From the NCBI GenBank assembly GCA_002839375.1, contig PGXY01000012.1, forward strand, positions 8,430 to 72,429: a stretch of 64,000 bases of DNA, written 5' to 3'. The stretch comes from Spirochaetae bacterium HGW-Spirochaetae-1. GTDB taxonomy: Bacteria > Spirochaetota > UBA4802 > UBA5550. The first letter of the stretch is position 1; every line of letters begins with the position of its first letter. Below are positions 1-64,000 of the stretch, in pieces. Below the pieces are notes generated by a model that ran no database searches, had not been told where the DNA came from, and was given only the letters and a program-made list of their open reading frames with translations. Both the position numbers and the translations under genes were made by a program.

Positions 1-222
1 CTCGATGACCGGTGGCGTATCGAAGCGACCGGGGAGGCCATAACAGAAAATTTATGCCAGAGAGCCCTCTCCACGGAGGAGTTAGCGCGCGACCCACAGG
101 ATGTGGGAAGTGTCTGTGGAGCCACGGGCGACGCTTTTTGGGACGTCCTGTCCCGCGTCGCCATTGAAACATCCTGTTTGGAAGATGGCGAGAACAGACG
201 CGGAGGCGGGGTGAGGTCCGTG
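1..222. repeat. Mosaic hairpin repeat, copy A (cut by window edge)
   Basis: This copy begins inside the hairpin (right arm CGTATCGAAGCGACCGGGG) and continues with a tail shared almost base for base with 2400-2531. From about position 63 it also matches 3400-3476. Relative to those copies it has roughly 55 extra bases between GCCACGG (near 120) and ATGGCGAG (near 185). It ends in a CGGGGTGAGG motif also found at the ends of the copies at 935 and 2050. No convincing gene lies in it. Confidence 0.8.
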
Positions 223-241
223 AAACCCTAAAATATCTTGA

Positions 242-567
<326 letters not shown>

Positions 568-568
<1 letters not shown>

Positions 569-921
569 TGAGATTCAAAGTAGACGAAAACCTGCCCGTT
601 GAAGTCGCCCGCCTGCTTCGTGAAAATAGTTAAGACGCGCATACTGTTCATGAAGAACACATGACAGGGGCCCGTGATGAAGATATTCTCGGAACCTGCA
701 TGCAAGAGGAAAGAATACTGATAACGCTTGATCTTGATTTTGCAGATATCCGGAACTGCCCTCCCGGAGAAACTCCGGGCATCCTGGTCATAAGAATGAA
801 TAAACAGGATAAACGAACGATAATAGATACTGTAGCCCGCCTGTTGAAAGTAATCACAAAAGAACAGGTCGCCGATAAACTGTGGATTGTGTAAGAAAAC
901 AGGATAAGAATACGGGAATAA
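568..921 (+). pseudogene. DUF5615 PIN-like toxin, interrupted by two in-frame TAA codons
   Basis: From the ATG at 568 the frame reads MRFKVDENLPVEVARLLREN, the typical DUF5615 start with its conserved acidic residue. It meets TAA at 631-633 where relatives usually have a His or Tyr before DAHTV. The same frame continues with family-like sequence (DAHTVHEEHMTGARDEDI, ITLDLDFADIR) to a second TAA at 892-894. It then runs on with ENRIRIRE to a third TAA at 919-921, matching the usual family C-terminus. There is no frameshift, so the gene was lost by point changes and probably recently. An internal ATG at 661 could start a 77-residue fragment, but that would lack the first active-site strand. The normal toxin role is presumed ribonuclease activity blocked by the DUF433 partner. 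Confidence 0.8.
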
Positions 922-934
922 AAGTATTATTCCA

Positions 935-1181
935 GGCCCCGGTTGCTGAGTGATCGCTGTCTCGATACGACAGTTTTGCTGTTATCCGGCAACCGGGCGA
1001 TCGTATCGAAGCGACCGGGGGGGGCCATAGCAGAGAATTTATGCCAAAAAGCCCTCTCTTTGTGGGAGAGCTCAAAACACGAAGTTTTAGCGTCGAGCGC
1101 GGCCAGGAGGTCCACCAGGGAATTCCGGTCAGAGAGCCCTCTCCTGTGGGAGAGGGCGCGGCGGAGCCGGGGTGAGGTGAG
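935..1181. repeat. Mosaic hairpin repeat, copy B
   Basis: 935-1026 can fold into a long imperfect hairpin. The outer arms are GGCCCCGGTTGCT and AGCGACCGGGG, and the inner arms CTCGATACG and CGTATCG. The tail from about 1046 shares sequence with 3310-3400, including CGAAGTTTTAG, GTCGAGCGCGG and AGGAGGTCCACCA. The end (about 1135-1181) carries CCCTCTCC...GGAGAGGG and GGGGTGAGGT, as in the element at 2050-2160. It separates the first and second TA modules. The rest of the gap up to 1319 is AT-rich and I see no gene in it. Confidence 0.8.
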
Positions 1182-1319
1182 TTTTGGGTTGAGAAAGAAA
1201 TTATAATTATTGATGCTTTCTTGATGAATAATTTAATTATTTTGATTGAAATGAAAACACCGTTTTAATACATTTTGATACATTGTTTTGTTGAGAATTG
1301 GAACGGGGAGAAAGATACA

Positions 1320-1553
1320 ATGAAAACCATAAGTCTGAAATCACGCATCGGGGCCGACGGTCTCTTGAAGATCAAGGTCCCCACGAACGAAAAGGAAGTG
1401 GATGTAGACGTGGTTGTCATCATACAACCTGAGAATAAGAGGAAAAGCGCCTGGCCTGAAGGTTTTTTTGACGCTACTTATGGGAGTTTCAGAAAGGAAC
1501 CTCTGAAGAGACCTCCCCAGGGAGAGTATCCCGACAGGGAGCCCTTGAAATGA
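1320..1553 (+). CDS. VapB-like antitoxin
   Basis: A 77-residue protein beginning MKTISLKSRIGADGLLKIKV, with a short beta-rich N-terminal half and a C-terminal WPEGFFDATYGSF motif followed by a Pro-rich tail. This layout is typical of small antitoxins encoded immediately before PIN-domain VapC toxins. The start at 1320 is supported by GGGGAGAAAG just upstream; an in-frame ATG at 1275 lacks this. The stop overlaps the next start (ATGA at 1550-1553), a classic translational coupling for TA pairs. The gene is intact although the toxin is not. The exact antitoxin family is uncertain; no DNA-binding fold is obvious by eye. Confidence 0.75.
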   Translation: MKTISLKSRIGADGLLKIKVPTNEKEVDVDVVVIIQPENKRKSAWPEGFFDATYGSFRKEPLKRPPQGEYPDREPLK

Positions 1554-1948
1554 AATATCTGCTGGATACCAATGTATGCATTAAATACCTGAACGGCGAA
1601 TCGGATAAAATCAGGCAAAAGTTATCGTCCATAAGGCCGGAACATGTGGCCGTTTGTTCCATAGTACGCGCATAACTTTTCACGGGCGCCTATAAAAGCA
1701 AGTCTTTCGTGAAGACCTATAAGAAACTGAATACCTTTCTTGAAGTCTTTCCATCACTTTCCTTTGACGATGAGGCGTCAGAGATTTACGGGAAAATAAG
1801 ATCACGTCTGGAAAAGTCGGGACAACCAATCGGACCGTATGATCTGCAAATAGCCAGCCTTGCCGTGTTAAATAATTTGACCCTGGTGACGCATAACGTA
1901 AAGGAATTCTCGCGGATCAAAGAACTAAAGATCGAGGATTGGGAATAA
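1550..1948 (+). pseudogene. PIN-domain toxin (VapC-like) with one in-frame TAA
   Basis: The frame starts MKYLLDTNVCIKYLNG, the PIN-domain strand carrying the first catalytic Asp. It runs to SIVRA and meets TAA at 1673-1675. The codon lies where VapC proteins have the conserved acidic residue of the RAELFYGA motif, so GAA to TAA is the simplest change. The same frame then continues LFTGAYKSK and later PIGPYDLQIAS (third and fourth acidic sites) and THNVKEFSRI to a normal stop at 1946-1948. Apart from the nonsense codon the protein is complete at 132 residues. An internal ATG at 1709 gives a 79-residue piece lacking the first two catalytic acids, so activity is unlikely. The family normally cleaves RNA. 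Confidence 0.85.
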
Positions 1949-2049
1949 TTCCTTAACCACGCCGACCCGGAATAGATCCTGGAGCCATATAAGAAGCACG
2001 CCCGGGAACTGGAGGAGCCGAAATCATCGGCCCCTACGGTGATGGTTTT

Positions 2050-2160
2050 ACCTCACCCCCCGGCCCCCTCTCCCACAGGAGAGGGGGAGGTCGTGGCAGA
2101 GAATTTATGACGATGAGCCCTCTCCTTGTGGGAGAGGGCGCGGCGGAGCCGGGGTGAGGT
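2050..2160. repeat. Miniature palindromic element with 10-bp terminal inverted repeats
   Basis: The element begins ACCTCACCCC (2050-2059) and ends GGGGTGAGGT (2151-2160), perfect 10-bp terminal inverted repeats. Inside, CCCTCTCCCACAGGAGAGGG and CCCTCTCCTTGTGGGAGAGGG form two further palindromes around GCAGAGAATTTATG. The right half recurs at the end of copy B (1130-1181). It has no coding capacity and resembles a REP- or MITE-type element. I see no clear target-site duplication. Confidence 0.7.
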
Positions 2161-2161
2161 G

Positions 2162-2254
2162 AAAACCGTGGATTGCCTCATGGCGCTGTGTGACGGCCTT
2201 GAGGAACGTCTCGGCCGGGTCGAGGCCGACAGAGATGCGTTGCGGCGGGCGGTG
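2162..2254 (+). pseudogene. Fragment of a type I restriction specificity subunit (HsdS-like)
   Basis: Thirty-one codons in one frame read as VDCLMALCDGLEERLGRVEA and then a short Arg/Ala-rich helix. This resembles the conserved helical spacer of HsdS proteins, whose usual form is close to DELMALCDRLE. The fragment starts directly at the end of the palindromic element (2160) and ends where the next hairpin repeat begins (2258), so it seems trapped between repeats. No start, target recognition domain or partner hsdM/hsdR is present. The match is by eye to a short motif, hence the moderate confidence. Confidence 0.5.
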
Positions 2255-2257
2255 TGC

Positions 2258-2531
2258 CTCGATACGACGGCTTCGCCGTCACTCGGCAACCGAGGTCTCG
2301 GTCTTTGAGTGAAATACTCAGAAGGGAGTAAGGCCCCGGTTGCTGAGTGCCACCGCCATCTCGATACGGTGGCTTCGCCATCACTCGATGACCGGTGGCG
2401 TATCGAAGCGACCGGGGAGGCCATAACAGAAAATTTATGCCAAAAAGCCCTTTCCACGGAGGAGTTAGCGCGCGACCCACAGGATGTGGGAAGTGTCTGT
2501 GGAGCCACGGATGGCGAGAACAGACGCGGAG
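2258..2531. repeat. Mosaic hairpin repeat, copy D
   Basis: A short hairpin-like part (CTCGATACGACGGCTTCGCCG, 2258-2278) is followed by a full hairpin at 2332-2422. Its outer arms are GGCCCCGGTTGCT and AGCGACCGGGGAGGCC, and its inner arms CTCGATACG and CGTATCG. The tail from 2423 to 2531 (TAACAGAAAATTTATGCC through GAGTTAGCGCGCGACCC to CAGACGCGGAG) matches copy A and the end of copy E. It lies between the second and third TA modules. Confidence 0.8.
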
Positions 2532-2601
2532 AAATGCCCGCATATGCCATTATAAAATAGTATGAGATACTTTTTGAGGATTCGTATGCCGGAGAAAAAG
2601 C

Positions 2602-2907
2602 ATGGGAAAGAAAAATCTCACAATTGAAGATATAAGAAAAGTATTAGCACTGCATAGAGATGCTCTTGAAGCACAATATGGAGTTCTTGAGCTTGGCCTG
2701 TTCGGCTCCATGGTCAGGGGAGAGGCTGATGAAAAAAGTGATATCGATATACTGGTATCATTCAGCAAAAATATCGATTATTTCGATTTTCTTGATTTGG
2801 AAGAATCTCTTGAAAAGCTGCTGGGAATGCCCGTCGATCTGGTTGAAAGGAGGGCGCTCAAACCGTATATCGGTGAACGTATACTAAACGAGATGGTAAT
2901 TCTGTGA
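2602..2907 (+). CDS. MntA-type nucleotidyltransferase antitoxin
   Basis: A 101-residue minimal nucleotidyltransferase with the signature GSMVRGEADEKSDIDILVSF, i.e. G-S followed by D-x-D, near residues 36-55. MntA proteins transfer AMP to the HEPN partner toxin HepT and neutralise it. The C-terminal part (VDLVERRALKPYIGERIL) is also typical of the family. The start at 2602 follows GGAGAAAAAGC; the stop overlaps a GTG start for the HEPN gene (GTGA at 2904-2907). The gene is intact. Antitoxin assignment comes from family and the adjacent HEPN frame. Confidence 0.85.
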   Translation: MGKKNLTIEDIRKVLALHRDALEAQYGVLELGLFGSMVRGEADEKSDIDILVSFSKNIDYFDFLDLEESLEKLLGMPVDLVERRALKPYIGERILNEMVIL

Positions 2908-3247
2908 AAGGTTCAAGAGATTACCGCGATTATTTTAAAGACATCATCGTCGAGACGGGACGCATCATGGAATTTACAGAAGGAATGAACTATGATGACT
3001 TCGCCGCCGATGCCAAAACCGTGTACGCCGTTATCCGCTCCTTTGAAATTATTGGGGAAGCGGTAAAAAAATACCGCCGGAGATACGCAGCAAGTATCCA
3101 GGCATACCATGGAAAAAAATCGCTGGAATGCGTGACAAGCTTATCCATGAATATTTTGGAACCAGCCTTCCCATCCTGTGGGAAACCATAAAAAAAAGAA
3201 TACCTGAACTTGAAAGAGAACTCTTGCCTTTAAAAGATGAGTTGTAA
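2904..3247 (+). pseudogene. HepT-like HEPN toxin, frameshifted in an A7 tract
   Basis: From GTG at 2904 the frame reads KGSRDYRDYFKDIIVETGRI and reaches FEIIGEAVKK, typical of HepT. It then runs through seven A residues (3065-3071) into unrelated sequence ending at 3191. Shifting by -1 at this tract restores family sequence: IPPEIRSKYPGIPWKKIAGM, then RDKLIHEYFG with the catalytic R-x4-H motif, ending at TAA 3245-3247. Eight A residues would give one uninterrupted frame. The gene is therefore either a one-base deletion pseudogene, a phase-variable or slippery-site gene (A AAA AAA is a known -1 slip heptamer), or a base-calling error. Confidence 0.8.
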
Positions 3248-3302
3248 AGACTGCAGTATTTTCCCGCAAGAAATTCCTGGCAACCGGGAAAATTTCCCTG
3301 CA

Positions 3303-3476
3303 AGAAAGCCCTCTCATCTGAAAGAGATCAAAACTCGAAGTTTTAGTGTCGAGCGCGGACAGGAGGTCCACCATGGAATTCCGGTCAGAGAGCCCTCTCC
3401 ACGGAGGAGTTAGCGCGCGACCCACAGGATGTGGGAAGTGTCTGTGGAGCCACGGATGGCGAGAACAGACGCGGAG
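3303..3476. repeat. Mosaic repeat, copy E, abutting tRNA-Val
   Basis: The first half (about 3310-3400) matches copy B, including CGAAGTTTTAG, GTCGAGCGCGG and AGGAGGTCCACC. The second half (3400-3476, GAGTTAGCGCGCGACCC to CAGACGCGGAG) matches copies A and D, so this copy is a recombinant. It stops seven bases from the 3' end of the tRNA-Val gene. AGGAGGTCCACCATG inside it looks like a ribosome site and start, but the frame behind it gives no recognisable protein. Confidence 0.8.
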
Positions 3477-3483
3477 ATCTTCT

Positions 3484-3556
3484 TGGGCGCTGAGGGGATC
3501 GAACCCCCGACCCTCTGCTTGTAAGGCAGATGCTCTCCCAGCTGAGCTAAGCGCCC
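3484..3556 (-). tRNA. tRNA-Val (anticodon UAC)
   Basis: The minus strand folds as a standard cloverleaf. Acceptor arms GGGCGCT and AGCGCCC pair fully. The D arm is GCTCAGCTGGGAGAGC and the anticodon stem CTGCC/GGCAG-like with loop CTTACAA. The T arm is GTCGGGGGTTCGATCCCC-like, followed by discriminator A. The anticodon TAC reads valine codons. CCA is not encoded. The first ten bases overlap the end of the HU-family gene, whose stop codon is tRNA bases 8-10. The 3' end faces the repeat/TA island. Confidence 0.93.
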
Positions 3557-3831
3557 GTTTTGTTGTTTTCTCTTTCAGTAGCCTTGCTGCCCCGGAAGGC
3601 CAGCATTTTTTTCGCCGGAACTTCAAGAATTCTTCCGGCGATGGGGGAATGAACTTTTCTGGCTTTCTTGTCTGCCTGGTAGAAGGTGCCGAAGCCCCTT
3701 ATTTCCACCTGCTCATTCCTGTCTGTACATTCTATTATCTTTTCAAGGAAGGTGTCTATTATTTCAAGAACTTCCTTTTTTTTTAAGCCCCTTTTCAAAG
3801 ATATCAGGTTGACTATGTCAGTTTTAGTCAA
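3547..3831 (-). CDS. HU/IHF-family DNA-binding protein
   Basis: A 94-residue histone-like protein. TKTDIVNLIS opens the helical dimerisation part, and VEIRGFGTFYQADKKARKVH is the beta-arm region with the family's GFGxF signature. HU and IHF proteins bend and compact DNA as dimers. The start is TTG (3829-3831), since no ATG fits the family's N-terminus. The gene lies 12 bp after rpsT and its stop codon (TAG at 3547-3549) lies inside the tRNA-Val gene, so rpsT, HU and tRNA-Val are probably one transcript. Cleavage by RNase P at the tRNA 5' end would remove the stop codon from the message. HU versus IHF cannot be settled by eye. Confidence 0.92.
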   Translation of the reverse strand: MTKTDIVNLISLKRGLKKKEVLEIIDTFLEKIIECTDRNEQVEIRGFGTFYQADKKARKVHSPIAGRILEVPAKKMLAFRGSKATERENNKTGA

Positions 3832-3843
3832 GAGGATACCCTC

Positions 3844-4128
3844 TTATGCTTGTGTCTGTTTGAGTACGTTGTTGATCTTCTTTGCTATTCTTGATTTTCT
3901 GCGCGCGGCTGTGTTTTTGTGCAAGGTTCTTTTAGCGGCAGCTGCGTCTATAGTGCTTGAGAACTGGGTGAAAAGGGTTGTGAGTTCTTCAGCGTTTTTT
4001 TCTTTTGTGTCAAGAGCCTTGTTAACTTTTTTAGACGCAGTTCTTATGGCTGATTTGTCCTGCGTGTTTTTCTGTCTGCGTTTCTCGTTCTGACGATTAC
4101 GCTTTTCCTGTGATTTAGTGTTTGCCAA
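3844..4128 (-). CDS. rpsT: 30S ribosomal protein S20
   Basis: A 94-residue, very basic, helical protein beginning MANTKSQEKRNRQNEKRR and ending in a Lys/Gln-rich tail. The second half (TLHKNTAARRKSRIAKKIN) is characteristic of S20, a primary 16S rRNA binder of the small subunit. The start codon is TTG (4126-4128) behind AGGTAGTATACA. A UUG start for rpsT is also known in Escherichia coli, where it takes part in autoregulation. It is first in a short operon with the HU-family gene and tRNA-Val. Confidence 0.96.
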   Translation of the reverse strand: MANTKSQEKRNRQNEKRRQKNTQDKSAIRTASKKVNKALDTKEKNAEELTTLFTQFSSTIDAAAAKRTLHKNTAARRKSRIAKKINNVLKQTQA

Positions 4129-4175
4129 TGTATACTACCTTTTTATGTAAAAATTTTTCATCAATACGGTTAGCA

Positions 4176-4204
4176 AATATGTGAGCAGACATAAAAACTG
4201 TCAA
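4176..4204 (-). promoter_or_regulatory. Sigma70-type promoter for rpsT-HU-tRNA-Val
   Basis: On the minus strand TTGACA (4199-4204) and CATATT (4176-4181) are 17 bp apart. They lie about 50-75 bp before the rpsT start. The -35 is a perfect consensus and the -10 matches at four of six positions. Confidence 0.6.
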
Positions 4205-4231
4205 GAATATTACCAAAAAAAAAGAAAAATT

Positions 4232-4759
4232 TCATTGCGATATGAGCATCATGAAGAGCTTTCGGGGATAATAGTAGACCCGGCTCTTGATTTTCCCTTC
4301 AAGGTCCTTTTTGAAATAAAAAAGCACTCGTGTATTGGACGTATTGTATGAATAGGTATATTCATTGCCCTCTTCCTTGATTTCGGGCGGCCCGTAGAGT
4401 TTTTTCAGGTTCGAGCCGATGGTGTTTATTTCCGTTGCGTTGCTGTTCTCATAGTCATCGAGAACACTGTAAAGCTGCCCCTTTACGAAAAGGTAATCCG
4501 TCACCGGCCTGGAATTGATCCTCAGTATGATGCATTCCCGCGAGAGTGTGGGATCTACGTTCAGAATGTGGCGCAGAATCTTGTTTTTATACTGGGGTTT
4601 ATCATCGGCATAAAAGGTCACTGCCTCCCGGTCCGCCTGCAGGGACTTCTTTACCGATTCCATGGAAACACCCCAGGTAAAATCGGCGTTACGGGAATAA
4701 AGAAGGGGGCAGGATATTAAAATACATGCCATAATGAACAAGGTGCTTTTGCGCTGCAT
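4232..4759 (-). CDS. Secreted protein of unknown function
   Basis: A 175-residue protein with an N-terminal signal peptide (basic start, hydrophobic stretch at about 7-20 ending near LLYSRNA). The mature part begins with ADFTWGVSMESVKK, a pattern seen in exported proteins that follow substrate- or stress-related folds. No catalytic motif is visible. C-terminal strands (YTYSYNTSNTRVLFYFKKDL, then Tyr-rich) suggest a small beta domain. It stands alone, with rpsT downstream in the same direction. I do not recognise the family. Confidence 0.75.
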   Translation of the reverse strand: MQRKSTLFIMACILISCPLLYSRNADFTWGVSMESVKKSLQADREAVTFYADDKPQYKNKILRHILNVDPTLSRECIILRINSRPVTDYLFVKGQLYSVLDDYENSNATEINTIGSNLKKLYGPPEIKEEGNEYTYSYNTSNTRVLFYFKKDLEGKIKSRVYYYPRKLFMMLISQ

Positions 4760-4948
4760 TTCCCGTTGACCGTATACTTTATAATATTCCCGGGCAGTTA
4801 TCGAAGGTTCTGAATAAAAGATATTTCATTACTTTCCTTATTCCCCGGGATGAAATTGTATTCTGGAGACAGTTGAAAAGCAATTACATTTTTGTCAAAT
4901 ATTTTCGATATTACAGGTTCCTGCCGTAACGATGGAATGAGAGAATTT

Positions 4949-5019
4949 TGAACCCCTTGCAGGGGTGGCGGCTGTCAGTTCATATGGATATTGAGTATTT
5001 CCGCCGGGGTTTCCAGGGT
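4949..5019 (+). repeat. Dispersed palindromic repeat, copy R1
   Basis: The palindrome GAACCCCTTGCAGGGGTGGC is followed about 25 bases later by TTCCGCCGGGGTTTCC, the two-part signature of this family. It lies in the 390-bp gap between the secreted-protein gene at 4232 and the small gene at 5151. Copies R1 and R2 bracket that small gene in the same orientation. I see nothing else in the gap. Confidence 0.7.
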
Positions 5020-5150
5020 AAGTTAGGTTAAAACCGGGAAAATTTCATTTACAGGATAAATAAACTATATTAATTTGTAAACATCCACGGGGTGATTTAC
5101 CTTATTGGTATGAATGCCCTATTTGTTCTCACGATTCAGGAGGTGCGGCG

Positions 5151-5474
5151 GTGAAAAGGTATACAGGAATAGTGCTGACGGTTCTTCTCTCCCTGACCAT
5201 GACGGCAGTGCAGGGCGTGACAGCGAAACCGAAAGAAAAGGTCTTTTCCGGTGTCGTAATTTATTTCAGTGACGACTGTGTTGAACTGAAAAAGGGGAAG
5301 ACTGAAGTGACGGTCTACCTCGACAAGCAGACCATCGTGGAGAATAAAACCGGCGATGAAGGACAATCGGCCCTTTCCCTCTGCCAGAAAGCCAAAGCAT
5401 ATTATATCATAGAGGGGGGCAGGGCCAGGCTGATAAAACTGCAGATTCTTTCCCCGGGATACTGCGGCAGTTGA
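5151..5474 (+). CDS. Small secreted protein of unknown function
   Basis: A 107-residue protein with a clear signal peptide (MKRYTGIVLTVLLSLTMTAV, cleavage likely after VTA near residue 25). The mature part is about 80 residues with alternating strands (FSGVVIYFSD, TEVTVYLDK, AYYIIEGGRARLIKL). Three cysteines (in DDCVE, SLCQK and near the C-terminus) might form a disulfide. GGAGGTGCGGCG precedes the ATG. I do not recognise the family. The gene is framed by copies R1 and R2 of the dispersed repeat. Confidence 0.75.
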   Translation: MKRYTGIVLTVLLSLTMTAVQGVTAKPKEKVFSGVVIYFSDDCVELKKGKTEVTVYLDKQTIVENKTGDEGQSALSLCQKAKAYYIIEGGRARLIKLQILSPGYCGS

Positions 5475-5536
5475 AGTGCTTATTAGGGAAAATTTACAGA
5501 GATGATTGCCGCACTGCTGGAAAATGAATAAATTTC

Positions 5537-5632
5537 AAACCCCTCGCAGGGGTGGCGGCGATATGTTCCTGCATAACCTTATTACATTCGCCGGGGTCCC
5601 ATCGTATCGTTCTTCGCGTTCTTCCTGTGAAA
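5537..5632 (+). repeat. Dispersed palindromic repeat, copy R2
   Basis: AAACCCCTCGCAGGGGTGGC leads, then CGCCGGGGTCCC at about 5589-5600, then TTCTTCGCGTTCTTCCTGTG. The copy at 55507-55601 carries the same three blocks in the opposite orientation. It lies between the small secreted gene and mpl. Short frames inside it are not credible genes. Confidence 0.8.
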
Positions 5633-5704
5633 TTCTTAAATATGGATTGACCGAAAAATCCTTTTATTCTTACATTCCCGTTACTTACGCTAAGGAACAT
5701 TTCA

Positions 5705-7126
5705 ATGAACTATAAAAAAATACATCTCACGGGCATCGGCGGTATAGCCATGGGAACACTGGCCTGCATGCTCAGGGAGTCAGGGTATGATATTACCGGT
5801 TCCGACAGCGGCGTCTATCCGCCCATGAGCGATATCCTCCGTGATGCCCGAATTGAATACGGCCCCTTCAGCGAGGACAATGCCGCCGCCGCCGACCTGG
5901 TGATTGTCGGCAACGCCATAAGCAGAGGAAACGTTGAAGCCGAGTATGTTCTCAATGAAAAGAAGCCATACCTGTCCATGGCCGGCGCGCTCCATGAATT
6001 TTTTCTCCGCGACCGCGAGGTCATCGCCGTGTGCGGGACCCACGGTAAAACCACCACCACGGCTCTTCTAGCCCATATCCTGACCGTGGCAGGCCTGGAC
6101 CCCTCGTGTTTTATCGGCGGCAATTCCATAAACCTGGGGAAAAACTACCGCCTGGGCAAAGGAAAATATTTCATCATCGAGGGCGATGAATACGACTCTG
6201 CCTTCTTCGAAAAGGTGCCCAAGTTCATCTTTTACCGGCCGTCGCACTGTATCCTCACCTCGCTGGAATTTGATCATGCCGATATCTACCGCGATCTCGA
6301 TGAAATATCCCTCTGGTTCAAAAGACTGGTGAATATCATCCCATCGAAGGGAAACATCGTATACAGCAGCGCCTATGATACGCTGCGTCCCGTGATCGCG
6401 GGCTCCCGGAGCAGGTGCGCGTCCTTTGGAAGCGGCGGTTCCGATTTCACCTGGCATTTCAGCGGGTACACGGAGCAGGGCGCCGCCTTGTCTCTTTCAT
6501 CGCCCGGTGACGGGGCGGAACTGGCCCTGGAATCGACTCTCTTCGGTGATTTCAATTATGCGAATATTGCCGGTGCCGCCGGCATGGCCCTGAAACTGGG
6601 CATCGCTGCGGAAGATATAATCGAAGCGGTGAAAACTTTCCGCGGCGTGAAACGGCGTCAGGAGATTATTTACCGCGGTGCCAATCTGGTCATTTATGAG
6701 GATTTTGCCCATCACCCCACGGCCATCGGCTACATGTTGAGGACCCTGGCTCACCGCCATACCGGGTCTAAAATATGGGCGATCTATGAGCCCCGGTCCG
6801 CAACGAGCCGGCGCAATGTATTCCAGAATGAGCTCCCCGGCGCCTTTGAACCGGCCGGCGCGGTCCTGATGAAAACACTTTTTAATCCCGGGGCCATTCC
6901 CCCCGGAGAACGTCTTGATCTGGACAGGGTACGTGCCGACCTGGAAACCCGGGGAAAGGACGCGCGTCTTTTCGGCGATGTGGATGCCATTATCAGGTAT
7001 GTGGCGGACCATATCGATTTCGGTGAGGAAAATATCATCATCATCATGTCCAATGGAGGATTTGACGGTATTTATCATGAAATCAGCCGGGTCATGGGGG
7101 ACCTGGAGGTAAAAAGTCGTAACTGA
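5705..7126 (+). CDS. mpl: UDP-N-acetylmuramate:L-alanyl-gamma-D-glutamyl-meso-diaminopimelate ligase
   Basis: A 473-residue Mur ligase. An N-terminal Rossmann domain (HLTGIGGIAMGTLACMLRES) binds the UDP sugar. The ATP loop GTHGKTTTT is at residues 111-119, the central EGDEYDSAFFEKVPKF segment is characteristic of Mpl, and the C-terminal domain carries HHPTAI and YEPRSATSRRN. Mpl attaches recycled tripeptide directly to UDP-MurNAc in the cytoplasm and so salvages cell-wall peptides. The length agrees with the family. AAGGA lies just before the ATG. Distinction from MurC rests on the EYDSAFF and HHPTAI sequence contexts. It implies a diaminopimelate-type peptidoglycan if the usual specificity holds. 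Confidence 0.93.
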   Translation: MNYKKIHLTGIGGIAMGTLACMLRESGYDITGSDSGVYPPMSDILRDARIEYGPFSEDNAAAADLVIVGNAISRGNVEAEYVLNEKKPYLSMAGALHEFFLRDREVIAVCGTHGKTTTTALLAHILTVAGLDPSCFIGGNSINLGKNYRLGKGKYFIIEGDEYDSAFFEKVPKFIFYRPSHCILTSLEFDHADIYRDLDEISLWFKRLVNIIPSKGNIVYSSAYDTLRPVIAGSRSRCASFGSGGSDFTWHFSGYTEQGAALSLSSPGDGAELALESTLFGDFNYANIAGAAGMALKLGIAAEDIIEAVKTFRGVKRRQEIIYRGANLVIYEDFAHHPTAIGYMLRTLAHRHTGSKIWAIYEPRSATSRRNVFQNELPGAFEPAGAVLMKTLFNPGAIPPGERLDLDRVRADLETRGKDARLFGDVDAIIRYVADHIDFGEENIIIIMSNGGFDGIYHEISRVMGDLEVKSRN

Positions 7127-7170
7127 CAGTTGATTCGGTATACATACCCTATGTTCTCCCGGTATGGCGC

Positions 7171-7198
7171 TTGACATAACGGCACTTTCTATGATAAT
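7171..7198 (+). promoter_or_regulatory. Sigma70-type promoter before the nfeD-like gene
   Basis: TTGACA (7171-7176) and GATAAT (7193-7198) are 16 bp apart, with TATG just before the -10 as an extended element. They lie about 65 bp before the start at 7263. Confidence 0.6.
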
Positions 7199-7262
7199 AT
7201 GATATATACTGCCGTAGCGATGGTAGTTGCACATATCGAAGTAAAAGGGACGATATAACACT

Positions 7263-8585
7263 ATGAAGAAGCTAAGCCTGCTTTGCATCTTTTTCATGTT
7301 TGCCGCGATAATACTATCGGGATCTCCTCTTCGGGCGGAGAATAAATATGCCGTCATGAAACTTGACGGGGCCGTAAACCCCGTGGTGTCGGCGTTTCTC
7401 GTCGACTCAATCAAAAAAGCCGGTGATGCCGGGGCGACGTTCATCGTGATCCAGATGGATACGCCGGGCGGTCTCATGGACTCCATGCGCGATATAATCA
7501 AGGCGATCCTTACGTCACCCATTCCCGTTGTAGTCTATACCTATCCCAAGGGCGCCCAGGCCGCTTCAGCCGGCGGCTTCATCATGCTGTCATCACATAT
7601 AGCAGTTATGGCTCCCGGCACGGAAATAGGGGCCATGCATCCCGTGAGCCCGGCCCTGAATTTTCTGCCCAAGGATAAAGAGGGCGGTCCCGCCGGTGTC
7701 ATGGAGAAAAAAGTGCTGAATGATACAATCGCCTACGCCCGGAGCCTGGCCCAGAAAAGAAAAAGGAACATACAGTGGACCGAGAACGCCGTGCGCCAGG
7801 CCATATCCAGCACCTACCAGGAAGCCTTGAAACTGGGCGTTATTGATTTAATCGCCGAGGACATGGATGATCTTCTCGTCAGGCTGCACAACCGGAAGAT
7901 CGACATTAACGGAAACACTGTTGTCATCAATACGAAAAACATAAAAGCCATTACCTATTCCATGGACTGGAAGCAGGAACTGATGAACCGCTTCGCCGAC
8001 CCACAGATTATTTTTCTTCTCTTTATCCTTGCTGTCGTGGGTATAGGCATGGAATTCAAGAATCCCGGGATGATAATTCCCGGTGTCGTGGGAGCCATAT
8101 CCCTGTTCATTTTTCTTATGGCAATCCAGATAATTCCCATCAATGCCATGGGGCTAATCCTCATCATCATGGCCATTGTCCTGTTTATACTGGAGCTGCA
8201 GATAGTGAGCTATGGCCTGCTGACGATCGGCGGGCTCATAGCCTTTGTCCTGGGTTCCATGATCCTCTTTGATTCTCCGCTGCCCGGTGGCCATATTCCC
8301 ATGACATCCATAATTGCGGCTGTTGTCTTTGTCCTGGGATTCGTGTTTCTTGTTGTGCGCCTGGTTATCAATGTGCATCGTGAACGCGTTACTACGGGAA
8401 AAGAAGGACTCATCGGCTTAACAGGCAGGGCCATGCGGGATTTTTCCGGCCGCGGGACAATCATGATTCATGGCGAGCTGTGGAACGCCCTGTGTGATGA
8501 ACCCGTTTATGTAGATGAAGAAGTTGAGGTCCGGGAGGTCCGCGGTATGGATCTTGTCGTTGAAAAAAAGAAACAACAGGCATGA
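7263..8585 (+). CDS. NfeD-like membrane serine protease
   Basis: A 440-residue protein: signal peptide or first membrane segment (residues 1-25), a ClpP/Crotonase-like protease domain (about 28-230), several membrane segments (about 245-370), and a C-terminal OB-fold NfeD domain. In the protease domain IQMDTPGGLMDSMRDIIKAI and ASAGGFIMLSSH mark the oxyanion region and the nucleophilic Ser. Such proteins are thought to clip or regulate SPFH-domain partners at the membrane. The next gene, 47 bp downstream, is indeed an SPFH protein. The long form with protease plus NfeD domain is the NfeD1b type. Confidence 0.9.
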   Translation: MKKLSLLCIFFMFAAIILSGSPLRAENKYAVMKLDGAVNPVVSAFLVDSIKKAGDAGATFIVIQMDTPGGLMDSMRDIIKAILTSPIPVVVYTYPKGAQAASAGGFIMLSSHIAVMAPGTEIGAMHPVSPALNFLPKDKEGGPAGVMEKKVLNDTIAYARSLAQKRKRNIQWTENAVRQAISSTYQEALKLGVIDLIAEDMDDLLVRLHNRKIDINGNTVVINTKNIKAITYSMDWKQELMNRFADPQIIFLLFILAVVGIGMEFKNPGMIIPGVVGAISLFIFLMAIQIIPINAMGLILIIMAIVLFILELQIVSYGLLTIGGLIAFVLGSMILFDSPLPGGHIPMTSIIAAVVFVLGFVFLVVRLVINVHRERVTTGKEGLIGLTGRAMRDFSGRGTIMIHGELWNALCDEPVYVDEEVEVREVRGMDLVVEKKKQQA

Positions 8586-8632
8586 TAACAATGCGCATAT
8601 TACACAATAAAATATAATGGAGGCACAAACTG

Positions 8633-9391
8633 ATGGATTATAATTTCATCATTACATTGCTTTTCCTGGCCGTCGCTCTCCTGGTGATGTCGGTAAAGAT
8701 CGTTAAGGAGTATGAAAGGGCCGTTGTATTCCGGCTTGGACGACTTCTGCCTGTGGCAAAAGGTCCCGGTATTATAATTATTATCCCCTTTGTCGATCGA
8801 TGGGAGAAAATAAGTCTCAGGCTTGTGGCCATGGACGTCCCGCCCCAGGATATTATTACGAAGGATAACGTTTCGGTAAAAGTTAATGCCGTTGTATATT
8901 TCAGGGTCGTCGATCCAAACAAGGCCATAACTATTGTTGATGATTTTCTCTATGCCACTTCACAGTTGGCGCAGACAACGCTGCGGAGCATCCTGGGTAT
9001 GACAGAACTCGATGGGTTGCTGTCGGCACGGGATAAAATCAACGAACATCTCCAGAGCGTTCTGGATTTGCAGACCGACCCCTGGGGCATAAAGGTGACT
9101 GCCGTTGAGGTGAAGCACGTCGATCTTCCCCAGGAGATGCAGCGGGCCATGGCCAAACAGGCCGAGGCCGAGAGGGAGCGCCGTGCGAAAATTATCAGCG
9201 CTGAAGGAGAATTCCAGGCAGCGGCGAAAATGGTGGAAGCAGCTGCGCTCATGGAAGTGCATCCCATATCACTTCAGCTCCGGTATCTACAGACCCTGAG
9301 TGAAATCGCCACGGAAAATAATTCCACCACGCTATTTCCCATACCCATAGACCTCATCGAGGTCTTCCTTGAGGGAAGAAACAAAAAATAG
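8633..9391 (+). CDS. SPFH-domain slipin (stomatin-like) protein
   Basis: A 252-residue protein with an N-terminal membrane hairpin (residues 1-20) and an SPFH domain opening [21 protein letters not shown] helical coiled-coil region [20 protein letters not shown] and the short C-terminal tail complete the stomatin pattern. Slipins form large ring or cage assemblies in the inner membrane. They are nearly always encoded with NfeD proteins, as here. A GGAGG site precedes the ATG. A terminator-like hairpin follows. Confidence 0.93.
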
Positions 9392-9407
9392 CTATATGAA
9401 ATGTATG

Positions 9408-9436
9408 AAGGCCCTGAAAAGGGCCTTCGCTGTTTT
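9408..9436 (+). terminator. Intrinsic terminator after the NfeD/SPFH operon
   Basis: AAGGCCC, a six-base loop TGAAAA, then GGGCCTT make a perfect stem, followed by CGCTGTTTT. It lies 17 bp after the slipin stop codon. Confidence 0.75.
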
Positions 9437-9594
9437 ACCTGGGCTCCGGCTCCTGGTAAAAAAAAATGGTATTTTCCGACAAAAAATTTGAATCGTTCCT
9501 TCCCGGTGAATATCTTTCCCAAAAGAGAATTCGTGCCTTCCCCAAACCCCTGATCGGGGGTGATCTATATAAACAGGTGTGTGTGAGGATCGAG

Positions 9595-9798
9595 ATGGTT
9601 AAATGTAAGTATTCCAAAGAATGCGGTTTTTTCATCAAGTATAACAGTTATCGGGCGGATCTGTGTCAGAAAATTTTCAGCGAATACTGCCTGGGGGAAA
9701 AATCGGATTTTTGCAAGAGGAAGCTGTACCGTGTAGAGCACAGCATTGCTCCTCTCGACGATATGACACCCTCGGGACGATTGTTTTATATTCTGTGA
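9595..9798 (+). CDS. Small Cys-rich protein of unknown function
   Basis: A 67-residue protein with six cysteines. CKYSKEC lies at the start, single cysteines follow in DLCQK and EYCLG, and FCKRKLYR stands near the middle. The spacing suggests a metal site (zinc or Fe-S). The open frame extends upstream to 9466, but I chose the ATG at 9595 because GTGAGGATCGAG precedes it and the Cys pattern starts there. No signal peptide is present, so it is cytoplasmic. It lies alone between a terminator and a convergent gene. I do not recognise it, though small proteins with a similar YC...FCKRKLYR end occur in anaerobes. Confidence 0.6.
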   Translation: MVKCKYSKECGFFIKYNSYRADLCQKIFSEYCLGEKSDFCKRKLYRVEHSIAPLDDMTPSGRLFYIL

Positions 9799-9838
9799 AC
9801 AATTAATCTGTCATCGTTCACAGAATATCCGCGTATCT

Positions 9839-10657
9839 TTAAACAAGAATGAGAAATCTTCCGCAGTACGTGCAGAGCGTAATACCGTTCCGGTCGGTTA
9901 TCTGTCGCATGTATACCGGCGGTATTTCCATGTGACATCCTGAGCAGCTGTTTTTTTCTACAATGGCAAAGGGATTGTTCTGCTTCTTCCTCATACGCTC
10001 GTAGTAGGACAGGGACCTGTTATCAATCAGCTTTTTGAGATTCTCGATTTTTTTTAAGATTGAATCTGCTTTGTCGCCGCCGTCGTATACCTTGTAAAGG
10101 CGGTCGAGCCTGATAAGAAGGTCCAGGTCTGATGAGGGTACGCCGGTGAGACTGTCGCCTTCCCTGGCCGAAATGATTTCCTTTTCCGAGATGGCATCAA
10201 AATAAGATTCTGCTTCCTTCTTGAGTACCGCATATACCTTGGCCGGTGTCCGCGCCTCATCGAGAAGACCTTTCTTTTCTTTGTTGGAAAAAAGACGGGC
10301 CATCATCCCGATAAAGTAGAGATACGTCGTGCTCATTTTAGAGGGAAATATGCTGAGCAGGATATAGTTGACAGGAGATTCATCTTCGTTGTGGAAATCA
10401 ATGCCTTCTTCGTGGATTCCCAGGATGGATATGAACTGGTTTACTGATTCGGTTCTGGTGTGAGGGATGGCGAATCCGTTGCCCAGGGCCGTGTTTTCCA
10501 AGGATTCGCGGTGTATGATCTGTGCGTAGTAGCGGTCCTTGTTATCGATGAGTCCCAGTTCCTGCAGCTTTTCCACCATCTCCTTGATGACGGTCTGCTT
10601 GTTTTCTGATTTTACTTTGATTACCTGTTCTTTTTTTAGAAAATAATCGAGGTCCAT
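9839..10657 (-). CDS. EIIA-Ntr-like PTS domain fused to a C4 zinc ribbon
   Basis: A 272-residue two-part protein. Residues 1-150 form a PTS EIIA domain of the fructose/nitrogen type, with the phosphorylatable His66 in GFAIPHTRTES. Residues about 155-225 are helical and Asp/Lys-rich, probably a coiled coil. The C-terminus is a zinc ribbon of two CxxC pairs (CSGCHMEIPP and CTYCGRF). The tail resembles the C4 zinc-ribbon family found after long coiled coils. EIIA-Ntr proteins regulate by their phosphorylation state rather than moving sugar, and the ribbon suggests nucleic-acid or protein binding. No other PTS gene is in the window. It lies just downstream of tRNA-Pro. Confidence 0.85.
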   Translation of the reverse strand: MDLDYFLKKEQVIKVKSENKQTVIKEMVEKLQELGLIDNKDRYYAQIIHRESLENTALGNGFAIPHTRTESVNQFISILGIHEEGIDFHNEDESPVNYILLSIFPSKMSTTYLYFIGMMARLFSNKEKKGLLDEARTPAKVYAVLKKEAESYFDAISEKEIISAREGDSLTGVPSSDLDLLIRLDRLYKVYDGGDKADSILKKIENLKKLIDNRSLSYYERMRKKQNNPFAIVEKNSCSGCHMEIPPVYMRQITDRNGITLCTYCGRFLILV

Positions 10658-10689
10658 TGTTTTAACTTCTCCATAATTATTCGGTGGGA

Positions 10690-10720
10690 AAATAAAACTA
10701 CCCCGTGTTTAGACGGGGTA
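10690..10720 (-). terminator. Terminator after tRNA-Pro
   Basis: On the minus strand TACCCCGT and ACGGGGTA pair around a six-base loop, followed by GTTTTATTTT. It lies between tRNA-Pro and the EIIA/zinc-ribbon gene and probably ends the tRNA transcript. Confidence 0.7.
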
Positions 10721-10771
10721 ATTATCGGAAAACTGTTTTATATTTTTAATTGTGCGGAATAGCCGCTATAT

Positions 10772-10845
10772 TCGGGGCGACTGGATTCGAACCAGCGACC
10801 ACATGACCCCCAGTCATGTGCGCTACCTGACTGCGCCACGCCCCG
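10772..10845 (-). tRNA. tRNA-Pro (anticodon GGG)
   Basis: The minus strand gives acceptor arms CGGGGCG and CGCCCCG with discriminator A, a D arm around GCGCAGTCAGGTAGCGC and an anticodon stem CATGA/TCATG with loop CTGGGGG. The T arm is GCTGGTTCGAATCCAGT-like. The anticodon GGG reads CCC and CCU. CCA is not encoded. It lies about 100 bp downstream of uvrC on the same strand. Confidence 0.93.
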
Positions 10846-10943
10846 TTTGAAATATTTTAAAAATCGATGATCCATAATAATTACTGCATCAACCATGTAA
10901 AGAAAAATTCTTTCCCATGGTAAAAAATAGTGACTCCGCTTTA

Positions 10944-12749
10944 TCAATCGTGGAAAAAGTCATAAACGGCCTTTGCTGCCGCTTCGCCTATGCCAGGGAC
11001 TTTTTTAAGTTCTTCAATCCCGGCATTTTTTATTATATCCAGCGATTGAAAATATTCAAGTAATATTTTACGTGTTTTAACGCCGATTCCGGGTACATTG
11101 TCCAGCTGGGATCCCGTGAGTTTTTTACCGCGCAGTGTTTTATGATAGGTTATGGCAAAGCGGTGCGCCTCGTCGCGGATCTGTTGTATGATTTTCAGCC
11201 CCGGCGATGTTTCCTCCAGGCGGATTGGGGACATTTTTGCGTCATAGTATAGTTCCTCAAAACGTTTGGCAATGGAGATGATGACGGGGGTGACGCCAAA
11301 GGCATGAGCTGCTTCCAAGGCCCTGGTAAGCTGAGTGGGGCCCCCGTCAATGACCATGATATCAGGCAGAGGGAGGTCTTCATTGAGCAGATGCTGTATC
11401 CGGCGCGCAACTGCCTCGTGTATCATGCCCGGATCATTGGGGCTGTCATAGCCGCGGATTCTGAAACGCCGGTAGTTGCTCTTGTCCGGGATTCCGTTCC
11501 TGAAAGTCGCCATGGAGGCCACGGCATCAGTCCCCTGCAGGTTGGAAATATCGAAACAGACGATCTCCTCGGGAATTTCCTTCAGGTTGAAAAGTGACTT
11601 GAGCTCCAGGAGCCCTTCATCAATACTGCGGTAAAATTGCGATACCTGGCGGTCCGCCGCTATCTGCTCTATGTTTTTCCGTATCATGTCGAGAATGCCC
11701 CGGTCTTCACCCGTGGCCGGCTTTGATATCCTGACTTTTTTTGATGCCTTTTCCGTGAGATACGACTGAATGAGATCCCGGTCCTCGATTGCCTGATCGC
11801 ATATGATCCGCCCCGGGATTTCCTTTCCCTGATAATACTCCACGATGAAGGCCCTGACGATATCACGCGCTTCCGAGAGTCCCGTGTTCTCAAAGACATG
11901 TATCTTGCGTCCCAGGAGCAGGCCCTTGCGGAATTCGAAGAGGACCAGGAGGGCCTCGTTCCCCTGGAGAAGCACATCAAGGTAGTCCATATCCTGACCT
12001 ATGGGGACCGCCACTTTCTGGGTTTCCGTGATTTTCTGAAGATCGAACATGATATCGCGGATCTGCGCTGCTTTTTCGTACTGGAAGGTTTCAGCATAGG
12101 TCTTCATTTTTCCCTGCAGGGCGTTCATGACCGGCTCCATATCCCCCTCGAGAAAATGAACGGCCGTATTGACCAGATCGAGATATTCCTCCCGGGAGAT
12201 GATCCCCGTGCAGACGCCGCTGCAGCGCTTCATCTGGTAGTTGAGACAGGGCCGTTCACCGTCATTGAGGGGTATATCCTTTTTACAGGTTTTAAGTTTG
12301 AACAGGGCATTGGTCATGCTCACAATATTACGCGCGGCACGGGCGTCTGTGTAGGGACCGAAATAGCGGTTCTGTTTAGAGGAGACTTTCCTGGTAAAGA
12401 GAACCCGGGGATACTCTTCGCTGAGGGACACGGCGATGTAAGGGAAGCGTTTGTCATCCTTGAGGCGGATGTTGAATTTCGGTTTGTGTTTCCTTACGAG
12501 ATTACTCTCCAGGATCAGGGCTTCGATTTCAGAATCGGTGACAATGCATTCGATGTCGGTGATTTTTTTAACCAGGACCTCTGTCTTGGCGTCGGTGTTT
12601 TTTTTCTGGAAGTAGGAGGATACGCGTTTTTTGAGATTTGATGCCTTGCCGATATAGAGTATGGCGTCACCGCCGTCCTTCATGAGGTATACGCCGGGAT
12701 CCGAGGGAAGGTTGGAGAGGATATGGTCAATTTTTTCTGAATGATGCAT
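10944..12749 (-). CDS. uvrC: UvrABC excinuclease subunit C
   Basis: A 601-residue protein with the full UvrC layout. The N-terminal GIY-YIG nuclease domain (DPGVYLMKDGGDAILYIGKA, about residues 17-95) makes the 3' incision. The UVR motif for UvrB contact (YEKAAQIRDIMFDLQK) is near residue 215. An RNase H-like C-terminal nuclease (ICFDISNLQGTDAVASMATF) makes the 5' incision, and a tandem helix-hairpin-helix end (VPGIGVKTRKILL and VPGIGEAAAKAV) binds DNA. Nucleotide excision repair is its role. Its start overlaps the upstream gene by 23 bases, so the two are probably co-transcribed. Confidence 0.97.
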   Translation of the reverse strand: MHHSEKIDHILSNLPSDPGVYLMKDGGDAILYIGKASNLKKRVSSYFQKKNTDAKTEVLVKKITDIECIVTDSEIEALILESNLVRKHKPKFNIRLKDDKRFPYIAVSLSEEYPRVLFTRKVSSKQNRYFGPYTDARAARNIVSMTNALFKLKTCKKDIPLNDGERPCLNYQMKRCSGVCTGIISREEYLDLVNTAVHFLEGDMEPVMNALQGKMKTYAETFQYEKAAQIRDIMFDLQKITETQKVAVPIGQDMDYLDVLLQGNEALLVLFEFRKGLLLGRKIHVFENTGLSEARDIVRAFIVEYYQGKEIPGRIICDQAIEDRDLIQSYLTEKASKKVRISKPATGEDRGILDMIRKNIEQIAADRQVSQFYRSIDEGLLELKSLFNLKEIPEEIVCFDISNLQGTDAVASMATFRNGIPDKSNYRRFRIRGYDSPNDPGMIHEAVARRIQHLLNEDLPLPDIMVIDGGPTQLTRALEAAHAFGVTPVIISIAKRFEELYYDAKMSPIRLEETSPGLKIIQQIRDEAHRFAITYHKTLRGKKLTGSQLDNVPGIGVKTRKILLEYFQSLDIIKNAGIEELKKVPGIGEAAAKAVYDFFHD

Positions 12750-13875
12750 CGCCCGACAGGATTTTCTCCACTCTTTCTATGTAACCGTCCGTTACGGCAT
12801 AGGAGGGATTAACCTCTTTTGCCTTCTGAAACATTTCCAGGGATTCCTCATAACGCCTGGTTTTTGCAAAGGCGACGCCGAGGTTGAAGTAGCAGCCGAA
12901 ATTACCCGATTTGATGATGAGAAGCGTTTTGAAAAGGGAAATGGCTTCATCATACATGTTTTCTTTCAGGGAAGCCACGCCCCGGTTGAAAATGGTCTTC
13001 ACGGTCTGATCATCGGAATCGCTATCGGCCATCTGTTTTTCCATGGAGTCCTTTTTTGCCCTGATATCCCTGATCTCCTCGATGAGCGTATTGAATGAAA
13101 GGGCGAGTTCATTCAACTCGCTGTCGCCTGTGGGGTGCAGGTTGATATCCAGGTTTCCGCCGGCCGCCATCTGCATGTATTCGGCGAGTCTCTTCACCAG
13201 GTAGCTGTAATTCTGGAAGAAGAGTGCGGTGAGGATAATGACGGCCATGACAAGGACGCCGGTCATGATAACCAGGGAACGGTAAGAAGCAGCGTTGGCC
13301 CGGCTATAGGCGTCATGTATTATATTCTGGAGGTCCGATGAGATAATGTACTGCAGAATATACTTTTTGTTTTTCAACGCCAGGGGATGATAGGTGCTCT
13401 GCCAGGTGTACTGTTCCTTTGTGTAGACCTGAGGATCGATGACGGCATGGATCCGGCCCTCCTTGAGATAATCGATTCCCGATGGTTCCTGGACAATGTC
13501 GCCTTTTTTTATATCCATCACCAGGTGACTGTTGACGGGAATGGAGTCAGTAAGCCTGAAATAATTTTCATCACCTGTCCGGTGGAATACCAGGACATGC
13601 AGTACCCCGGAGTCGTTTTTGCATACTTCCCTGACGGCAGCGTTGAGTTCTCTCACGTTTTCCGGTTTTTGCAGGAGTATTCCCGTGGTGAGGGTGGAGG
13701 TTTTTCCCAGGAAGACATCATTACTTCTTTCGATAAGCGTATCCTGAATAATGCGGTTATTCTCTACCACGACATGGTTGAAAAAAACAGCCACACCGAT
13801 GATCAGGGATGAATAAATCACGGAGATTGTGATGATAAACTTACTGGTGAAGGCTGGTTTCTTTCCCTGTTTCAC
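12727..13875 (-). CDS. Membrane sensor-like protein with HAMP and TPR domains
   Basis: A 382-residue protein. A first membrane segment (about 13-35) and a second (about 200-222) bracket an extracytoplasmic sensing region. Then comes a HAMP-like linker (YMQMAAGGNLDINLHPTGDS, then a helix with SFNTLIEEI), a short acidic coiled stretch, and at least two TPR units (FNRGVASLKENMYDEAISLF and YFNLGVAFAKTRRYEESLEM). No kinase, cyclase or methyl-accepting domain follows. The HAMP may therefore pass signals to partner proteins bound by the TPRs. It overlaps uvrC in an operon, which may only reflect shared transcription. Function unknown. Confidence 0.8.
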   Translation of the reverse strand: MKQGKKPAFTSKFIITISVIYSSLIIGVAVFFNHVVVENNRIIQDTLIERSNDVFLGKTSTLTTGILLQKPENVRELNAAVREVCKNDSGVLHVLVFHRTGDENYFRLTDSIPVNSHLVMDIKKGDIVQEPSGIDYLKEGRIHAVIDPQVYTKEQYTWQSTYHPLALKNKKYILQYIISSDLQNIIHDAYSRANAASYRSLVIMTGVLVMAVIILTALFFQNYSYLVKRLAEYMQMAAGGNLDINLHPTGDSELNELALSFNTLIEEIRDIRAKKDSMEKQMADSDSDDQTVKTIFNRGVASLKENMYDEAISLFKTLLIIKSGNFGCYFNLGVAFAKTRRYEESLEMFQKAKEVNPSYAVTDGYIERVEKILSGDASFRKN

Positions 13876-14103
13876 GGTATTTCCTCAAGATGATTTTCTT
13901 TATCAGCAGACAGGAATAAAATGTTGTCATGGAAGCATATTATGGCAAGCGAAAAATGTTTTTCCGCTTCCGTAAAACATGAAGTAAAGGATGGTCGGAA
14001 GTGATATATAAAATCCCGGACAGTTATGTTGGAGTCTGTTCTGGAAGGTTCTACAGAGGGTGTCTGTAAAAAGTATAACCATCCGGGATTCTATTAGCGT
14101 ATG

Positions 14104-14874
14104 TTAACTGTTGCGCAGCCATTTGAAGAGTTTTGCCTGCTCAATTTTGAGATAGACAGGGAATATGACGGGAAGGTATCTGTTTATCACCATCATGGAG
14201 ACAAAGAGCTTTGACGGAAAAATAGATTTTTTGTTTTTCTGTATGCCCTTGATAACAGCCCTGGCAACCATGCCGGGAGTCTGTGCAGGGAAGGGGACCG
14301 GTGTCGTATCTCCTGCCGCTACCCTGAAAAATTCAGTTTTGGTGGCTATAGGATATATCAGTGAAATGATACCCAGGTCGTCTTTCTCATAGCGATAGGC
14401 CGAGGCGAAGGAATCAAGGGCTGCCTTGGTTGATGAATACAGGGCATAACCCGGCAGGGCCAGCTTGCCCATGGCCGAAGCGGTAATGACCACCATGTAT
14501 TCCTTTCCCTTGTTCAGTTCTTTCATTTTTTCCGTGATGTATACCGGGGCCATGAAGTTGACTTTGTATATTTTTTCAATATGATCATAATCTGATTTTT
14601 TTATCTGCTCATAATAGGCGAAGCCGGCGTTGGCGATGAAAATATCGATGCCACCCAGTTTTTTTTGGGCTGAAGCGAATAATTTGTCAATGTTCTGCGG
14701 ATTGCTTACATCGCATTTTTCAGCCATTATTTTTCCGGTCACGGTTTCTACTTTTTTCGGCTCAAGGTCGCCCACCAGGACCTGTACATTGTGTTTTTTC
14801 AGCTCTGCAAGAATGGCCTTGCCGATACCCGACGATGCACCGGTAAGCACTATCTTTTTGTTTTCCAGGTTCAT
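14104..14874 (-). CDS. Short-chain dehydrogenase/reductase (SDR)
   Basis: A 256-residue classical SDR. The cofactor loop is TGASSGIGKAILAEL near the N-terminus, followed by GDLEPKK (suggesting NAD(H) through the acidic residue), NAGFAYYEQ and the catalytic YSSTKAAL. Substrate cannot be told. The C-terminus is hydrophobic and basic (VINRYLPVIFPVYLKIEQAK), like SDRs that sit at a membrane. It follows an acetoacetate-decarboxylase-like gene on the same strand. A 10-bp palindrome (14914-14936) stands just upstream of the start, possibly a regulator site. GGGGGCAACAC precedes the ATG. Confidence 0.9.
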   Translation of the reverse strand: MNLENKKIVLTGASSGIGKAILAELKKHNVQVLVGDLEPKKVETVTGKIMAEKCDVSNPQNIDKLFASAQKKLGGIDIFIANAGFAYYEQIKKSDYDHIEKIYKVNFMAPVYITEKMKELNKGKEYMVVITASAMGKLALPGYALYSSTKAALDSFASAYRYEKDDLGIISLIYPIATKTEFFRVAAGDTTPVPFPAQTPGMVARAVIKGIQKNKKSIFPSKLFVSMMVINRYLPVIFPVYLKIEQAKLFKWLRNS

Positions 14875-14913
14875 GTGTTGCCCCCATGATATTTTCTATA
14901 TTTTTTATTATAA

Positions 14914-14936
14914 CATGCATGGAATATCCATGCATG
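14914..14936. promoter_or_regulatory. Perfect palindrome upstream of the SDR gene (operator candidate)
   Basis: CATGCATGGA, a three-base spacer ATA, then TCCATGCATG form a perfect 10-bp inverted repeat, 40 bp before the SDR start. It contains the TGCAT unit also found at the MarR-gene operators (15710-15743). There is no U-run, so a regulator site is more likely than a terminator. Confidence 0.5.
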
Positions 14937-14957
14937 AAGTTGCCTGTCTGTACTGTC

Positions 14958-15614
14958 CTATCGGTTCAGTTCCTTCAATGTGGCGGCCACGGGGAATTCA
15001 ATGGAAAAATCTTCTATTGCCGTGACTGCCAGCGGTTTCACCGGGCATATTTTTGGGAAAAATTTTTCGTTGCACGATATGGATTCCAGTGAGGCCATCC
15101 TTCCCCGGCCGGTTCCGTTAAATTCAGTAAAAAAGATAGTTTCATCCTCAAGCTTCTGAACCAGGGCATGGGATATGTATTTTGTATTGACCCTGAAAGA
15201 CAGGGCCTTCTTTTTAATGACAACATCGAAGAAGGGAGTCCCGTCACGGCTTACGATCAGCCGTTCTCTGTTTTTGCCCAGAGACTCAGTCCTGAAGTCA
15301 GCCAGCTCTTTTGGTATTCCCCAGTTTTCCCTTCCGTTGACTACGCTTTCCATGGTGGAAACAAAAATTTTCGTTATGGAATAGAATTTTTTGTGGAGAT
15401 ACGGGAATTCGCCGGGAATGAAAAGAAGTTCTTTATATGGACCGGCATTGGACTCGGTATAATCCACGAGCATTACGGTGCCGAACCCGCTGAAAGGCTG
15501 GTCGGTCAGGCCGATCCGGAACGCCGGGTCGTCGCTGAACGAACGGGGAAATTTATAAAGAAAAATGTAGCCGTTCCCTTTCAGTTTCCAGGGGGCCGGA
15601 TATTTTTGTGTCAT
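14958..15614 (-). CDS. Acetoacetate decarboxylase-like (ADC superfamily) protein
   Basis: A 218-residue protein of the acetoacetate decarboxylase superfamily. Supporting segments are the N-terminal PAPWKLKGNGYIFLYKFP, YTESNAGPYKELLFIPGEF, and ENWGIPKELADF, the family's conserved G-x-P-K-x-x-A stretch that often holds the Schiff-base Lys. True acetoacetate decarboxylases use a Lys-Lys pair; only one clear candidate stands here, so the reaction may differ (decarboxylase, aldolase-like or hydratase-like). It is encoded with an SDR and divergently from a MarR regulator and an aldehyde oxidoreductase, which suggests ketone or aldehyde metabolism. Confidence 0.8.
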   Translation of the reverse strand: MTQKYPAPWKLKGNGYIFLYKFPRSFSDDPAFRIGLTDQPFSGFGTVMLVDYTESNAGPYKELLFIPGEFPYLHKKFYSITKIFVSTMESVVNGRENWGIPKELADFRTESLGKNRERLIVSRDGTPFFDVVIKKKALSFRVNTKYISHALVQKLEDETIFFTEFNGTGRGRMASLESISCNEKFFPKICPVKPLAVTAIEDFSIEFPVAATLKELNR

Positions 15615-15709
15615 AGTAGTGTAATCCTTCAGTTGATGAATCGGGCAGATCCCGTTAATTGCATTATGGTAACAAAATATAATAGTAATTAAAAAAAATC
15701 AAGAAATAT

Positions 15710-15743
15710 TTGCAATATGCAAAAAAATACTTGCAAATTGCAT
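15710..15743. promoter_or_regulatory. Twin MarR-type operator in the ADC-like/marR divergent region
   Basis: Two sites of the same form, TTGCA-N3-TGCAW, lie at 15710-15722 (TTGCAATATGCAA) and 15731-15743 (TTGCAAATTGCAT). Their centres are 21 bp apart, two helical turns. They lie in the AT-rich divergent region between the ADC-like gene and the MarR gene, the usual position for autoregulation. The rest of this 295-bp gap holds no gene. Confidence 0.55.
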
Positions 15744-15909
15744 GTAAAGAAATATTATTAATACATAAACATATTATACTGAATCAGGTTCATCGGCGTG
15801 AACTGCAACTATCTCAATTTTGCATGCTAAAATCTGATAAAAATTGGATATAAGAGTACTTCAATGAATACAAAAATAAATATAAAAAAACATCAGGGGG
15901 AATATTATT

Positions 15910-16395
15910 GTGCGTGATCCAGTCAGGGCAAGAGTTGACAATCTGGACAGGGATAAAGTGGAGGACCTTCTTTTTCATCTACTGAGAACCTTCTATCAAT
16001 TTGAACAAATTGAAGTGTTGGAATTCGACCTATCCTATGAATTGATCTATATCCTGAAAATGCTCAGGCGGAATGACGGGATGCGCATTAGTGACATCGC
16101 CGAAGAAATGAAGATTAAGGTTTTTACGGCTACACGACTTGCAGATCAACTGGAAAAGAGAGAGTTGATTAAAAGAAAGCGAGACAGCGTTGACAAACGA
16201 AATATTCTTGTCACCATAACGGCCAAAGGGAAACGCATTGTGAAGAAGATAGAAGACCATGCAATAAACTTAATATTCGGCAACATGGGTAGTTACAGTG
16301 AGGATGAAATTCATGTAATCTTTAATACCATCAAAAATCTCGATCATATTCTCGGCGTTGAACCCAGTAAATTTTTGCCTGGGCATTCGGAATAA
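15910..16395 (+). CDS. MarR-family transcriptional regulator
   Basis: A 161-residue winged-helix protein. The HTH is around NDGMRISDIAEEMKIKVFTA and the wing around KRKRDSVDKRNILVTITAKG, both typical of MarR. Long N- and C-terminal helices make the dimer interface. The start is GTG at 15910 behind AGGGGG (15895-15900, nine bases away). MarR proteins usually repress and are released by phenolic or lipophilic ligands. Candidate binding sites stand upstream, and TGCA-rich palindromes recur before the SDR, AOR and FecR genes, so it may control that whole set. Confidence 0.9.
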   Translation: MRDPVRARVDNLDRDKVEDLLFHLLRTFYQFEQIEVLEFDLSYELIYILKMLRRNDGMRISDIAEEMKIKVFTATRLADQLEKRELIKRKRDSVDKRNILVTITAKGKRIVKKIEDHAINLIFGNMGSYSEDEIHVIFNTIKNLDHILGVEPSKFLPGHSE

Positions 16396-16453
16396 TAAAA
16401 ATAAAAAAGTGCATGCCTGCATGATAAAAAGAGACTAAAAAAGGAGGTTAGCA

Positions 16454-18382
16454 ATGGCTAGCAAGTTCAAAGGGTACATGGGGAAAATGCTGGATATTAA
16501 TCTGACTGAAGGAACAATCGGTGAGTACAATGTGAGCGACAAGGATCGTGAACTGTTCCTCGGGGGAAGATATCTCAGCACCAAAATTTTATGGGATGAA
16601 CTAAAGTCCGGGATAGATCCCATGTCTGACGATAATATCCTTGTGGTGATGACATCACCGCTGACCGGAACAGGAGCTCCTTCCTCCAGCCGGTACGACA
16701 TTTCCGCCAAGAGCCCTCTTACCGGTGCTATCGGCCACTCCAACAGCGGTGGTAATTTCGGTATATTCCTGAAAAAGGCAGGCTGGGATGGTATGCTCGT
16801 CCGCGGCAGGTCGAAGCAGCATGTATATATTGAAATCGAAGATGACAATGTGCAGATAAAAAACGCCGATCACCTGTGGGGCATGAACACCCAGGATGCC
16901 CAGGCAGCCATGGGCAAGGGCGGGACCATGGCAATAGGCCCGGCCGGTGAACACCTGGTTAAATTTGCCACGGTTGTATCCCAGGAACGCAGTCACGGAC
17001 GTACCGGTATGGGCGCCGTCATGGGATATAAGAACCTGAAAGGAATGGTGGCCCGGGGAAGCAAAAAACATGAAATAGAGGAACCGGAAAAATATAAGGA
17101 GCATATTAAAAAATGGATTAAATTGCTGCAGGGTCATCCCGCCACGGGAGACCAGGCGCCGAAACTGGGAACCGCTGGATTTTTAACAACTCTCTCAGTG
17201 AAAAACGCATTGCCGACGAAAAATTTTTCCCGGGGTTCCTACGAGGACGCCTACATGATCGGCGGCGAGCGCCTGGCCGATGAGTTCCTTGTTAAAAACT
17301 ATGGCTGCACCTCCTGTCCAATCCGCTGTGGACGTGTAGTGAATATTGACGGCAAGGATGTAAAAGGACCGGAATATGAAATACTCTGCCTTCTCGGTTC
17401 AAACATGCTTATCAACGATATGGAAGCTATCCTGCGATGGAATATGGAGCTTGATCATCTCGGTATAGATGCTATCACGGTTGGGACTCTTATAGGATTT
17501 GCCGCCGAACTCAATGAAAAAGGAATGTGGAAAACCGGAATCGAATTCGGGAAAAAGGATAATATATCAGAAATATTGAGAAAAATTGCCTACAGGGAAG
17601 GGATTGGCAATGACCTGGCCGAGGGTGTCCGTTTCCTTTCGGAAAAATACGGCGGCAAGGATTTCGCGCCCCACGCCAAGGGACTTGAGCTGGCCGCCTA
17701 TGAGCCGCGCGCTTCTGTGGGGCATGGTCTGGGATATGCCACGGCAAGCCGAGGTGGATGTCACCTCGATGGAGGGTACTTGATTTTTTTCGAAGCGACG
17801 GGTCCGGTAACGCTGGATCAGTTCCATTACCGCTCAAAACCGGGATGGGTAACGCTTGACCAGGACCTGCTGGCTGTAATAAGCGCGGCCGGTAATTGCC
17901 TGTTCACTTCCTGGACCTTTGTTCCCGGTATTGCTTACAAAGCTCCCGGTCACCTTCTTATTTCAAAGATAATTACCAAGGTGCTGACCTATTCCTGGCC
18001 CTTGATAAATTTTACCTACACAATGCCCAAGGGGCTGATGAAGTTCCATCTGCCCATGCTTCCCCACACCAAGGCGATAAATTATGCCACGGGCATGAAA
18101 ATGGATTTCGGCAAGTTCATGATGGCCGGTGCCCGGGGGTATACTATGGAAAAACTTTTTAATCTCCGGGAAGGCATTGACAAGGAGTTTGATACACTGG
18201 CGAAACGCTTTACCGATGTGCCGCTCCTTGCGAATAATAAAAAATCGGTTGTCCGTCTGGACAAGATGATACCCAAGTACTACAAACTTCGAGGATGGGA
18301 CAAAAACGGGATACCCAAAAAGAAAACGTTAAAGAAAATGGGTATTGACTTTGTTGATGTGAATATGTTTATAAAAAAATAA
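16454..18382 (+). CDS. Aldehyde:ferredoxin oxidoreductase (tungsten enzyme family)
   Basis: A 642-residue protein matching the AOR family length. The N-terminal domain (GGRYLSTKILWDELKSG and TSPLTGTGAPSSSRYDISAK) binds the bis-pterin cofactor. CTSCPIRCG near residue 285 gives three Fe-S ligands. A later Cys in AAGNCLFTSW near residue 480 is the likely fourth. RGGCHLDGG sits in the middle domain. AORs oxidise aldehydes to acids (or reduce acids) with ferredoxin and a tungsten or molybdenum pterin, and mark anaerobic metabolism. AAGGAGG precedes the start. It follows the MarR gene by 58 bp. The specific aldehyde is unknown. Confidence 0.93.
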   Translation: MASKFKGYMGKMLDINLTEGTIGEYNVSDKDRELFLGGRYLSTKILWDELKSGIDPMSDDNILVVMTSPLTGTGAPSSSRYDISAKSPLTGAIGHSNSGGNFGIFLKKAGWDGMLVRGRSKQHVYIEIEDDNVQIKNADHLWGMNTQDAQAAMGKGGTMAIGPAGEHLVKFATVVSQERSHGRTGMGAVMGYKNLKGMVARGSKKHEIEEPEKYKEHIKKWIKLLQGHPATGDQAPKLGTAGFLTTLSVKNALPTKNFSRGSYEDAYMIGGERLADEFLVKNYGCTSCPIRCGRVVNIDGKDVKGPEYEILCLLGSNMLINDMEAILRWNMELDHLGIDAITVGTLIGFAAELNEKGMWKTGIEFGKKDNISEILRKIAYREGIGNDLAEGVRFLSEKYGGKDFAPHAKGLELAAYEPRASVGHGLGYATASRGGCHLDGGYLIFFEATGPVTLDQFHYRSKPGWVTLDQDLLAVISAAGNCLFTSWTFVPGIAYKAPGHLLISKIITKVLTYSWPLINFTYTMPKGLMKFHLPMLPHTKAINYATGMKMDFGKFMMAGARGYTMEKLFNLREGIDKEFDTLAKRFTDVPLLANNKKSVVRLDKMIPKYYKLRGWDKNGIPKKKTLKKMGIDFVDVNMFIKK

Positions 18383-18400
18383 AAAATAATCCTTTCATGA

Positions 18401-18430
18401 GCGGTGAATATCGTGCTCGATATTCACCGC
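18401..18430 (+). terminator. Terminator after the AOR gene
   Basis: A perfect 13-bp stem, GCGGTGAATATCG and CGATATTCACCGC, stands around a four-base loop and is followed within 10 bases by TTTTTTC. It lies 18 bp after the AOR stop. Confidence 0.75.
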
Positions 18431-18492
18431 CATGGACAGTTTTTTCTTCCTCGCCGCTGACTGCTTTCATTTTTTTTCTTGCCTTAACCGTC

Positions 18493-18506
18493 ATTTGCAT
18501 GCAAAT
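18493..18506. promoter_or_regulatory. Palindrome ATTTGCATGCAAAT before the FecR/TPR gene
   Basis: A perfect 14-bp palindrome containing TTGCA and TGCAA with no spacer, 44 bp before the start at 18551. It shares half-sites with the MarR-type operators at 15710-15743 but not their N3 spacing, so membership in the same regulon is uncertain. Confidence 0.4.
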
Positions 18507-18550
18507 TGAATCAATAGGTGCATCATTTTGCGTGAGGGGTAATAAATTCG

Positions 18551-19489
18551 ATGAGAAGATTCGTACAGGCGACCATTGTCATCACAGCTTTGCTGCTATC
18601 ACCGGATATTTTTGCCGCAGATGATGCTTACCGTGTCATTTTGACGGCCGGTACAGTAACATACAGGAATGCGGAATTAAAAGAATGGACCGCAGTAAAG
18701 GATGGACTGTTTCTTCACGACGACGCTATTATAAAAACAGGAGACCGTTCCCGGGCAGTCCTGGAAAAGGACGGCCGAAGAATAACGATCGCTGAAAACC
18801 GGATTGTACCGCTGAAAGAAATGTCACAATCCGGCAAGTTCCGCGCATCCGACGGTCTGTCGAATCTGCGTACCCGCCTGGGGGATATCCTCACGGGGAA
18901 GAAGTATGTTTCTTCTACCACGATTGTTGCTGTTCGTGGAGAGAAAATGGATGATTCTTCTTCCCCGGTATGGGCCGATGATCTCACCGGTGAAGAGAAG
19001 TCGTCTTCAGAAAAACCGCTGGATAAGGCAAAGGATCTTTTTATAAAGATGGACTATAAAGGTACCGTGGCTCTGCTGGAACCGGCAGTGAAAAACATGA
19101 CAGGTTCGGAAAAGGATGACGGTACCTACATGCTTTTCATTTCGTACTACAACCTGGGCAGTTACGCGAAATGCGTGGAACTCTCCGATCACCTCATGAT
19201 CGACCATGAGGCTTCACCGCACAAACGCTCAGCAGTCATTTTAATAACGGCATTGGCCCATAACAACACCGGCGCATATCGGGACAGCATCGGGTTGCTC
19301 AGCAGATTTATATTCGAATTTCCCGACGACCCCCTGGTTCCCGAAGCCTGTTCCATGCTTGCCGGTTCATATATGTTGAGCGGCGACGAGGAACGTGCCA
19401 TGAAATACTACCGCCTCATTCTGGACAGGTATCCCGCCAGCTCTGTGGCCCGCGATGCAGCTGCGATGGTGGGAAAGAAAAAAGATTAG
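18551..19489 (+). CDS. Exported FecR-domain and TPR protein
   Basis: A 312-residue protein with a signal peptide (about 1-23, ending near DIFAADD). A FecR-like domain (about 28-95) includes YRNAELKEWTAVKDGLFLHD, TGDRSRAVLEKDGRRITIAE and AENRIVPLKEM. A TPR region (about 160-310) includes YMLFISYYNLGSYAKCVELS and CSMLAGSYMLSGDEERAMKY. FecR domains of this free-standing exported type occur in large spirochaete and deltaproteobacterial surface proteins. They probably serve as structural or ligand-binding modules rather than sigma regulators. GAGGGG precedes the start. Confidence 0.8.
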   Translation: MRRFVQATIVITALLLSPDIFAADDAYRVILTAGTVTYRNAELKEWTAVKDGLFLHDDAIIKTGDRSRAVLEKDGRRITIAENRIVPLKEMSQSGKFRASDGLSNLRTRLGDILTGKKYVSSTTIVAVRGEKMDDSSSPVWADDLTGEEKSSSEKPLDKAKDLFIKMDYKGTVALLEPAVKNMTGSEKDDGTYMLFISYYNLGSYAKCVELSDHLMIDHEASPHKRSAVILITALAHNNTGAYRDSIGLLSRFIFEFPDDPLVPEACSMLAGSYMLSGDEERAMKYYRLILDRYPASSVARDAAAMVGKKKD

Positions 19490-19498
19490 AAACAAAAA

Positions 19499-19522
19499 CA
19501 GCCGCCTGCAGTACTGCGGCTG
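19499..19522. terminator. Stem-loop between convergent genes
   Basis: CAGCCGC and GCGGCTG pair around a ten-base loop between two convergent genes. T-runs are weak on both sides, so it is a candidate bidirectional terminator only. Confidence 0.4.
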
Positions 19523-19541
19523 ACTGCTGCGGGGCACAGTA

Positions 19542-22500
19542 TCATTTGTCCGCCCAGACAGGGTCTGCCTCGTCCACCTTCCCGGCTTTCAGCGTTTCCG
19601 TTTCCAGCATGAATCCGTATTGTTTATGGAGGGATGAATCGAGACGCAGGGCTATGAGCATCATCTCCCGGGACTTTTCCTGTCGGTTCATTTTCCCGTA
19701 TACCAGGGCCATGTTAACATGTACCGTTGGATTATCGGGCCGGATAGTCCTGGCTTTTTCAAAGAATACCAGGGCCTGGTCAAACTTTCCTTCGAGCATA
19801 AGTATATTGCCCATGTTGTTGGTCGCCGAGAAATAGCCAGGATCGAGCTTGAGGGCCTCTTCGAAATAAGACCTGGCCTGGTCGTATTTACCGAAACGGG
19901 AGTACGTTACACCGATGCTGTTGTAAATTCTGCTGTTGCCGCTGTCCTGTTGCAGGGAGTTTTCCAGAACCTTAATCCGGCGGGTCAACTCCGTTTCAAT
20001 GATGGTATTAATGTCGCCGTGGTATAAACGGTCCGTTTCCTCTATGCCGGGAATTTTCGGTTCCCAGCCATCGTCGTCCAGCGTTACCGGAGCATACTGC
20101 TGCCATGCTTCCTTGGATGTGATAACCTCAATCTGGTCATTGCGGGCAAATTTTCTATATTGCTGAAGTCCCTTGTCCCATGCAGTCAGAAAGGATTCTC
20201 CCATGGCCGTGGTTTCCACGGGAATCCACACGCTGTTTTTGTAGATGACAAGACGGCTGTCATCGGAAGAAACATTGCTTTTATTTGCTTCGGAGACATC
20301 GGTGTTAAACATCATGAGTATGTGTCCGGGAACGGTCAGGAGGGCGGTTTCTATCCCCAGATTTTCAAGGAGAGCGCAGTACAGGACCGTAAGGTCATCG
20401 CAGTCTCCGGACCTGAATCGCAGTGTCTCGCGAGGGTACTGAATATGGTCGACAAGATTTTTCTGCCGGGAGAAGGTCGTAAAGGGCGTACGCGGGTCCC
20501 TGACATAGGTAATGCCGAAGGTGCCCAGCGTATCAAATATTTCAATGGCATTCTGCAGCGCCGTATTCATGAATTTGGGGCGGAGGTTGCGAAACTGCTG
20601 TGCCGTGGTGCGGGAGAATATCTTCACAGCCGTATCCCTTGTCGTGATGAAGGAGGAGAGCTTCCGGGTATCAGTCCAGGTCATGGCATTACGGTTGTAT
20701 ACGCTGATGGGTTCGTTGCGAGAGATGCTGTATTCTTTCCCTTTGATTGAGTACCTTATGGTGAGCTGGGCATTTATGGGCGTATTCTCGGTTATACCGA
20801 GAATACGGTTGTTGAAAACGGCATAAAGGTCCAGCCGTACCGTATCATCGGGCTGTATCTGACGGAAAGAACGCGAATCCGTGGGGAAATCCATGTAATC
20901 CTTCAGCAGCAGTTCCGCATAGATGCGGTCAATGGTGTGTCCCGTGGTATTTCGTATAACTGCCGTTCCCAGGGGATTGTCCGTATAGAATTTGTACAGG
21001 GAACTGAAGAGTACCTGGAGGGAAATGGATTCAATCTCGGCATTTTTCACTTCCACGACGCCCTGAGATTTATTGAAGAGCGCAACGACGGCATCATACC
21101 TGCTCTTAAGGGCATTGTCGGCGGGAGAAAGCTTCAGCGCCATCTCGTAATATTGCACGGACTTTTCATAGTGGGGACGGGCGCTTTCCGGGCCTGTTCC
21201 AAGGGCGCTGCGGAAATTCATTTCATGAAAGCGGGCATACTCTCCGTACAGGGCAAGCCGGTTTTTATCCAGGCCCCGTTTAGCCGCCGAATTATTCTTA
21301 TTGTATTGGAGGACCTTTTCGTAGAGGGCAATTGCCGTGGGGAAATGACCGACAGCTGAATAATATTCGGCCCGGGCAAGGATTGCCGGCATATATTTCG
21401 GGTCGACGGACAGGGCCATGTTGATGTAATACAGCGCCTGCGATGAGCCTGCCGGGTGCTTGCGGGAAAAGACCATGTATACCGCCGCGGACTTTGCCTC
21501 TTTCAGGTTTTTGAGGACGTTGAAGCAGACGATCCTTTTATTCTGCATGTCGGCGACATAGAGACGGTTCCCGTCGGCGCTGACCGTAATATCATAGGGC
21601 ACGTTGAAATATTTCCGGTCATTCCCGGGGAGTTCGCTTGTGATCCACCGGACACTGTCATCTTTATCAATCCTGAATATGATGTTTTTGGAAACATCTA
21701 CCCCGTAGAGGTTCTCATTTTTATCCATGGTGCAGCGGGATATGAGCAGTAAGGAACGGTTTATTCCCATGGTCCTTTTTCTCAGCACCTGGCCGTGTTC
21801 CGAAAGATAGGTCAGGCAATAGAAATTATCTTTATCGGATATGATGACCGGTTTGCCGTTAAAGGTCGTGATGGTCACCGGAGTCTCGCCGTTAAGATGA
21901 ATGCTGCTGATGTGCATGCCTTCGCTGTTGTAGACCAGGATCAGTGATTTTTGATTATCGGGGACGAAAACATACCCCGCCGAGGATACGGCAAAATCCT
22001 GAGCTGCCGCCGCGTTGTGGAATATCTCGCGGACCGGGGAGCCGCTTTTATCATACAATATTATTTTTTTTCCCGATGTATCAAGGACAAAAATAGTGCC
22101 GCTGCCATCACCGTCAATCTTCATGGGGACCTGGAATTCGCCCATATCGGACCCCGGCATGCCGATCTTTCCCCGAATTCTGCCCGAGTCATCGATGCGG
22201 CTTATGAGGCCGTAGGCACCGATGACAACTTCGTCTCCGCGTGAATAGACACTGTAAGGAGTCGTGTGGTTCGGGTCAATGGAGCTCATCCCCAGGAATG
22301 ACATATCACGGATATATCGCATGTCTGTGGGCGGATGCAGGGAATAGCCCGAGGCGATCGACATGGTGAGACGGAAACTTTCCATTCTTTTCTGAGCCAG
22401 CAATACGGCCGTGGAAAAATCCGGTGCTGAAATCTGAATTACGTTCTGATAACCGGCGGTCCTGCCATTGAACAGCTGGACGATGACATTATGGTCGGTG

Positions 22501-23246
22501 TTTTCATCGTTTCTGAAAACATGGCCCGTAACGAGCCAGTCGCATTTTATTGCGCTGCTGATGGCCGACAGTCTTTTTTCAGAACGGTATTGTTCACTGT
22601 TCATGTTGATGAAAGGATATGATTCATCCTTTACAACAGTGAGATGGGCCCCCAGGTGTTGTTCCATGTGCTGTTTTAGCCGGGACTTCAGTTTCCGGTA
22701 TTCCGAACCGGAATCCCCGGAAATGTTAAAATCAATGAATGCGATTCTGGACGCGGTGTTTTTGATGTTTCCGACATTGGCAAAGTATCCCTTATAGTCC
22801 CCGATGTAGGAATAGCAGTATTCCAGGTTGGATGATATGACCGCATTGGGTCGGAGCGCAGTGGTAAATCCCCTGTCGATGACATCTTTTTTCCGGGTGG
22901 AATCATAGAGGTATAACCGCACCCGGGCCTTTCTGGCTTCGTCAATTTTTACGGAACCGTATATCACCCAGCCGGAACGATTGGCGGCGGCTATAGTATC
23001 AATATCCCGCTGTACGCTGTACGCGTAGGGCTCGCTCAGGTTGATGACGGATATTCTGCCATGCAGCGTTTTTTGAATATCCTCGAGGAAAAGGTCATTG
23101 ATTTTTTTTATATCCTCTATATTATTTTTATCATTGGAAGAGAGACCGAGAAAGAGCACGTTTTTCTGGGCGTCTCGGGCAGGAGAAACGGCACCCGTTA
23201 ACAAAAGAATGCAGGTTATTGCGACTATATGTATGCTGTGTTTCAT
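19542..23246 (-). CDS. Large exported protein with NHL-like, TPR and transglutaminase-like domains
   Basis: A 1234-residue protein. It starts with a signal peptide (HIVAITCILLLTGAVSPARD). An N-terminal region (about 25-290) has repeating strand-helix units like those of outer-membrane-associated proteins. An NHL/six-bladed propeller part (about 300-610) includes GMPGSDMGEFQVPMKIDGDG and YDITVSADGNRLYVADMQNK. TPR repeats follow (about 615-720). A transglutaminase-like domain (about 930-1010) has FRSGDCDDLTVLYCALLENL with the catalytic Cys, and VPGHILMMF with the His. C-terminal TPRs include YNSIGVTYSRFGKYDQARSY. This many-module layout suggests an envelope scaffold or cell-surface processing factor. 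I do not recognise it as a named protein. Confidence 0.8.
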   Translation of the reverse strand: MKHSIHIVAITCILLLTGAVSPARDAQKNVLFLGLSSNDKNNIEDIKKINDLFLEDIQKTLHGRISVINLSEPYAYSVQRDIDTIAAANRSGWVIYGSVKIDEARKARVRLYLYDSTRKKDVIDRGFTTALRPNAVISSNLEYCYSYIGDYKGYFANVGNIKNTASRIAFIDFNISGDSGSEYRKLKSRLKQHMEQHLGAHLTVVKDESYPFINMNSEQYRSEKRLSAISSAIKCDWLVTGHVFRNDENTDHNVIVQLFNGRTAGYQNVIQISAPDFSTAVLLAQKRMESFRLTMSIASGYSLHPPTDMRYIRDMSFLGMSSIDPNHTTPYSVYSRGDEVVIGAYGLISRIDDSGRIRGKIGMPGSDMGEFQVPMKIDGDGSGTIFVLDTSGKKIILYDKSGSPVREIFHNAAAAQDFAVSSAGYVFVPDNQKSLILVYNSEGMHISSIHLNGETPVTITTFNGKPVIISDKDNFYCLTYLSEHGQVLRKRTMGINRSLLLISRCTMDKNENLYGVDVSKNIIFRIDKDDSVRWITSELPGNDRKYFNVPYDITVSADGNRLYVADMQNKRIVCFNVLKNLKEAKSAAVYMVFSRKHPAGSSQALYYINMALSVDPKYMPAILARAEYYSAVGHFPTAIALYEKVLQYNKNNSAAKRGLDKNRLALYGEYARFHEMNFRSALGTGPESARPHYEKSVQYYEMALKLSPADNALKSRYDAVVALFNKSQGVVEVKNAEIESISLQVLFSSLYKFYTDNPLGTAVIRNTTGHTIDRIYAELLLKDYMDFPTDSRSFRQIQPDDTVRLDLYAVFNNRILGITENTPINAQLTIRYSIKGKEYSISRNEPISVYNRNAMTWTDTRKLSSFITTRDTAVKIFSRTTAQQFRNLRPKFMNTALQNAIEIFDTLGTFGITYVRDPRTPFTTFSRQKNLVDHIQYPRETLRFRSGDCDDLTVLYCALLENLGIETALLTVPGHILMMFNTDVSEANKSNVSSDDSRLVIYKNSVWIPVETTAMGESFLTAWDKGLQQYRKFARNDQIEVITSKEAWQQYAPVTLDDDGWEPKIPGIEETDRLYHGDINTIIETELTRRIKVLENSLQQDSGNSRIYNSIGVTYSRFGKYDQARSYFEEALKLDPGYFSATNNMGNILMLEGKFDQALVFFEKARTIRPDNPTVHVNMALVYGKMNRQEKSREMMLIALRLDSSLHKQYGFMLETETLKAGKVDEADPVWADK

Positions 23247-23394
23247 TATAATTTATCACCTGGAATGCTGTTTTTGTATTTATCGAGAAAGCCGAGAAAA
23301 TATAGCAAATAGGCTTAATGAACAAGCAGCATTGAGCAATTATTAAAAGATATGCGGGGAATTGGCAACCAATTTTAGCCACAGGGAGGTAATA

Positions 23395-24990
23395 ATGGTA
23401 TTGATTGACTGGGCTATTGTTGGCCTTTATATTTCAGCCGTTGTCCTTATGAGCTATCTGGTGGGAAAATCGCAGAAAAATCATGATGATTATTACCTGG
23501 GAGGACGCGTTATCCCGGCCTGGCAGGCAGGAGCTTCCATGACGGCCAACCAGGTGAGCGCCATAAGCCTGGTGGGAGCTCCGGCCTTTATCGCCGTCAA
23601 AAAGGGAGGAGGACTGGTCTGGCTTCAGTATGAAATGGCTATCCCCCTTGCCATGATCGCCATAATCATTTTCGTGATGCCCCTCGTCAGATCCGTGAAG
23701 GGAATCACCATCTATGAATACCTGGAAAAACGATTCGGCTATCATACCCGCCTGACCATGAGTCTGGTCTTCCTCGTCAGCAGATCCCTGGCTACGGGCG
23801 TGGCCCTGCTGGCAACCGCCTATGTAACCAGCGTATGCATGGGGATACCGCTTACACTCACCATCATCATCATCGGGACTGTTTCGCTTCTTTATACGTC
23901 AATGGGAGGCATCAAGGCCGATATCTATTCCGATATCATGCAGCTTGCCGTATTATGGATAAGCTCTTTTGTTCTCATCGGAATTCTCATTGTTCTCCTG
24001 GAGCCCTCTGGTCTGCATAACCTTACAAATGAAAGATTCAGGATATTTGATTTTACTGCCACGGGGCTTGGTGACGGGAATTCTTTTGCCTTTTTGCCCA
24101 TGCTTGTGGGAGGACTTTTCCTGTATATTTCCTATTATGGATGCGATCAGAGCCAGGCCCAGAGGCTCCTCACCGCGAAGAATGACCGTACTGCGGCCAG
24201 GTCTCTTCTCATCAACAGCCTGCTCCGTTTTCCTCTTGTTCTGACTTATTGCTGTGCGGGTATTCTCATGGTGCCCTTTTTGGCATCACATGCCTCCTTT
24301 GCCGAAGTTGTGAACGGACTGCCTGCTGATTATCTCATGCCTGTTTTTTTCAGGGATTATGTGCCGGCGGGAATGCGCGGTCTCCTCGTCGCCGGTATTT
24401 TTGCCGCATCCATGTCCAGCCTTGATTCAGCAATTAATTCCCTCAGCGCAGCCACCTGGGAGGACATCATCATCCCCATACGACCGCATCTTGCGGAAAA
24501 GGGGGATCGGGCTAAAATATTTATCGCAAGGCTCATGACAGTGTGCTGGGGAGTTTTTACTATACTCTGCGCACTCTGGTTTTCCGGTGGAACTGACACG
24601 GTAATCGAGATGGTGAATAAAATCGGTTCCGCCTTCTATGGTCCCGTTGCCGGAGTATTCATTCTCGGATTCCTGTCACGGAAGGCGGGGCAGGGCGGCG
24701 CGCTCACGGGCCTTGCTTCGGGTGTTTTTTTGAATATCGTCCTGTGGATATTTTTTCACGATTCCATCTCGTGGATGTGGTGGAATTGTACGGGTTTTTT
24801 TATGACTGTCCTCACCGGGATGGCTGTCACCTTTATTGTCCCGCTGCCCCATGATAAAGCACGGCAGGAAACACTGCGGGTTGTCGATCGAAGTGATTAT
24901 TCTTTTCTCAAAAAATATTCACTGATACTCATGGGCTGGTTTATCGTGATTATCATTATCAGTTTATGTCTTGAGCATGTGCTGACGTAG
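23395..24990 (+). CDS. Sodium:solute symporter (SSS family)
   Basis: A 531-residue protein with about 13 hydrophobic segments. The family signature is early (YLGGRVIPAWQAGASMTANQ, then VSAISLVGAPAFIA), with YGCDQSQAQRLLTAKNDRTA and FAASMSSLDSAINSLSAATW later. SSS proteins import sugars, acids or vitamins with sodium. I start at the ATG at 23395, behind GGGAGGT, rather than the upstream in-frame ATG at 23362. The substrate cannot be read. The mammalian-like SMVT/NIS branch has similar length. It is divergent from the large exported protein. Confidence 0.92.
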   Translation: MVLIDWAIVGLYISAVVLMSYLVGKSQKNHDDYYLGGRVIPAWQAGASMTANQVSAISLVGAPAFIAVKKGGGLVWLQYEMAIPLAMIAIIIFVMPLVRSVKGITIYEYLEKRFGYHTRLTMSLVFLVSRSLATGVALLATAYVTSVCMGIPLTLTIIIIGTVSLLYTSMGGIKADIYSDIMQLAVLWISSFVLIGILIVLLEPSGLHNLTNERFRIFDFTATGLGDGNSFAFLPMLVGGLFLYISYYGCDQSQAQRLLTAKNDRTAARSLLINSLLRFPLVLTYCCAGILMVPFLASHASFAEVVNGLPADYLMPVFFRDYVPAGMRGLLVAGIFAASMSSLDSAINSLSAATWEDIIIPIRPHLAEKGDRAKIFIARLMTVCWGVFTILCALWFSGGTDTVIEMVNKIGSAFYGPVAGVFILGFLSRKAGQGGALTGLASGVFLNIVLWIFFHDSISWMWWNCTGFFMTVLTGMAVTFIVPLPHDKARQETLRVVDRSDYSFLKKYSLILMGWFIVIIIISLCLEHVLT

Positions 24991-25006
24991 AGGGGGCATT
25001 CATGTG

Positions 25007-25897
25007 TCAATTAACCTTTCCGGCCCTGACGGCATCCAGATCCAGGGGGAGAGGCTTTTCCGGATCCACGTAGAGTGACAGGGCTCCGTTCGGACAGTTT
25101 TCAACGCAGAGTTCACAGCCGCGGCATTCGGCGCCGGTATAAACTCTTTTTCCCCCGACAATGCTGATAGCCTGAAAGTGGCAGAAATCAAGGCAGGTTC
25201 CGCAATCTTTGCATTTATTCTCATCGTGGGTTATGGAATACCCCGCCGTTGTTGATACGGGAACAACAGTGTTTCCCATGACGCGGGTGAACTTCGTGGC
25301 AATGAGGCTCAGGCAATGATCGGGGTGACAGGTGCAGATAACTCCCGTACATCCGCCGGTAGCTACTTTGAAAAAGGCCTGGTTGATATATTTTTTCTTT
25401 CTCATCTTTTGTATTATATCGAGCGCTTCTGCCTGGGTTACTTTTCTCGGATTGTATTTTTGACAGCTGTCGAGCCAGAAGGCGGCTCCCTTGCCCACCA
25501 TGAAACAGGAATTGATATCTTCCTTCGGAGCCTTGGTGGACTTTTTACAGGGACAATCCATGACGGTTATATTCTCGGGATCCTGAAAAATGATTTTTGT
25601 GGCGTATTTGTAAGGGATAATTTTTTTATTTTCATCGGAAATAATGCGGACATCTTCGTTTAAGGCGAAGATCTTTTTCACATCACCGGCCGATAAAACC
25701 TTGGAATGATACCGGTGAAAAACAAAGTTGGCCACGGGTTTCAAGGGGGGAAACCACATGATATTTTTAAGGGTCAGAACGCCTGTTGTGAGTGTTTTAA
25801 TGTAAGGATAGTAATATCGAAAATAAATATAATTATGGATAGCTCTGTCCACCCTCCAACCGTGTTTAACAAAGATATCTTTAGTTGACTGTTTCAT
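25007..25897 (-). CDS. 4Fe-4S ferredoxin-domain protein
   Basis: A 296-residue protein. The C-terminal part has two 4Fe-4S motifs, CKDCGTCLDFC (about 232-242) and CRGCELCVENC (about 259-269). The middle has additional cysteines (VMDCPCKKS near 115, GGCTGVICTCHPDHC near 180) that could bind another cluster. The N-terminal 100 residues are basic and aromatic and carry membrane-like patches. It probably works in electron transfer or as an iron-sulfur regulator at the membrane face. Similar proteins are common in anaerobes with many unrecognised partners; no partner gene is adjacent. It is convergent with the SSS gene, 16 bp away. Confidence 0.8.
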   Translation of the reverse strand: MKQSTKDIFVKHGWRVDRAIHNYIYFRYYYPYIKTLTTGVLTLKNIMWFPPLKPVANFVFHRYHSKVLSAGDVKKIFALNEDVRIISDENKKIIPYKYATKIIFQDPENITVMDCPCKKSTKAPKEDINSCFMVGKGAAFWLDSCQKYNPRKVTQAEALDIIQKMRKKKYINQAFFKVATGGCTGVICTCHPDHCLSLIATKFTRVMGNTVVPVSTTAGYSITHDENKCKDCGTCLDFCHFQAISIVGGKRVYTGAECRGCELCVENCPNGALSLYVDPEKPLPLDLDAVRAGKVN

Positions 25898-26065
25898 GCA
25901 TGACCCTACCTTTAATTTTGCATAATAGATAGACCGGACTCGTCAGGTCTATAATGTATGAAAAATAGATAATGTCAATAAAAATCTTGTCAGCCGGCAC
26001 TTATTTTCAGTCTCACAGCTGCCGATAATTAATTAAGTTGAGAATTACAAGAAAGAGGTGGCATT

Positions 26066-26239
26066 ATGTATCGCTTTGATTCTCTCGGGGACTACAATAA
26101 AAGGCTGGATCAACTTACCCTCAGGATTAATTATCTGAAAAATCACCAGGGTGATGTGCAGTCCATTGTCAATTATGAAGCTCTCAAGTTGTCTTACATT
26201 ATTGAAAAGCTTGAATTCGAATCAAATAACAAGAATTAG
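26066..26239 (+). CDS. Small helical protein of unknown function (57 aa)
   Basis: A 57-residue frame with a strong ribosome site (AAGAGGTGG) five bases before ATG at 26066. The sequence is charged, Leu/Ile/Asn-rich and probably helical (DYNKRLDQLTLRINYLKNHQ, then YEALKLSYIIEKLEFESNN). It has no cysteine or signal peptide. It ends 13 bp before the convergent STAS gene. The ribosome site and helical pattern argue for a real gene, but no family is recognised. Confidence 0.6.
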   Translation: MYRFDSLGDYNKRLDQLTLRINYLKNHQGDVQSIVNYEALKLSYIIEKLEFESNNKN

Positions 26240-26252
26240 ATACCGCTTTCTA

Positions 26253-26627
26253 TCAGGCAATTTTTATTGCATTATTTGCCTGCAATCCAGAAAGATATCC
26301 TACCGCCTCATCCTCTGTTTCGAAAATGGTGAACATGTCCTTGATGTTGACAATTTTAAAGAATATCTTAACGGCGTTGTTATTTTTATTGCAGAGAAGA
26401 AGCATCTGACCCCGTGACTCGAGAGTGCGTTTTAGTGAAATGAATATCCGCAATCCCGAACTGCTGAGATAATCAAGGTCTTCCAGAACCAGAATAATGT
26501 GAGAGTCCTCGTTTTTTTCAAGGATGGACACGATATCCTTTTCTGCCATTTCTGATTCGAAAATATCCAGACGTCCGGAGAGGTAAACAATGGTAATGTC
26601 ACCGATGTTTTTTGTCCTTTGATTCAT
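26253..26627 (-). CDS. STAS-domain anti-sigma factor antagonist
   Basis: A 124-residue single-domain protein. DITIVYLSGRLDIFESEMAE opens the STAS fold, and DLDYLSSSGLRIFISLKRTL carries the phosphorylatable Ser of this family in the SSSGLR motif. These proteins bind a partner-switching anti-sigma kinase and release the sigma factor when unphosphorylated. No kinase or phosphatase partner is in the window, so its partner is elsewhere. It is convergent with the 57-residue gene. Confidence 0.9.
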   Translation of the reverse strand: MNQRTKNIGDITIVYLSGRLDIFESEMAEKDIVSILEKNEDSHIILVLEDLDYLSSSGLRIFISLKRTLESRGQMLLLCNKNNNAVKIFFKIVNIKDMFTIFETEDEAVGYLSGLQANNAIKIA

Positions 26628-26811
26628 GTTGTTCCACCTATGATTTTGTTACGTCGTCTATATATTTATCGACAACTGTACAATAGGGCATGATATTATT
26701 TTAGTGTCAAGAAAAATATTATGTCACATGAAGGTTTTTGAGAATTTATACAAAAAATTTAATATAAAAAATGATCCCGGCAGATTATTGGGGATGCCGG
26801 ATTTATTTCAA

Positions 26812-26851
26812 ATAAGGGAATATCTAAAATTAAAATTTGAGGTTCCCTTAA
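26812..26851. repeat. Small palindromic repeat, copy 1
   Basis: AATAAGGGAA and TTCCCTTA stand around an A/T centre with TCTAAAATTAAAATTTGAGG. The same outline recurs at 29305-29345. It lies in the 295-bp gap before the pentapeptide gene. A CCGGCA/TGCCGG stem (about 26777-26800) stands just upstream. The gap holds no gene. Confidence 0.55.
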
Positions 26852-26922
26852 GAGATTGTAAAACAGATTGACTGCATGACAAAAATAATAAAGAATATGC
26901 AGGATAATTATGAGAGGTCTTT

Positions 26923-27516
26923 ATGAAACTATATTCGTTCATGCTGATGTTCCTGTTTTGCGGTACTTTAATGATGTTTTGCACATCAATGCCCTATGAT
27001 CAAAATGCCGTTAATAAAATAAAGAGAGGGGCAGACCTGCACGGGGCGAACTTATGTTTTGCAAATCTGGAAGGCGTTGATCTCCGGGATGCAAATCTCA
27101 GCGATGCAGACTTGCGGGGGGCGAAGCTCAGAAGGGCCAACCTCAGTGGTGCCATATTGAAAAATGCCGATTTAAGCGATGCTGAACTAGTCGAGGCGGA
27201 ATTGCGGGATGTCAATCTGGAAAACGCCAAAATGCAAAATACCAACCTGGAAAAAGCAAAACTCACCGGTGCGGATATTGTCAGGGCTGATCTGCGGAAT
27301 TCAAAGATTAGTAAGGCTGATCTTCGGCTCGTCAATCTTTTCGGCGCTGACCTGCGGGGGGCCATTTTACAGGGAGCGGATCTGAGTGGAGTCAATCTAT
27401 CCAGTGTAGATCTCCGCGGGGCTGATTTGCAGGGTGCCCTGGTGAGTAAAAAATGGAAGCAATACCTCCAGGGACAGCAGATAAAAAATTATGACAGCAT
27501 TGTGTGGGTGGAATAG
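26923..27516 (+). CDS. Pentapeptide-repeat lipoprotein
   Basis: A 197-residue protein with a lipoprotein signal (LMFLFCGTLMMFCTSMP, lipidation Cys likely in FCTS). Then come about 28 pentapeptide units of A(D/N)LxG type, from GADLHGANLCFANLEGVDLR to near the end. Such repeats fold into a right-handed quadrilateral beta helix about seven turns long here. Pentapeptide proteins may mimic DNA (MfpA, Qnr) or serve as scaffolds; with a lipoprotein signal the envelope is more likely. AGGTC precedes the ATG. Confidence 0.85.
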   Translation: MKLYSFMLMFLFCGTLMMFCTSMPYDQNAVNKIKRGADLHGANLCFANLEGVDLRDANLSDADLRGAKLRRANLSGAILKNADLSDAELVEAELRDVNLENAKMQNTNLEKAKLTGADIVRADLRNSKISKADLRLVNLFGADLRGAILQGADLSGVNLSSVDLRGADLQGALVSKKWKQYLQGQQIKNYDSIVWVE

Positions 27517-27527
27517 CGGAAAAAAAA

Positions 27528-27550
27528 TGCCTCATGTCTCCATGAGGCGT
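27528..27550 (+). terminator. Terminator-like hairpin after the pentapeptide gene
   Basis: GCCTCATG and CATGAGGC pair around a four-base loop TCTC, about 12 bp after the stop codon. The T-rich tail downstream is weak. Confidence 0.5.
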
Positions 27551-27673
27551 CAGATAGGGGTTACCCCCGAATCGACATACAAAATCATATATCATTTATA
27601 ATATATTACAATTTTTTTTAAAGTCAATCACAAAACCGCCTTTCTGGGTTTTTTTTATATAATGAATAAATCT

Positions 27674-28066
27674 TTAAAATGCACCCAACTGGCATTTATT
27701 GATTTTGATATTCATATTTTCGCAGGCGTTGGCAATATCAAGCCGGCTGACTTTCATTCTTTCCGCCAGTTCCCAGACTTTTTTACATGATAATTTTCCA
27801 TCAGTGAGGGAGCCTTTGATGGCCAGGCTCAGTTTCTCAGTCACCTGTACATTGGGCTGTATTATTTTTTTCTTAACTCCCTTTTCTCCATAGCCGAAGA
27901 GTCCCAATTGGCAGCGGTTAAGCTTGATTTTCAACTCATTAAGCATTCTGCCCGTTTCTTGTGGAGATTCGGATGTTTCCTCTGATATAGTGAAGGCTCT
28001 GGCGCATGAAATATGACCTTCATCCGCTGAATTAAAAATGGATTCTCGCAGTTGATTTTTTGTCAT
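27674..28066 (-). CDS. Protein with a duplicated SC...CQLGxF domain
   Basis: A 130-residue protein made of two copies of one domain of about 55 residues. Each copy begins D-G-x-(I/L)-S-C (GHISCARAF and GKLSCKKVW) and ends with a basic strand and C-Q-L-G (LNRCQLGLFG and INKCQLGAF). The middle of each reads like a helix-turn-helix (ELAERMKVSRLDIANACENM). Each copy has a Cys pair that could bind metal. It may be a small DNA-binding or metal-sensing protein. I do not recognise a named family, and the neighbouring STAS and cNMP genes give no direct hint. Confidence 0.65.
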   Translation of the reverse strand: MTKNQLRESIFNSADEGHISCARAFTISEETSESPQETGRMLNELKIKLNRCQLGLFGYGEKGVKKKIIQPNVQVTEKLSLAIKGSLTDGKLSCKKVWELAERMKVSRLDIANACENMNIKINKCQLGAF

Positions 28067-28308
28067 GGTGGTATATCCGTTTAAATTAGAGTAACCGTAT
28101 TTTTCCTTTTCATTCGTTTAAAAATAATGAAATAAGTCAATTATATTTATTAATGCTGAAATATGCAAATTATTTGATTCTGATATCAAAATATCCTATA
28201 TTATTTTTATTAAAAAAAACAAAATTATTGATAAAATATTGATGTAAATGGTTGCCGTTTTTTAAAAAAATTATTATATTAAATGATTTTAATTTTGAGG
28301 AGGATTAC

Positions 28309-28476
28309 ATGATTCAACCAAACAAATTACATCAGTTGGAAATCATTTTAAAGAAAAAGGAGATCCAGGCTCAGGATGCGAAGGAAAAGGGAATGTACTC
28401 GACATTCAGCAATCTCATGACCGAGATTATCGAATTGAAAAGAGAAGTAAGAAAACTGAGTATGGGAAGCAGGTAA
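28309..28476 (+). CDS. Small coiled-coil protein of unknown function (55 aa)
   Basis: A 55-residue frame behind GAGGAGG, with start at 28309 chosen over 28252 because of that site. It is rich in Lys, Glu and Leu (LHQLEIILKKKEIQAQDAKE, then LMTEIIELKREVRKL), with a heptad-like pattern. No membrane segment or Cys is present. It stops two bases before the convergent cNMP-binding gene. Probably real by ribosome site and composition; function unknown. Confidence 0.65.
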   Translation: MIQPNKLHQLEIILKKKEIQAQDAKEKGMYSTFSNLMTEIIELKREVRKLSMGSR

Positions 28477-28478
28477 GT

Positions 28479-28931
28479 TCAGTCAAGAAAATAGTGAAGG
28501 CCAGACATGTCCTTCATGGCCTGTAACTTGTTTTTTTCCCTGAATTCCTCTATCAGTATTTTGTCGGTTTTAGCAAGCCGCTTGGCAAGAATGTGTACCA
28601 TTTTTGCCGCAAAAGAGGGATTTTTAAGAAGAAATTCTTTCAGTTGATCTTCATTTTCAATGAAAACGACCTTGACGTTGTCCTGAGCTGTAGCTGTAGC
28701 GCTCCGTGGTATTTTTTCAAAAAGGGAAATTTCCCCAAAGAAGTCGCCTTTTTTCAACTTGGCGACTTCTATTTCATCACCACCGGCATCGAGTGTAATG
28801 ACAACATTTCCTTCCAGGATGATGTACATTTTTTGTTCCTGATGCCCTTCCCGGATGATTCTTTCCCCTTTCTGAAAGTAACGAACGTGTTTACTGCTGG
28901 CCATCAATCCTCGCTTTTGTGTTTTCCCCAT
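28479..28931 (-). CDS. Cyclic-nucleotide-binding domain protein
   Basis: A 150-residue protein that is little more than one cNMP-binding domain: QKGERIIREGHQEQKMYIIL, the phosphate cassette GDFFGEISLFEKIPRSATAT and a C-terminal helix (KNPSFAAKMVHILAKRLAKT). It lacks the winged-helix DNA-binding part of Crp/Fnr proteins. It may therefore act by protein contact, e.g. as a regulatory subunit. The conserved Glu and the R-S-A-T of the cassette favour real nucleotide binding. Confidence 0.88.
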   Translation of the reverse strand: MGKTQKRGLMASSKHVRYFQKGERIIREGHQEQKMYIILEGNVVITLDAGGDEIEVAKLKKGDFFGEISLFEKIPRSATATAQDNVKVVFIENEDQLKEFLLKNPSFAAKMVHILAKRLAKTDKILIEEFREKNKLQAMKDMSGLHYFLD

Positions 28932-29063
28932 TCCTGGATTCTATTCTGTTTATCGGAGAGCATACTTACTCTTCTTGAGCAGCTTAAATTATGCAAGAAA
29001 GTTTTATTGTTAAAATAATGGATTGCTGCAACAGTATAACTGATGATATTTCATTGCCGCTGA

Positions 29064-29240
29064 TTATCCGTCCCAGCGCCTTTCATGTTTTCGCCTGTCC
29101 TGGATAGTGTTGTCATTTCTTCTGTCGTCCGTTATGGTATCATGCAGATCCACAATACGGCGCTGGCTGACACGCCTCATGAACATTCTCCGGGAGCAAT
29201 GGCCTCTTTTTTTCAGGCTGGATTTTCGAAATAGAGTCAT
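29064..29240 (-). CDS. Small Arg-rich protein of unknown function (58 aa)
   Basis: A 58-residue very basic protein. I start at 29240 behind GAGGGGGTGACAAT. The N-terminal half is Lys/Arg/Ser-rich (RKSSLKKRGHCSRR), the C-terminal half has repeated R-R pairs (RRNDNTIQDRRKHERRWDG). An RNA- or membrane-binding role is possible but not shown. Confidence rests mostly on the ribosome site. Confidence 0.5.
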   Translation of the reverse strand: MTLFRKSSLKKRGHCSRRMFMRRVSQRRIVDLHDTITDDRRNDNTIQDRRKHERRWDG

Positions 29241-29304
29241 ATTGTCACCCCCTCTATAGGTATAACAAAAAACTATCATCAACAGAAGCACGAGTCAATA
29301 TAAA

Positions 29305-29410
29305 ATAAGGGAACCTCTATAAATTAGATTTTGGAAGTTCCCTTGTGGGTACAAGCATAGGAAAAATAAGGTTTTTTCATTTTTTAGTTAATGGAAAAAC
29401 CTTATTTTTA
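29305..29410. repeat. Small palindromic repeat copy 2 plus a long AT-rich hairpin
   Basis: AAGGGAAC (29307-29314) and GTTCCCTT (29337-29344) form the ends of the first palindrome, similar to 26812-26851. A second hairpin has 19-base arms (29362-29380 and 29391-29409, one mismatch) around a ten-base loop. Both lie in the 330-bp gap before the first histidine kinase. The rest of the gap holds no gene. Confidence 0.6.
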
Positions 29411-29573
29411 GAGGTGCCCATAAAAAACACTTTTATGAAGACAATACAGGTGTGATAAAAATAAATTCTTCCCATGGATTTTATATTGGAAAATATCATT
29501 GCATAATTTATTAAATCCGGCATACTTGCATTGACCGCATTTCCCATATTCCAATTAATATAAGGATTAGCAA

Positions 29574-32462
29574 ATGTCATTTCCCTATGACAGCAGTTCA
29601 AGAATTTATAATAGTAAGATTTTCCAGCTACTTATAGAATACACTGAACAATATTATCCCCATGTAGATATAAATTTTGTCTGTGCAAGATCAGGACTTT
29701 CCATGGCCGACATGCTTGATTCTTCAACCTGGCTTACCCAGGAGCAGGGAGATAAATTCTGTGAAGCGTTGCTGGAAGAAACAGGGAATGAAAATCTTTT
29801 TATTGAAGCAGGCCGGTTCGCATCATCGGCTAAAAATGTGGGCATCGTAAAACAGTATCTTCTCGGCATGATAAGTATCAGCAGTGTATTCCGGATGCTG
29901 GCAAAATTTTATAATCTATACAGTCTTGGAGCCTTGATTGACGCAAAAACAACAGGATCCAGCAGGGCAGAGATTATTTCCCGTCCGGCACCGGGTGTGG
30001 TGGAGAAACCTTTCCAATGCGATTACCGATTGGGCATATTCGAATCGATTCCATTGCTTTTTACAGAAAAAGCCGCAACTGTGCGTCATCCCCTGTGCTA
30101 TCACCGGGGTGACCCTTACTGCATGTATGAAGTTAACTGGGATCGCAGCATAAGCAGAAGTATCAGGCTCGTGAGAAATATTTTTACCGCTCTGTCCTCT
30201 TTTATCGTGCCCGTTGCCATTGTTATGCTCGCGGCTCCCGTGCGAACCCTGCTGATCAGCGGAATAGTAGCCGGCAATATCATCATCCAACTGATATACC
30301 TTTTTATCGAAAACAAGGAATTGCGGGACGGACTGGGACGACAGGGGGAATCGGCCCGATCATATATACTTGAAATTAACGAAAGATACAGAAACGCGGC
30401 AATAATGAAGGATATCGGACAGGCCGCGGCTGCGATTCTCGATATTGATCTTCTTCTCGATTCTGTAGCGCTTATACTTAATAAGCATCTGCCCTATGAC
30501 AGGGGGATGATCATGCTTTTTGATAAAGACGGCGGAACCATACTTTTTAAAGCAGGATATGGTTTTTCCCTTACGGACCGGGATGCGCTGAAAAAAAGTG
30601 TTATCAATTTAAAGGATAATAACTATACCGAACTGGCGACAATCATATTTTCTGATGACGGTTGCCTGATCATTAATGATGTAAATAAGATAAAGAAAAA
30701 ATTCTCTCTTGAACTCAGGGATTTACATAATAAACTGGGAGGAGAGTCTTTTGTTTGCATTCCTGTCCGTTACAAGAGAGAGGCCCTGGGACTATTGTGT
30801 CTCGGAAACGTTCATGTCAGACATACCTTCACTGACAGCGAAATAATTCTTATGAAGGGGCTCGCTTCACAGATTGCCGTTTCGATTTCCAATATACGAT
30901 CCATAACCATGCTGCAGGAAAGCGAGGCAAGGCTTAATTTTGCCATGGAAGCCACCAGCGACGGTATTTGGGATTTTAATACATTGACCAACGAGGTGCA
31001 TTTCAGTTCCCGGGGTTATGAGATCCTGGGGTTTTCCGTAGGCGAGGTTGAACCGTCCTTTCAGGAATGGATGAAACGTCTTCATCCCGATGATCGGGAG
31101 CATTTTCTCAAGAGCATATTTTTTACAACCAGCGAGAGTCATCCTGTAACACGCTTTGAGTTCAGGCTTGAAACAAAATCAGGCAGGTGGAAGTGGCTCC
31201 AGGGAAATGCCCGTGTTGTCGAATGGGACGAAAACGGCGTTCCCATGCGGCTTGTGGGAACTCTTGTCGATATTCATGAAAGGAAAATTGCCGAGGAGGC
31301 GCTGAAGCAGGAAAAACTCAGGGCGGAAAAAAGCGACAGCCTGAAAAGCGCTTTCCTGGCGAACATGTCTCATGAGATCCGTACACCACTCAATGCCATA
31401 CTGGGATATACTGAGCTCATGCTTGATGATGAAACGGATATGGAGAACAGGGATTACATCCATATTATTCATGAAAGCGGCAACCTACTTCTCTCCCTGG
31501 TAAATGATATCATTGATCTGTCAAGGATCGAGTCGGGTAATATAGAGCTCCATGAAGTGAGCTGCAATCTCCCTGATATACTGTATAACGTGGAATCGAA
31601 CGCACGCATAGCTATTGTTCAGCAGAAAAAAAATATTGAATTAAAACCGAATTTTCATAAGCTGGAGAATAATATTATCTGTGATCCCCATCGTCTTCAA
31701 CAGGTAATGAACAACCTCATGGGAAACGCAATTAAATTTACTCAAACCGGCCATATCGAATATGGCTATCTGATAAAAGGGCAGTTGCTGGAATTTTTTG
31801 TTAAAGACACGGGAATAGGAATTTCCCGAATTGAACAGGATCGAATATTCGAACGCTTTCAGCAGGGTGATGTCAGCACAGTCAGGGAATATGGCGGTTC
31901 CGGGCTTGGACTTACCATCTCCAAGTTTCTGGTGGAGCTCATGGGCGGGGATATATGGGTTGATTCCCCGGGAACGGAAGGCGGGGGTTCCTGTTTTTAT
32001 TTTACTCTGCCGCATATATCTTCGGCCCCTGCTGAGAAAAGACAGACAGTCGTAGATTCTGCAGTCGAGCAGGGAACTCAATTCAATATTCTTATAGCTG
32101 AAGATAATGTCATCAATCAGAAACTCATTCAGCGCATGCTGGAAAAGGCGGGTTTTACCGTGGATATTGCTGTCAATGGCATAGATGCCATAGCAAGAAT
32201 AAGGCAGGGGACGCCTTATGATCTTATATTGATGGACATCCAGATGCCGGGGATGGATGGTTATGAAACGACCAGGCTGATCCGGGAACATGAAAGGGCC
32301 GTGAATACGCATACGCCCATCATTGCCATAACTGCCCATGCCATGCAGGATGATATGGAAAAATGTATTCGTGCGGGGTGTGATGATTATATAACAAAAC
32401 CAATCGCCATGAAAGAAATTAAACTGATAATAAAAAAATATATTGCATCAGGCCAGGATTAG
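29574..32462 (+). CDS. Hybrid histidine kinase (sensor, GAF, PAS, HK, receiver)
   Basis: A 962-residue protein. Residues 1-190 form an N-terminal sensing domain with several conserved aromatic and Cys residues (CYHRGDPYCMYEV), which I do not recognise with certainty. Two membrane segments follow (about 200-245). Then come a GAF domain (about 275-435), a PAS domain (about 445-565), the dimerisation helix with phospho-His600 in NMSHEIRTPLNAILGY, an ATPase (about 690-820; NLMGNAIKFTQTG, GSGLGLTISK), and a receiver with Asp888 in LILMDIQMPGMDG. It would pass phosphate from His to its own receiver. The next kinase begins one base after its stop codon. Confidence 0.92.
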   Translation: MSFPYDSSSRIYNSKIFQLLIEYTEQYYPHVDINFVCARSGLSMADMLDSSTWLTQEQGDKFCEALLEETGNENLFIEAGRFASSAKNVGIVKQYLLGMISISSVFRMLAKFYNLYSLGALIDAKTTGSSRAEIISRPAPGVVEKPFQCDYRLGIFESIPLLFTEKAATVRHPLCYHRGDPYCMYEVNWDRSISRSIRLVRNIFTALSSFIVPVAIVMLAAPVRTLLISGIVAGNIIIQLIYLFIENKELRDGLGRQGESARSYILEINERYRNAAIMKDIGQAAAAILDIDLLLDSVALILNKHLPYDRGMIMLFDKDGGTILFKAGYGFSLTDRDALKKSVINLKDNNYTELATIIFSDDGCLIINDVNKIKKKFSLELRDLHNKLGGESFVCIPVRYKREALGLLCLGNVHVRHTFTDSEIILMKGLASQIAVSISNIRSITMLQESEARLNFAMEATSDGIWDFNTLTNEVHFSSRGYEILGFSVGEVEPSFQEWMKRLHPDDREHFLKSIFFTTSESHPVTRFEFRLETKSGRWKWLQGNARVVEWDENGVPMRLVGTLVDIHERKIAEEALKQEKLRAEKSDSLKSAFLANMSHEIRTPLNAILGYTELMLDDETDMENRDYIHIIHESGNLLLSLVNDIIDLSRIESGNIELHEVSCNLPDILYNVESNARIAIVQQKKNIELKPNFHKLENNIICDPHRLQQVMNNLMGNAIKFTQTGHIEYGYLIKGQLLEFFVKDTGIGISRIEQDRIFERFQQGDVSTVREYGGSGLGLTISKFLVELMGGDIWVDSPGTEGGGSCFYFTLPHISSAPAEKRQTVVDSAVEQGTQFNILIAEDNVINQKLIQRMLEKAGFTVDIAVNGIDAIARIRQGTPYDLILMDIQMPGMDGYETTRLIREHERAVNTHTPIIAITAHAMQDDMEKCIRAGCDDYITKPIAMKEIKLIIKKYIASGQD

Positions 32463-32463
32463 T

Positions 32464-34956
32464 ATGAGCAAAATAAACAAACTATCAGCGGATTTATCGG
32501 CAGGCAGAGAAGACGTGATGAATCTTGCCGGTGAAGTGGAACGACTGACAAGAGAAAATGAGCTTTTAAAAAAGACTCAACAGAATTATCGTACGGTCTT
32601 TGAAGACATAGAAGATGTCTATTATCGTGCCGACATACATGGGAACCTGGTGGAAATAAGTCCATCGGGTCTGAAATTGCTTAACTATGAGAAATATGAG
32701 GATATGGTCGGTCTCAATATTGCCAATGAAGCCTATAAAAATCCGGAGGAACGCGATACTCTGAAAGCCTTGATTTTACGGAATGGGAGGGTGACCAATT
32801 ATCCGGTATCACTTAAAACAAAAGATGGGAAAACGGTCTTTGTTGAGACCTCCTCGCATATCTACTTCGATGATACGGGAACGCCGGCCGGTATTGAGGG
32901 AGTTATCAGAAACATTACCGGAAGAAAAAAAATTGAGGATGAACTGCTGCAATATCAGGTTAATCTGGAGAGCCTGGTTCACAGGAGAACTGCGGAGTTG
33001 AAGGAAATCAACGCCCTGCTTGAGAAGGACATTAAGGAAAAAGAAAAAATTGAAATTGCCCTGAAGGAATCGGAGGAAAAATACCGTTCCCTGGTGGAAA
33101 ACATAAATGAAGTTATTTTTAAACTGGATGCCGACAATGTATTCACCTATATCAGCCCGGCAATATTCAAGCTATCGGGATATCATCACGATGAAATAAC
33201 CGGCCGGAAATTTTTCCAGTACATCCATCCCGATGATTTGCCGAACCTCCTGCTGCAGTATCAGGACCTCCTGATTGGCCGTAGAGTGTATCTCGAATAC
33301 CGGGTTCTCTGCAGGGATGGGGCCGAGCGCTACGTTTCCTCTTCATGTATTATGATCAGGAACGGCGATGGATCAGTGGGAATACTGGGTGTCACCAACG
33401 ACGTTCACGAACGGGTAATGGCCGAAGAATCTCTCAGGGAAAGCGAGAACAAGTTTCGGACTTTCGCAGAACATATTCCTTCAGCCGTTTTTATCCTGCA
33501 GGATAATAAGCTCTGTTATGCGAATCAGGCTTTTTCAAAACTGTCGGGATATGCACTGGAAGAGGTTGAAGGTTTGAATTTCCTGGATCTCATACATCCC
33601 GATTATCGCGACATTTCCGAAGAAAGACAGAGTTCCCGGCTTGACGGCGCTGTTATGGGGGCGACCTATGAGATTAAGGCAGTAGTCAGGGGGGACAAGT
33701 GCATCTGGATTGAATATGTCGGCGCTATTATCGAATATAACCGGAAACCGGCCATTCTAATCTCGGCGGTGGATATCACTGAACGTAAAAGGCTCGAAGA
33801 GGAGGTTGTCAAGAATTCTAAAATCGAATCACTGGGAGTTTTTGCCGGTGGAATTGCTCACGATTTCAACAATCTGCTGACGGCGATTCTGGGGAATATA
33901 TCATTGGCGCAGATAGATGTTTCTGATAATACTATTGTTCGTACAACGCTCCGTGAAGCTGAGAAGGCAACATTGCGCGCAAGAGATCTGACACAACAGC
34001 TTCTCACTTTTTCCAAGGGCGGGGCCCCCATAAAAAAAATTTCCGATATAACATCACTCGTGAAGGAAACCATCGCATTTATTCTTTCCGGCTCCAGGGT
34101 TAAGTGCCGGTATAATGTGGATAAGATGCTGTGGCACGCCGATGTAGACCGGGGACAATTCAGCCAGGTAGTGCAGAATTGCGTGATAAATGCTCTGCAG
34201 GCCATGCCCGAAGGCGGTGAAATCATTGTTGTAATGGAGAACATTTCAATTTCAAACAAGGACAATTTACCTGTTGAGAATGGGGATTATGTAAAAATTT
34301 CCATTGTGGACAATGGCGAAGGAATATCCGAAGAGGCTCTGGGAAGAATTTTTGATCCATATTTTACTACGAAAAGCAACGGCAGTGGTCTGGGCCTTGC
34401 CATTGTATATTCCATCATCAGGAAACATAACGGCCACATCGACATCACATCCAGACAGGGATCGGGGACTACGGTGACAATGTATCTCCCGGCCTCGGGA
34501 GAAAAGATTTGCGGGGATAACGACCTGGAGAAAAAGGAGATATTTGCGGGCGGAAAAATTCTTCTCATGGATGATGATCCCATGATACTTGACACGGGGA
34601 CACGAATGCTGAACCGCCTGGGATTCCATGTGCAAACTGCCCTGAATGGAGAGCTGGCATTAGAGTACTATGCAAAGGCAGTTGAAGAAGGGATGCCCTT
34701 CGATCTTGTCATTATGGACCTGACGATTCCCGGGGGAATGGGGGGAGTGGAAACGCTGAGTCATTTAAAATCAATTGACAGCAATGTGCGGTCAATCGTA
34801 TCAAGCGGATATTCAAATGATCCAATTATGTCTCACTACACCGACTATGGATTCATGGGAATGATGGCAAAACCATACCAGTTCGAAGAGCTGCAGCAGG
34901 TTATCGAAAATATTTTTCACACATTTAAAAAAGGTGTTAGTACCGATTTTAATTAA
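32464..34956 (+). CDS. Hybrid histidine kinase with three PAS domains
   Basis: An 830-residue cytoplasmic protein. It has three PAS domains (about 40-165, 210-335, 340-455) linked by a coiled coil, and a kinase helix with His466 in FAGGIAHDFNNLLTAILGNI, the HDFNN form. An ATPase domain follows (GSGLGLAIVYSIIRKHNGHI), then a receiver with Asp752 in DLVIMDLTIPGGMGGVETL. No membrane segment is seen. The gene follows the previous kinase with one base between, so they are made together and may form a phosphorelay. I start at 32464 rather than 32443 because the latter overlaps the upstream gene. Confidence 0.92.
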   Translation: MSKINKLSADLSAGREDVMNLAGEVERLTRENELLKKTQQNYRTVFEDIEDVYYRADIHGNLVEISPSGLKLLNYEKYEDMVGLNIANEAYKNPEERDTLKALILRNGRVTNYPVSLKTKDGKTVFVETSSHIYFDDTGTPAGIEGVIRNITGRKKIEDELLQYQVNLESLVHRRTAELKEINALLEKDIKEKEKIEIALKESEEKYRSLVENINEVIFKLDADNVFTYISPAIFKLSGYHHDEITGRKFFQYIHPDDLPNLLLQYQDLLIGRRVYLEYRVLCRDGAERYVSSSCIMIRNGDGSVGILGVTNDVHERVMAEESLRESENKFRTFAEHIPSAVFILQDNKLCYANQAFSKLSGYALEEVEGLNFLDLIHPDYRDISEERQSSRLDGAVMGATYEIKAVVRGDKCIWIEYVGAIIEYNRKPAILISAVDITERKRLEEEVVKNSKIESLGVFAGGIAHDFNNLLTAILGNISLAQIDVSDNTIVRTTLREAEKATLRARDLTQQLLTFSKGGAPIKKISDITSLVKETIAFILSGSRVKCRYNVDKMLWHADVDRGQFSQVVQNCVINALQAMPEGGEIIVVMENISISNKDNLPVENGDYVKISIVDNGEGISEEALGRIFDPYFTTKSNGSGLGLAIVYSIIRKHNGHIDITSRQGSGTTVTMYLPASGEKICGDNDLEKKEIFAGGKILLMDDDPMILDTGTRMLNRLGFHVQTALNGELALEYYAKAVEEGMPFDLVIMDLTIPGGMGGVETLSHLKSIDSNVRSIVSSGYSNDPIMSHYTDYGFMGMMAKPYQFEELQQVIENIFHTFKKGVSTDFN

Positions 34957-35067
34957 ATATAATCGGATAAGATATATACCGGTTACTGCTTGACAGTAAA
35001 TTTTACACTTGATAGTAGTGCTATTTTCCACGTATGCTAAAAAATTTTCAGGAATCGGAAACAAAGA

Positions 35068-38000
35068 ATGAATAAAAAAACAGATGTTACTATTAATGAA
35101 TCGGCGTCATCGGTTGTTCTCATCGATGCGGGAGTTGAATACCTGCATCTTCAATTTTACCGATCGGACGGTTCTTCAGCGGAGAAGATACTGGTGAGGG
35201 ATCTTACCATAAAAAATAATGATGAAATCACCAGCTTATTTCGCGGCAATAATGTATTTGCTGAAATTGATGCCCTGGACCAGGACAGCGCTAACGGGCC
35301 GTCAATATATATAACGGGAAAGCTTGCCGATATCACAAGGGCGGCTCTTGGTAAAGGAGAGGTTATTATCCCGGCTGCCTCTTTATGGGCCTCGGCCCTG
35401 CGATTGCTGCGGCAGCACGATGGTCCCCTGCAAACCCTGGGAATAATAGACCTGTCTGCCTCGGGATATAACATCATCTGTATTGATCACAATGGAAAAC
35501 TCCGCGAAGATTCACTTATTGTTAATCCCAAATGCGGTGCCGGGTCGGGAGTAAACCTCAGCAGAATACTGCAGAAACTGGACATCACGAGAGAAGAGGT
35601 TGATGTTCTTCTGAAGGAATATCTGGGCAGTGAAGGAGCGGAAAAACGTAAGAATATCAGTGTCCGATCTGATCGATGCGGGGTTTTCAGTTCTTCGGCC
35701 ACCATCTCCGATAAAAATCAGGGGATACCTCTGGATCATGCACTGGCAGTGACTATGAAATCCGAAGTCATGAAGCCCTGTAATAAAATTCCCGAAGGAA
35801 TCGACGTGGTATATCTCACGGGCGGTGTGTTCCGCTGGCAGTTTGCGCGGGATTGCGCCGAGGACATTCTCAAGGGGAAAGGTATCAATGAGATACATTA
35901 TGATGAAGACAAGACCATCATTATTGAAGGGATGAAATATCTTACCACGCTGCTGCATGACAGGTTCAGACCGAGGGAAGAGGAAAAGCTTAAGAAGGTG
36001 AAAGCCCTCATCGAGCTCCCCTCGTATGAATCGGTTAAAAAAAGATATGAGGAAGAATCCCTTTATTTTCGCTTCACCGATAACAGTGTCAGGGCAATGG
36101 ATAATTCAATGATTCAAAATATTCCTGTCAATATGGCCCTGGACATCGGGTCTACCATGGCAAAGATGGTCGTAACGAACGCGGAAAACGGTGATATCCT
36201 TTTCACCGATTCATATGAAAATCACGGTGATACCATACAGACAGTTAAGCATATCTTTAGCGATCTGCGGGCACAGGGGATAGAAAGACTGAATGTTCAG
36301 AATATGGGGCTCACAGGAAGCGGCAGATACCAGGTCCAGAAAGCCATTGGCGCTATCTACCCTCATTTGAAGGACAGGATTTATGTGCTGGTTGAAAACT
36401 ATGCTCACGCCAGGGGAGCCATATCCTATGCCAAGGAGCATATCAAAAAACTGGAAGAACAGGGTGTTGGGCCGGTTAATAATGAGTTTTGTCTTCTCAT
36501 AGATATCGGAGGTGAGGACACCAAGGTATCCATAATCTCCCTTGAGAAGGAAGAGCTTTTTGATAATGCCATGAATGTCAAGTGTTCGGCTGGAACGGGA
36601 AGTCTCATGGACACCCTGAAGGCCATGTTCGGTATAGATAATGTTGCCGAGGCCTATAACATGGCATTTACCGCCGATAAAGCCTATAGAATCAATGCCA
36701 CCTGTGCTGTATTCCTCATGGAAAACGCCAGGAAAATGCAGGCCGAAGGTTTTCCACGGGGAGAGATACTTGCCTCGTGTACACATGCCATCGTGGAAAA
36801 TATGGCCAGGACCCTTTGGGACCAGGTGGACTTTCCCCGTAACGCCGTGGCTCTTCTGCACGGCCAGACCATGCTCAGTGATCCGCTGCCCCTGGCCGTA
36901 ACGGACCGTATACAGGGTTATACCGGATCAAAGACGTATTGCATCGTTCCGCCCCTGCCGGGACACCGGGCCTGCCTGGGGCTCATTAAGACCATGGAGG
37001 ATATGAAGCTGCCCCTGATTCAGGACTACAGCATTTTATCGGACCTTATCGATTTTTCATATGAGAAAAAACTTTTCGTTTGCCGGGGCGCTGCCTGCGG
37101 CGATAAGAATGCCGTCTGTTCCAGGACGCTGCTTACGGCACAACTGGGCAGCGGTGAAATTAAACTGCGTCTTGGCGGCTGCACAGCAGTGAACGAAATG
37201 GAAGCCCGGCTGGACAAGGGGAAAAGAGCGGACACGCCCGACGCATACCGCGACATTTGGCGTTTCATCGACGGCAAAATGCCACGTAGTGATGAAGCGA
37301 AACGTCTTGTTATCCCAAGGAGTTTTGCCGTTTCCGAACAGGCATATTTTCTGGGTCGCATTCTCCATCACCTCGATTTTCCCATTCATATCGATAATGT
37401 GACGGAAAAGGATATCCTGGAAGGACAGCCTCTTTTTCCCATCGATTCATGCGCACCGAACATCGGTGCCACGGGCCAGTTCATGCGACTGGCCAGGGAA
37501 GAAAAGGGGATGATACTGGTTCCGCAGATAGACTTTCTCAATTCAGGTCAGACGAGCCTGGGCCGGACCTGTACGACAAACCAGGGAGGGCCGCTCATCG
37601 CGCTTCATTTTGCCGAGAAACACTATCCCGAGGCACATTTTCACGTCATGGAGCTGAACCTCAACAAGGATGATCCGGCATACCTTGCGGATCAGATGCA
37701 TGAAAGAATGGAGGCCGTGTTTGAATGGTATGGCAGAAAGATACCCAAGGCGGACGTCCTTGAGGCCATACGGAAAGCACAGGTCGAGTTCCGGCAGCTT
37801 CACGACGATGTAGCGGAGATGACCGCCGATTTCATCCAGTTCGCCATAGACAACAAGCGAAACATTTCCATTGTGACAGGGCGTGAATACATCCTCAATC
37901 CCGGAATTTATGACAGTCATGTGGGAAAACTTTTAAAAGATAAGGGAATAGTCGCCCTGCCGTCGTATGTTTTTGAAACACATCTCGATGAGCAGTTTAA

Positions 38001-39858
38001 TTATATTTACTGGCGGAATCCCCACGATATATTATCAAAAATATATGCGATTACCAGGAAGGAACTGCATGCGAGCGTAATCAACGAGAGGCTTAAGAAG
38101 CTGATACGGCAGATTGAATCGGGTGTGGGCGAGACGCTTATTTCCATTGTAACGGTTTCTACGTTCCGGTGTGGTCCTGACAGTGTAACGCTGCCGGTGA
38201 TTAATGAGATCGCCCGCGATTATCCTTCGCTGCTCATTCAGTCCGACGCCATGATTGCCGAGCTGGCGCACCTGGAAAACAGGGTCAACACGCATATAAA
38301 CCAGCTGGAAAAACACCTGCACAGCGAGATCAACAGAGATGAAGAAATTCATTTTGATCTTAAGATATTGAATAATATCTTTCTCGATGCACTCAATCCT
38401 GAAAATGATGTTCTTTATTTTCCCACCCTCGATGACAACAGAATGATGATCAGCGTTTTCAGGGCCATGGGAGTGACGGTTGTCGATAACTTTGATGATG
38501 ATACGTACAATCTGGAAGAAAAGGCAAAAAAGGGGCGGAAATACATGGGCGATTCGGTCTGTGTTCCCCTGGCGGCGGTTCATACGGATATGATAAACGC
38601 AATCGAGGATTTTATCAAAAAGAAGAAAGAGAAAGATCCCGTGGTTGAAGGAAAGAACAGGGTCGTTCTCTTCATGCACGGAGGAGACGGCCCATGCCGC
38701 CTCGGGCAGTATGTGCATCTGTATAAAATTTCCTTTGACCGGCTTTTCGGACCGCGGAGTTCAGGTGACTCCGATAAAAAGAGCACCAATATAAGGCTCA
38801 TCGAAAATGTTTCCAGCAGTCTCCTGGGGAAGGATGATTTTACCGCGGAAGTGGAGAAGTGGGTCGGTATACAGGCCTACCAGTCGCTGATTCTCCAGGG
38901 ATTATTTCACTCTATGTATCTAAAGGCTGCATCGCAATGCACTACGCCGGAAAAATTTCAGGCCATGGTGGATGATTACCGGAAACTCAAAACGGAGATA
39001 TTCTACCGGTTGGAACACAAGGTCAAACCGGGGAAAATAGCCACGGCTTTTGTTGACGGTGTAAGCAAGATGATTCCCCCATTGGGCGGACCTGCCCTGT
39101 ATTTCGCTTTCGGTCTGTATAACAACAACGGATTCAGAAAAATGTTGAAAAAGTTCAGGAAGAAGTGGATTAAAAAAACGGGAAGCGGCAAGCGAAATAT
39201 CCGTATCCATGTGGATGGAGAAATCTATATGCGGGTGGCCCAGCTGAACGAAATTCTTCTATCCGTTATTGATGCCCTGGGATATGGCAATTTTGAACTA
39301 TCCTATTCACCCATCTGGATATTTTTTGAGAATGTTCTGGAAGCGAGAATTCTCGTGGCCAACCGGGATATAGAGCATTTCAGGCACGAGATACTTGCCA
39401 CGGATAGTGAGGAAGAAAAACAGAAACTTCTGAAGCTGATAAATGACAGGGAATTGATCAAAAAGGATACGGAACGGACCATCGGCAATTTCAGGAATAT
39501 TCTGGCCGCGCCGCTATACAAGGCCGCGGGACTCCCCATGTCGCATCCAATGAAAAAGGTTTTTGCCGCGGCAAAATCGGTTCTTCCCACATTCAAGCCT
39601 TTCGGAGAACTGGTGCCCTATACTGGAGAGACAATACTGAACATTCGTGACGGCGTTGATCTCGTTCTCAATGTGGCCCCCGAGGGATGCATGGTGTCAT
39701 CCATGGGGCAACTCCTGACCCCGAAGATTGTCAGCGAGGGAGGGAACCCGGCAGCCATGGTGCAAAATCTATTTTCCATGGATGGAGAAATCAATGAAGA
39801 AATACTGCAGCTTGTTATATTGAAGATACTGGGACCGGAAGGGTACTACCGGAGATGA
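35068..39858 (+). CDS. Giant 2-hydroxyacyl-CoA dehydratase activase-like protein
   Basis: A 1596-residue protein. It has two ASKHA (actin-like ATPase) domains of the BadF/BcrA/HgdC type, one at about 10-320 and one at about 350-660 (ALDIGSTMAKMVVTNAENGD, LIDIGGEDTKVSIISLEKEE, NVKCSAGTGSLMDTLKAMFG). Residues about 670-1050 are DUF2229-like, with cysteines in CRGAACGDKNAVC and DSCAPNIGATGQF. The rest resembles the HgdB/HgdA-type dehydratase subunit. Family members use ATP to drive one-electron reduction of the dehydratase. The size and domain duplication are unusual but known in other anaerobes. No dehydratase subunit genes lie in the window, so the true role may differ. Confidence 0.85.
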   Translation: MNKKTDVTINESASSVVLIDAGVEYLHLQFYRSDGSSAEKILVRDLTIKNNDEITSLFRGNNVFAEIDALDQDSANGPSIYITGKLADITRAALGKGEVIIPAASLWASALRLLRQHDGPLQTLGIIDLSASGYNIICIDHNGKLREDSLIVNPKCGAGSGVNLSRILQKLDITREEVDVLLKEYLGSEGAEKRKNISVRSDRCGVFSSSATISDKNQGIPLDHALAVTMKSEVMKPCNKIPEGIDVVYLTGGVFRWQFARDCAEDILKGKGINEIHYDEDKTIIIEGMKYLTTLLHDRFRPREEEKLKKVKALIELPSYESVKKRYEEESLYFRFTDNSVRAMDNSMIQNIPVNMALDIGSTMAKMVVTNAENGDILFTDSYENHGDTIQTVKHIFSDLRAQGIERLNVQNMGLTGSGRYQVQKAIGAIYPHLKDRIYVLVENYAHARGAISYAKEHIKKLEEQGVGPVNNEFCLLIDIGGEDTKVSIISLEKEELFDNAMNVKCSAGTGSLMDTLKAMFGIDNVAEAYNMAFTADKAYRINATCAVFLMENARKMQAEGFPRGEILASCTHAIVENMARTLWDQVDFPRNAVALLHGQTMLSDPLPLAVTDRIQGYTGSKTYCIVPPLPGHRACLGLIKTMEDMKLPLIQDYSILSDLIDFSYEKKLFVCRGAACGDKNAVCSRTLLTAQLGSGEIKLRLGGCTAVNEMEARLDKGKRADTPDAYRDIWRFIDGKMPRSDEAKRLVIPRSFAVSEQAYFLGRILHHLDFPIHIDNVTEKDILEGQPLFPIDSCAPNIGATGQFMRLAREEKGMILVPQIDFLNSGQTSLGRTCTTNQGGPLIALHFAEKHYPEAHFHVMELNLNKDDPAYLADQMHERMEAVFEWYGRKIPKADVLEAIRKAQVEFRQLHDDVAEMTADFIQFAIDNKRNISIVTGREYILNPGIYDSHVGKLLKDKGIVALPSYVFETHLDEQFNYIYWRNPHDILSKIYAITRKELHASVINERLKKLIRQIESGVGETLISIVTVSTFRCGPDSVTLPVINEIARDYPSLLIQSDAMIAELAHLENRVNTHINQLEKHLHSEINRDEEIHFDLKILNNIFLDALNPENDVLYFPTLDDNRMMISVFRAMGVTVVDNFDDDTYNLEEKAKKGRKYMGDSVCVPLAAVHTDMINAIEDFIKKKKEKDPVVEGKNRVVLFMHGGDGPCRLGQYVHLYKISFDRLFGPRSSGDSDKKSTNIRLIENVSSSLLGKDDFTAEVEKWVGIQAYQSLILQGLFHSMYLKAASQCTTPEKFQAMVDDYRKLKTEIFYRLEHKVKPGKIATAFVDGVSKMIPPLGGPALYFAFGLYNNNGFRKMLKKFRKKWIKKTGSGKRNIRIHVDGEIYMRVAQLNEILLSVIDALGYGNFELSYSPIWIFFENVLEARILVANRDIEHFRHEILATDSEEEKQKLLKLINDRELIKKDTERTIGNFRNILAAPLYKAAGLPMSHPMKKVFAAAKSVLPTFKPFGELVPYTGETILNIRDGVDLVLNVAPEGCMVSSMGQLLTPKIVSEGGNPAAMVQNLFSMDGEINEEILQLVILKILGPEGYYRR

Positions 39859-39936
39859 TTCAGCATTCATTGGCCTCATGGAACCGGGACTGGAACGGCA
39901 GCGGCCTTATACTGTCATATAGGGCCGTGCACCGGA

Positions 39937-40236
39937 TCAATGGGCTGGATTGGCGGCTATTTTTTCAATAGCCACTTTCACCACTTTTTCATAGGACATG
40001 TCTTTCTTCGCGGAATGAAGGTTCTGTTTATACAGCACTCCTTTGTACGAAAGTGATGACCTGTAAGCAGGTTTGAGATGGTTGAGAGCCAGCGCTGCCA
40101 TGTCCAGTAAGCAGTCCTGGCAGTGGCAAACATCTCTGTTGTCGCCCAGTGACAGCTGTCTTTCCAGTTCATCAATGACCAGGGTCTCAATTTCGTTGAC
40201 CAGAAGATCAAAATCATAATCATCTTTCAGAGCCAT
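39937..40236 (-). CDS. ComFB-like protein
   Basis: A 99-residue protein of the late-competence ComFB family. YDFDLLVNEIETLVIDELER is the N-terminal helix, and four cysteines lie in the middle (CHCQDCLLDMAA holds three). This Cys cluster is typical and probably binds zinc. ComFB proteins of other bacteria are linked to c-di-GMP or c-di-AMP signalling. No other competence gene is nearby. The ribosome site GGAGG precedes the start. Confidence 0.85.
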   Translation of the reverse strand: MALKDDYDFDLLVNEIETLVIDELERQLSLGDNRDVCHCQDCLLDMAALALNHLKPAYRSSLSYKGVLYKQNLHSAKKDMSYEKVVKVAIEKIAANPAH

Positions 40237-40675
40237 CTCAGCCTCCTAAATGCATAATACCTGTGCTTACAAAGTATCACCAACAGGGGGACAGTTCAAA
40301 TAAAATTATCATTATTGACGGGTCTTCCATCGGGAGACCATACCTCCTGCAGCGTGAATAAAATATGGGATTATGGAAAAAATGATTTTCATTGAACGCG
40401 TGATCCCTTATTATAAAGTATGAGGCCTCAATAGTATTCGTAGTATAACAGCGATTATTGCGGCAGGGAAGGTTTAGAGAATATGACGGAAATCCTGAGT
40501 AAAATTCCAGGTTTGTCACCTGTTCCTTTAAATACATGTTTCAGGAAATGATGAACCGGGGAAGTTGAAGTCCTGGTTCAACAGGGGAAAGCGGAGAGGT
40601 TGAAACGCCTGAAAAACAGAAAATGAGCATATAATAGCTATTTATTTAATTAAACTGCCAGAGGGAGTATCCACC
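40237..40675. other. Gap without a credible gene
   Basis: A 439-bp stretch between comFB and the small gene at 40676. The only longer frame (40277-40537, minus) has no ribosome site and an implausible composition. I see no repeat of the families described elsewhere in the window. It probably holds divergent promoters, but none is convincing by eye. Confidence 0.5.
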
Positions 40676-40840
40676 ATGAGAAAGAAAATAACTATCAGTC
40701 AATTCTCCGATGAACTCATCGCGCGGATTGAAAAATCAAAGGGCATTGATTGCTGTAAAACGGAGATCAAAAACCTGGCTGCCATTGCAAAAGATAAAAT
40801 AGGCAATGAGCAGATAGAAGTGGAATGGAAAGATAATTAA
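40676..40840 (+). CDS. Small basic protein of unknown function (54 aa)
   Basis: A 54-residue frame with GAGGGAGTATCCACC before the ATG. It reads MRKKITISQFSDELIARIEK, then a short CC pair (GIDCCKTEIKN), and a charged end. The KITISQFSDEL start is like small DNA-binding proteins of the ribbon-helix-helix type, but the evidence is thin. It lies 22 bp from the convergent RND pump gene. Its too-short length hides it from most gene calls. Confidence 0.5.
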   Translation: MRKKITISQFSDELIARIEKSKGIDCCKTEIKNLAAIAKDKIGNEQIEVEWKDN

Positions 40841-40862
40841 AAGCGCCCCGCCATTCACCTTA

Positions 40863-43800
40863 TCATTCCTTCCCGGCATTGTCTTTTCCGTATTCCAGGC
40901 GGGAAAGCAGGCTGTATGCTGCGGGAACTACTACGAGGGTCAGGACCGTTGAAAAAATAACGCCGCCCAGTACTGCAACTGCCATGGGTATGCGCGATTC
41001 AGCACCGGGACCAACGGCAATGGCAGGCGGGATGGCCGCTGCAATGGTTGAGAGTGTTGTCATTACGATCGGTCGCAGCCGGACCGGGCATGCCTTGAGA
41101 AGCGCCTCTTTCACGCTGAGACCCTCGTGACGCATCTGGTTGGTGAATTCGACAAGCAGAATAGAATTCTTTTTCACCAGACCCATGAGGAGAATGAGGC
41201 CTATGAAACTGTACATGTTGATCGTCTGACCGGTTATTACGAGAGCTATAATCGCGCCGGTGAAACTGAAGGGAAGAGCAAGCAGCACGGTGAAGGGATG
41301 GATATAACTGTTGAACTGACTGCCCAGGATCATGTATGCCACTATGATTCCGATTATGAGGGCAAAAGTCAGGCTGGAAAAGGATTCCCCTGATGTTTTG
41401 GCGGTACCAGTCACATCGACGCGATATCCTTCCGGCAGCATTTTTCGGGCCATGGTAATGGCATAATTAAGCGCTTCCTGCTGTGACGATGTTGGAGATG
41501 GATTGGCGTAAATGGTTATGGACCTGGCACGATTCACGCGGGAAATTGACAGCATTGACCGTCGTGACACGACATCAACGACCTCCGAGAGCCTGACCAG
41601 TTCCCCCCTGTTATTCCGTACAAAGATTTTTTTTATGTCATTGATTTTCCTGCGGTCCGTATCCGCCAGGCGTATGCGGATGTCATAGCGATGACCTCCT
41701 TCGGTAAATTTCCCGATAATTTTACCGCCTATCATGGCGCCAACGGCATTACCGATACTGGTCATGCTGACACCCCGTTCTTCAGCGGCAATGCGGTTGG
41801 GGATGATATTTATCTCCGGCTGTCCGAGATCGTAACTGGTATCCACATCAACCATTTTACCGGATTTTTTCATTTCATCGGCGATTTTCGTGCTGTAGTC
41901 ACTCAGCCTGTCCCAGTCGGGGCCCTGTACTACGAATTCAACGGGATAACCGCGTGAAGCGGAAAACCCCCTCATGGACAAGTCCTGAATCGATATTTTC
42001 ATTTCATCGATGTATCTTTCCGCCTGTTTCCGGATATCGATCATGACATCGTTCTGCGAACGGCGCTTGCCGGTTTTGGGGTCCACGGGGCGATCTTTCG
42101 GCTGTTTGAGGTTGACGAAGATCATAGCACTGTTTGTTTCTCCTCCACCAAAACCGCCTACGGCACAGTATATCGATTTTACATCGTTGATGGATCGAAC
42201 GAGGGTCTCAATTTTTTTTGTGGATTCGTCTGTGACCGAGATTGAAGACCCCACGGGCGTTTTTAAACGTAATATGAACTGGCTCTGGTCCATAGCCGGA
42301 ATGAATTCCTTCTTTACCATCCCGAGGAGTAGAAGGGAAGAAAAGAAAATTGCTGAAGCGGTGATAATGACAGTCCAGCGGTGATCAAGAGTGTAGGCCA
42401 GGGCTTTGTGGTAAGCGACTGACAAGGCATCGAAAGCGCGGTTGACACCGCGGTTGAGTATGCTGTTGCGTTTGTTTATTTCAAGAAACTGGGAGCAGCG
42501 CATGGGGGTGAGCGTCAGGGCTTCGAGGAGAGAAAGAATTACCGCGATTGATATGGTGACGCCGAATTCAAGAAAATATTTTCCGATGATGCCCGACATG
42601 AAGGCGACCGGAAGAAAAATAGCTATAATGGCCAGTGTCGAAGCCAGGGCGGCAAAGGTGATCTGACGGGCCCCGTTACCGGCGGCAATTACCTTGTCCT
42701 GTCCCATTTCACGATACCGCGTAATATTTTCAAGTACCATGATGGCATCATCGACTACCACGCCGATTACCAGAGAAAGGGCCATGAGCGTAAACGTGTT
42801 GAGCGTGAAACCGGCAAAGTACAGCACGATGAAAGTGCCGAGCAGCGAAGTGGGTATTGCGAGAATGATGTTGATGGTCGAACTGAATGAGCCGAGAAAC
42901 AGGAAACATACGAGACTGGTCAGGATGGTGGAAAGAAAAATAGTAAAGACAAGTTCGCTCGTGGAATCCTTGATAAAACGGGTCATATCATTTGTTATCT
43001 GGAGTTTATATCCTTTGGGAAGCTGGGGATTCAGCGTATCAAGGAGCTTCCTTACATCGTCGGCTATGGCAATGGCATTTGATTTCCTCTGCTTTATGAT
43101 GCCGAGACCGATAGCGCGTTCGCCGTTAAATCGTGATATTCTCCGAATGTCGTCAAGGTTATCTTCTACACGCGCCACATCCTTAATAAGAATCCTGCTG
43201 AATACAGGCGAGCCGCCCCTGAGGGTTATGGGCAGGTTCGCGACGGCGTCGACCGTGTAGGCCTCTCCCAGGGACCGTATAACAAATTCCTGTCCCGTGG
43301 TTTCCATCCTGCCGCCGGGAACTTCTACATGCTCCCGTCCTATGGTGTTGATAATATCGTCTACCGTGAGGTCATAGAGAGACAGTTTGTCTTTATCAAC
43401 CCAGATACGCAGGTTGCGGTCTACATATCCGCCAAGCCTAACATCGGCGACGCCGGAAATTGTCTGGAATTTGTCCCGGAGTTCGTATCGGGTGAAGACC
43501 ATCATTTCTTTTAAAGGACGGTCTGATGTAAGGGCGATCCACATAATGGGAAAATCCTCGGGGTTCCGTTTGCTGATTATGGGAGGATCAATATCTTTGG
43601 GCAGGAGACGCTGCGCCTGGGCGATCTTTGTCTGGACTTCCTGGAGAGCAACGTCAACATTGCGATTGATATCCAGCTCCACGGTGATACTGGTTGAACT
43701 GTCCCTGGATGTCGAACGGACTTCCTGTATGCCTTCAACGCTCATAACCGCATCTTCAATCACGTCGGCAATGTCGGTTTCCATTATTTCCGAAGAGGCC

Positions 43801-43958
43801 CCTTCGTATGTAACGTTGATATTCACTACAGGAAAGTCCACGTCGGGAAGCTGGGATATTCCCATCCGATTATAGGAAATCAACCCGAAGAGCATGAGAC
43901 CTGCCATGAGCATCCATGCGAAAACGGGATTTTTTATCGATATATCCGATATGCTCAT
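40863..43958 (-). CDS. RND-family efflux transporter (HAE1/AcrB-like)
   Basis: A 1031-residue inner-membrane pump with 12 membrane segments and two large periplasmic loops. LSLVIGVVVDDAIMVLENIT holds the conserved aspartates of proton transfer, and the N-terminal ISIKNPVFAWMLMAGLMLFG is typical. The length fits the hydrophobe/amphiphile class. It is encoded with a TolC-like gene (4-bp overlap), but no membrane-fusion protein is seen next to them, so the third part must come from elsewhere. The exported compound cannot be told. Confidence 0.94.
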   Translation of the reverse strand: MSISDISIKNPVFAWMLMAGLMLFGLISYNRMGISQLPDVDFPVVNINVTYEGASSEIMETDIADVIEDAVMSVEGIQEVRSTSRDSSTSITVELDINRNVDVALQEVQTKIAQAQRLLPKDIDPPIISKRNPEDFPIMWIALTSDRPLKEMMVFTRYELRDKFQTISGVADVRLGGYVDRNLRIWVDKDKLSLYDLTVDDIINTIGREHVEVPGGRMETTGQEFVIRSLGEAYTVDAVANLPITLRGGSPVFSRILIKDVARVEDNLDDIRRISRFNGERAIGLGIIKQRKSNAIAIADDVRKLLDTLNPQLPKGYKLQITNDMTRFIKDSTSELVFTIFLSTILTSLVCFLFLGSFSSTINIILAIPTSLLGTFIVLYFAGFTLNTFTLMALSLVIGVVVDDAIMVLENITRYREMGQDKVIAAGNGARQITFAALASTLAIIAIFLPVAFMSGIIGKYFLEFGVTISIAVILSLLEALTLTPMRCSQFLEINKRNSILNRGVNRAFDALSVAYHKALAYTLDHRWTVIITASAIFFSSLLLLGMVKKEFIPAMDQSQFILRLKTPVGSSISVTDESTKKIETLVRSINDVKSIYCAVGGFGGGETNSAMIFVNLKQPKDRPVDPKTGKRRSQNDVMIDIRKQAERYIDEMKISIQDLSMRGFSASRGYPVEFVVQGPDWDRLSDYSTKIADEMKKSGKMVDVDTSYDLGQPEINIIPNRIAAEERGVSMTSIGNAVGAMIGGKIIGKFTEGGHRYDIRIRLADTDRRKINDIKKIFVRNNRGELVRLSEVVDVVSRRSMLSISRVNRARSITIYANPSPTSSQQEALNYAITMARKMLPEGYRVDVTGTAKTSGESFSSLTFALIIGIIVAYMILGSQFNSYIHPFTVLLALPFSFTGAIIALVITGQTINMYSFIGLILLMGLVKKNSILLVEFTNQMRHEGLSVKEALLKACPVRLRPIVMTTLSTIAAAIPPAIAVGPGAESRIPMAVAVLGGVIFSTVLTLVVVPAAYSLLSRLEYGKDNAGKE

Positions 43959-45343
43959 TTTGACTCTTCCGAATTTTTAAGTATGGATATGCCCCGGCCC
44001 GACAGCTCGTTGACGGCGATACCGCAGCGAATCCTGTCCAGGCGGTGCTGGAGCACGATCCGGGCGTAATCATTGCGCGCGTTCTGCAGTGATTCCAGTG
44101 TTGTCAAAACATCAAGAATGGTAACCAGGTTCAGCCTGTACTCGTTCATTATCACTTCATGGTTCCGTTCCGAGGCATCCAGGGCCTTCCGGTAACTCTC
44201 AGTTTCAGCAAGGGAACCCTTCCAGGCCTGGAACGAATCGCGTATCTCTCTTTCAGCATCTTTCCGTTTTGCCGCAAGATTCAGTTCGGCCTGCCGTTTA
44301 ATAGAAAAACGTTCTTCAACACGGCCGGGAACTTCACCGGCCAGAAGTGGAATTTCAAATCCCAGGGCCCCATAATACTCGGAACCGGAATTGGGGCTTT
44401 CCTGATAGAGCCGGTAGGCTCCTTCGAGGTACACGGAAGGAAATTGACCTCCTGCCGAGGCCCATATATTGGCCTGGGCAAGCTTTACCCTCTCAATTTC
44501 AGCCTTGATATCCCAGCGGTTCTCCACCAGGGGATTGATAGGGTCAGGTATTTCTGCAGGGTCGTGCAGATCACTTCCTTCTATCAATACGGCATCGACG
44601 GGAATACCGGCAAGAGCGTGAAGCTCCAGCCTGCACCGCATAAGCTCGCTTTCAAGGGCCCTGATCGTGGCCTCGATACGGTAGATTTTCTCACTGGTTC
44701 TCAGCAGGTCGCTTCTGCGGCTTTTTCCCACGAGGACCCGGCGGTTCAGTTCCTGCATTGTCTTGAGGTACAGGTCACGAATTTCATTGCTGTTTTTTAA
44801 TGACTTTTCAAGCTGGAGGATATGGAAAAAGCAGTAAGCCGTGCTGTCGAGAAGAGCTCCCGCACTGTTTGCCAGCTCATACCGCGCAATGGCTGATTCA
44901 TAACGGGCGTTTTTAAAAGCCGTTATTTCATCGAGACCGGTGATGATGGGCTGCCGCGCGTAAAGGCTGATACTTGTCTGCTGCGTAGACGATGATTGAT
45001 TGTCGGGTTCAAGGAAGATAACATTCCCCTTTATGGAAATACGGGGAAGAACTGACCCAATGGCCTGATGTTTCCGGGAACGGGCCTGGAGCAGAATTTC
45101 ACGGGCTGCGGGAAGCTGCTGGGAATTATGGACGGCCAGGGCATACACATCGAAGAGAGTCAATTCAGTCTTAACAGAAGCGATTTTGATGTCGTCGGCG
45201 CTTATGCCGCTCACTTCATTGATGACTTCCGCCGTACCCATGATTGAGCCCGTTAACAGAAATGCAAAAAGCAGGCAGGTTTTTTTCCCCGCTCTTTTCA
45301 CGGCAATTCTGTTCCGGATTTTAGTGCTCGATACATTCTTCAT
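43955..45343 (-). CDS. TolC-like outer-membrane efflux protein
   Basis: A 462-residue outer-membrane factor with a long N-terminal export signal (about 20-40, LLFAFLLTGSIMG). Two repeated coiled-coil halves follow (TLFDVYALAVHNSQQLPAAR in the first, helical DSFQAWKGSLAETESYRKAL in the second). Trimers of this family form the outer channel of RND and ABC pumps. It is first in an operon with the RND pump. The usual membrane-fusion partner is missing upstream; the 254-bp gap up to 45597 holds no gene. Confidence 0.92.
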   Translation of the reverse strand: MKNVSSTKIRNRIAVKRAGKKTCLLFAFLLTGSIMGTAEVINEVSGISADDIKIASVKTELTLFDVYALAVHNSQQLPAAREILLQARSRKHQAIGSVLPRISIKGNVIFLEPDNQSSSTQQTSISLYARQPIITGLDEITAFKNARYESAIARYELANSAGALLDSTAYCFFHILQLEKSLKNSNEIRDLYLKTMQELNRRVLVGKSRRSDLLRTSEKIYRIEATIRALESELMRCRLELHALAGIPVDAVLIEGSDLHDPAEIPDPINPLVENRWDIKAEIERVKLAQANIWASAGGQFPSVYLEGAYRLYQESPNSGSEYYGALGFEIPLLAGEVPGRVEERFSIKRQAELNLAAKRKDAEREIRDSFQAWKGSLAETESYRKALDASERNHEVIMNEYRLNLVTILDVLTTLESLQNARNDYARIVLQHRLDRIRCGIAVNELSGRGISILKNSEESK

Positions 45344-45597
45344 AGTATTGTATTTTAATGAATAAAATTGATTATTTCAACATTTTTCCGTATCAGGGAA
45401 AGACCTTAGGGAAAACGAAAGTATAGTACCCGGAATGAGTTAAAATAATTCAAGAAGAAAAATCAGGAGTTTAATATTTTCATCTCCGCGTCGTTATGGT
45501 TAGACCACGGTTTTTAAAGACCGGTTCCACGGGGTGTTAAAAATATTGAAGATTGTCCAGTTTCAGTCCGATTCAGGGGCCGCAATACAATGCAATG

Positions 45598-46149
45598 CTA
45601 TTTTTTGTCCCGGCTGAAATAGAGGTGGGGGGAATTGTTGAAAACGCGGTCTTTTACCGTAAAAACCGTGAAGGGTTTTTTGATATGCTGGTGAAAAAGG
45701 ATGTCATGGCCCAGGCAAAGGCCTATTTCAATAACCAGGCCGGCATCGCTTTTATTTATGGTCTCGGCCTGTCCGATGGGATTGCAGGACACCGAGTCTC
45801 CCAGGGAATCGACAATATCCTTTTCCCTGAGCCCCTGGATGGTACACCGGAAAGAGGAAACGGAAAAACCTTTTTCGGTAAGAAAGGCGTGTACATCACG
45901 GGCAAGTGGTTCCAGGCCGTAGCAGTAGGCCAGGGCTATGTGTTTATATCCCTGTTTTTCGGAAAATTCGGCTATTTCTTCAATGCGCGACAGGGTTCCG
46001 GCGCGCCCGCCGGCCACGAGGCTGTCGGCATCGGCGTATAGCCTGGAAATATTCTCATCATGATATTTCCGGAGCGTGGATTGACCTTCACCGGTGCAGT
46101 CCACGCTTTTTGCTTTACAGGCTTTTGAATTGCAGTTAACGCAATTCAA
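45598..46149 (-). CDS. DUF1847 Cys-rich protein
   Basis: A 183-residue protein of the DUF1847 family. It opens with MNCVNCNSKACKAK and a further Cys near 18 (SVDC), a likely metal-binding cluster. A Rossmann-like middle follows (YKHIALAYCYGLEPLARDVH), and late cysteines lie in VSCNPIGQAE and GLCLGHDI. DUF1847 proteins are predicted metal-binding proteins of anaerobes with no known reaction. Its start overlaps the thioredoxin/reductase gene by four bases, so it is last in the radical SAM operon. A role in thiol or metal handling of the operon's product is inference. Confidence 0.85.
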   Translation of the reverse strand: MNCVNCNSKACKAKSVDCTGEGQSTLRKYHDENISRLYADADSLVAGGRAGTLSRIEEIAEFSEKQGYKHIALAYCYGLEPLARDVHAFLTEKGFSVSSFRCTIQGLREKDIVDSLGDSVSCNPIGQAETINKSDAGLVIEIGLCLGHDILFHQHIKKPFTVFTVKDRVFNNSPHLYFSRDKK

Positions 46150-47450
46150 TGAGAAGCACTCTCGTTTTCAATATCCCGCTCGGCCGCGATTGCGGCAATG
46201 GTTCCATCGGCAACAGCAGTGGTGATCTGGCGGTATCGCTTGCTCACTACATCACCGGCTGCAAATATCCCCGGTATGCTGGTATGCATCTGGTCGTCGA
46301 CCTTCACGTATCCCCACTCATCGAGTGCCAGTTTATCGGAAAAACCGCTCAGGTTGGGTTTCATGCCGGCGAAGATAAAGACGCCGTCGGCGTGCATCGT
46401 TTCTCTTTTGCTGTTTTTCAGGTTTTCCACCGTGACGGTCATTGTTCCGTCCTCATTGCGGACAAAGGCTCGGGGTTCATGTTCAAAAATGAATTCAATT
46501 TTTTCATTGGCAAAGGCCTTTTCCTGGGCTACCTTGTTGGCCTGGAGCTTGTCGAACTGGTGGACGATGGTAACCTTTCGGGCGAACTTTGTGATGAAAA
46601 GCGATTCCTCCACGGCACTGTTGCCGCCGCCGATAACGATGACATCCTTCCCTTCAAAATATTTGGCGTCGCAGGTGGCGCAGTAGGATATGCCCTGTCC
46701 CTTGTATTCTATTTCTCCCGGCACACCCAGCTCGCGGTACGCCGAGCCCGTGGAGATGATGATCTTTTTGGCTTTTATGGTCTCGAATCCGTCGACGAGA
46801 ATGGTTTTGCCCGTCATGTCAACATCGGACACATCCACGGCGGCCCGGAGCATCATCCCGGCGTTTTTTGCCTGTTCGTTCATGTAATGCATGAGCATGA
46901 ATCCCTCTATGGGTTTTTCAAAACCGGGATAATTGGAAACCATGTGCGTCGTAGTTACCTGTCCTCCCGTGAGGGCAATATCAACCATGATGGTTTTAAG
47001 TTTCGCCTGGGCAGCGTAAATGCCGGCCGTGAGGCCCGAAGGCCCGCCTCCCAGGATGAGCACATCACATTCCGTGGTGACGGGTTTTATCTTTGCATGA
47101 ATTTCCTTAACACGTGCAGGAGCGAGCATGCCGTCGAGCTGCTTCACCAGGTCGGAGCGTTTTATCCCTCCCATGAGGCGGGGGCCCGCTTCTTTTCCGT
47201 CCTTGTAAAAGAGTACCGTTGGGGAACCGGTCACTTTCAGGCCCTCGGCAAGGCCGCGGTTCTCCTGGCGGAAAATTTTTATGAAGGTAATATCATCGCC
47301 GTACAATTCACTGAGCGGTTCATACTTTGCGGCCAGGGCCTCGCAGGGCGGGCACTCCGATGAATAGAAGTCCACTACCACGGTACCATTCTTGAGCACC
47401 TTCTCTTCCCAGTCTTCGGCCTTGATATACAATATTTTTTCAGACATCAC
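46146..47450 (-). CDS. Thioredoxin-thioredoxin reductase fusion
   Basis: A 434-residue fusion. Residues 1-105 are a thioredoxin domain with the active-site pair in SECPPCEALA (Cys33, Cys36). Residues 125-434 are a low-Mr thioredoxin reductase, with FAD loop DVLILGGGPSGLTAGIYAAQ, redox pair CATC at 257-260, and NAD(P) loop VIVIGGGNSAVEESLF. The CPPC in the thioredoxin is a variant of the usual CGPC. Such fusions occur in a few bacteria and allow electrons to pass within one chain. The gene overlaps the radical SAM gene by four bases. It could keep the peptide cysteines reduced or supply electrons to the maturation enzyme. Confidence 0.93.
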   Translation of the reverse strand: MMSEKILYIKAEDWEEKVLKNGTVVVDFYSSECPPCEALAAKYEPLSELYGDDITFIKIFRQENRGLAEGLKVTGSPTVLFYKDGKEAGPRLMGGIKRSDLVKQLDGMLAPARVKEIHAKIKPVTTECDVLILGGGPSGLTAGIYAAQAKLKTIMVDIALTGGQVTTTHMVSNYPGFEKPIEGFMLMHYMNEQAKNAGMMLRAAVDVSDVDMTGKTILVDGFETIKAKKIIISTGSAYRELGVPGEIEYKGQGISYCATCDAKYFEGKDVIVIGGGNSAVEESLFITKFARKVTIVHQFDKLQANKVAQEKAFANEKIEFIFEHEPRAFVRNEDGTMTVTVENLKNSKRETMHADGVFIFAGMKPNLSGFSDKLALDEWGYVKVDDQMHTSIPGIFAAGDVVSKRYRQITTAVADGTIAAIAAERDIENESASH

Positions 47451-48766
47451 ATAACTCCTTTTTCGTAGTATAAAGATATTCCCATTTCCAGCAGCCTGTC
47501 AACGGGCCTGCAGTCAGGGGACTGAATATTCCCGGTTTTGTTTTTTGCCACGGCAGCACATCCGCCTCCGCAGATCAGCTGCAGGGAACACTGGCGGCAT
47601 TCCGGTATGGACGTCACGTCACGTTCCTCCCAGGTTTCAATTATATCAGCTTTTAATGTTTTTTCAGGATAATATGAACCTACTTCTTCGCCGGCCTTGC
47701 CCACATTGGCAGTGCAGGGATAGATTTTTCCCGTGTAATCGAAGGACCATTCCGTCTTGCAGCCGGGACAGGAATCAAAAAGTGGATCGGGAAGCTCGCC
47801 GTTATCATAAAGAAAACGCGTAACCGAAAAGGCGGGCCGGTGGAATTCTTTGATCTGGGGATGTTTAAGCATGAGGTTGTAGATTTCTTCATAGAGGCTT
47901 ACCCGGTCGTAGAGACGAATACTGTTGGCCTGGCAGTGGTGGAGCTCGTAATTCCTGCCCAGTTGTGTTTTAAACAGGGGATTGCCCGTCCAGCCCCTGT
48001 CAACGGCAAAGGAGGCCAGGGCGGGGAGGTCGCCAATATTCTCACTGTCCAGGACCATGCGCAGGTTGATAGGTAATCCCGCCGTCAGGGCCGCGTCAAT
48101 GCCCTGGACTATGCGGTCAAAGGTTCCCTGGCCGTTTTTCAGGGCGCGGCGCCGGTCATGGACTTCTCTTGTGCCGTCCAGGGTAACCTGGACTTCCCTG
48201 ATCGGGGTTTTCGAGGATGAAAGCATATCCACGTAGTCTATAAGATTATAACCATTGGTCACAATGGCGATGCCCGTATTGCTGCGGCCGGCATGGTCAA
48301 GTATCATGGCCAAATTATTCCGTGATGCCTGGTCGGGGAGAAGGGGCTCGCCGCCGAAGACGGTGATATATTTTTTCCGCCCGGCGAATTCGCTGTTCAC
48401 ATAATTGAAAAAGGCCTCGATTATATCTTCGTTCACGCCCGTGTGCTGCCAGGCGTATTCATCCTGGTAGCAGTATGAACAGGCGAAGTTGCAGGCATAC
48501 TGGGGAACGAAGAATATCTGTATCTCGGAACTGTCGCGCCCGTCTATAAAGTCGAGATAGCTTTTTCGGTAGAGTTTATTCTCTTCCTCTTCATCGATGA
48601 GGTAGCCCTTGGCGATATATTCGTCGATATCGCTGTAGCTGCCCCGGGATATTTCATCGGCTTTTTCCGGCGTCAGGATGTCGGCATTGCGGCTCAGGGC
48701 GTTAAGAATGAAATAATTCCCGGAGCCCTTTATTTTTGATACGATGTTATATTTTGAAAAATTCAT
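47447..48766 (-). CDS. Radical SAM/SPASM peptide-maturase-like enzyme
   Basis: A 439-residue enzyme. An N-terminal part of about 75 residues (SGNYFILNALSRNADILTPE, DEYIAKGYLID) resembles the precursor-binding leader domain of RiPP maturases. The radical SAM cluster motif is C92-x3-C96-x2-C99 (ACNFACSYCYQ), followed by FGGEP and the substrate-strand VTNGYN. A SPASM-type C-terminal domain carries many cysteines (CPGCKTEWSF, KIYPCTANVG, CRQCSLQLICGGGC). I start at ATG 48766 behind GAAGGAAACT rather than an upstream ATG, because the upstream extension runs through the peptide gene's region in another frame. It lies 53 bp after the small Cys-rich peptide gene, across a terminator-like hairpin, the usual order for peptide and maturase. 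Confidence 0.9.
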   Translation of the reverse strand: MNFSKYNIVSKIKGSGNYFILNALSRNADILTPEKADEISRGSYSDIDEYIAKGYLIDEEEENKLYRKSYLDFIDGRDSSEIQIFFVPQYACNFACSYCYQDEYAWQHTGVNEDIIEAFFNYVNSEFAGRKKYITVFGGEPLLPDQASRNNLAMILDHAGRSNTGIAIVTNGYNLIDYVDMLSSSKTPIREVQVTLDGTREVHDRRRALKNGQGTFDRIVQGIDAALTAGLPINLRMVLDSENIGDLPALASFAVDRGWTGNPLFKTQLGRNYELHHCQANSIRLYDRVSLYEEIYNLMLKHPQIKEFHRPAFSVTRFLYDNGELPDPLFDSCPGCKTEWSFDYTGKIYPCTANVGKAGEEVGSYYPEKTLKADIIETWEERDVTSIPECRQCSLQLICGGGCAAVAKNKTGNIQSPDCRPVDRLLEMGISLYYEKGVM

Positions 48767-48782
48767 TATCAGTTTCCTTCTA

Positions 48783-48813
48783 AAAATCAGCTGCGGGTTT
48801 GCACCCGCAGCTG
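48783..48813 (-). terminator. Attenuator-like terminator between peptide and radical SAM gene
   Basis: On the minus strand CAGCTGCGGGT and ACCCGCAGCTG form a perfect 11-bp stem with a four-base loop GCAA, followed by ATTTTTA. It lies just after the peptide stop codon. Partial termination here would give more peptide than enzyme transcript, as in many RiPP operons. Confidence 0.7.
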
Positions 48814-48819
48814 ACCGTG

Positions 48820-48915
48820 TTAGTCGTGGCAGCCGGCTACGATGCTCGAAATCTTCGCGCAGCACTGCGCTACCTGCTGATCGGAATCAGCCTTTTTTTG
48901 AATCAGTGACTTCAT
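48820..48915 (-). CDS. Cys-rich 31-aa peptide, probable RiPP precursor
   Basis: A 31-residue frame with an excellent ribosome site (AAGGAGATACAA before ATG at 48915). The N-terminal half (MKSLIQKKADSDQQVAQ) is charged, like a leader. The C-terminal half (CCAKISSIVAGCHD) holds three cysteines, at positions 18, 19 and 29, and ends H-D. It stands between an ArsM-like methyltransferase and the radical SAM/SPASM enzyme, on the same strand, and is followed by a terminator-like hairpin. The Cys residues would be candidates for thioether bonds or metal binding. Too short for most gene finders. I do not recognise it as a known precursor family; a mere upstream regulatory leader peptide is possible but less likely. 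Confidence 0.7.
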   Translation of the reverse strand: MKSLIQKKADSDQQVAQCCAKISSIVAGCHD

Positions 48916-48947
48916 TTGTATCTCCTTATTGTTAAATAAGTGCGTTG

Positions 48948-49583
48948 TTATTTGTAACCCCTTATGGTGAAACTCGAAACCTCTATTTTCCCCTTGGGAT
49001 AGGGTGCGCTTTCTTCAATTATTTCAATGTTGTCAAATCCGGCATCCCTGAGCTGTTCCATGTATTCATCACGCGTCACGGAACCGGCCCAGCATTCGGC
49101 CACGGCCACGGGATCGTTGCGGTGCTCTTCGGGCACCGGTTCCGATGAGTAAATGTCGCTCACGACAAAACGGCCTCCCGGTTTCAGGACACGGAATATT
49201 TCCTTCCAGACACGGTTCTTGTCGCGGGCATGGTTGATGGTGCAGTTCGATATGACCAGGTCAAGATGATCATCGGCAACAGGTATTATTTCCAGTTCAG
49301 ATTGGAGAAACCGCACGTTGTTCACATCGAATTTTTCAGCGTTCTTCCTGGCTTTCTCGATCATACCGTCGGAGACGTCGAGTCCGTAGACGAAACCGTC
49401 GGGGCCTGTCATATCGGCGAGGCGCAGCACGTCGTTTCCGCGGCCGCTGCCCATATCCAGGCATATTTCCCCTGTCTGCGCATTTGTATAATTGATGGCA
49501 CCTCCGCACGAGAGACAGCAGTTGCTCTCGGCCAGTGAGCTGTACCGTTTGTTGATCTGGCCCAGTATTTTAACGTTTTCCAT
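48948..49583 (-). CDS. ArsM-like SAM-dependent methyltransferase
   Basis: A 211-residue class I methyltransferase. The SAM loop is ICLDMGSGRGNDVLRLADMT, then ISNCTINHARDKNRVWKEIF and LKPGGRFVVSDIYSSEPVPE. The pattern SNC-x-I-N, and a Cys in AECWAG, match positions of the arsenite-binding cysteines of ArsM. An N-terminal CCLSCGG adds a Cys cluster at residues 22-26. ArsM methylates arsenite. Here it lies in an operon with a Cys-rich peptide and a radical SAM enzyme. It may methylate arsenic, another thiophilic element, or the peptide itself. The start follows the MarR gene by seven bases. Confidence 0.82.
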   Translation of the reverse strand: MENVKILGQINKRYSSLAESNCCLSCGGAINYTNAQTGEICLDMGSGRGNDVLRLADMTGPDGFVYGLDVSDGMIEKARKNAEKFDVNNVRFLQSELEIIPVADDHLDLVISNCTINHARDKNRVWKEIFRVLKPGGRFVVSDIYSSEPVPEEHRNDPVAVAECWAGSVTRDEYMEQLRDAGFDNIEIIEESAPYPKGKIEVSSFTIRGYK

Positions 49584-49590
49584 ACTTGCC

Positions 49591-50004
49591 TTACTCCATG
49601 GAATGCAGCAGGATATTCAGCGCCTTTTTCACTGTCTCAATATCGCCGGCATTTATCTTTGATCTGATTTTATCTTCGCATATCTTCTTTACTTCTGCAA
49701 TCTTCTTTTTTGCTTCCATGCCTTTCACGGTTAAGGATATCTCGATATAGCGGCGGTCATCTTCAGCGGGTCTGCGGTGCAGATACCCTTTCTGGATAAG
49801 CCGGTCCACGATCCTGCTGATGCGCGAGGCTGAAAGATTCATCCTCTCCGACAGGGAATTGGAATTGATTTCCTCATATTCTTCCAGTGACAGGAGCAGG
49901 GCCGATTCACGGGAGGAAAGTCCCAGGTCAGCGCCGAATTCATCGAGGAGGGAATTGCATCGTTCCTTCAGGTGGATGATGTTGTCGAGAATTGTCTCAG
50001 TCAT
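49591..50004 (-). CDS. MarR-family transcriptional regulator
   Basis: A 137-residue winged-helix protein. The HTH lies around INSNSLSERMNLSASRISRI and the wing around KGYLHRRPAEDDRRYIEISL. It is first in the radical SAM peptide operon, seven bases before the methyltransferase gene, so it most likely senses the signal that switches the operon. No cysteine is evident in the sensor part. A weak palindrome-like stretch (50022-50041) lies just upstream. Confidence 0.9.
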   Translation of the reverse strand: MTETILDNIIHLKERCNSLLDEFGADLGLSSRESALLLSLEEYEEINSNSLSERMNLSASRISRIVDRLIQKGYLHRRPAEDDRRYIEISLTVKGMEAKKKIAEVKKICEDKIRSKINAGDIETVKKALNILLHSME

Positions 50005-50021
50005 ATTGTTTGTCGCTGTAA

Positions 50022-50041
50022 ATAGTTGATAATGACAATAG
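50022..50041. promoter_or_regulatory. Weak MarR-box-like site upstream of the peptide operon
   Basis: ATAGTTGATAATGACAATAG contains an ATAGTTGAT half, common in MarR boxes, with a poor second half. It lies 20-40 bp before the MarR start. Weak evidence by eye. Confidence 0.3.
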
Positions 50042-50188
50042 TTTCATATAACAAATATAGTGAATAATTGCGGAAAGTCAAGTTATTAGCAAAGATTCTT
50101 TAAAAAAAATAAGAAGATAGATAATGCTACCGACAGTAAAAAAAGTACGTCAGGAACATTTAGGTAATGAAAGAGAGGAATATATGGA

Positions 50189-50923
50189 TTAATCAATATT
50201 ATAAAATTCTACTGGGTCGGAAATTTCAGACATAATTCCCTCACCATTACTTCCATAGATGGAGACACGGTAGTAATAAGTTCCTGGCGGGTAGGATGAA
50301 TCATAATAGGTTGATGAAGGATAGCCTGTATCAACAGGCTCTATCCCTGTCAGGGAATAAGGACCATTTGCTGATGTAGAACGATAGATACGGTATTCAG
50401 AGGCGTTACTGGCATCTACTGTATCAATCGTGATAAAATTATAAGTTCCTTCGGACCCGGCAAATATTTGAGTTATCGGTATCATCTTAAAGATGAGATA
50501 CGTTTCTTGACCGGCGGTCAACGTTACTGTAGCCTGAGCACCCCAGTTAATCCCTGAATCGCCATTCGCTGTAATTATAGTAAAAAGTCTTTGAGGGCCT
50601 GCTGGTATTTCAAAAGTAAATTCTGCTGATTCATCTGAAAAGTTCTCAGGCGTATATTCTATGGGCTCCATTCCTGATCCGGTTACTGTAATAGTTAATG
50701 AATCCGGTGTGTATGACCAGGCATAGGCCGGTGAACTGAAAAGCATGAGAAACCGGTCAATAAGCGATTTAGGCTTAACAATATGCTCTGCTGCGGCAGT
50801 ATTTCTGCCTTCGATGTGAATGGTAACAAGGGCTGTGTCTCCGGAGAAGCAGCCGGAAAAAACACATAACGTAACAAAAAGTAACACTAAGACCAAGATA
50901 GTCTGTACGCTTTTTTTCTTCAT
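50189..50923 (-). CDS. Lipoprotein of a tandem paralogous family (1 of 3)
   Basis: A 244-residue lipoprotein; signal with lipobox Cys in CVFSGCFSGD. After it come TALVTIHIEGRN, a helix-prone SLIDRFLMLFSSPAYAW, a beta domain ending VTLTAGQETYLIF, and a C-terminal FN3-like domain (EYRIYRSTSANGPYSL, TYYYRVSIYG). The same order occurs in the next two genes, so all three come from duplication. A surface-binding role is likely. I start at 50923 behind GGGACAGAG, because the longer frame has no signal. Unknown function. Confidence 0.8.
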   Translation of the reverse strand: MKKKSVQTILVLVLLFVTLCVFSGCFSGDTALVTIHIEGRNTAAAEHIVKPKSLIDRFLMLFSSPAYAWSYTPDSLTITVTGSGMEPIEYTPENFSDESAEFTFEIPAGPQRLFTIITANGDSGINWGAQATVTLTAGQETYLIFKMIPITQIFAGSEGTYNFITIDTVDASNASEYRIYRSTSANGPYSLTGIEPVDTGYPSSTYYDSSYPPGTYYYRVSIYGSNGEGIMSEISDPVEFYNID

Positions 50924-51148
50924 AACTCTGTCCCTTTGTGTGAATAGATCATAACTTATGAATAAATATATTTTTGCATGAAATTTGTAAAGCAAAAATA
51001 TGTTGTGTGGCATTCACATTAAAATCATGTTTCAGGCAAGTCAATCCCTGTGATACGCAAAGATATAGGAGAGTGGGCAGGCAGTGCCTTTTACTGCCAT
51101 GAATAAAACCTTGATGGAAGGCAGATAAATAAGAAAAATTAATCCGTG

Positions 51149-51874
51149 TTACTTGGCTGGAAAGGGATTACTCTGAGGATCAGTGGGCAATCCTTCTCCA
51201 TATTCTCCAATTACTGTAACTTTGTAGAAGTATGTATCAGATGGTGACGTGGAATAGTCGTATATCCAGCATTCTTCTTCACAGTTCCCCAAAATATGAT
51301 TGGCTACAAAAGTATAAGTCCCTTCTCTGGTATTTGATCGATACAGGCGGTATCCCAGAGCATAGGGGGATGCATTACCGAAACGCACACTCATATACTC
51401 CCCGTTGTTATATACTTCTGTCAAGGCTGTAACAGGAATCATTTTCATGACAATATTTGATTCCTGTCCCGCTGTCAGTGAAACACTGCTTCGCCCTAAC
51501 CATGTTACTGAATCTTCATATTCAAAACACGCCAAAGTAATTTCACGGTTCAATCCTGCTGGAATCTCCAGACTGACTGATGTAGTCTCGGGGGTAATAG
51601 AATCAAGCATGATCGTTTCCATGTCGGGAGCTGTTATGGTTAAAGAATATCTTTCCCTGTCATCGCTCCAGGCATAGGCCGGAGAACTAAAAAGCATGAG
51701 AAATCGCTCAATAAGAGATTTTACCTTAAGAGGATGTTCGGCTGCGGCAGTGTTTCCGCCCTGGATGTGAATAGTCACAATTGCCGTGTCGCCGGAGTAA
51801 CAACTAATGAAAGAAAAAGCTATAACGAGGGACATGCAAATAGTAAGAGCTATTAATACTATTTTATTTCTCAT
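51149..51874 (-). CDS. Lipoprotein of a tandem paralogous family (2 of 3)
   Basis: A 241-residue lipoprotein with lipobox Cys in FSFISCYSGD and the same segments as its neighbours: AIVTIHIQGGN, SLIERFLMLFSSPAYAW, SVSLTAGQESNIVMKMIPVT and an FN3-like end with YRLYRSNTREGTYTF. It is closest to copy 1 in the N-terminal half. The start at 51874 stands behind GAGGATAAA. Unknown function. Confidence 0.8.
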   Translation of the reverse strand: MRNKIVLIALTICMSLVIAFSFISCYSGDTAIVTIHIQGGNTAAAEHPLKVKSLIERFLMLFSSPAYAWSDDRERYSLTITAPDMETIMLDSITPETTSVSLEIPAGLNREITLACFEYEDSVTWLGRSSVSLTAGQESNIVMKMIPVTALTEVYNNGEYMSVRFGNASPYALGYRLYRSNTREGTYTFVANHILGNCEEECWIYDYSTSPSDTYFYKVTVIGEYGEGLPTDPQSNPFPAK

Positions 51875-51940
51875 AAAATTTATCCTCATTAGGGTTAAAT
51901 TCTTCATACAGCTATGTTCCCGAATCAATTATTTTATGAA

Positions 51941-52663
51941 TTAATTTGGCATGCCTGAAACAGCATCACTCAATACCCCCAGACCGTCAGCGTCGCTTTC
52001 TATGGCAATTTTATAATAATATGTTGTTCCATATGTTACATCATAATCATAGTAAAAACCTGTAGAATATGTTGAAATTGTTGTTATTTCATTATAAGGA
52101 CCATTGATATTTGTCGATCGGTAGAGTATATAACGGGAAAAATTATACTGACCACCAATGATTCCCCATGTGACAGTAAGCTCTGTTGAACCTGAAGCAC
52201 TATAAATTGCAGTTTTTGGTATCATTTTTATTGTTACATTTGCTTCCTGTCCTGCCGTGAGACTTACTGTTGCTTGGCCGCCCCAGACATCATATCCCCA
52301 TGTGGAATTATATGCAGTAACAGTAAAATGACGATTCAAACCAGCGGGCACTTCTATGCTGAATTGAGTAGTACCGGAAGCGATGGGTGTCAAGGGAATG
52401 GTTTCCATGTCAGGCCCTGTGACGGTGTAACTTAAATTATCACGAATGTCCTCCCAACCTCCGGCATGGGCAGGAGAACTGAATATTTCCAATATCCGGT
52501 CTATGAGTGGTTTAGTCTTTTCCTGTTTAAATGCAGCCAGGTCGTTCCTCTCCAATCTTATAGTTACGATGGCCATGTCGTCATTAAAACAATTGGTGAA
52601 GAGGGCGGCAGCGGCAATTATAATAGTGCTGATTAAAATAGATGATATCGTTTTTTTCTTCAT
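51941..52663 (-). CDS. Lipoprotein of a tandem paralogous family (3 of 3)
   Basis: A 240-residue lipoprotein with lipobox Cys in ALFTNCFNDD. MAIVTIRLERND, PLIDRILEIFSSPAHAG, TVSLTAGQEANVTIKMIPKT and YILYRSTNINGPYNE follow in the same order as copies 1 and 2. It is the most divergent copy. The start at 52663 stands behind GGGAGTG. Unknown function; extracellular binding through the FN3-like end is only inferred. Confidence 0.8.
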   Translation of the reverse strand: MKKKTISSILISTIIIAAAALFTNCFNDDMAIVTIRLERNDLAAFKQEKTKPLIDRILEIFSSPAHAGGWEDIRDNLSYTVTGPDMETIPLTPIASGTTQFSIEVPAGLNRHFTVTAYNSTWGYDVWGGQATVSLTAGQEANVTIKMIPKTAIYSASGSTELTVTWGIIGGQYNFSRYILYRSTNINGPYNEITTISTYSTGFYYDYDVTYGTTYYYKIAIESDADGLGVLSDAVSGMPN

Positions 52664-52871
52664 ATTTACACTCCCAGTGACAATATATGATATGTGTGAT
52701 ATGGCATCGTTACATTTGTAAAGTATAAAACGCTTTGTCCTGTTTAAATATACTAACTCCACAAAAGAAGAAAAGTGTAATTTTTTTCTTTTGTGGAGTG
52801 ACTATTGCATAAATAAATATATGCAAATTAGTATTGCTGCAGGTATACTTTTACCGGGAGTCTACACTTTG

Positions 52872-54281
52872 TCATGGCAATTCTTCCTGATCGGAGAAAG
52901 CCGCCGTATAATACTTTGTGTCAGTGGAATCTTTATAGTCGAGATGTAACGTGTAAATTTTCCCATTTTTTGACTGGTATGCTGAAAACCAGAGCTGACC
53001 ATTATATACCGATGTGGTAAGGGGGCTCAGGATAAAGTCGGCATCATCCGTTGACTGCGGTTCATTCCATATTCCATCGAAATAAGATACATAAAAAAGA
53101 GAGCTGTAACCCGTCATCCGTACGGCCATGGGGCTGCCTGTCCCATAGTCAAAGAATGGGTATGTCATAAAAAGATTGTAATTATGGTCGATGAGCGTTA
53201 TAGAATGCTCTCCGGTCCATTTGGTTCCATCATAGTAGTTGATATATTGGTCGTATGAGACTGCAATTTTATTATTCAATGACACTGCCCGGATATATGT
53301 ATGGCCATAGGCATTGAACTGGACTAAAGAAGTACTGAATGTATCATTGAAATCAGCAGGTCCGATCCAGTCGCTGCCATTATAATACAGGTGAAATATG
53401 TATTGATTTTGATCAGTTGTATTTGTAGGGACTGAATTAAAGAAGATATGAATCTGTCCATTTTTAAGTTTTACAGCCGCAAGACTTGTATACATAGAAT
53501 ATGTATATGCCGTACCGGACCACATGAAAATATAGTCGCTGTCAATAACCGGTACATTCCATGAATTAGCTGACATATTATAGTCAGCGTTAAGAATCTG
53601 GTTGCGGGAGGCAAAAAATATGTTAATAATGCTGCCCACCCTGACAACCTGGAATCCTCCAGCCATGGTGCTTCCCGATAAAATGTTTTGAGTTATAACA
53701 GGCTTTCCGGGCTGTTTTATTACTGCAACAGGACCGTCTGTACCGGAGCTGGCGACAAATGCGTAGATATCATTGTCTATGTAGGATGTGTGAGTTGAAC
53801 TCCCTGCCGCCTGATTTCCGGTGATAGTATAAAGAAGTTCCAGGCTGCTATCCCCAAACTGCATGGAAAATATACGAAGATAGCGGTACGTTGTAGAACC
53901 TGATGTATAATATTGAAATGTGGATATATAAATGTTCCCATTGTTGTCCATGTCGACAGTCTGGAGGCACATGCCTGAATATTGAGATGTCATACTTAAA
54001 CTGACAACCGGACCGGTTGTCAGTCCATGCTCATAACATTGTATGTTCAATGAGCTGTCGATCGTATTTATTATTACGGATTGTCCTTTATCGTTTCCAG
54101 CTACCATAAAAGTACGAATCCATCCAGACCATTCAGTTGAGCCTTCGATATATTGATCCTCTGTGTGTCGGGGAAACCACTTATAATTAAAAGCATCGGA
54201 CGGACTATTACCACCGGTGCCGCCGCAGTACAGGAATATCATCGAAAGAAAGAAAATAAAGAGCCTGATAGAATATTTCAT
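52872..54281 (-). CDS. Lipoprotein of unknown function
   Basis: A 469-residue lipoprotein; the lipidation Cys is likely in IFLYCGGTGG. The mature part is rich in strands, Tyr, Ser, Asn and Asp, with repeated motifs such as DMDNNGNIYISTFQYY and SLAAVKLKNGQIHIFFNS. These suggest a beta-propeller or repeated-strand surface protein. It precedes the three tandem lipoproteins on the same strand. I do not recognise it, and the Asn/Asp-rich loops may bind calcium. Confidence 0.7.
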   Translation of the reverse strand: MKYSIRLFIFFLSMIFLYCGGTGGNSPSDAFNYKWFPRHTEDQYIEGSTEWSGWIRTFMVAGNDKGQSVIINTIDSSLNIQCYEHGLTTGPVVSLSMTSQYSGMCLQTVDMDNNGNIYISTFQYYTSGSTTYRYLRIFSMQFGDSSLELLYTITGNQAAGSSTHTSYIDNDIYAFVASSGTDGPVAVIKQPGKPVITQNILSGSTMAGGFQVVRVGSIINIFFASRNQILNADYNMSANSWNVPVIDSDYIFMWSGTAYTYSMYTSLAAVKLKNGQIHIFFNSVPTNTTDQNQYIFHLYYNGSDWIGPADFNDTFSTSLVQFNAYGHTYIRAVSLNNKIAVSYDQYINYYDGTKWTGEHSITLIDHNYNLFMTYPFFDYGTGSPMAVRMTGYSSLFYVSYFDGIWNEPQSTDDADFILSPLTTSVYNGQLWFSAYQSKNGKIYTLHLDYKDSTDTKYYTAAFSDQEELP

Positions 54282-54359
54282 AATTACCTCTGAATAAATT
54301 AAAGCCATAATAGAGTCATTAATAGAATAACTGCTGTTATGTCAATAACGATATGAATA

Positions 54360-55433
54360 TTATCGTATCAATCTTCGCATCAGCCACTCGAAACCATATT
54401 TGAATTCAATCCTGCCCCACAGTGAAGATAAATACATCATGATGAATATGAATGTGCCTGTTATCATTAATGTGGTTCCGGCAGAAAATGTTCTGTGCAG
54501 TCCTATCATCCTCAGGGCTTCATTAAAAAGAACAATATGTACCATGAACCAGGTAAGTGAAGACCTGCCCGTGAGGGTCAGAGCCCCGGCTATTTTTCCC
54601 CGCAGAAGATCCCTCAAAACATAGAAGAATATCAACAGAAACAGGGCGATCCCCAGCAGCATGAACGTGAGAGCCGGCAGTGCCGGATAAAAATAGGGCA
54701 GCCAGGCGAATATTCTGAAAAATGTGCCGTAGGTTGCAAAGGCATAGCCGTGCCTGTACAGGGCCATGAGCGTGATGCCCGCGGTAATACATCCGGCGGC
54801 GGCCATGAACAGGTTCACTATCGTCTTTTTTTCTATCCAGCGCTTCGAAACTATGCCCGCCATAAAGAAAGCGGCCCAGGGGAAAACAGGAAAATGTCCC
54901 TCGGCAAAGACGAGGCGCAGGAGGCCGCCCGTCATCCCCGCATTGTTCATGTGACTGTTGTTCAGGAGGAGGGGCGTTCCCAGCATGGTCTGAAGGAGCG
55001 CGGCGGAAATGACAACGAAAACTGCGAGAATCAACAGATACACGGTTTTCATGCGGTTCAGAACGGGCGCGATCATGAGGCACAGGCCCATGGTATGGAG
55101 CACGTACCAGGACCAGGGAACAAACCAGTGAGGCGTAAGAAGATTCAGGATATATCCGCAGCCCAGGACAAAGAGCCCCCGTTTGACCAGGCTCTGACCC
55201 CTGTTCCCCTCCCGGGCCAGGAAGAGCGCCGAACCCATCCCCGAGAGCAGGAGAAAAACCGGCGCGGCGAAATTTCCCGCAAAGTTCAGGCATACCATGA
55301 CGGGATGTTCCGGGAAGGTCATGGCGTAGGACAGCCACTTCTTTTGCCAGAGCCAGGTCAGCAGGTGCTGCTGTACCATGAGTATCACGGCCAGGCCGCG
55401 CAGGGCGTCGATATATGCGAAGCGTTTATTCAT
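54360..55433 (-). CDS. DUF1624/acyltransferase-3-like membrane protein
   Basis: A 357-residue protein with about ten membrane segments. It opens RFAYIDALRGLAVILMVQQH, the signature of heparan-alpha-glucosaminide N-acetyltransferase-like (DUF1624) and acyltransferase-3 relatives. These families move acyl groups to sugars or lipids at the membrane. I start at ATG 55433; a GTG three codons upstream is possible, and neither has a clear ribosome site. It stands alone, next to a repeat region. Confidence 0.75.
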   Translation of the reverse strand: MNKRFAYIDALRGLAVILMVQQHLLTWLWQKKWLSYAMTFPEHPVMVCLNFAGNFAAPVFLLLSGMGSALFLAREGNRGQSLVKRGLFVLGCGYILNLLTPHWFVPWSWYVLHTMGLCLMIAPVLNRMKTVYLLILAVFVVISAALLQTMLGTPLLLNNSHMNNAGMTGGLLRLVFAEGHFPVFPWAAFFMAGIVSKRWIEKKTIVNLFMAAAGCITAGITLMALYRHGYAFATYGTFFRIFAWLPYFYPALPALTFMLLGIALFLLIFFYVLRDLLRGKIAGALTLTGRSSLTWFMVHIVLFNEALRMIGLHRTFSAGTTLMITGTFIFIMMYLSSLWGRIEFKYGFEWLMRRLIR

Positions 55434-55506
55434 GCCGGGCACTGTAGCATTATCAATGGCTTTGTGTCAATCCGAGTATAAGAAATTTATCAAAATAAAA
55501 GACAGA

Positions 55507-55601
55507 TTCACAGGAAGAACGCGAAGGACGCGAAGAGGACCCCGGCGTAGAAAATCAAAACATATACAAATCTATTGTCGCCACCCCTGGGAGGGGTTTA
55601 A
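55507..55601 (-). repeat. Dispersed palindromic repeat, copy R3
   Basis: On the minus strand AAACCCCTCCCAGGGGTGGC leads, then a spacer and CGCCGGGGTCC, then TTCGCGTTCTTCCTGTGAA. All three blocks match copy R2 (5537-5632), in the opposite orientation. The 450-bp gap up to 55881 contains this copy, a shorter piece (55688-55716) and no gene I can support. Confidence 0.8.
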
Positions 55602-55687
55602 AATATTTTTAATACTTCCAGAGTTCTACTCTGAAGAATTAAGTGGATTCCGAACCCAGGAAGAAGATTTATAATGATATTAACGAT

Positions 55688-55716
55688 TCAAAAACCCCCT
55701 ATGGGGGTGGCAGCTA
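55688..55716 (+). repeat. Partial copy of the dispersed palindromic repeat (R4)
   Basis: AAACCCCCTATGGGGGTGGC matches the palindrome of the family, but the second block (CGCCGGGGT) is not seen behind it. It faces copy R3 across about 90 bp. Confidence 0.6.
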
Positions 55717-55881
55717 TGAATTGAAGGTAGGGAGCAGATATATTTGCCGGGGGCCACTCTCCCAGTTATATCTTTTTCAGTAAAACATGTTGACATAGAG
55801 TTTCACCTGCCGCTACTATTCCCTGTTTCAGTAAACCGGCATCAAAAAAAGTGACGCTTCAGTCAGAGAGGAAAGGTACAG

Positions 55882-56823
55882 ATGGACAAAGTTCTCAAAT
55901 TTATCAACACGAAACTTTCCCTCTGGGTCATTATCTTCGCCGTCATCGCCTATAATTTCCCCTTCCTGTTTCTTTCGGTGAAATCGTACATAAATGTTTT
56001 TTTTGCCATCACCATGTTCGGCATCGGCCTGGTCATTACCGAAGAGGATTACCGGAACATAATCCGGTCGCCGTGGCAGATACTGTACGGGAACCTGTGC
56101 CAGTTCACCATCATGCCGCTCCTGGCCCTGGTGACGTCGTGGCTGTTCAACCTTTCCGATGAAATCACCGTGGGCCTCATACTCACCGGCGCGGCGCCCG
56201 GGGCCATGACCAGCAATGTAATATCCTACCTCTCCGACGGCGACGTGGCCTATTCGGTTTCACTCACGGCCGTGGCAACGATACTGGCCCCGGTTCTGAC
56301 GCCGCTTATAACACTGGTCCTGGCGGGAAAATATATCCCCATTCCTTTTATAAGCATGTTCATGACCATCATATACACCGTGGTTATTCCGCTCCTGGCG
56401 GGGTTCGCCATACGGAGGATGTCCCCCGCCTTTATCATGAAGCTTCACGATGGTCCAGCCACGATTTCCGTCCTGGCTATCGTTGTGATCACTTCCTATG
56501 TCGTGGCCGCCAACCGGAACAACCTGGGGCAGGCGACAGCCCTCATATTCGGGGCCGTGGTTTTTCATAACCTGACAGGAATGGTGCTGGGTTTCCTTGC
56601 CGGCAAAGCGGCGCGATATGATTTCAGAAGGACAAAAACCCTTTCCATCGAGATAGGCATGCAGAACGCCGGACTGGGTGTGGTGTTGGCCCTTCAGCAT
56701 TTTTCCGCTGAAGTCGCTATCCCTGCCGCCATATTCACCATCTGGTGCATTGTATCGGCGTCCCTTCTTGTTAATTTCTGGAAATTTTTCAGCCGCTTTA
56801 ATACCGCGGCAGCGGAATCATAA
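55882..56823 (+). CDS. Bile acid:sodium symporter (BASS) family transporter
   Basis: A 313-residue membrane protein with nine or ten hydrophobic segments. GIGLVITEEDYRNIIRSPWQ, FTIMPLLALVTSWLF and LTGAAPGAMTSNVISYLSDG are typical of the family, and ETLSIEIGMQNAGLGVVLAL-like sequence appears near the end. BASS proteins import organic anions with sodium. The family has no single bacterial substrate. It has AGAGGAAAGG before the start and is followed by a lipoprotein gene 28 bp downstream. Confidence 0.9.
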   Translation: MDKVLKFINTKLSLWVIIFAVIAYNFPFLFLSVKSYINVFFAITMFGIGLVITEEDYRNIIRSPWQILYGNLCQFTIMPLLALVTSWLFNLSDEITVGLILTGAAPGAMTSNVISYLSDGDVAYSVSLTAVATILAPVLTPLITLVLAGKYIPIPFISMFMTIIYTVVIPLLAGFAIRRMSPAFIMKLHDGPATISVLAIVVITSYVVAANRNNLGQATALIFGAVVFHNLTGMVLGFLAGKAARYDFRRTKTLSIEIGMQNAGLGVVLALQHFSAEVAIPAAIFTIWCIVSASLLVNFWKFFSRFNTAAAES

Positions 56824-56851
56824 TCAATAATTACCTATACAGGGGTATCGC

Positions 56852-58057
56852 ATGAAAAAATTTGTATTTATTCTCGTGTCATTGCTTGTAATCACAACAC
56901 TTTCCTGCAGTACGGTCCCCATGCAGGAACGAAAAGAAAAGGTGACGGGCGTTCTGGAACTTCTCAACCGCGGCGACCTCCAGGGTGTTGAACGCGAGAC
57001 AGGGGGCATTCTTTCACGGGACAGGGGCAATCCCTACGCGGCTCTCCTGCGCGCCATCGAAAGATATATCAGCATGAGCATGGACCTGTACCGGTTTTTC
57101 AATACCAACTTCAGTGAATTTGAACAGGATGATGACTTCAATATAAAATTGATCCAGGATAAATTACAGGAAACGGACAAGCGCCTGGAAGATATAATGG
57201 CCGACCTGGAGACCGCTTCAAAGCACAAGGATATGAAGATAGCCCTGACACCGGCGCTGTGGCATTTCGACTGGAACCAGGACGGCGTTTTTGCCGATGA
57301 GGACCGGGCCTTTCTCGAAGTGGAAAACGACGGACAGGGAGGAGACATCCCGGAAGGAGATCCGCGCCGCAGGCCTGAAGTCCATTTTGATCACGGTGAT
57401 GTGCTGTGGGCCATGGCCTATATCCATTTTCACCGCGCCGTAGTGCAGGGCGCCATGGCCTTTGACTGGAATGATATAAAGACAACCCTGCAGAGCGTGG
57501 ATGATACGGGTAAAATTTCAATACGGATAAAAACGAAAAAAGTGCGAGATGCCCGGGACTCCATTCTCCAGGGACTGGCCTTTTCCGGCGCCGCGCGAAA
57601 AGCCTATCTTGCTGAGAGTGATGATGACAATGAATGGATTCCCAATCCTCGCCAAAAGAGAACGGCCCTGCCGCTTCCCGTTACGGAAGTACACTACGAG
57701 GCCTGGGAAAATATTTTATCGGACCTGAGGCTCATCGTCACCGGGAAGGAGTGCCTGAAGGCATCGGACCTCATGAGTTTTTTCCAGATATCAACGGAGT
57801 GGCATCCCAAGGGGTACTTTGATCTGGGAGGAATGTTGAGTAATCCCAAAGATATTGATATTGAAGTGACCAAAACCATGGCATTCATGTCCATCGGCTA
57901 CCTCGACGGATTTTTCGAAGGCATCTGGGGAAAGTTCTATGCCTATGATAAAAAGGCCTCACTGCTGCCCCTGCGGCTTATGAAAATGAAAAATGAAATT
58001 GACCTTGGCCAGGATTCCCTGGAGGACAAACTGCGGTATCTGATCTGGATCAATTAG
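56852..58057 (+). CDS. Lipoprotein of unknown function
   Basis: A 401-residue lipoprotein with lipobox Cys in VITTLSCSTV. The helical body has TPR-like pairs at the start (VLELLNRGDLQGVERETGGI) and a possible calcium loop, DWNQDGVFADED (about 142-153). The remainder is helical and acidic, with PALWHFDWNQDG and VLWAMAYIHFHRAVVQGAMA segments. I do not recognise the family. It follows the BASS gene on the same strand, which suggests co-transcription but not a shared function. Confidence 0.7.
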   Translation: MKKFVFILVSLLVITTLSCSTVPMQERKEKVTGVLELLNRGDLQGVERETGGILSRDRGNPYAALLRAIERYISMSMDLYRFFNTNFSEFEQDDDFNIKLIQDKLQETDKRLEDIMADLETASKHKDMKIALTPALWHFDWNQDGVFADEDRAFLEVENDGQGGDIPEGDPRRRPEVHFDHGDVLWAMAYIHFHRAVVQGAMAFDWNDIKTTLQSVDDTGKISIRIKTKKVRDARDSILQGLAFSGAARKAYLAESDDDNEWIPNPRQKRTALPLPVTEVHYEAWENILSDLRLIVTGKECLKASDLMSFFQISTEWHPKGYFDLGGMLSNPKDIDIEVTKTMAFMSIGYLDGFFEGIWGKFYAYDKKASLLPLRLMKMKNEIDLGQDSLEDKLRYLIWIN

Positions 58058-58256
58058 CGGTTTGCCGGGATGCATTAATGTTTTTTATTTGAATCTCGCC
58101 GTTAACCTTTAAACCAGGAAATGATAAACGTACATTATTTCCAGCGTAACTCTTTGCGTCTTGGCGCCTTTCCAGACGAATACATTCCTCGAACGTGGTT
58201 ATTGATGATATGATGCTGGATTTCATGATGTGGATGTTGCAATAGCACTTTTTATT

Positions 58257-58532
58257 TCAAGCCTGTTCTTTTTTCTTTTTCTTTTCCCTGGAAACTATAT
58301 CATGCAGGTCTTTAAGTCCCATCATCATTGCTGTTTTTAACACATTTTGATATCCCATCCCCATGAATCGGTCAAGGTCATGTGCGTCTTCATAGACCTC
58401 GTGGGTTATGTTTATAGTAATTCTTTTTGTTTCGGCTTTATAAACTTTCTTCTTCTTGTCTGCCTGTAACATCATGTCGGATAAATCAGTTTTATCATAA
58501 TACGACGCATCAATTTGCTTTTTCTTTTTCAT
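58257..58532 (-). CDS. Possible antitoxin partner of the DUF4258 protein
   Basis: A 91-residue, very Lys-rich protein. The middle (ETKRITINITHEVYEDAHDL, then MGYQNVLKTAMMMGLKDLHD) resembles the ribbon-helix-helix and helix of small antitoxins of BrnA/CopG type. It overlaps the DUF4258 gene by 23 bases. Toxin-first order is like BrnTA. Both genes are intact, unlike the TA pairs at the left end. Assignment is by context. Confidence 0.55.
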   Translation of the reverse strand: MKKKKQIDASYYDKTDLSDMMLQADKKKKVYKAETKRITINITHEVYEDAHDLDRFMGMGYQNVLKTAMMMGLKDLHDIVSREKKKKKEQA

Positions 58533-58788
58533 GGTGAATTACCTCGTTATAAATTTCTTTTTCATTTTTCCTCATATTTCTCGCCGTTACGATTGTGCAA
58601 GTTTCTCGATTGTAGACTACAAGAAGGTATTTTACGCCATCCTTTCCGAAATAGAGATCCAAATCTTCATCTCTGGTGCTTGGGTAAACAATAACATCTG
58701 TTTCTTTGTTGAGGATTGCCACGATCGATTCCCTGGAAATTATGCGCTCCTCCATGCAGTCGAGACTGTGCTTCGAAAATTTATTCAT
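58510..58788 (-). CDS. DUF4258 protein, possible RNase toxin
   Basis: A 92-residue protein of the DUF4258 family: FSKHSLDCMEERIISRESI at the start, VKYLLVVYNRETCTIVTARN at the end. The His-x6-R and the terminal strands agree with the RelE/BrnT-like fold, and family members are often toxins. The gene overlaps the partner by 23 bases. No ribosome site stands out because the region is AT-rich. Confidence 0.65.
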   Translation of the reverse strand: MNKFSKHSLDCMEERIISRESIVAILNKETDVIVYPSTRDEDLDLYFGKDGVKYLLVVYNRETCTIVTARNMRKNEKEIYNEVIHHEKEKAN

Positions 58789-58984
58789 GCATATAATATA
58801 TGTATAATGTATGTTATTGTCAACGATAATTCAAGATAGTTAGTCGGCAAAGCCCTCTTTCAGGGCTCCTGCCTGAAAAGTGTGAGGAGCGGACCTCTAT
58901 GCTTGCGTGATTGGATTCCTTAATTTTTACCTGATTTCAGGTATTGAGGTAAAATCATAATAATATGGAATGAGCCATATTTTT

Positions 58985-59218
58985 TTATAACCTGCGGTAA
59001 CTGAACCAGGGGCTCTGTCCCTTCAGGGGGCAGCTCAGGGCCGGACAGGATATACTTTCTTCATCAGAGGGGCGGGGGACGGAAATGATTCCCCGGTTTC
59101 CCTGGTCCGCCCATTCCTGCGCTTCCTTTCTGGTGCGCACATATCCCGCCGAATACACATTTTCCTTAAAACAGTGCCGGTATCCGTAGATCAGTTCATA
59201 TGAACGCTTGCTGGTCAT
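58985..59218 (-). CDS. Small protein of unknown function
   Basis: A 77-residue frame, MTSKRSYELIYGYRHCFKEN, with an end rich in Pro and Cys (CPALSCPLKGQSPWFSYRRL). A KEAQEWADQGNRG segment in the middle looks like a short helix. It has no clear ribosome site. The gap to the DUF4258 gene contains an inverted repeat AGCCCT...AGGGCT that could be a terminator. Supported only by frame and composition. Confidence 0.4.
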   Translation of the reverse strand: MTSKRSYELIYGYRHCFKENVYSAGYVRTRKEAQEWADQGNRGIISVPRPSDEESISCPALSCPLKGQSPWFSYRRL

Positions 59219-59339
59219 GGGTTTCGCGTTATCGTATTTAATTTATCATTGACAATATAACAATAGTTGAATACTATTCAAATATAAAACATATAATAGG
59301 ATTTGTCAAGATAATCATGATCGATTGGGAGGATTATCC

Positions 59340-60176
59340 ATGAAAGATGATATGGCAGGGAAAACTGCTCTCGTAACCGGGGCCGGTAAAAAAACCGGTA
59401 TCGGCTTTGGTATTGCCAAAAGCCTGGCCGGCCGGGGAGCCCACATTGTCATCGCTGACCTGGGGGCTCTGACCCCGGGGGATCCTGAAAAGGGGGCTGG
59501 TGCGCGGCGGGAAATGGAAGATATTTGCGCATTTCTGCGTGAAACATATTCAGTAAGGGCTCTTGCCGTCGATGTGGATGTAACCGACAACGGGAAAATA
59601 GCTGCCATGATCGCGTCGATAAAGAAAGATTTTCAGCACATCGATATTCTCTGCAATAACGCGGGAGCTTCCTTTGGAGTTCCGGCCGCCTTTCATACCT
59701 ATGATGAGGAGCTGTGGCTCAAAACCATCGACGTAAACCTTCACGGCGCTTTCCGGATAACCAGGGCAGTGCTGCCCCTTATGACGGGAAGTCCGGGCAG
59801 TATCGTCAATACATCGTCGAGGGCAGCCAAAGTGGCGCCTCTCCTGAACGGCGCCTATGCCGTGGCAAAGGCCGGCATCAATATGCTCACCAGGGTCATG
59901 GCCAGGGAACTGGCTGGCATGAACATACGGGTCAATGCCGTATGTCCCGGGCAAATCGACACGGACCTGGAGAAATGGCGGTTCGGCCTTGAGGCGAAAC
60001 TGCTGAATTCAACCGTGGAGGCACGGGAGAAGGAAATGATTAAGACCATACCCCAGGGACGATTGGGCACCATAGAAGAAGTGGGCAGTGTCGTCGCCTT
60101 TCTGGCTTCAAATGATTCATCTTACATGACCGGGCAGACCATCAATGTCTGCGGCGGGCAGCTCATGGAATTGTAA
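59340..60176 (+). CDS. Short-chain dehydrogenase/reductase
   Basis: A 278-residue classical SDR. The cofactor loop is TGAGKKTGIGFGIAKSLAGR, then IVIADLGALT with an acidic residue suggesting NAD(H), NNAGASFG, and the catalytic pair in NGAYAVAKAGINML. I start at 59340 behind GGGAGG rather than at 59325. It is first in a pair with the ThDP enzyme (16 bp gap). Substrate unknown; a 2-hydroxyacid or 3-ketoacyl compound would fit the partner. Confidence 0.9.
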   Translation: MKDDMAGKTALVTGAGKKTGIGFGIAKSLAGRGAHIVIADLGALTPGDPEKGAGARREMEDICAFLRETYSVRALAVDVDVTDNGKIAAMIASIKKDFQHIDILCNNAGASFGVPAAFHTYDEELWLKTIDVNLHGAFRITRAVLPLMTGSPGSIVNTSSRAAKVAPLLNGAYAVAKAGINMLTRVMARELAGMNIRVNAVCPGQIDTDLEKWRFGLEAKLLNSTVEAREKEMIKTIPQGRLGTIEEVGSVVAFLASNDSSYMTGQTINVCGGQLMEL

Positions 60177-60192
60177 AAACCGGAGGAATATC

Positions 60193-61881
60193 ATGAACGA
60201 AATTACGGGAGGACAGCTTGCGGCTGAGGCCCTTGTGGCAAGAAAAGTGGAGAAGATATTCACGCTCAGCGGCGGCCACATAACACCCATTTATCAGCAC
60301 CTGGAAAATACAAGCGTGGAACTATTCGATACGCGCCACGAACAGGCCGCCGTTTTTATGGCTGAGGCCACGGCCCGCATGACACGGAAGGCGGCCACGG
60401 TCATGGTAACGGCGGGCCCGGGATTCACCAACGCACTGACGGGGATAGCCAGCGCCAGTCTCTCCAACGCTCCGATTGTTCTCATCGCCGGGTGTGTCGG
60501 CCTGGAAACCAGGGAAAAACTGGACCTCCAGGATATGCGCCAGGCCCCGGTGATCGAGCCCATGGTGAAGAAGGCCCTTGTCTGTCATAAAACCGAACGC
60601 ATTCCCGAATATATCGACATGGCCTATCGCATTGCCGAAAGCGGAAGGCCCGGGCCCGTGTACCTGGAACTTCCCGTTGATGTGCTCAACGCCAAAATCG
60701 ATGCGGAAAAGGCCGTAAGGCCCATGACGGTCATGGAATCACGACCCGTGGACCTGGCAGGGGCAAAAAAGATTATCGATCTTCTGGCCAAATCAGAGAG
60801 GCCCATGATAATTGGCGGCAGCGGTGTCTGGTATTCCCGCAGTGAAACGGTTCTGAAAGATTTTATTGAAAAGACCGGCGCGCCTCTCTATACCTTTGCC
60901 ATGGGCCGCGGTGTAGTTCCCGATACGCATAAACTTTGTTTTGAATCATCCCTGGCCATACGACCGGGATCGGCAATGCATGCCAGCCTGAACGCGGACC
61001 TGGTAATAATTCTCGGGACCCGCCTGAGTCTTTTTAACATATTCGGAGGAATTTATAACCGGAATGCGCGTATGGTGCAGGTTGATATTCTGCCCGAGGA
61101 GATCGGCAGGAACCGGTCCATCGACGTGCCCATTGTCAGCGATATCAGGTCGCTCCTCGAGGAGTGCCTGCGTCTCGCGGGGAAAAAGAAAACTTCCATG
61201 GCGGAAAGATTCAAGCCCTGGGTGAAGGAACTGACCGCGAAGGATGCTGAAGGTAAAAAGCTTGCCATGCTGAACTGGAAGAGCGATACTGTTCCCATTC
61301 ATCCCCTTCGGCTGGCCTGGGAAATCAATTCATTCATGAACGGCCAGGACGATATCGTCATTGCCGACGGCGGTGACACGGCCACATGGTGCGGCATGAC
61401 CAGGACCATGCGTAAAGGGGGACATTATCTCGATTACGGACTGTACGGCAGCCTGGCCGTGGGACTTCCCTATGCCAATGCTGCAAAACTCCTGTATCCG
61501 GAGAAGAGAGTTCTCCTCATGTCGGGAGACGGGGCTATCGGGTTCAACTTCATGGAATTCGAGACGTCTGTCAGAAAGGGACTTCCTGTTGTGGCGGTGA
61601 TAAGCAATGACCAGGGCTGGGGAATGATCAGACACAGCCAGGAGATCCGCATGGGACATGCGATTCCCAACGGAACCTTCATCGGCAAGGTCAATTATCA
61701 CGGCATGGTGGAGGCCCTGGGCGGCCTGGGCCTCTACGTGGAAAAACCGGCGGATATCAGGCCGGCCCTGGAAAAAGCCTTCGCATCGGGGAAGACGGCA
61801 TGTATCAATGTCATGACCGACACCACCACGGTCAGTCCCGGCAGTATCGCCCTGGCGAACCTGGGAGGCTATAAGGCCTGA
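60193..61881 (+). CDS. Thiamine-diphosphate enzyme (acetolactate synthase/2-hydroxyacyl-CoA lyase family)
   Basis: A 562-residue enzyme. The catalytic Glu50 lies in DTRHEQAAVFMAEATARMTR. The ThDP/metal motif GDG...N is in LMSGDGAIGFNFMEFETSVR, followed by VISNDQGWGM. The opening (FTLSGGHITPIYQHLENTSV) resembles 2-hydroxyacyl-CoA lyase (HACL/ILVBL) more than acetolactate synthase. Members cleave or join carbon-carbon bonds next to a carbonyl. I start at 60193 behind GGAGGAATATC. The upstream SDR may feed or use the same intermediate. Exact reaction unknown. Confidence 0.9.
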   Translation: MNEITGGQLAAEALVARKVEKIFTLSGGHITPIYQHLENTSVELFDTRHEQAAVFMAEATARMTRKAATVMVTAGPGFTNALTGIASASLSNAPIVLIAGCVGLETREKLDLQDMRQAPVIEPMVKKALVCHKTERIPEYIDMAYRIAESGRPGPVYLELPVDVLNAKIDAEKAVRPMTVMESRPVDLAGAKKIIDLLAKSERPMIIGGSGVWYSRSETVLKDFIEKTGAPLYTFAMGRGVVPDTHKLCFESSLAIRPGSAMHASLNADLVIILGTRLSLFNIFGGIYNRNARMVQVDILPEEIGRNRSIDVPIVSDIRSLLEECLRLAGKKKTSMAERFKPWVKELTAKDAEGKKLAMLNWKSDTVPIHPLRLAWEINSFMNGQDDIVIADGGDTATWCGMTRTMRKGGHYLDYGLYGSLAVGLPYANAAKLLYPEKRVLLMSGDGAIGFNFMEFETSVRKGLPVVAVISNDQGWGMIRHSQEIRMGHAIPNGTFIGKVNYHGMVEALGGLGLYVEKPADIRPALEKAFASGKTACINVMTDTTTVSPGSIALANLGGYKA

Positions 61882-61943
61882 AAATAAAAAGGGGTTTCCC
61901 CCGGCGAATCAATAGTTGACTTTGATAGATTGGCAGTCGTTAT

Positions 61944-62014
61944 TACGGGACCCCGGCGAATATACCGTTTGATGGGCATCGATCAACAGTCGCCACCCCT
62001 ATAAGGGGTTAAAA
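61944..62014 (-). repeat. Dispersed palindromic repeat, copy R5
   Basis: On the minus strand AACCCCTTATAGGGGTGGCG is followed by CGCCGGGGTCCC about 30 bases later. The pair with R6 has opposite orientation. The 273-bp gap between the ThDP enzyme and the next SDR contains both. Confidence 0.75.
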
Positions 62015-62040
62015 CCGTCTCCCCTGGAATGGCAGATATA

Positions 62041-62105
62041 CAGCCCCTTCCAGGGGCGGCGACAAAGAATCCATGCCGCACATTACCTGTGTACGCCGGG
62101 GTGCG
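62041..62105 (+). repeat. Dispersed palindromic repeat, copy R6
   Basis: CAGCCCCTTCCAGGGGCGGC leads and TACGCCGGGGTGCGG follows at about 62092-62106. Together with R5 it forms a back-to-back pair. Small open frames here are not credible. Confidence 0.7.
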
Positions 62106-62154
62106 GCAGGGGAACATAACTGACTTTTATATAGATATTTATTGGAAATATTGA

Positions 62155-62964
62155 ATGAAAGCAAAAATTACAGGAAAAACAGCGGTGATAACGGGAGGCG
62201 CCAGCGGTATCGGCGCAGCCATCGGACGGAAGTTCGGCAAAGAGGGAGCACGCATCGTCATTATTGATATGGACGGAGATAATGCCGGGACGATGAAGCG
62301 TGAGCTTGAAGACGCGGGAATTCCGGCTATGGCCATATCCTGCGACGTCACCGATGAGAAGGCCTGCCAGGAGGCGATGCGGAAAATTATTCATGAGACA
62401 GGCGGCATCGATATCCTCGTTAATAATGCCGGGATTACGCAGCGAAGCTCTTTCAGGGATACGGAGATATCGGTATACCGGAAGGTCATGGAGGTGAACT
62501 TTTTCGGCTCACTCAACTGTACCAAGGCGGCCATTGAAAGCATCATTGAGCGAAAGGGGACTATCGTGGTGACCTCGAGCATAGCGGGACTGGGTCCTCT
62601 CCTGGGAAGAACGGGCTATAGCGCCAGCAAGCACGCCCTCCACGGTCTCTTTGAGAGCCTCCGCACCGAAGTATCCCACCTGGGTGTGAATATCCTCATG
62701 CTCTGTCCCGGCTTCACCCGGACGAACCTTCAGTCGCGGGCCCTGGATGCCGACGGCAGCATTACGCGGCATGCCCAGTCAACGATGGGGAAGCAGGACA
62801 GCCCGGAACATGTGGCGGAGAAGCTGTACCGTGCCGTAATGAAAAGAAAGCCTATTGTGGTGCTTACCCTGTCTGGGAAGGCGGGATATCTGTTGAACCG
62901 GCTTTTCCCTTCACTGTATGAAAAAATCATCATTAAAAATTTTAAAAAAGAGCTTGAGCGCTGA
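62155..62964 (+). CDS. Short-chain dehydrogenase/reductase
   Basis: A 269-residue classical SDR with loop TGGASGIGAAIGRKFGKEGA, acidic IIDMDGDN (NAD(H)-type), NNAGITQRSSFRD, and catalytic TGYSASKHALHGLF. The C-terminal LLNRLFPSLYEKIIIKNF is hydrophobic, as in the SDR at 14104. The TetR gene starts 25 bp downstream, so the two probably share a transcript. The substrate is unknown. Confidence 0.9.
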   Translation: MKAKITGKTAVITGGASGIGAAIGRKFGKEGARIVIIDMDGDNAGTMKRELEDAGIPAMAISCDVTDEKACQEAMRKIIHETGGIDILVNNAGITQRSSFRDTEISVYRKVMEVNFFGSLNCTKAAIESIIERKGTIVVTSSIAGLGPLLGRTGYSASKHALHGLFESLRTEVSHLGVNILMLCPGFTRTNLQSRALDADGSITRHAQSTMGKQDSPEHVAEKLYRAVMKRKPIVVLTLSGKAGYLLNRLFPSLYEKIIIKNFKKELER

Positions 62965-62989
62965 GACCGGAATCGGATAAGCATGAAGT

Positions 62990-63607
62990 ATGGGATCGAA
63001 GGAACGCCGGGAGCGTGAAAAGGAAGATCGGCGACGGCAAATATTGAACGCCGCACGGCATCTGCTCTTTGACAAAGGCCTGAATGGTACAACTGTCAAT
63101 AAAATCGCGAAGATGGCTGAACTGAGTGTCGGACTCATTTACTTCTATTTCAAGAGCAAAGAAGAGATATATGCAGCGCTCCAGGAAGAGGGACTGGAAA
63201 TATTGTATATCCTGATCCAGGACAGGGCTTCCACGGAAGATACATGCGCTGTGAGGCTAAAAAACATCTCCGAAGCCTATTATGAATTCAGCGAAAAGTA
63301 TAAAGATTACTTCGATATACTGAATTATTTTCTCACCTCGCCGGAAAGGCTTTTTCCTCAGAACCTGAAGCGTCAGATCGACGCACATGGTAACAAAATT
63401 CTGTCAATTCTTGACGATGTCATAATTTCTGGCTGCGAAAAGGGGGAAATAACCGTGGAGAGTCCGCGACATGTTTCCATCATGTTCTGGAGTATTATTC
63501 ATGGATATCTCCAGTTCAGAAAGCTGCGTGAAACCATCCTTCATTCTGTTGATTACAGGACCCTCTACAGGGAAAATGTCAATCGCTTCATTAAAAGCAT
63601 TACATAA
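62990..63607 (+). CDS. TetR-family transcriptional regulator
   Basis: A 205-residue protein with a TetR helix-turn-helix at the N-terminus (ILNAARHLLFDKGLNGTTVN, then SVGLIYFYFKSKEEIYAALQ). The C-terminal helical ligand domain is of usual length and has no special motif. TetR proteins of this neighbourhood often repress acyl-CoA or hydroxyacid genes, so control of the SDR/ThDP cluster is likely but not shown by an operator. Confidence 0.92.
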   Translation: MGSKERREREKEDRRRQILNAARHLLFDKGLNGTTVNKIAKMAELSVGLIYFYFKSKEEIYAALQEEGLEILYILIQDRASTEDTCAVRLKNISEAYYEFSEKYKDYFDILNYFLTSPERLFPQNLKRQIDAHGNKILSILDDVIISGCEKGEITVESPRHVSIMFWSIIHGYLQFRKLRETILHSVDYRTLYRENVNRFIKSIT

Positions 63608-63764
63608 TTCAGATTTTTATTCGCCTCCTGACTCTCGAAGGGGGGACGTGGAGAGGAAATTAATTGTAATAAAGTTAATCCTGTAAAACAAAGCATCTTT
63701 AAAAATTGAAGCGGGAAATGTGCGGTTGTTGGCGCTGCACGCTGCATCTTGCGGCAAAATACTG

Positions 63765-63793
63765 TTGACACACAAGAAATTTTGTCTTACACT
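63765..63793 (+). promoter_or_regulatory. Sigma70-type promoter near the right window edge
   Basis: TTGACA (63765-63770) and TACACT (63788-63793) are 17 bp apart. They stand about 45 bp before the frame that opens at 63836. Confidence 0.6.
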
Positions 63794-63835
63794 GATTTCT
63801 GTAAAGAGAGTCCTTGTCAGTTATAATGGGTTTTT

Positions 63836-64000
63836 GTGGGTAAAATCATTTTAAAAATTCCGCGTCATGAAAAAACCGTTTCCGTTGAGGAAAAAGCCAG
63901 TCAACCTGATATCGCGCAGTGCGGTATGGAAACATATGAGGGAACTCCGCAGGATTGCCGCCTCATTGATTCAACGCCGCCCTCAGGATATCCCTTCGCA
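63836..64000 (+). CDS. Start of a gene cut by the window edge
   Basis: From GTG at 63836 (the TAA at 63824-63826 closes the frame upstream) the frame stays open to the edge, reading GKIILKIPRHEKTVSVEEKA and onward. It has no clear ribosome site. A different frame from ATG at 63867 is also open, so the choice is uncertain. A good promoter lies upstream. Nothing in the first 55 residues gives a family. Confidence 0.3.
   Translation, partial: MGKIILKIPRHEKTVSVEEKASQPDIAQCGMETYEGTPQDCRLIDSTPPSGYPFA

Follow-up and report, generated by a model that had tools for sequence, protein, structure and literature searches.

An HU/IHF-family gene (hup) of Spirochaetae bacterium HGW-Spirochaetae-1 ends inside the tRNA-Val(UAC) gene that follows it, and its relatives in the Spirochaetota keep the HU stop codon either at the same bases of the tRNA or just in front of it. 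We interpret this as an operon, rpsT-hup-tRNA-Val, in which termination of HU translation and RNase P cleavage at the tRNA would exclude each other and the cut would end HU synthesis; we put the probability of this reading at roughly 0.55. The locus lies on the minus strand of the window, by which we mean the whole 64,000-nt stretch that was analyzed (contig PGXY01000012.1, positions 8,430 to 72,429), and contains the following features.

3484..3556, minus strand: tRNA-Val(UAC), 73 nt, CCA not encoded; ARAGORN tRNA-Val(tac), RF00005 match G000:C12:11913-11985
3547..3831, minus strand: hup, HU/IHF-family gene (PF00216), 94 aa, TTG start
3547..3549, minus strand: TAG stop of HU, equal to U8-A9-G10 of the tRNA-Val, read from the sequence
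3557..3571, minus strand: A-rich 3' coding end of HU, the would-be 5' leader of the pre-tRNA, recognized by its A content (35/36 loci)
3844..4128, minus strand: rpsT, encoding ribosomal protein S20, separated from HU by 12 nt; S20 is upstream in 37/37 HU-tRNA loci
4176..4204, minus strand: promoter-like TTGACA-17-CATATT upstream of rpsT; the same or a similar site occurs in many relatives
3309..3326, minus strand: weak terminator-like hairpin in repeat DNA behind the tRNA; such sites number near the shuffled mean

The HU frame (3831-3547) runs ten bases into the tRNA on the same strand and closes with the TAG at 3549-3547. With the tRNA placed by ARAGORN at 3484-3556 on the minus strand, this confirms the claim of the initial annotation that the HU stop codon is made by tRNA-Val bases 8-10. 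Solely the tail of HU is encoded by tRNA sequence, and its last two residues are Gly-Ala. HU matches PF00216 with 76.6 bits (cut-off 22.4, E 1.8e-21), residues 1-86 aligning to profile positions 1-86 of 90, and most of the matched HU/IHF chains of known structure align to about residues 81-91 of the window HU. Thus, what extends into the tRNA is merely a dispensable-looking tail. Since the protein scores below every NCBIfam equivalog cut-off for IHF or HU subunits, we claim neither name for it.

We searched 46 genomes of the window's order (Spirochaetota) for this HU at a threshold of E <= 1e-8. It is present in 36 of them, and tRNA-Val(UAC) lies directly behind it in 36/36. A 37th case comes from a genome of another family of Spirochaetota (G049). 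In one locus (L006) the tRNA runs into Ns and the start alone is visible, so the terminator and frame counts refer to 36 loci; in another (L015) the ARAGORN position of the tRNA start was corrected by sequence. Counted from tRNA base 1, the HU stop begins at +8 in 18 of the 37 cases, and elsewhere at -1 (1 case, which shares G1), -2 (4), -4 (2), -5 (5), -6 (4), -7 (2) or -8 (1). The overlap proper, with the stop at U8-A9-G10, therefore recurs in 18/37. In the other 19 it is absent, yet the stop is found upstream at a distance of 0-6 nt from the tRNA or, once, shares its first base; despite the deep divergence within the order, no gap is longer than 6 nt. The initial annotation had proposed that HU translation and tRNA maturation compete, and had looked to conservation of the overlap in relatives. 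Because 19/37 stop upstream but always near, the competition idea should rest on the closeness of stop and cut site and not on overlap alone. The distribution indicates that conservation concerns not the overlap itself but the distance between stop and cut, which stays within half a ribosome footprint, and that the HU-tRNA layout is real and old. Carriers of the pair include, among the matches listed, the Spirochaetes MAGs RBG_13_51_14, HGW-Spirochaetae-5 and ADurb.Bin218. To our knowledge, none of these spirochaetes is in culture.

The remaining 10 of the 46 genomes are without this HU. Two of them (G024 and G033) have rpsT followed by tRNA-Val, and in the eight others our searches turned up no match to the HU and none to the tRNA patterns. 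The HU of G049 sits on a very long branch, groups with paralogues in the tree and is absent from all 7 other genomes of its family; a common origin with the overlap of the order is no more than possible. In a scan of named genomes, 12 spirochaete loci among the 80 loci listed have a tRNA-Val that overlaps or lies within 5 nt. Among the 68 listed loci from outside the spirochaetes, none is followed by a tRNA-Val within 400 nt, and a different tRNA lies 66-308 nt downstream in 6 of them.

We compared the locus with the other tRNAs of the same genome, taking 46 distinct tRNAs (47 RF00005 hits) with their upstream frames. The HU-tRNA-Val pair is the sole overlap with a recognized protein family, and the other recognizable same-strand upstream genes stop 31-88 nt before their tRNA. 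For a few short or unplaced ORFs near these tRNAs (stops at -7, -14, 21 and 37) no family match was found. By these comparisons, the HU-tRNA-Val overlap is more than chance. Bases 8-10 had initially been described as nearly constant in tRNAs. This does not hold for tRNAs generally, with TAG at these positions in 22/46 of the genome, but it does hold for this tRNA-Val (36/36).

The reading frames of the tRNA restrict where an overlapping gene can end. Two frames of this tRNA-Val are free of stops, and the third first stops at bases 8-10 (36/36). Each of the 18 HU genes that overlap at +8 enters the tRNA in this sole stop-bearing frame; the HU frame ends at tRNA bases 8-10 in 18/18, and no tRNA is nested. 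A frame that entered the tRNA otherwise would read through the whole tRNA, because the other two frames hold no stop. This single-stop-frame rule may extend to other tRNAs with UAG at these positions.

We consider the three genes most likely to be one transcript, with the tRNA transcribed from the rpsT side, because S20 precedes HU throughout, few promoter-like sites lie before the tRNA and a terminator-like hairpin often lies behind it. For promoters we counted, over the 130 nt upstream of the tRNA, matches of 9 or more out of 12 to a sigma-70-type consensus, with mononucleotide shuffles as reference; one locus with under 100 nt upstream (L245) was dropped. Such a match is found in 4/37 HU-linked loci and 3/21 loci with S20 and without HU, as opposed to 27/28 loci of family f15 and 29/42 other stand-alone tRNA-Val loci. 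The four HU-linked loci (L029, L142, L004 and L030) are counted against the operon explanation. Upstream of S20, a promoter-like match occurs in 22/37, often as TTGACA-17-CATATT or a close form. A terminator-like hairpin with a T-run lies within 110 nt of tRNA position 71 in 20/36 loci, compared to 2.5% in shuffles. Sequence evidence thus favors the shared transcript on which the initial annotation had made its argument conditional. Behind the tRNA-Val of the window we found no clear terminator; a dispersed repeat lies there, with a single weak terminator-like site. In two relatives (L007 and L152) a T run follows immediately 3' of the tRNA, as if the tRNA's own 3' hairpin were the terminator.

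The same data make it improbable that most of the tRNA comes from a promoter of its own within hup, which would render the overlap irrelevant to HU. The window does contain promoter-like sites within hup, TAGACA-18-TAGAAT (3758-3729) and a weaker candidate (3786-3758), both beyond the 130-nt stretch used for conservation, and L029 has a match of 10 of 12. Against this, the mean promoter score of the 130 nt before the HU-linked tRNA is 6.4, below the 6.9 of shuffles and far under that of stand-alone tRNA-Val. The genome is a draft in 14 contigs, which would allow for a misreading, with HU a pseudogene or the assembly in error; this is scarcely credible, since the stop position is identical in 18 species and the HU domain is intact up to the tail. 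Chance or assembly error as the origin of the pair is ruled out by the relatives.

In the proposed mechanism, the tRNA-Val would form the 3' end of the rpsT-hup-tRNA-Val transcript. A terminating ribosome covers about a dozen bases past the stop codon. A ribosome terminating HU would then cover part or all of the 5' strand of the acceptor stem, together with the D stem in overlap species, so that HU termination and tRNA folding with RNase P cleavage would be mutually exclusive. When RNase P cuts at the 5' end of the tRNA, overlap species would lose the HU stop and be left with a nonstop HU message. In the near species the stop would remain, separated by 0-6 nt from the 3' end created by the cut, except for one case in which its last base would be lost. 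After the cut, no more productive synthesis of HU would take place on the transcript and tmRNA would take over the stranded ribosomes, so that each transcript would give HU in a limited burst, along with a single tRNA-Val. Trans-translation drops sharply with longer RNA 3' of the stalled site, and release factors compete with it at stop codons (PMC3985003). Because of these two properties, we expect the overlap and near layouts to act alike after exonuclease trimming. The nonstop product itself does not appear essential, because 19/37 keep their stop outside U8-A9-G10.

The components that this requires are present in the genome of the window, where we found RNase P RNA (RF00010, 306 bits) and tmRNA. 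The last 15 nt of HU contain 52% A, compared to 33% in the gene body, and are richer in A than the body in 35/36 loci. In most loci, predictions that include the flanking sequence show the tRNA folded and hardly paired with the HU end. An A-rich end that in most loci does not pair with the tRNA suits cleavage, as far as composition and predicted folds indicate; the A-rich tail may be a mere reflection of Lys/Asn codons. We also considered, and rejected, a switch based on base pairing of the HU end with the tRNA, since such pairing is mostly negligible in the predicted folds. The exceptions are L010 and L011, where predicted pairing breaks the acceptor stem in context; L027 and L029 are predicted to form the stem only weakly. 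A stronger version of the mechanism makes RNase P a one-shot off switch across this spirochaete order, with the terminating ribosome shielding the tRNA and cleavage destroying the HU message. We regard this version as tentative and, on present evidence, rather unlikely. If true, the dosage of a nucleoid protein encoded in a ribosomal-protein operon would depend on the maturation of tRNA-Val, on how efficiently RF1 terminates at UAG-C and on how active translation is.

The most serious competitor is tolerated compaction, which we consider plausible while leaning against it. It too assumes a shared transcript: deletions would have trimmed the spacer, the in-frame TAG of the tRNA would end the HU frame each time a stop further upstream disappears, and no regulation would follow. 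The loss of the stop would be cheap, with HU made before cleavage or in excess. Several observations fit this. The overlap state toggles at least 7-9 times (parsimony gives 9 changes over the 37 linked rows, and starred branches force 7-8). These counts are rough, as the HU tree uses 93 columns, leaves many forks open and has an unsettled bootstrap. The close pair L004/L009 differs in state. Stops of the non-overlapping genes fall in several frames, and therefore indels must have reshaped the HU tail. The genome of the window also has two further PF00216 genes, with no tRNA in the ~3.3 kb loci around either, which makes tolerance of the loss of an HU message easier.

What compaction explains less well is the spacing, which stays within 6 nt in 37/37. 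In loci that lack HU and have rpsT as the immediate upstream neighbor of this tRNA, gaps range over 1-128 nt, with 2/21 at 6 nt or less and overlap in 0/21, a comparison with the HU-linked gaps that ignores shared ancestry. These HU-less arrangements (L161, L162, L211 and L213-L230) come from families f6, f34 and f11. Judged by these loci, rpsT-tRNA-Val is an older linkage in Spirochaetota, and the tight spacing is tied to HU and not to the tRNA. Moreover, 13 of the 18 overlap loci are one substitution away from a TAG at -1 to 1 that would spare the tRNA, and just 1/37 uses such a stop. Since this near-miss stop is hardly used and the spacing is limited, the overlap must at a minimum be well tolerated, and the short distance seems to be maintained. 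The 18 overlapping and 19 near loci, toggling between close relatives, form a natural, phylogenetically replicated set. It suits tests of translation termination against RNase P competition on one RNA, and of tRNA excision as the end of a message.

Our search of the open-licence PMC literature found no report of this HU-tRNA overlap. The closest precedent appears to be selB/selC. There, tRNA-Sec is nested in or overlaps selB and a nonstop mRNA after tRNA processing was proposed; the overlap is conserved and not essential, some relatives gained an upstream stop, and Dyella/Luteibacter have partial overlaps with a fixed stop position at nt 46-48 (Mukai 2021, PMC8124441). Both systems are thus same-strand bacterial mRNA/tRNA overlaps kept in relatives, with escapes by upstream stops. 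The HU case differs in having an ordinary elongator tRNA, an unrelated nucleoid-protein gene in an rpsT operon, a 10-base overlap with a U8-A9-G10 stop, and the strict 0-6 nt limit in non-overlapping kin. It would be the same kind of conflict with another gene, another tRNA, another geometry and stricter spacing. The same article mentions animal mitochondrial gene/tRNA overlaps, such as tRNA-Lys within cox1 of Armadillidium (PMC8124441). There too tRNA excision conflicts with the integrity of the message, but in a compact organelle genome with other processing enzymes.

Similarities to two further arrangements concern the operon and not the overlap. The E. coli secG-leuU transcript resembles the one predicted here in that a protein gene precedes a tRNA in one transcript and a terminator is close behind. 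Mohanty & Kushner 2008 reportedly found that this and other mRNA-tRNA transcripts are cut by RNase P, and, by the title of their work, a nearby terminator is said to inhibit RNase P; the secG stop is said to lie outside leuU. In Borrelia, the S20 gene presumably adjoins an HU-family gene (rpsT-hbb), which would make it a like S20/HU-family pair in a spirochaete; nothing linking rpsT-hbb to tRNA-Val was found in the open-licence literature. Annotation that forbids CDS-tRNA overlap could truncate or drop genes such as this hup.

The DNA behind the tRNA-Val contains a dispersed repeat of ~127 nt. Three copies lie in the window at 1-127, 2384-2510 and 3329-3455, and shorter pieces at 1017-1144, 2083-2136 and 3323-3400. 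The copy just behind the tRNA-Val may have replaced the operon's terminator. The same region encodes an MntA-like nucleotidyltransferase (2602-2907, plus strand), just under its NCBIfam cut-off, followed by a HepT-like ORF (PF01934; 2904-3191, plus strand) that matches the family's first part only and looks frame-broken. A DUF433 gene adjoins a DUF5615 gene (287-568 and 661-894, plus strand), and a PIN-domain fragment is found nearby (1709-1948, plus strand); these three are toxin-antitoxin-like genes amid the repeats.

Follow-up and report, generated by a model that had tools for sequence, protein, structure and literature searches.

A conserved 31-residue cysteine peptide encoded with a radical SAM/SPASM enzyme, an ArsM-like methyltransferase and a thioredoxin-thioredoxin reductase fusion: a candidate RiPP cassette

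Related systems and the four-gene unit

The radical SAM maturases CteB (ranthipeptide/SCIFF; PDB 5wgg, 5why), CefB (NF038107), TIGR04463, PapB (NF047865) and Clo7bot combine a leader-binding-like N-terminus, a radical SAM barrel and a seven-cysteine SPASM domain, and in CteB-type systems a short cysteine-bearing substrate gene adjoins the gene of the enzyme. Ranthipeptide maturases of the CteB/PapB type make a thioether between a cysteine and a side chain. Methyltransferases of the ArsM/AS3MT type have a SAM fold with three As(III)-binding cysteines, and Trx/TrxR is a known supporting reductant. In the arsenosugar (ArsM-ArsS) and arsinothricin (ArsM-ArsL) pathways, an ArsM-type methyltransferase likewise acts together with a radical SAM enzyme; to our knowledge, the radical SAM enzymes of these pathways are not SPASM peptide maturases, and we know of no precursor peptide there. 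Glutathione, bacillithiol and mycothiol are conserved intracellular thiols with a dedicated reductase, and they enter here as a proposed analogy only.

The locus described here shares the architecture of the CteB-type enzymes and the neighbouring short peptide gene, as well as the methyltransferase fold and cysteines of the ArsM/AS3MT type and a Trx-TrxR like the reductant known to support those enzymes. Unlike the CteB-type systems, it has another precursor family and an obligate methyltransferase and Trx-TrxR fusion, and its radical SAM enzyme carries a conserved GRNYELHxCQ motif and scores far below every NCBIfam cut-off (CefB, the best, 140 against 600 bits; PapB 104 against 340; SCIFF 89 against 425). 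In contrast to ArsM/AS3MT, the methyltransferase has only 211 residues, with an N-terminal CCxxC arrangement and without the C-terminal ArsM domain, stays under the ArsM cut-off (PRK11873, 201.7 against 263 bits), and occurs with a peptide and a RiPP maturase but seldom with ars genes. Furthermore, unlike glutathione, bacillithiol and mycothiol, the thiol of this module would be a ribosomal product that is modified after translation.

In the window, the whole stretch of 64,000 nucleotides that was analysed, six open reading frames on the minus strand are separated by 7, 32 and 53 bp and then joined by two 4-bp overlaps, and all frames and spacings given in the initial annotation were reproduced (Table 1). 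Pfam assigns the products to MarR, Methyltransf_31, Radical_SAM, Thioredoxin plus Pyr_redox_2, and DUF1847. The fixed unit consists of four of the six genes, namely the ArsM-like methyltransferase, the 31-residue peptide, the radical SAM/SPASM enzyme and the Trx-TrxR fusion, with the fusion and the methyltransferase as obligate partners of the peptide and its neighbouring enzyme; MarR and DUF1847 lie outside it. Loci free of contig-end cuts have the complete set of four, arranged in either of two orders and down to 35% identity of the radical SAM enzyme, and the pairwise distances of the three enzymes correlate with one another (0.88-0.93). In two genomes the radical SAM and Trx-TrxR genes are set apart as a pair, and in both the methyltransferase-peptide pair is located elsewhere. 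No other partner proved constant in a Pfam scan of the flanking operon genes, and matches in a promoter scan were not above chance.

Table 1. Features of the locus, in window coordinates
Feature	Position	Strand	Basis or detail
MarR-family regulator, lineage-restricted, not core	49591..50004	-	Pfam MarR
ArsM-like methyltransferase, 211 aa, core	48948..49583	-	phmmer to CmArsM structures, E 1.6e-24
Precursor peptide gene, 31 aa	48820..48915	-	kept in 87/89 radical SAM loci and 37/393 genomes of the phylum; purifying selection
Core segment AQCCAKISSIVAGCHD, residues 16-31	48823..48870	-	residue identity across main-clade peptides
Hairpin, 14-bp stem, then T5	48782..48814	-	TCAGCTGCGGG-tgcaaa-CCCGCAGCTGA, about -26.7 kcal/mol
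Radical SAM/SPASM peptide maturase, 439 aa, core	47447..48766	-	Pfam Radical_SAM; AF2 model; CteB match
N-terminal region of maturase, residues 1-80	48527..48766	-	aligns with leader-binding part of CteB
CxxxCxxC cluster motif, C92, C96, C99	48470..48493	-	invariant in 111 sequences
SPASM cysteines	47510..47770	-	C333-X12-G346-X4-C351, C390-X2-C393-X5-C399-X3-C403, C419; invariant in 111 sequences
Thioredoxin (CPPC) N-terminal to thioredoxin-reductase-like domain (CATC), core	46146..47450	-	Pfam
DUF1847 protein, accessory	45598..46149	-	PF08901, E 5.5e-30

The peptide and its putative maturase

The peptide (MKSLIQKKADSDQQVAQCCAKISSIVAGCHD) has cysteines C18, C19 and C29 and is preceded by AAGGAG, in agreement with the strong ribosome site proposed earlier. 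It is real and under strong purifying selection. Across its 16-codon core, pN/pS is 0.125 and the third-position entropy is 1.38, against 0.26 and 0.35, and residues A16, C18, C19, A20, K21, S23, G28, C29, H30 and D31 are identical in 82 distinct main-clade peptides. The core motif AQCC(A/S/T)KxSxxVxGCHD, which ends the peptide, is present in 87 of the 89 radical SAM loci, and thus the frame does not drift beside homologues of the enzyme, as the initial annotation had required of its proposal. Both genomes whose radical SAM locus lacks a local peptide encode one elsewhere, and in the genomes of loci L030 and L039 the peptide sits after the methyltransferase, distant from the radical SAM gene. 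The N-terminal MKSLIQKK is probably a leader.

Near-invariance of the core across phyla makes it very unlikely that the product serves competition as a bacteriocin-like ranthipeptide or sactipeptide; the maturase is akin to those of CefB, PapB, Clo7bot and SCIFF, but the loci have no exporter, leader peptidase or immunity gene in common, and the methyltransferase and reductase would be left unexplained. A product that is not diversified and has no dedicated exporter would therefore probably be an intracellular thiol cofactor or ligand and not a toxin.

The hairpin between the peptide and the radical SAM gene is probably a partial terminator that favours expression of the precursor; 20 of the 60 loci have a comparable element, where shuffled sequences predict 0.4. 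The short precursor may thus be made in excess over the enzymes, with the leaky terminator helping. The window's CC codons, followed by a hairpin with a T-run ahead of the radical SAM gene, would also fit a small frame that acts as a cysteine-sensing attenuator leader, in which ribosome stalling at these codons controls the hairpin. This is extremely improbable, however, with non-cysteine residues (A, K, S, G, H, D and the N-terminal MKSL) conserved equally, a peptide-radical SAM gap of at most 14 nt, too short for a terminator, in 19 loci, and the displaced peptides of L030 and L039.

The radical SAM enzyme fits the pattern CxxxCxxC plus CX9-15GX4C-gap-CX2CX5CX3C-gap-C, and all seven SPASM cysteines are present. 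Its start is the ATG at 48766, which is also where homologues start, and for that reason the GTG at 48865, from which the frame would run into the peptide gene, was discarded. The AF2 model (pLDDT 90.6) begins with strands at residues 7-11, 18-22 and 27-31, followed by helices, and matches CteB (5wgg) with a Z of 27.6 over 394 residues, with residues 4-437 aligned to 5wgg 1-450. As modelled, the enzyme has a ranthipeptide-maturase fold over its whole length, including a leader-binding-like N-terminal domain. Presumably, this CteB-like region binds the MKSL(I/V)KK leader and the enzyme modifies the AQCCAKxSxxVxGCHD core, most likely by introducing one or more cysteine cross-links. The three invariant cysteines and the C-terminal His-Asp could instead bind As(III) or a metal directly, making the peptide an unmodified cysteine-rich metalloid carrier, a mini-metallothionein for the methyltransferase, with the radical SAM enzyme acting on another substrate. 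We consider this unlikely, since the enzyme has RiPP-maturase architecture with the CteB-like N-terminal region and its co-occurrence with the peptide is nearly one to one, even at 35-40% identity of the enzyme or where the gene order has changed.

Among 393 genomes of the window's phylum, 30 of the 31 with the radical SAM enzyme also have the peptide, and the exception is cut by a contig end. An encoded precursor beside a modifying enzyme, the two conserved together, which is one hallmark of a RiPP, is thus found at both the locus and the genome level (87/89 and 30/31). Among the sampled genomes of one phylum about 9% have the module, which also occurs in other phyla, including Bacteroidota and Myxococcota. 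Its carriers are distantly related, mostly uncultured bacteria; one in culture is Carboxylicivirga linearis FB218 (locus L063). Plasmid carriage was rejected, as plasmids gave only distant relatives of the radical SAM enzyme (27-28%). The peptide and three enzymes travel together across distant bacteria and therefore indicate an undescribed ribosomal peptide product. NCBIfam models matched none of 42 peptides at E up to 1, none of the radical SAM enzymes reached a cut-off, no paper on the gene set or the peptide string was found, and the motif is absent from a survey of Bacteroidales RiPPs (PMC10352776). Since the precursor is barely long enough for gene finders and is unrecognised by the annotation models searched, the system probably goes unseen in most genomes.

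The chances appear evenly balanced that these genes form a new RiPP-type cassette, in which a non-diversifying, probably intracellular thiol peptide works alongside a methyltransferase of the arsenite type and a reductase of its own. A near-invariant RiPP core of this kind, shared across phyla and tied to such a methyltransferase and a dedicated reductase, would join RiPP chemistry to metalloid biochemistry and suggests that a thiol cofactor can be made by way of the ribosome.

Methyltransferase, reductase and the arsenic or sulfur context

Cysteines C26, C114 and C164 of the methyltransferase align with C72, C174 and C224 of CmArsM, which bind As(III) (PMC3877260), and they are its only invariant cysteines (97 sequences, 100%), which bears out the ArsM-like cysteines of the initial annotation. 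The CPPC thioredoxin is joined to a CATC reductase as described, with the active-site cysteines present in 107 of 107 fusions. The reductase-like domain retains CATC and, as the NADPH motif GxGxxA, GGGNSA, and the second NADPH motif, HRRxxxR, is lost in about 100 of the 107, which have HQFDxLx instead. In vitro, Trx/TrxR supports AS3MT (PMC9013690).

Arsenic, or an element with a like affinity for sulfur, is the probable target of the peptide product. In the reading favoured here, the methyltransferase would hold As(III) or a similar thiophilic element in its ArsM-type three-cysteine site and methylate it, the peptide would act as a carrier or a co-thiol, and the dedicated Trx-TrxR would reset the peptide, the methyltransferase or both to the dithiol state after each cycle. 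We tentatively raise the possibility that a ribosomally encoded peptide thiol, modified by the radical SAM enzyme and served by a flavin reductase of its own, is the dedicated cofactor or carrier when arsenic or another thiophilic element is methylated. It would then be a gene-encoded equivalent of glutathione, and might even carry arsenic in its final form.

The genomic context points to a moderate arsenic link. Outside the window's own order, acr3 is enriched with the module (15/27 against 78/320, p 0.001), for which habitat, genome size and relatedness are possible causes, and the control selD is not (p 0.40). Near the module, ars genes are present in only 5 of 116 loci (L148, L015, L083, L086 and L165). 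In Bacteroidales, the neighbours include Trx, DUF302, a YgaP-like TM protein, an SQR-like flavoprotein, TauE, OsmC, Sulf_transp and a Cys/Met PLP enzyme, and of these DUF302, YgaP-like TM, SQR-like, TauE and OsmC look more like sulfur handling than arsenic handling. Together with the obligate dedicated reductase, these neighbours make it possible, if rather doubtful, that the same cassette serves anaerobic sulfur metabolism, with the modified peptide as a redox carrier for sulfur, such as sulfane sulfur or a disulfide couple; the methyltransferase would then act on a thiol or persulfide, and arsenic would not be its native substrate. Against this, the methyltransferase has no invariant cysteines other than the exact As(III) triad, acr3 is enriched, and no sulfur gene was found to be constant across lineages.

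A glutamate-cysteine ligase homologue is missing in 30 of 37 module genomes, which speaks for the favoured reading; the GCS2-type ligase in the window's own genome speaks against it. A selenobiotic-type radical SAM peptide, reportedly an idea of Haft and Basu, was also considered and rejected, with no paper, no NCBIfam match and no enrichment of selD.

Non-core neighbours

The initial annotation had proposed a RiPP-like system of no described class, and the conserved peptide supports this, whereas the MarR and DUF1847 genes do not belong to it generally. The MarR assignment itself stands, but outside the window's order few genomes have the gene next to the module, so that it is confined mainly to near relatives, and regulation by MarR is not supported as a general feature. 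Likewise, DUF1847 is present in 22 of about 88 loci, about a quarter, and could not be kept as a general member. Its AF2 model, which gave no functional clue through a PDB match below E 0.001, has a Rossmann-like fold.

A conserved peptide in a four-gene module

Re-examination agrees with the initial annotation on all six genes of the window cluster, in order, spacings and motifs, and the small frame among them encodes MKSLIQKKADSDQQVAQCCAKISSIVAGCHD. The proposal that this peptide pattern would recur beside the radical SAM/SPASM (rSAM) gene in other genomes was borne out. With the rSAM protein as query, 80 loci were taken from 149 candidates in public species genomes (mostly Bacteroidales, plus Neomarinimicrobiota, Kapaibacterium and Myxococcota; 54-60% identity), and eight more came from relatives in the same family and order as the window (56-66% identity). 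A short frame ending A(Q/L)CCAKxSxxxxGCHD-stop is retained in 87 of 89 rSAM loci; these frames comprise 82 distinct sequences, and ten of their positions never vary. Across these 87 genes, the peptide core (the C-terminal segment) shows a purifying-type codon pattern, with entropy of 1.38 at the third codon position versus 0.26 and 0.35 at the others, and a pN/pS of 0.125. This conservation cannot be due to chance. The remaining two loci, L030 and L039, have neither the peptide nor the methyltransferase beside rSAM, but both genomes carry a methyltransferase-peptide pair elsewhere.

Within the window's phylum, the peptide profile matches 37 of 393 genomes and the rSAM profile 31 (E up to 1e-120). 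The peptide is present in 30 of these 31, the remaining one being truncated by a contig end, while in the extra peptide genomes rSAM is cut or more diverged. Every same-phylum locus not cut by contig ends comprises the methyltransferase, peptide, rSAM and thioredoxin-thioredoxin reductase fusion (Trx-TrxR). The four genes still stand together in a diverged branch whose rSAM is just 35-41% identical, where the core reads AQCC(A/S/T)Kx(S/T)xxxxGCHD and the order is in much of the branch TrxR-MT-peptide-rSAM (MT, methyltransferase); in one genome, G048, the parts are dispersed across ~7 kb. Furthermore, pairwise distances among the three enzymes correlate (0.88-0.93; 88 loci). The peptide is rare in a Bacteroidota-wide sample (5/296).

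The three enzymes

The CxxxCxxC and seven SPASM cysteines of rSAM are all invariant, and a GRNYELHxCQ motif is conserved. The best structural match of its AF2 model (pLDDT 90.6) is the ranthipeptide maturase CteB (Z 27.6; Foldseek E 9e-18), over residues 4-437, and thus includes the N-terminal leader-binding part of CteB. Since rSAM also falls far under all NCBIfam cut-offs, the model points to an enzyme acting like a RiPP maturase outside all named families; likewise, none of 42 peptides matches any NCBIfam model.

Methyltransferase residues C26, C114 and C164, its only invariant cysteines among 97 sequences, align (phmmer) on C72, C174 and C224 of CmArsM, which are As(III) ligands (PMC3877260). 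Because the protein is short and below ArsM cut-offs, we regard it as ArsM-like with a predicted As(III) site, not as a proven ArsM. Most Bacteroidales homologues (e.g., L013, L012) bear Cys-rich C-terminal tails (CCCC, CGCGCKN, CACGCGS), which the window's protein lacks.

The Trx and TrxR active-site cysteines are kept in 107/107 proteins. In about 100 of the 107, the NADPH-phosphate-binding motif HRRxxxR is replaced by HQFDxLx. Clostridia TrxBs without NAD(P)H motifs are taken as ferredoxin-dependent (PMC10880999); as GGGNSA is retained here, NADH and ferredoxin are both possible donors.

Arsenic, sulfur and the proposed peptide product

For AS3MT, support in vitro comes from Trx, TrxR and glutathione (PMC9013690). 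Outside the window's order, acr3 occurs in 15/27 module genomes versus 78/320 others (p 0.001, uncorrected for phylogeny); the control selD is not enriched (p 0.40). Genes of the ars type adjoin the module in only five loci, most clearly at L148 (an ArsR-ArsP-ArsM-Acr3-ArsC island). The main rival, a sulfur redox role, draws on the sulfur-flavoured neighbours in Bacteroidales, whereas the invariant triad and acr3 enrichment speak against it. Together with the Trx/TrxR support of AS3MT and the ars-adjacent loci, these favour a role with arsenic-type, thiophilic elements, with moderate confidence given the rare adjacency, uncorrected enrichment and sulfur-flavoured neighbours. A glutamate-cysteine ligase homologue is absent from 30/37 module genomes, which makes a replacement co-thiol plausible, despite the GCS2 homologue in the window's genome.

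The core is near-invariant, and no exporter, peptidase or immunity gene is a constant neighbour; by analogy with PQQ and mycofactocin, this argues for a product that would serve as cofactor or ligand rather than antibiotic. We found no description of the gene set or peptide in the literature searched, which covers few subscription journals, so an earlier one may exist elsewhere.

Expression and genomic surroundings

In the window, a strong hairpin followed by T5 lies between the peptide and rSAM genes, and 20 of the 60 loci that have enough room carry a similar element (0.4 expected from mononucleotide shuffles), which fits a precursor expressed above the enzymes. MarR is confined to the window's order plus a small number of other genomes. 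In Bacteroidales, the cassette is often accompanied by DUF1847, Trx, DUF6132 and DUF302 as accessory genes. An IS1595-type zinc-ribbon protein (145 aa), divergent from the cassette in 17 Bacteroidales loci (at L050, ~2.1-2.5 kb upstream of rSAM, opposite strand), may be a transposase-derived regulator.

Coordinates of the cluster, its flanks and two features elsewhere
Feature	Position	Strand	Remarks
Six-gene cluster	45598-50004	minus	
RND efflux pump and TolC-like outer membrane protein	40863-45343	minus (as cassette)	downstream, 254 bp after DUF1847; in other genomes the cassette is not regularly accompanied by such a pump
Three tandem paralogues (274, 259, 273 aa)	50189-52762	minus	upstream; secreted or lipoprotein-like, one unnamed family; first has no significant Pfam match
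rSAM homologue with in-frame TAG	G349:C1:1123414-1124715		may be a pseudogene, a sequencing error or recoding
selD of the window's genome	G000:C1:297760-298683		read through one in-frame TGA; probably selenocysteine-containing SelD
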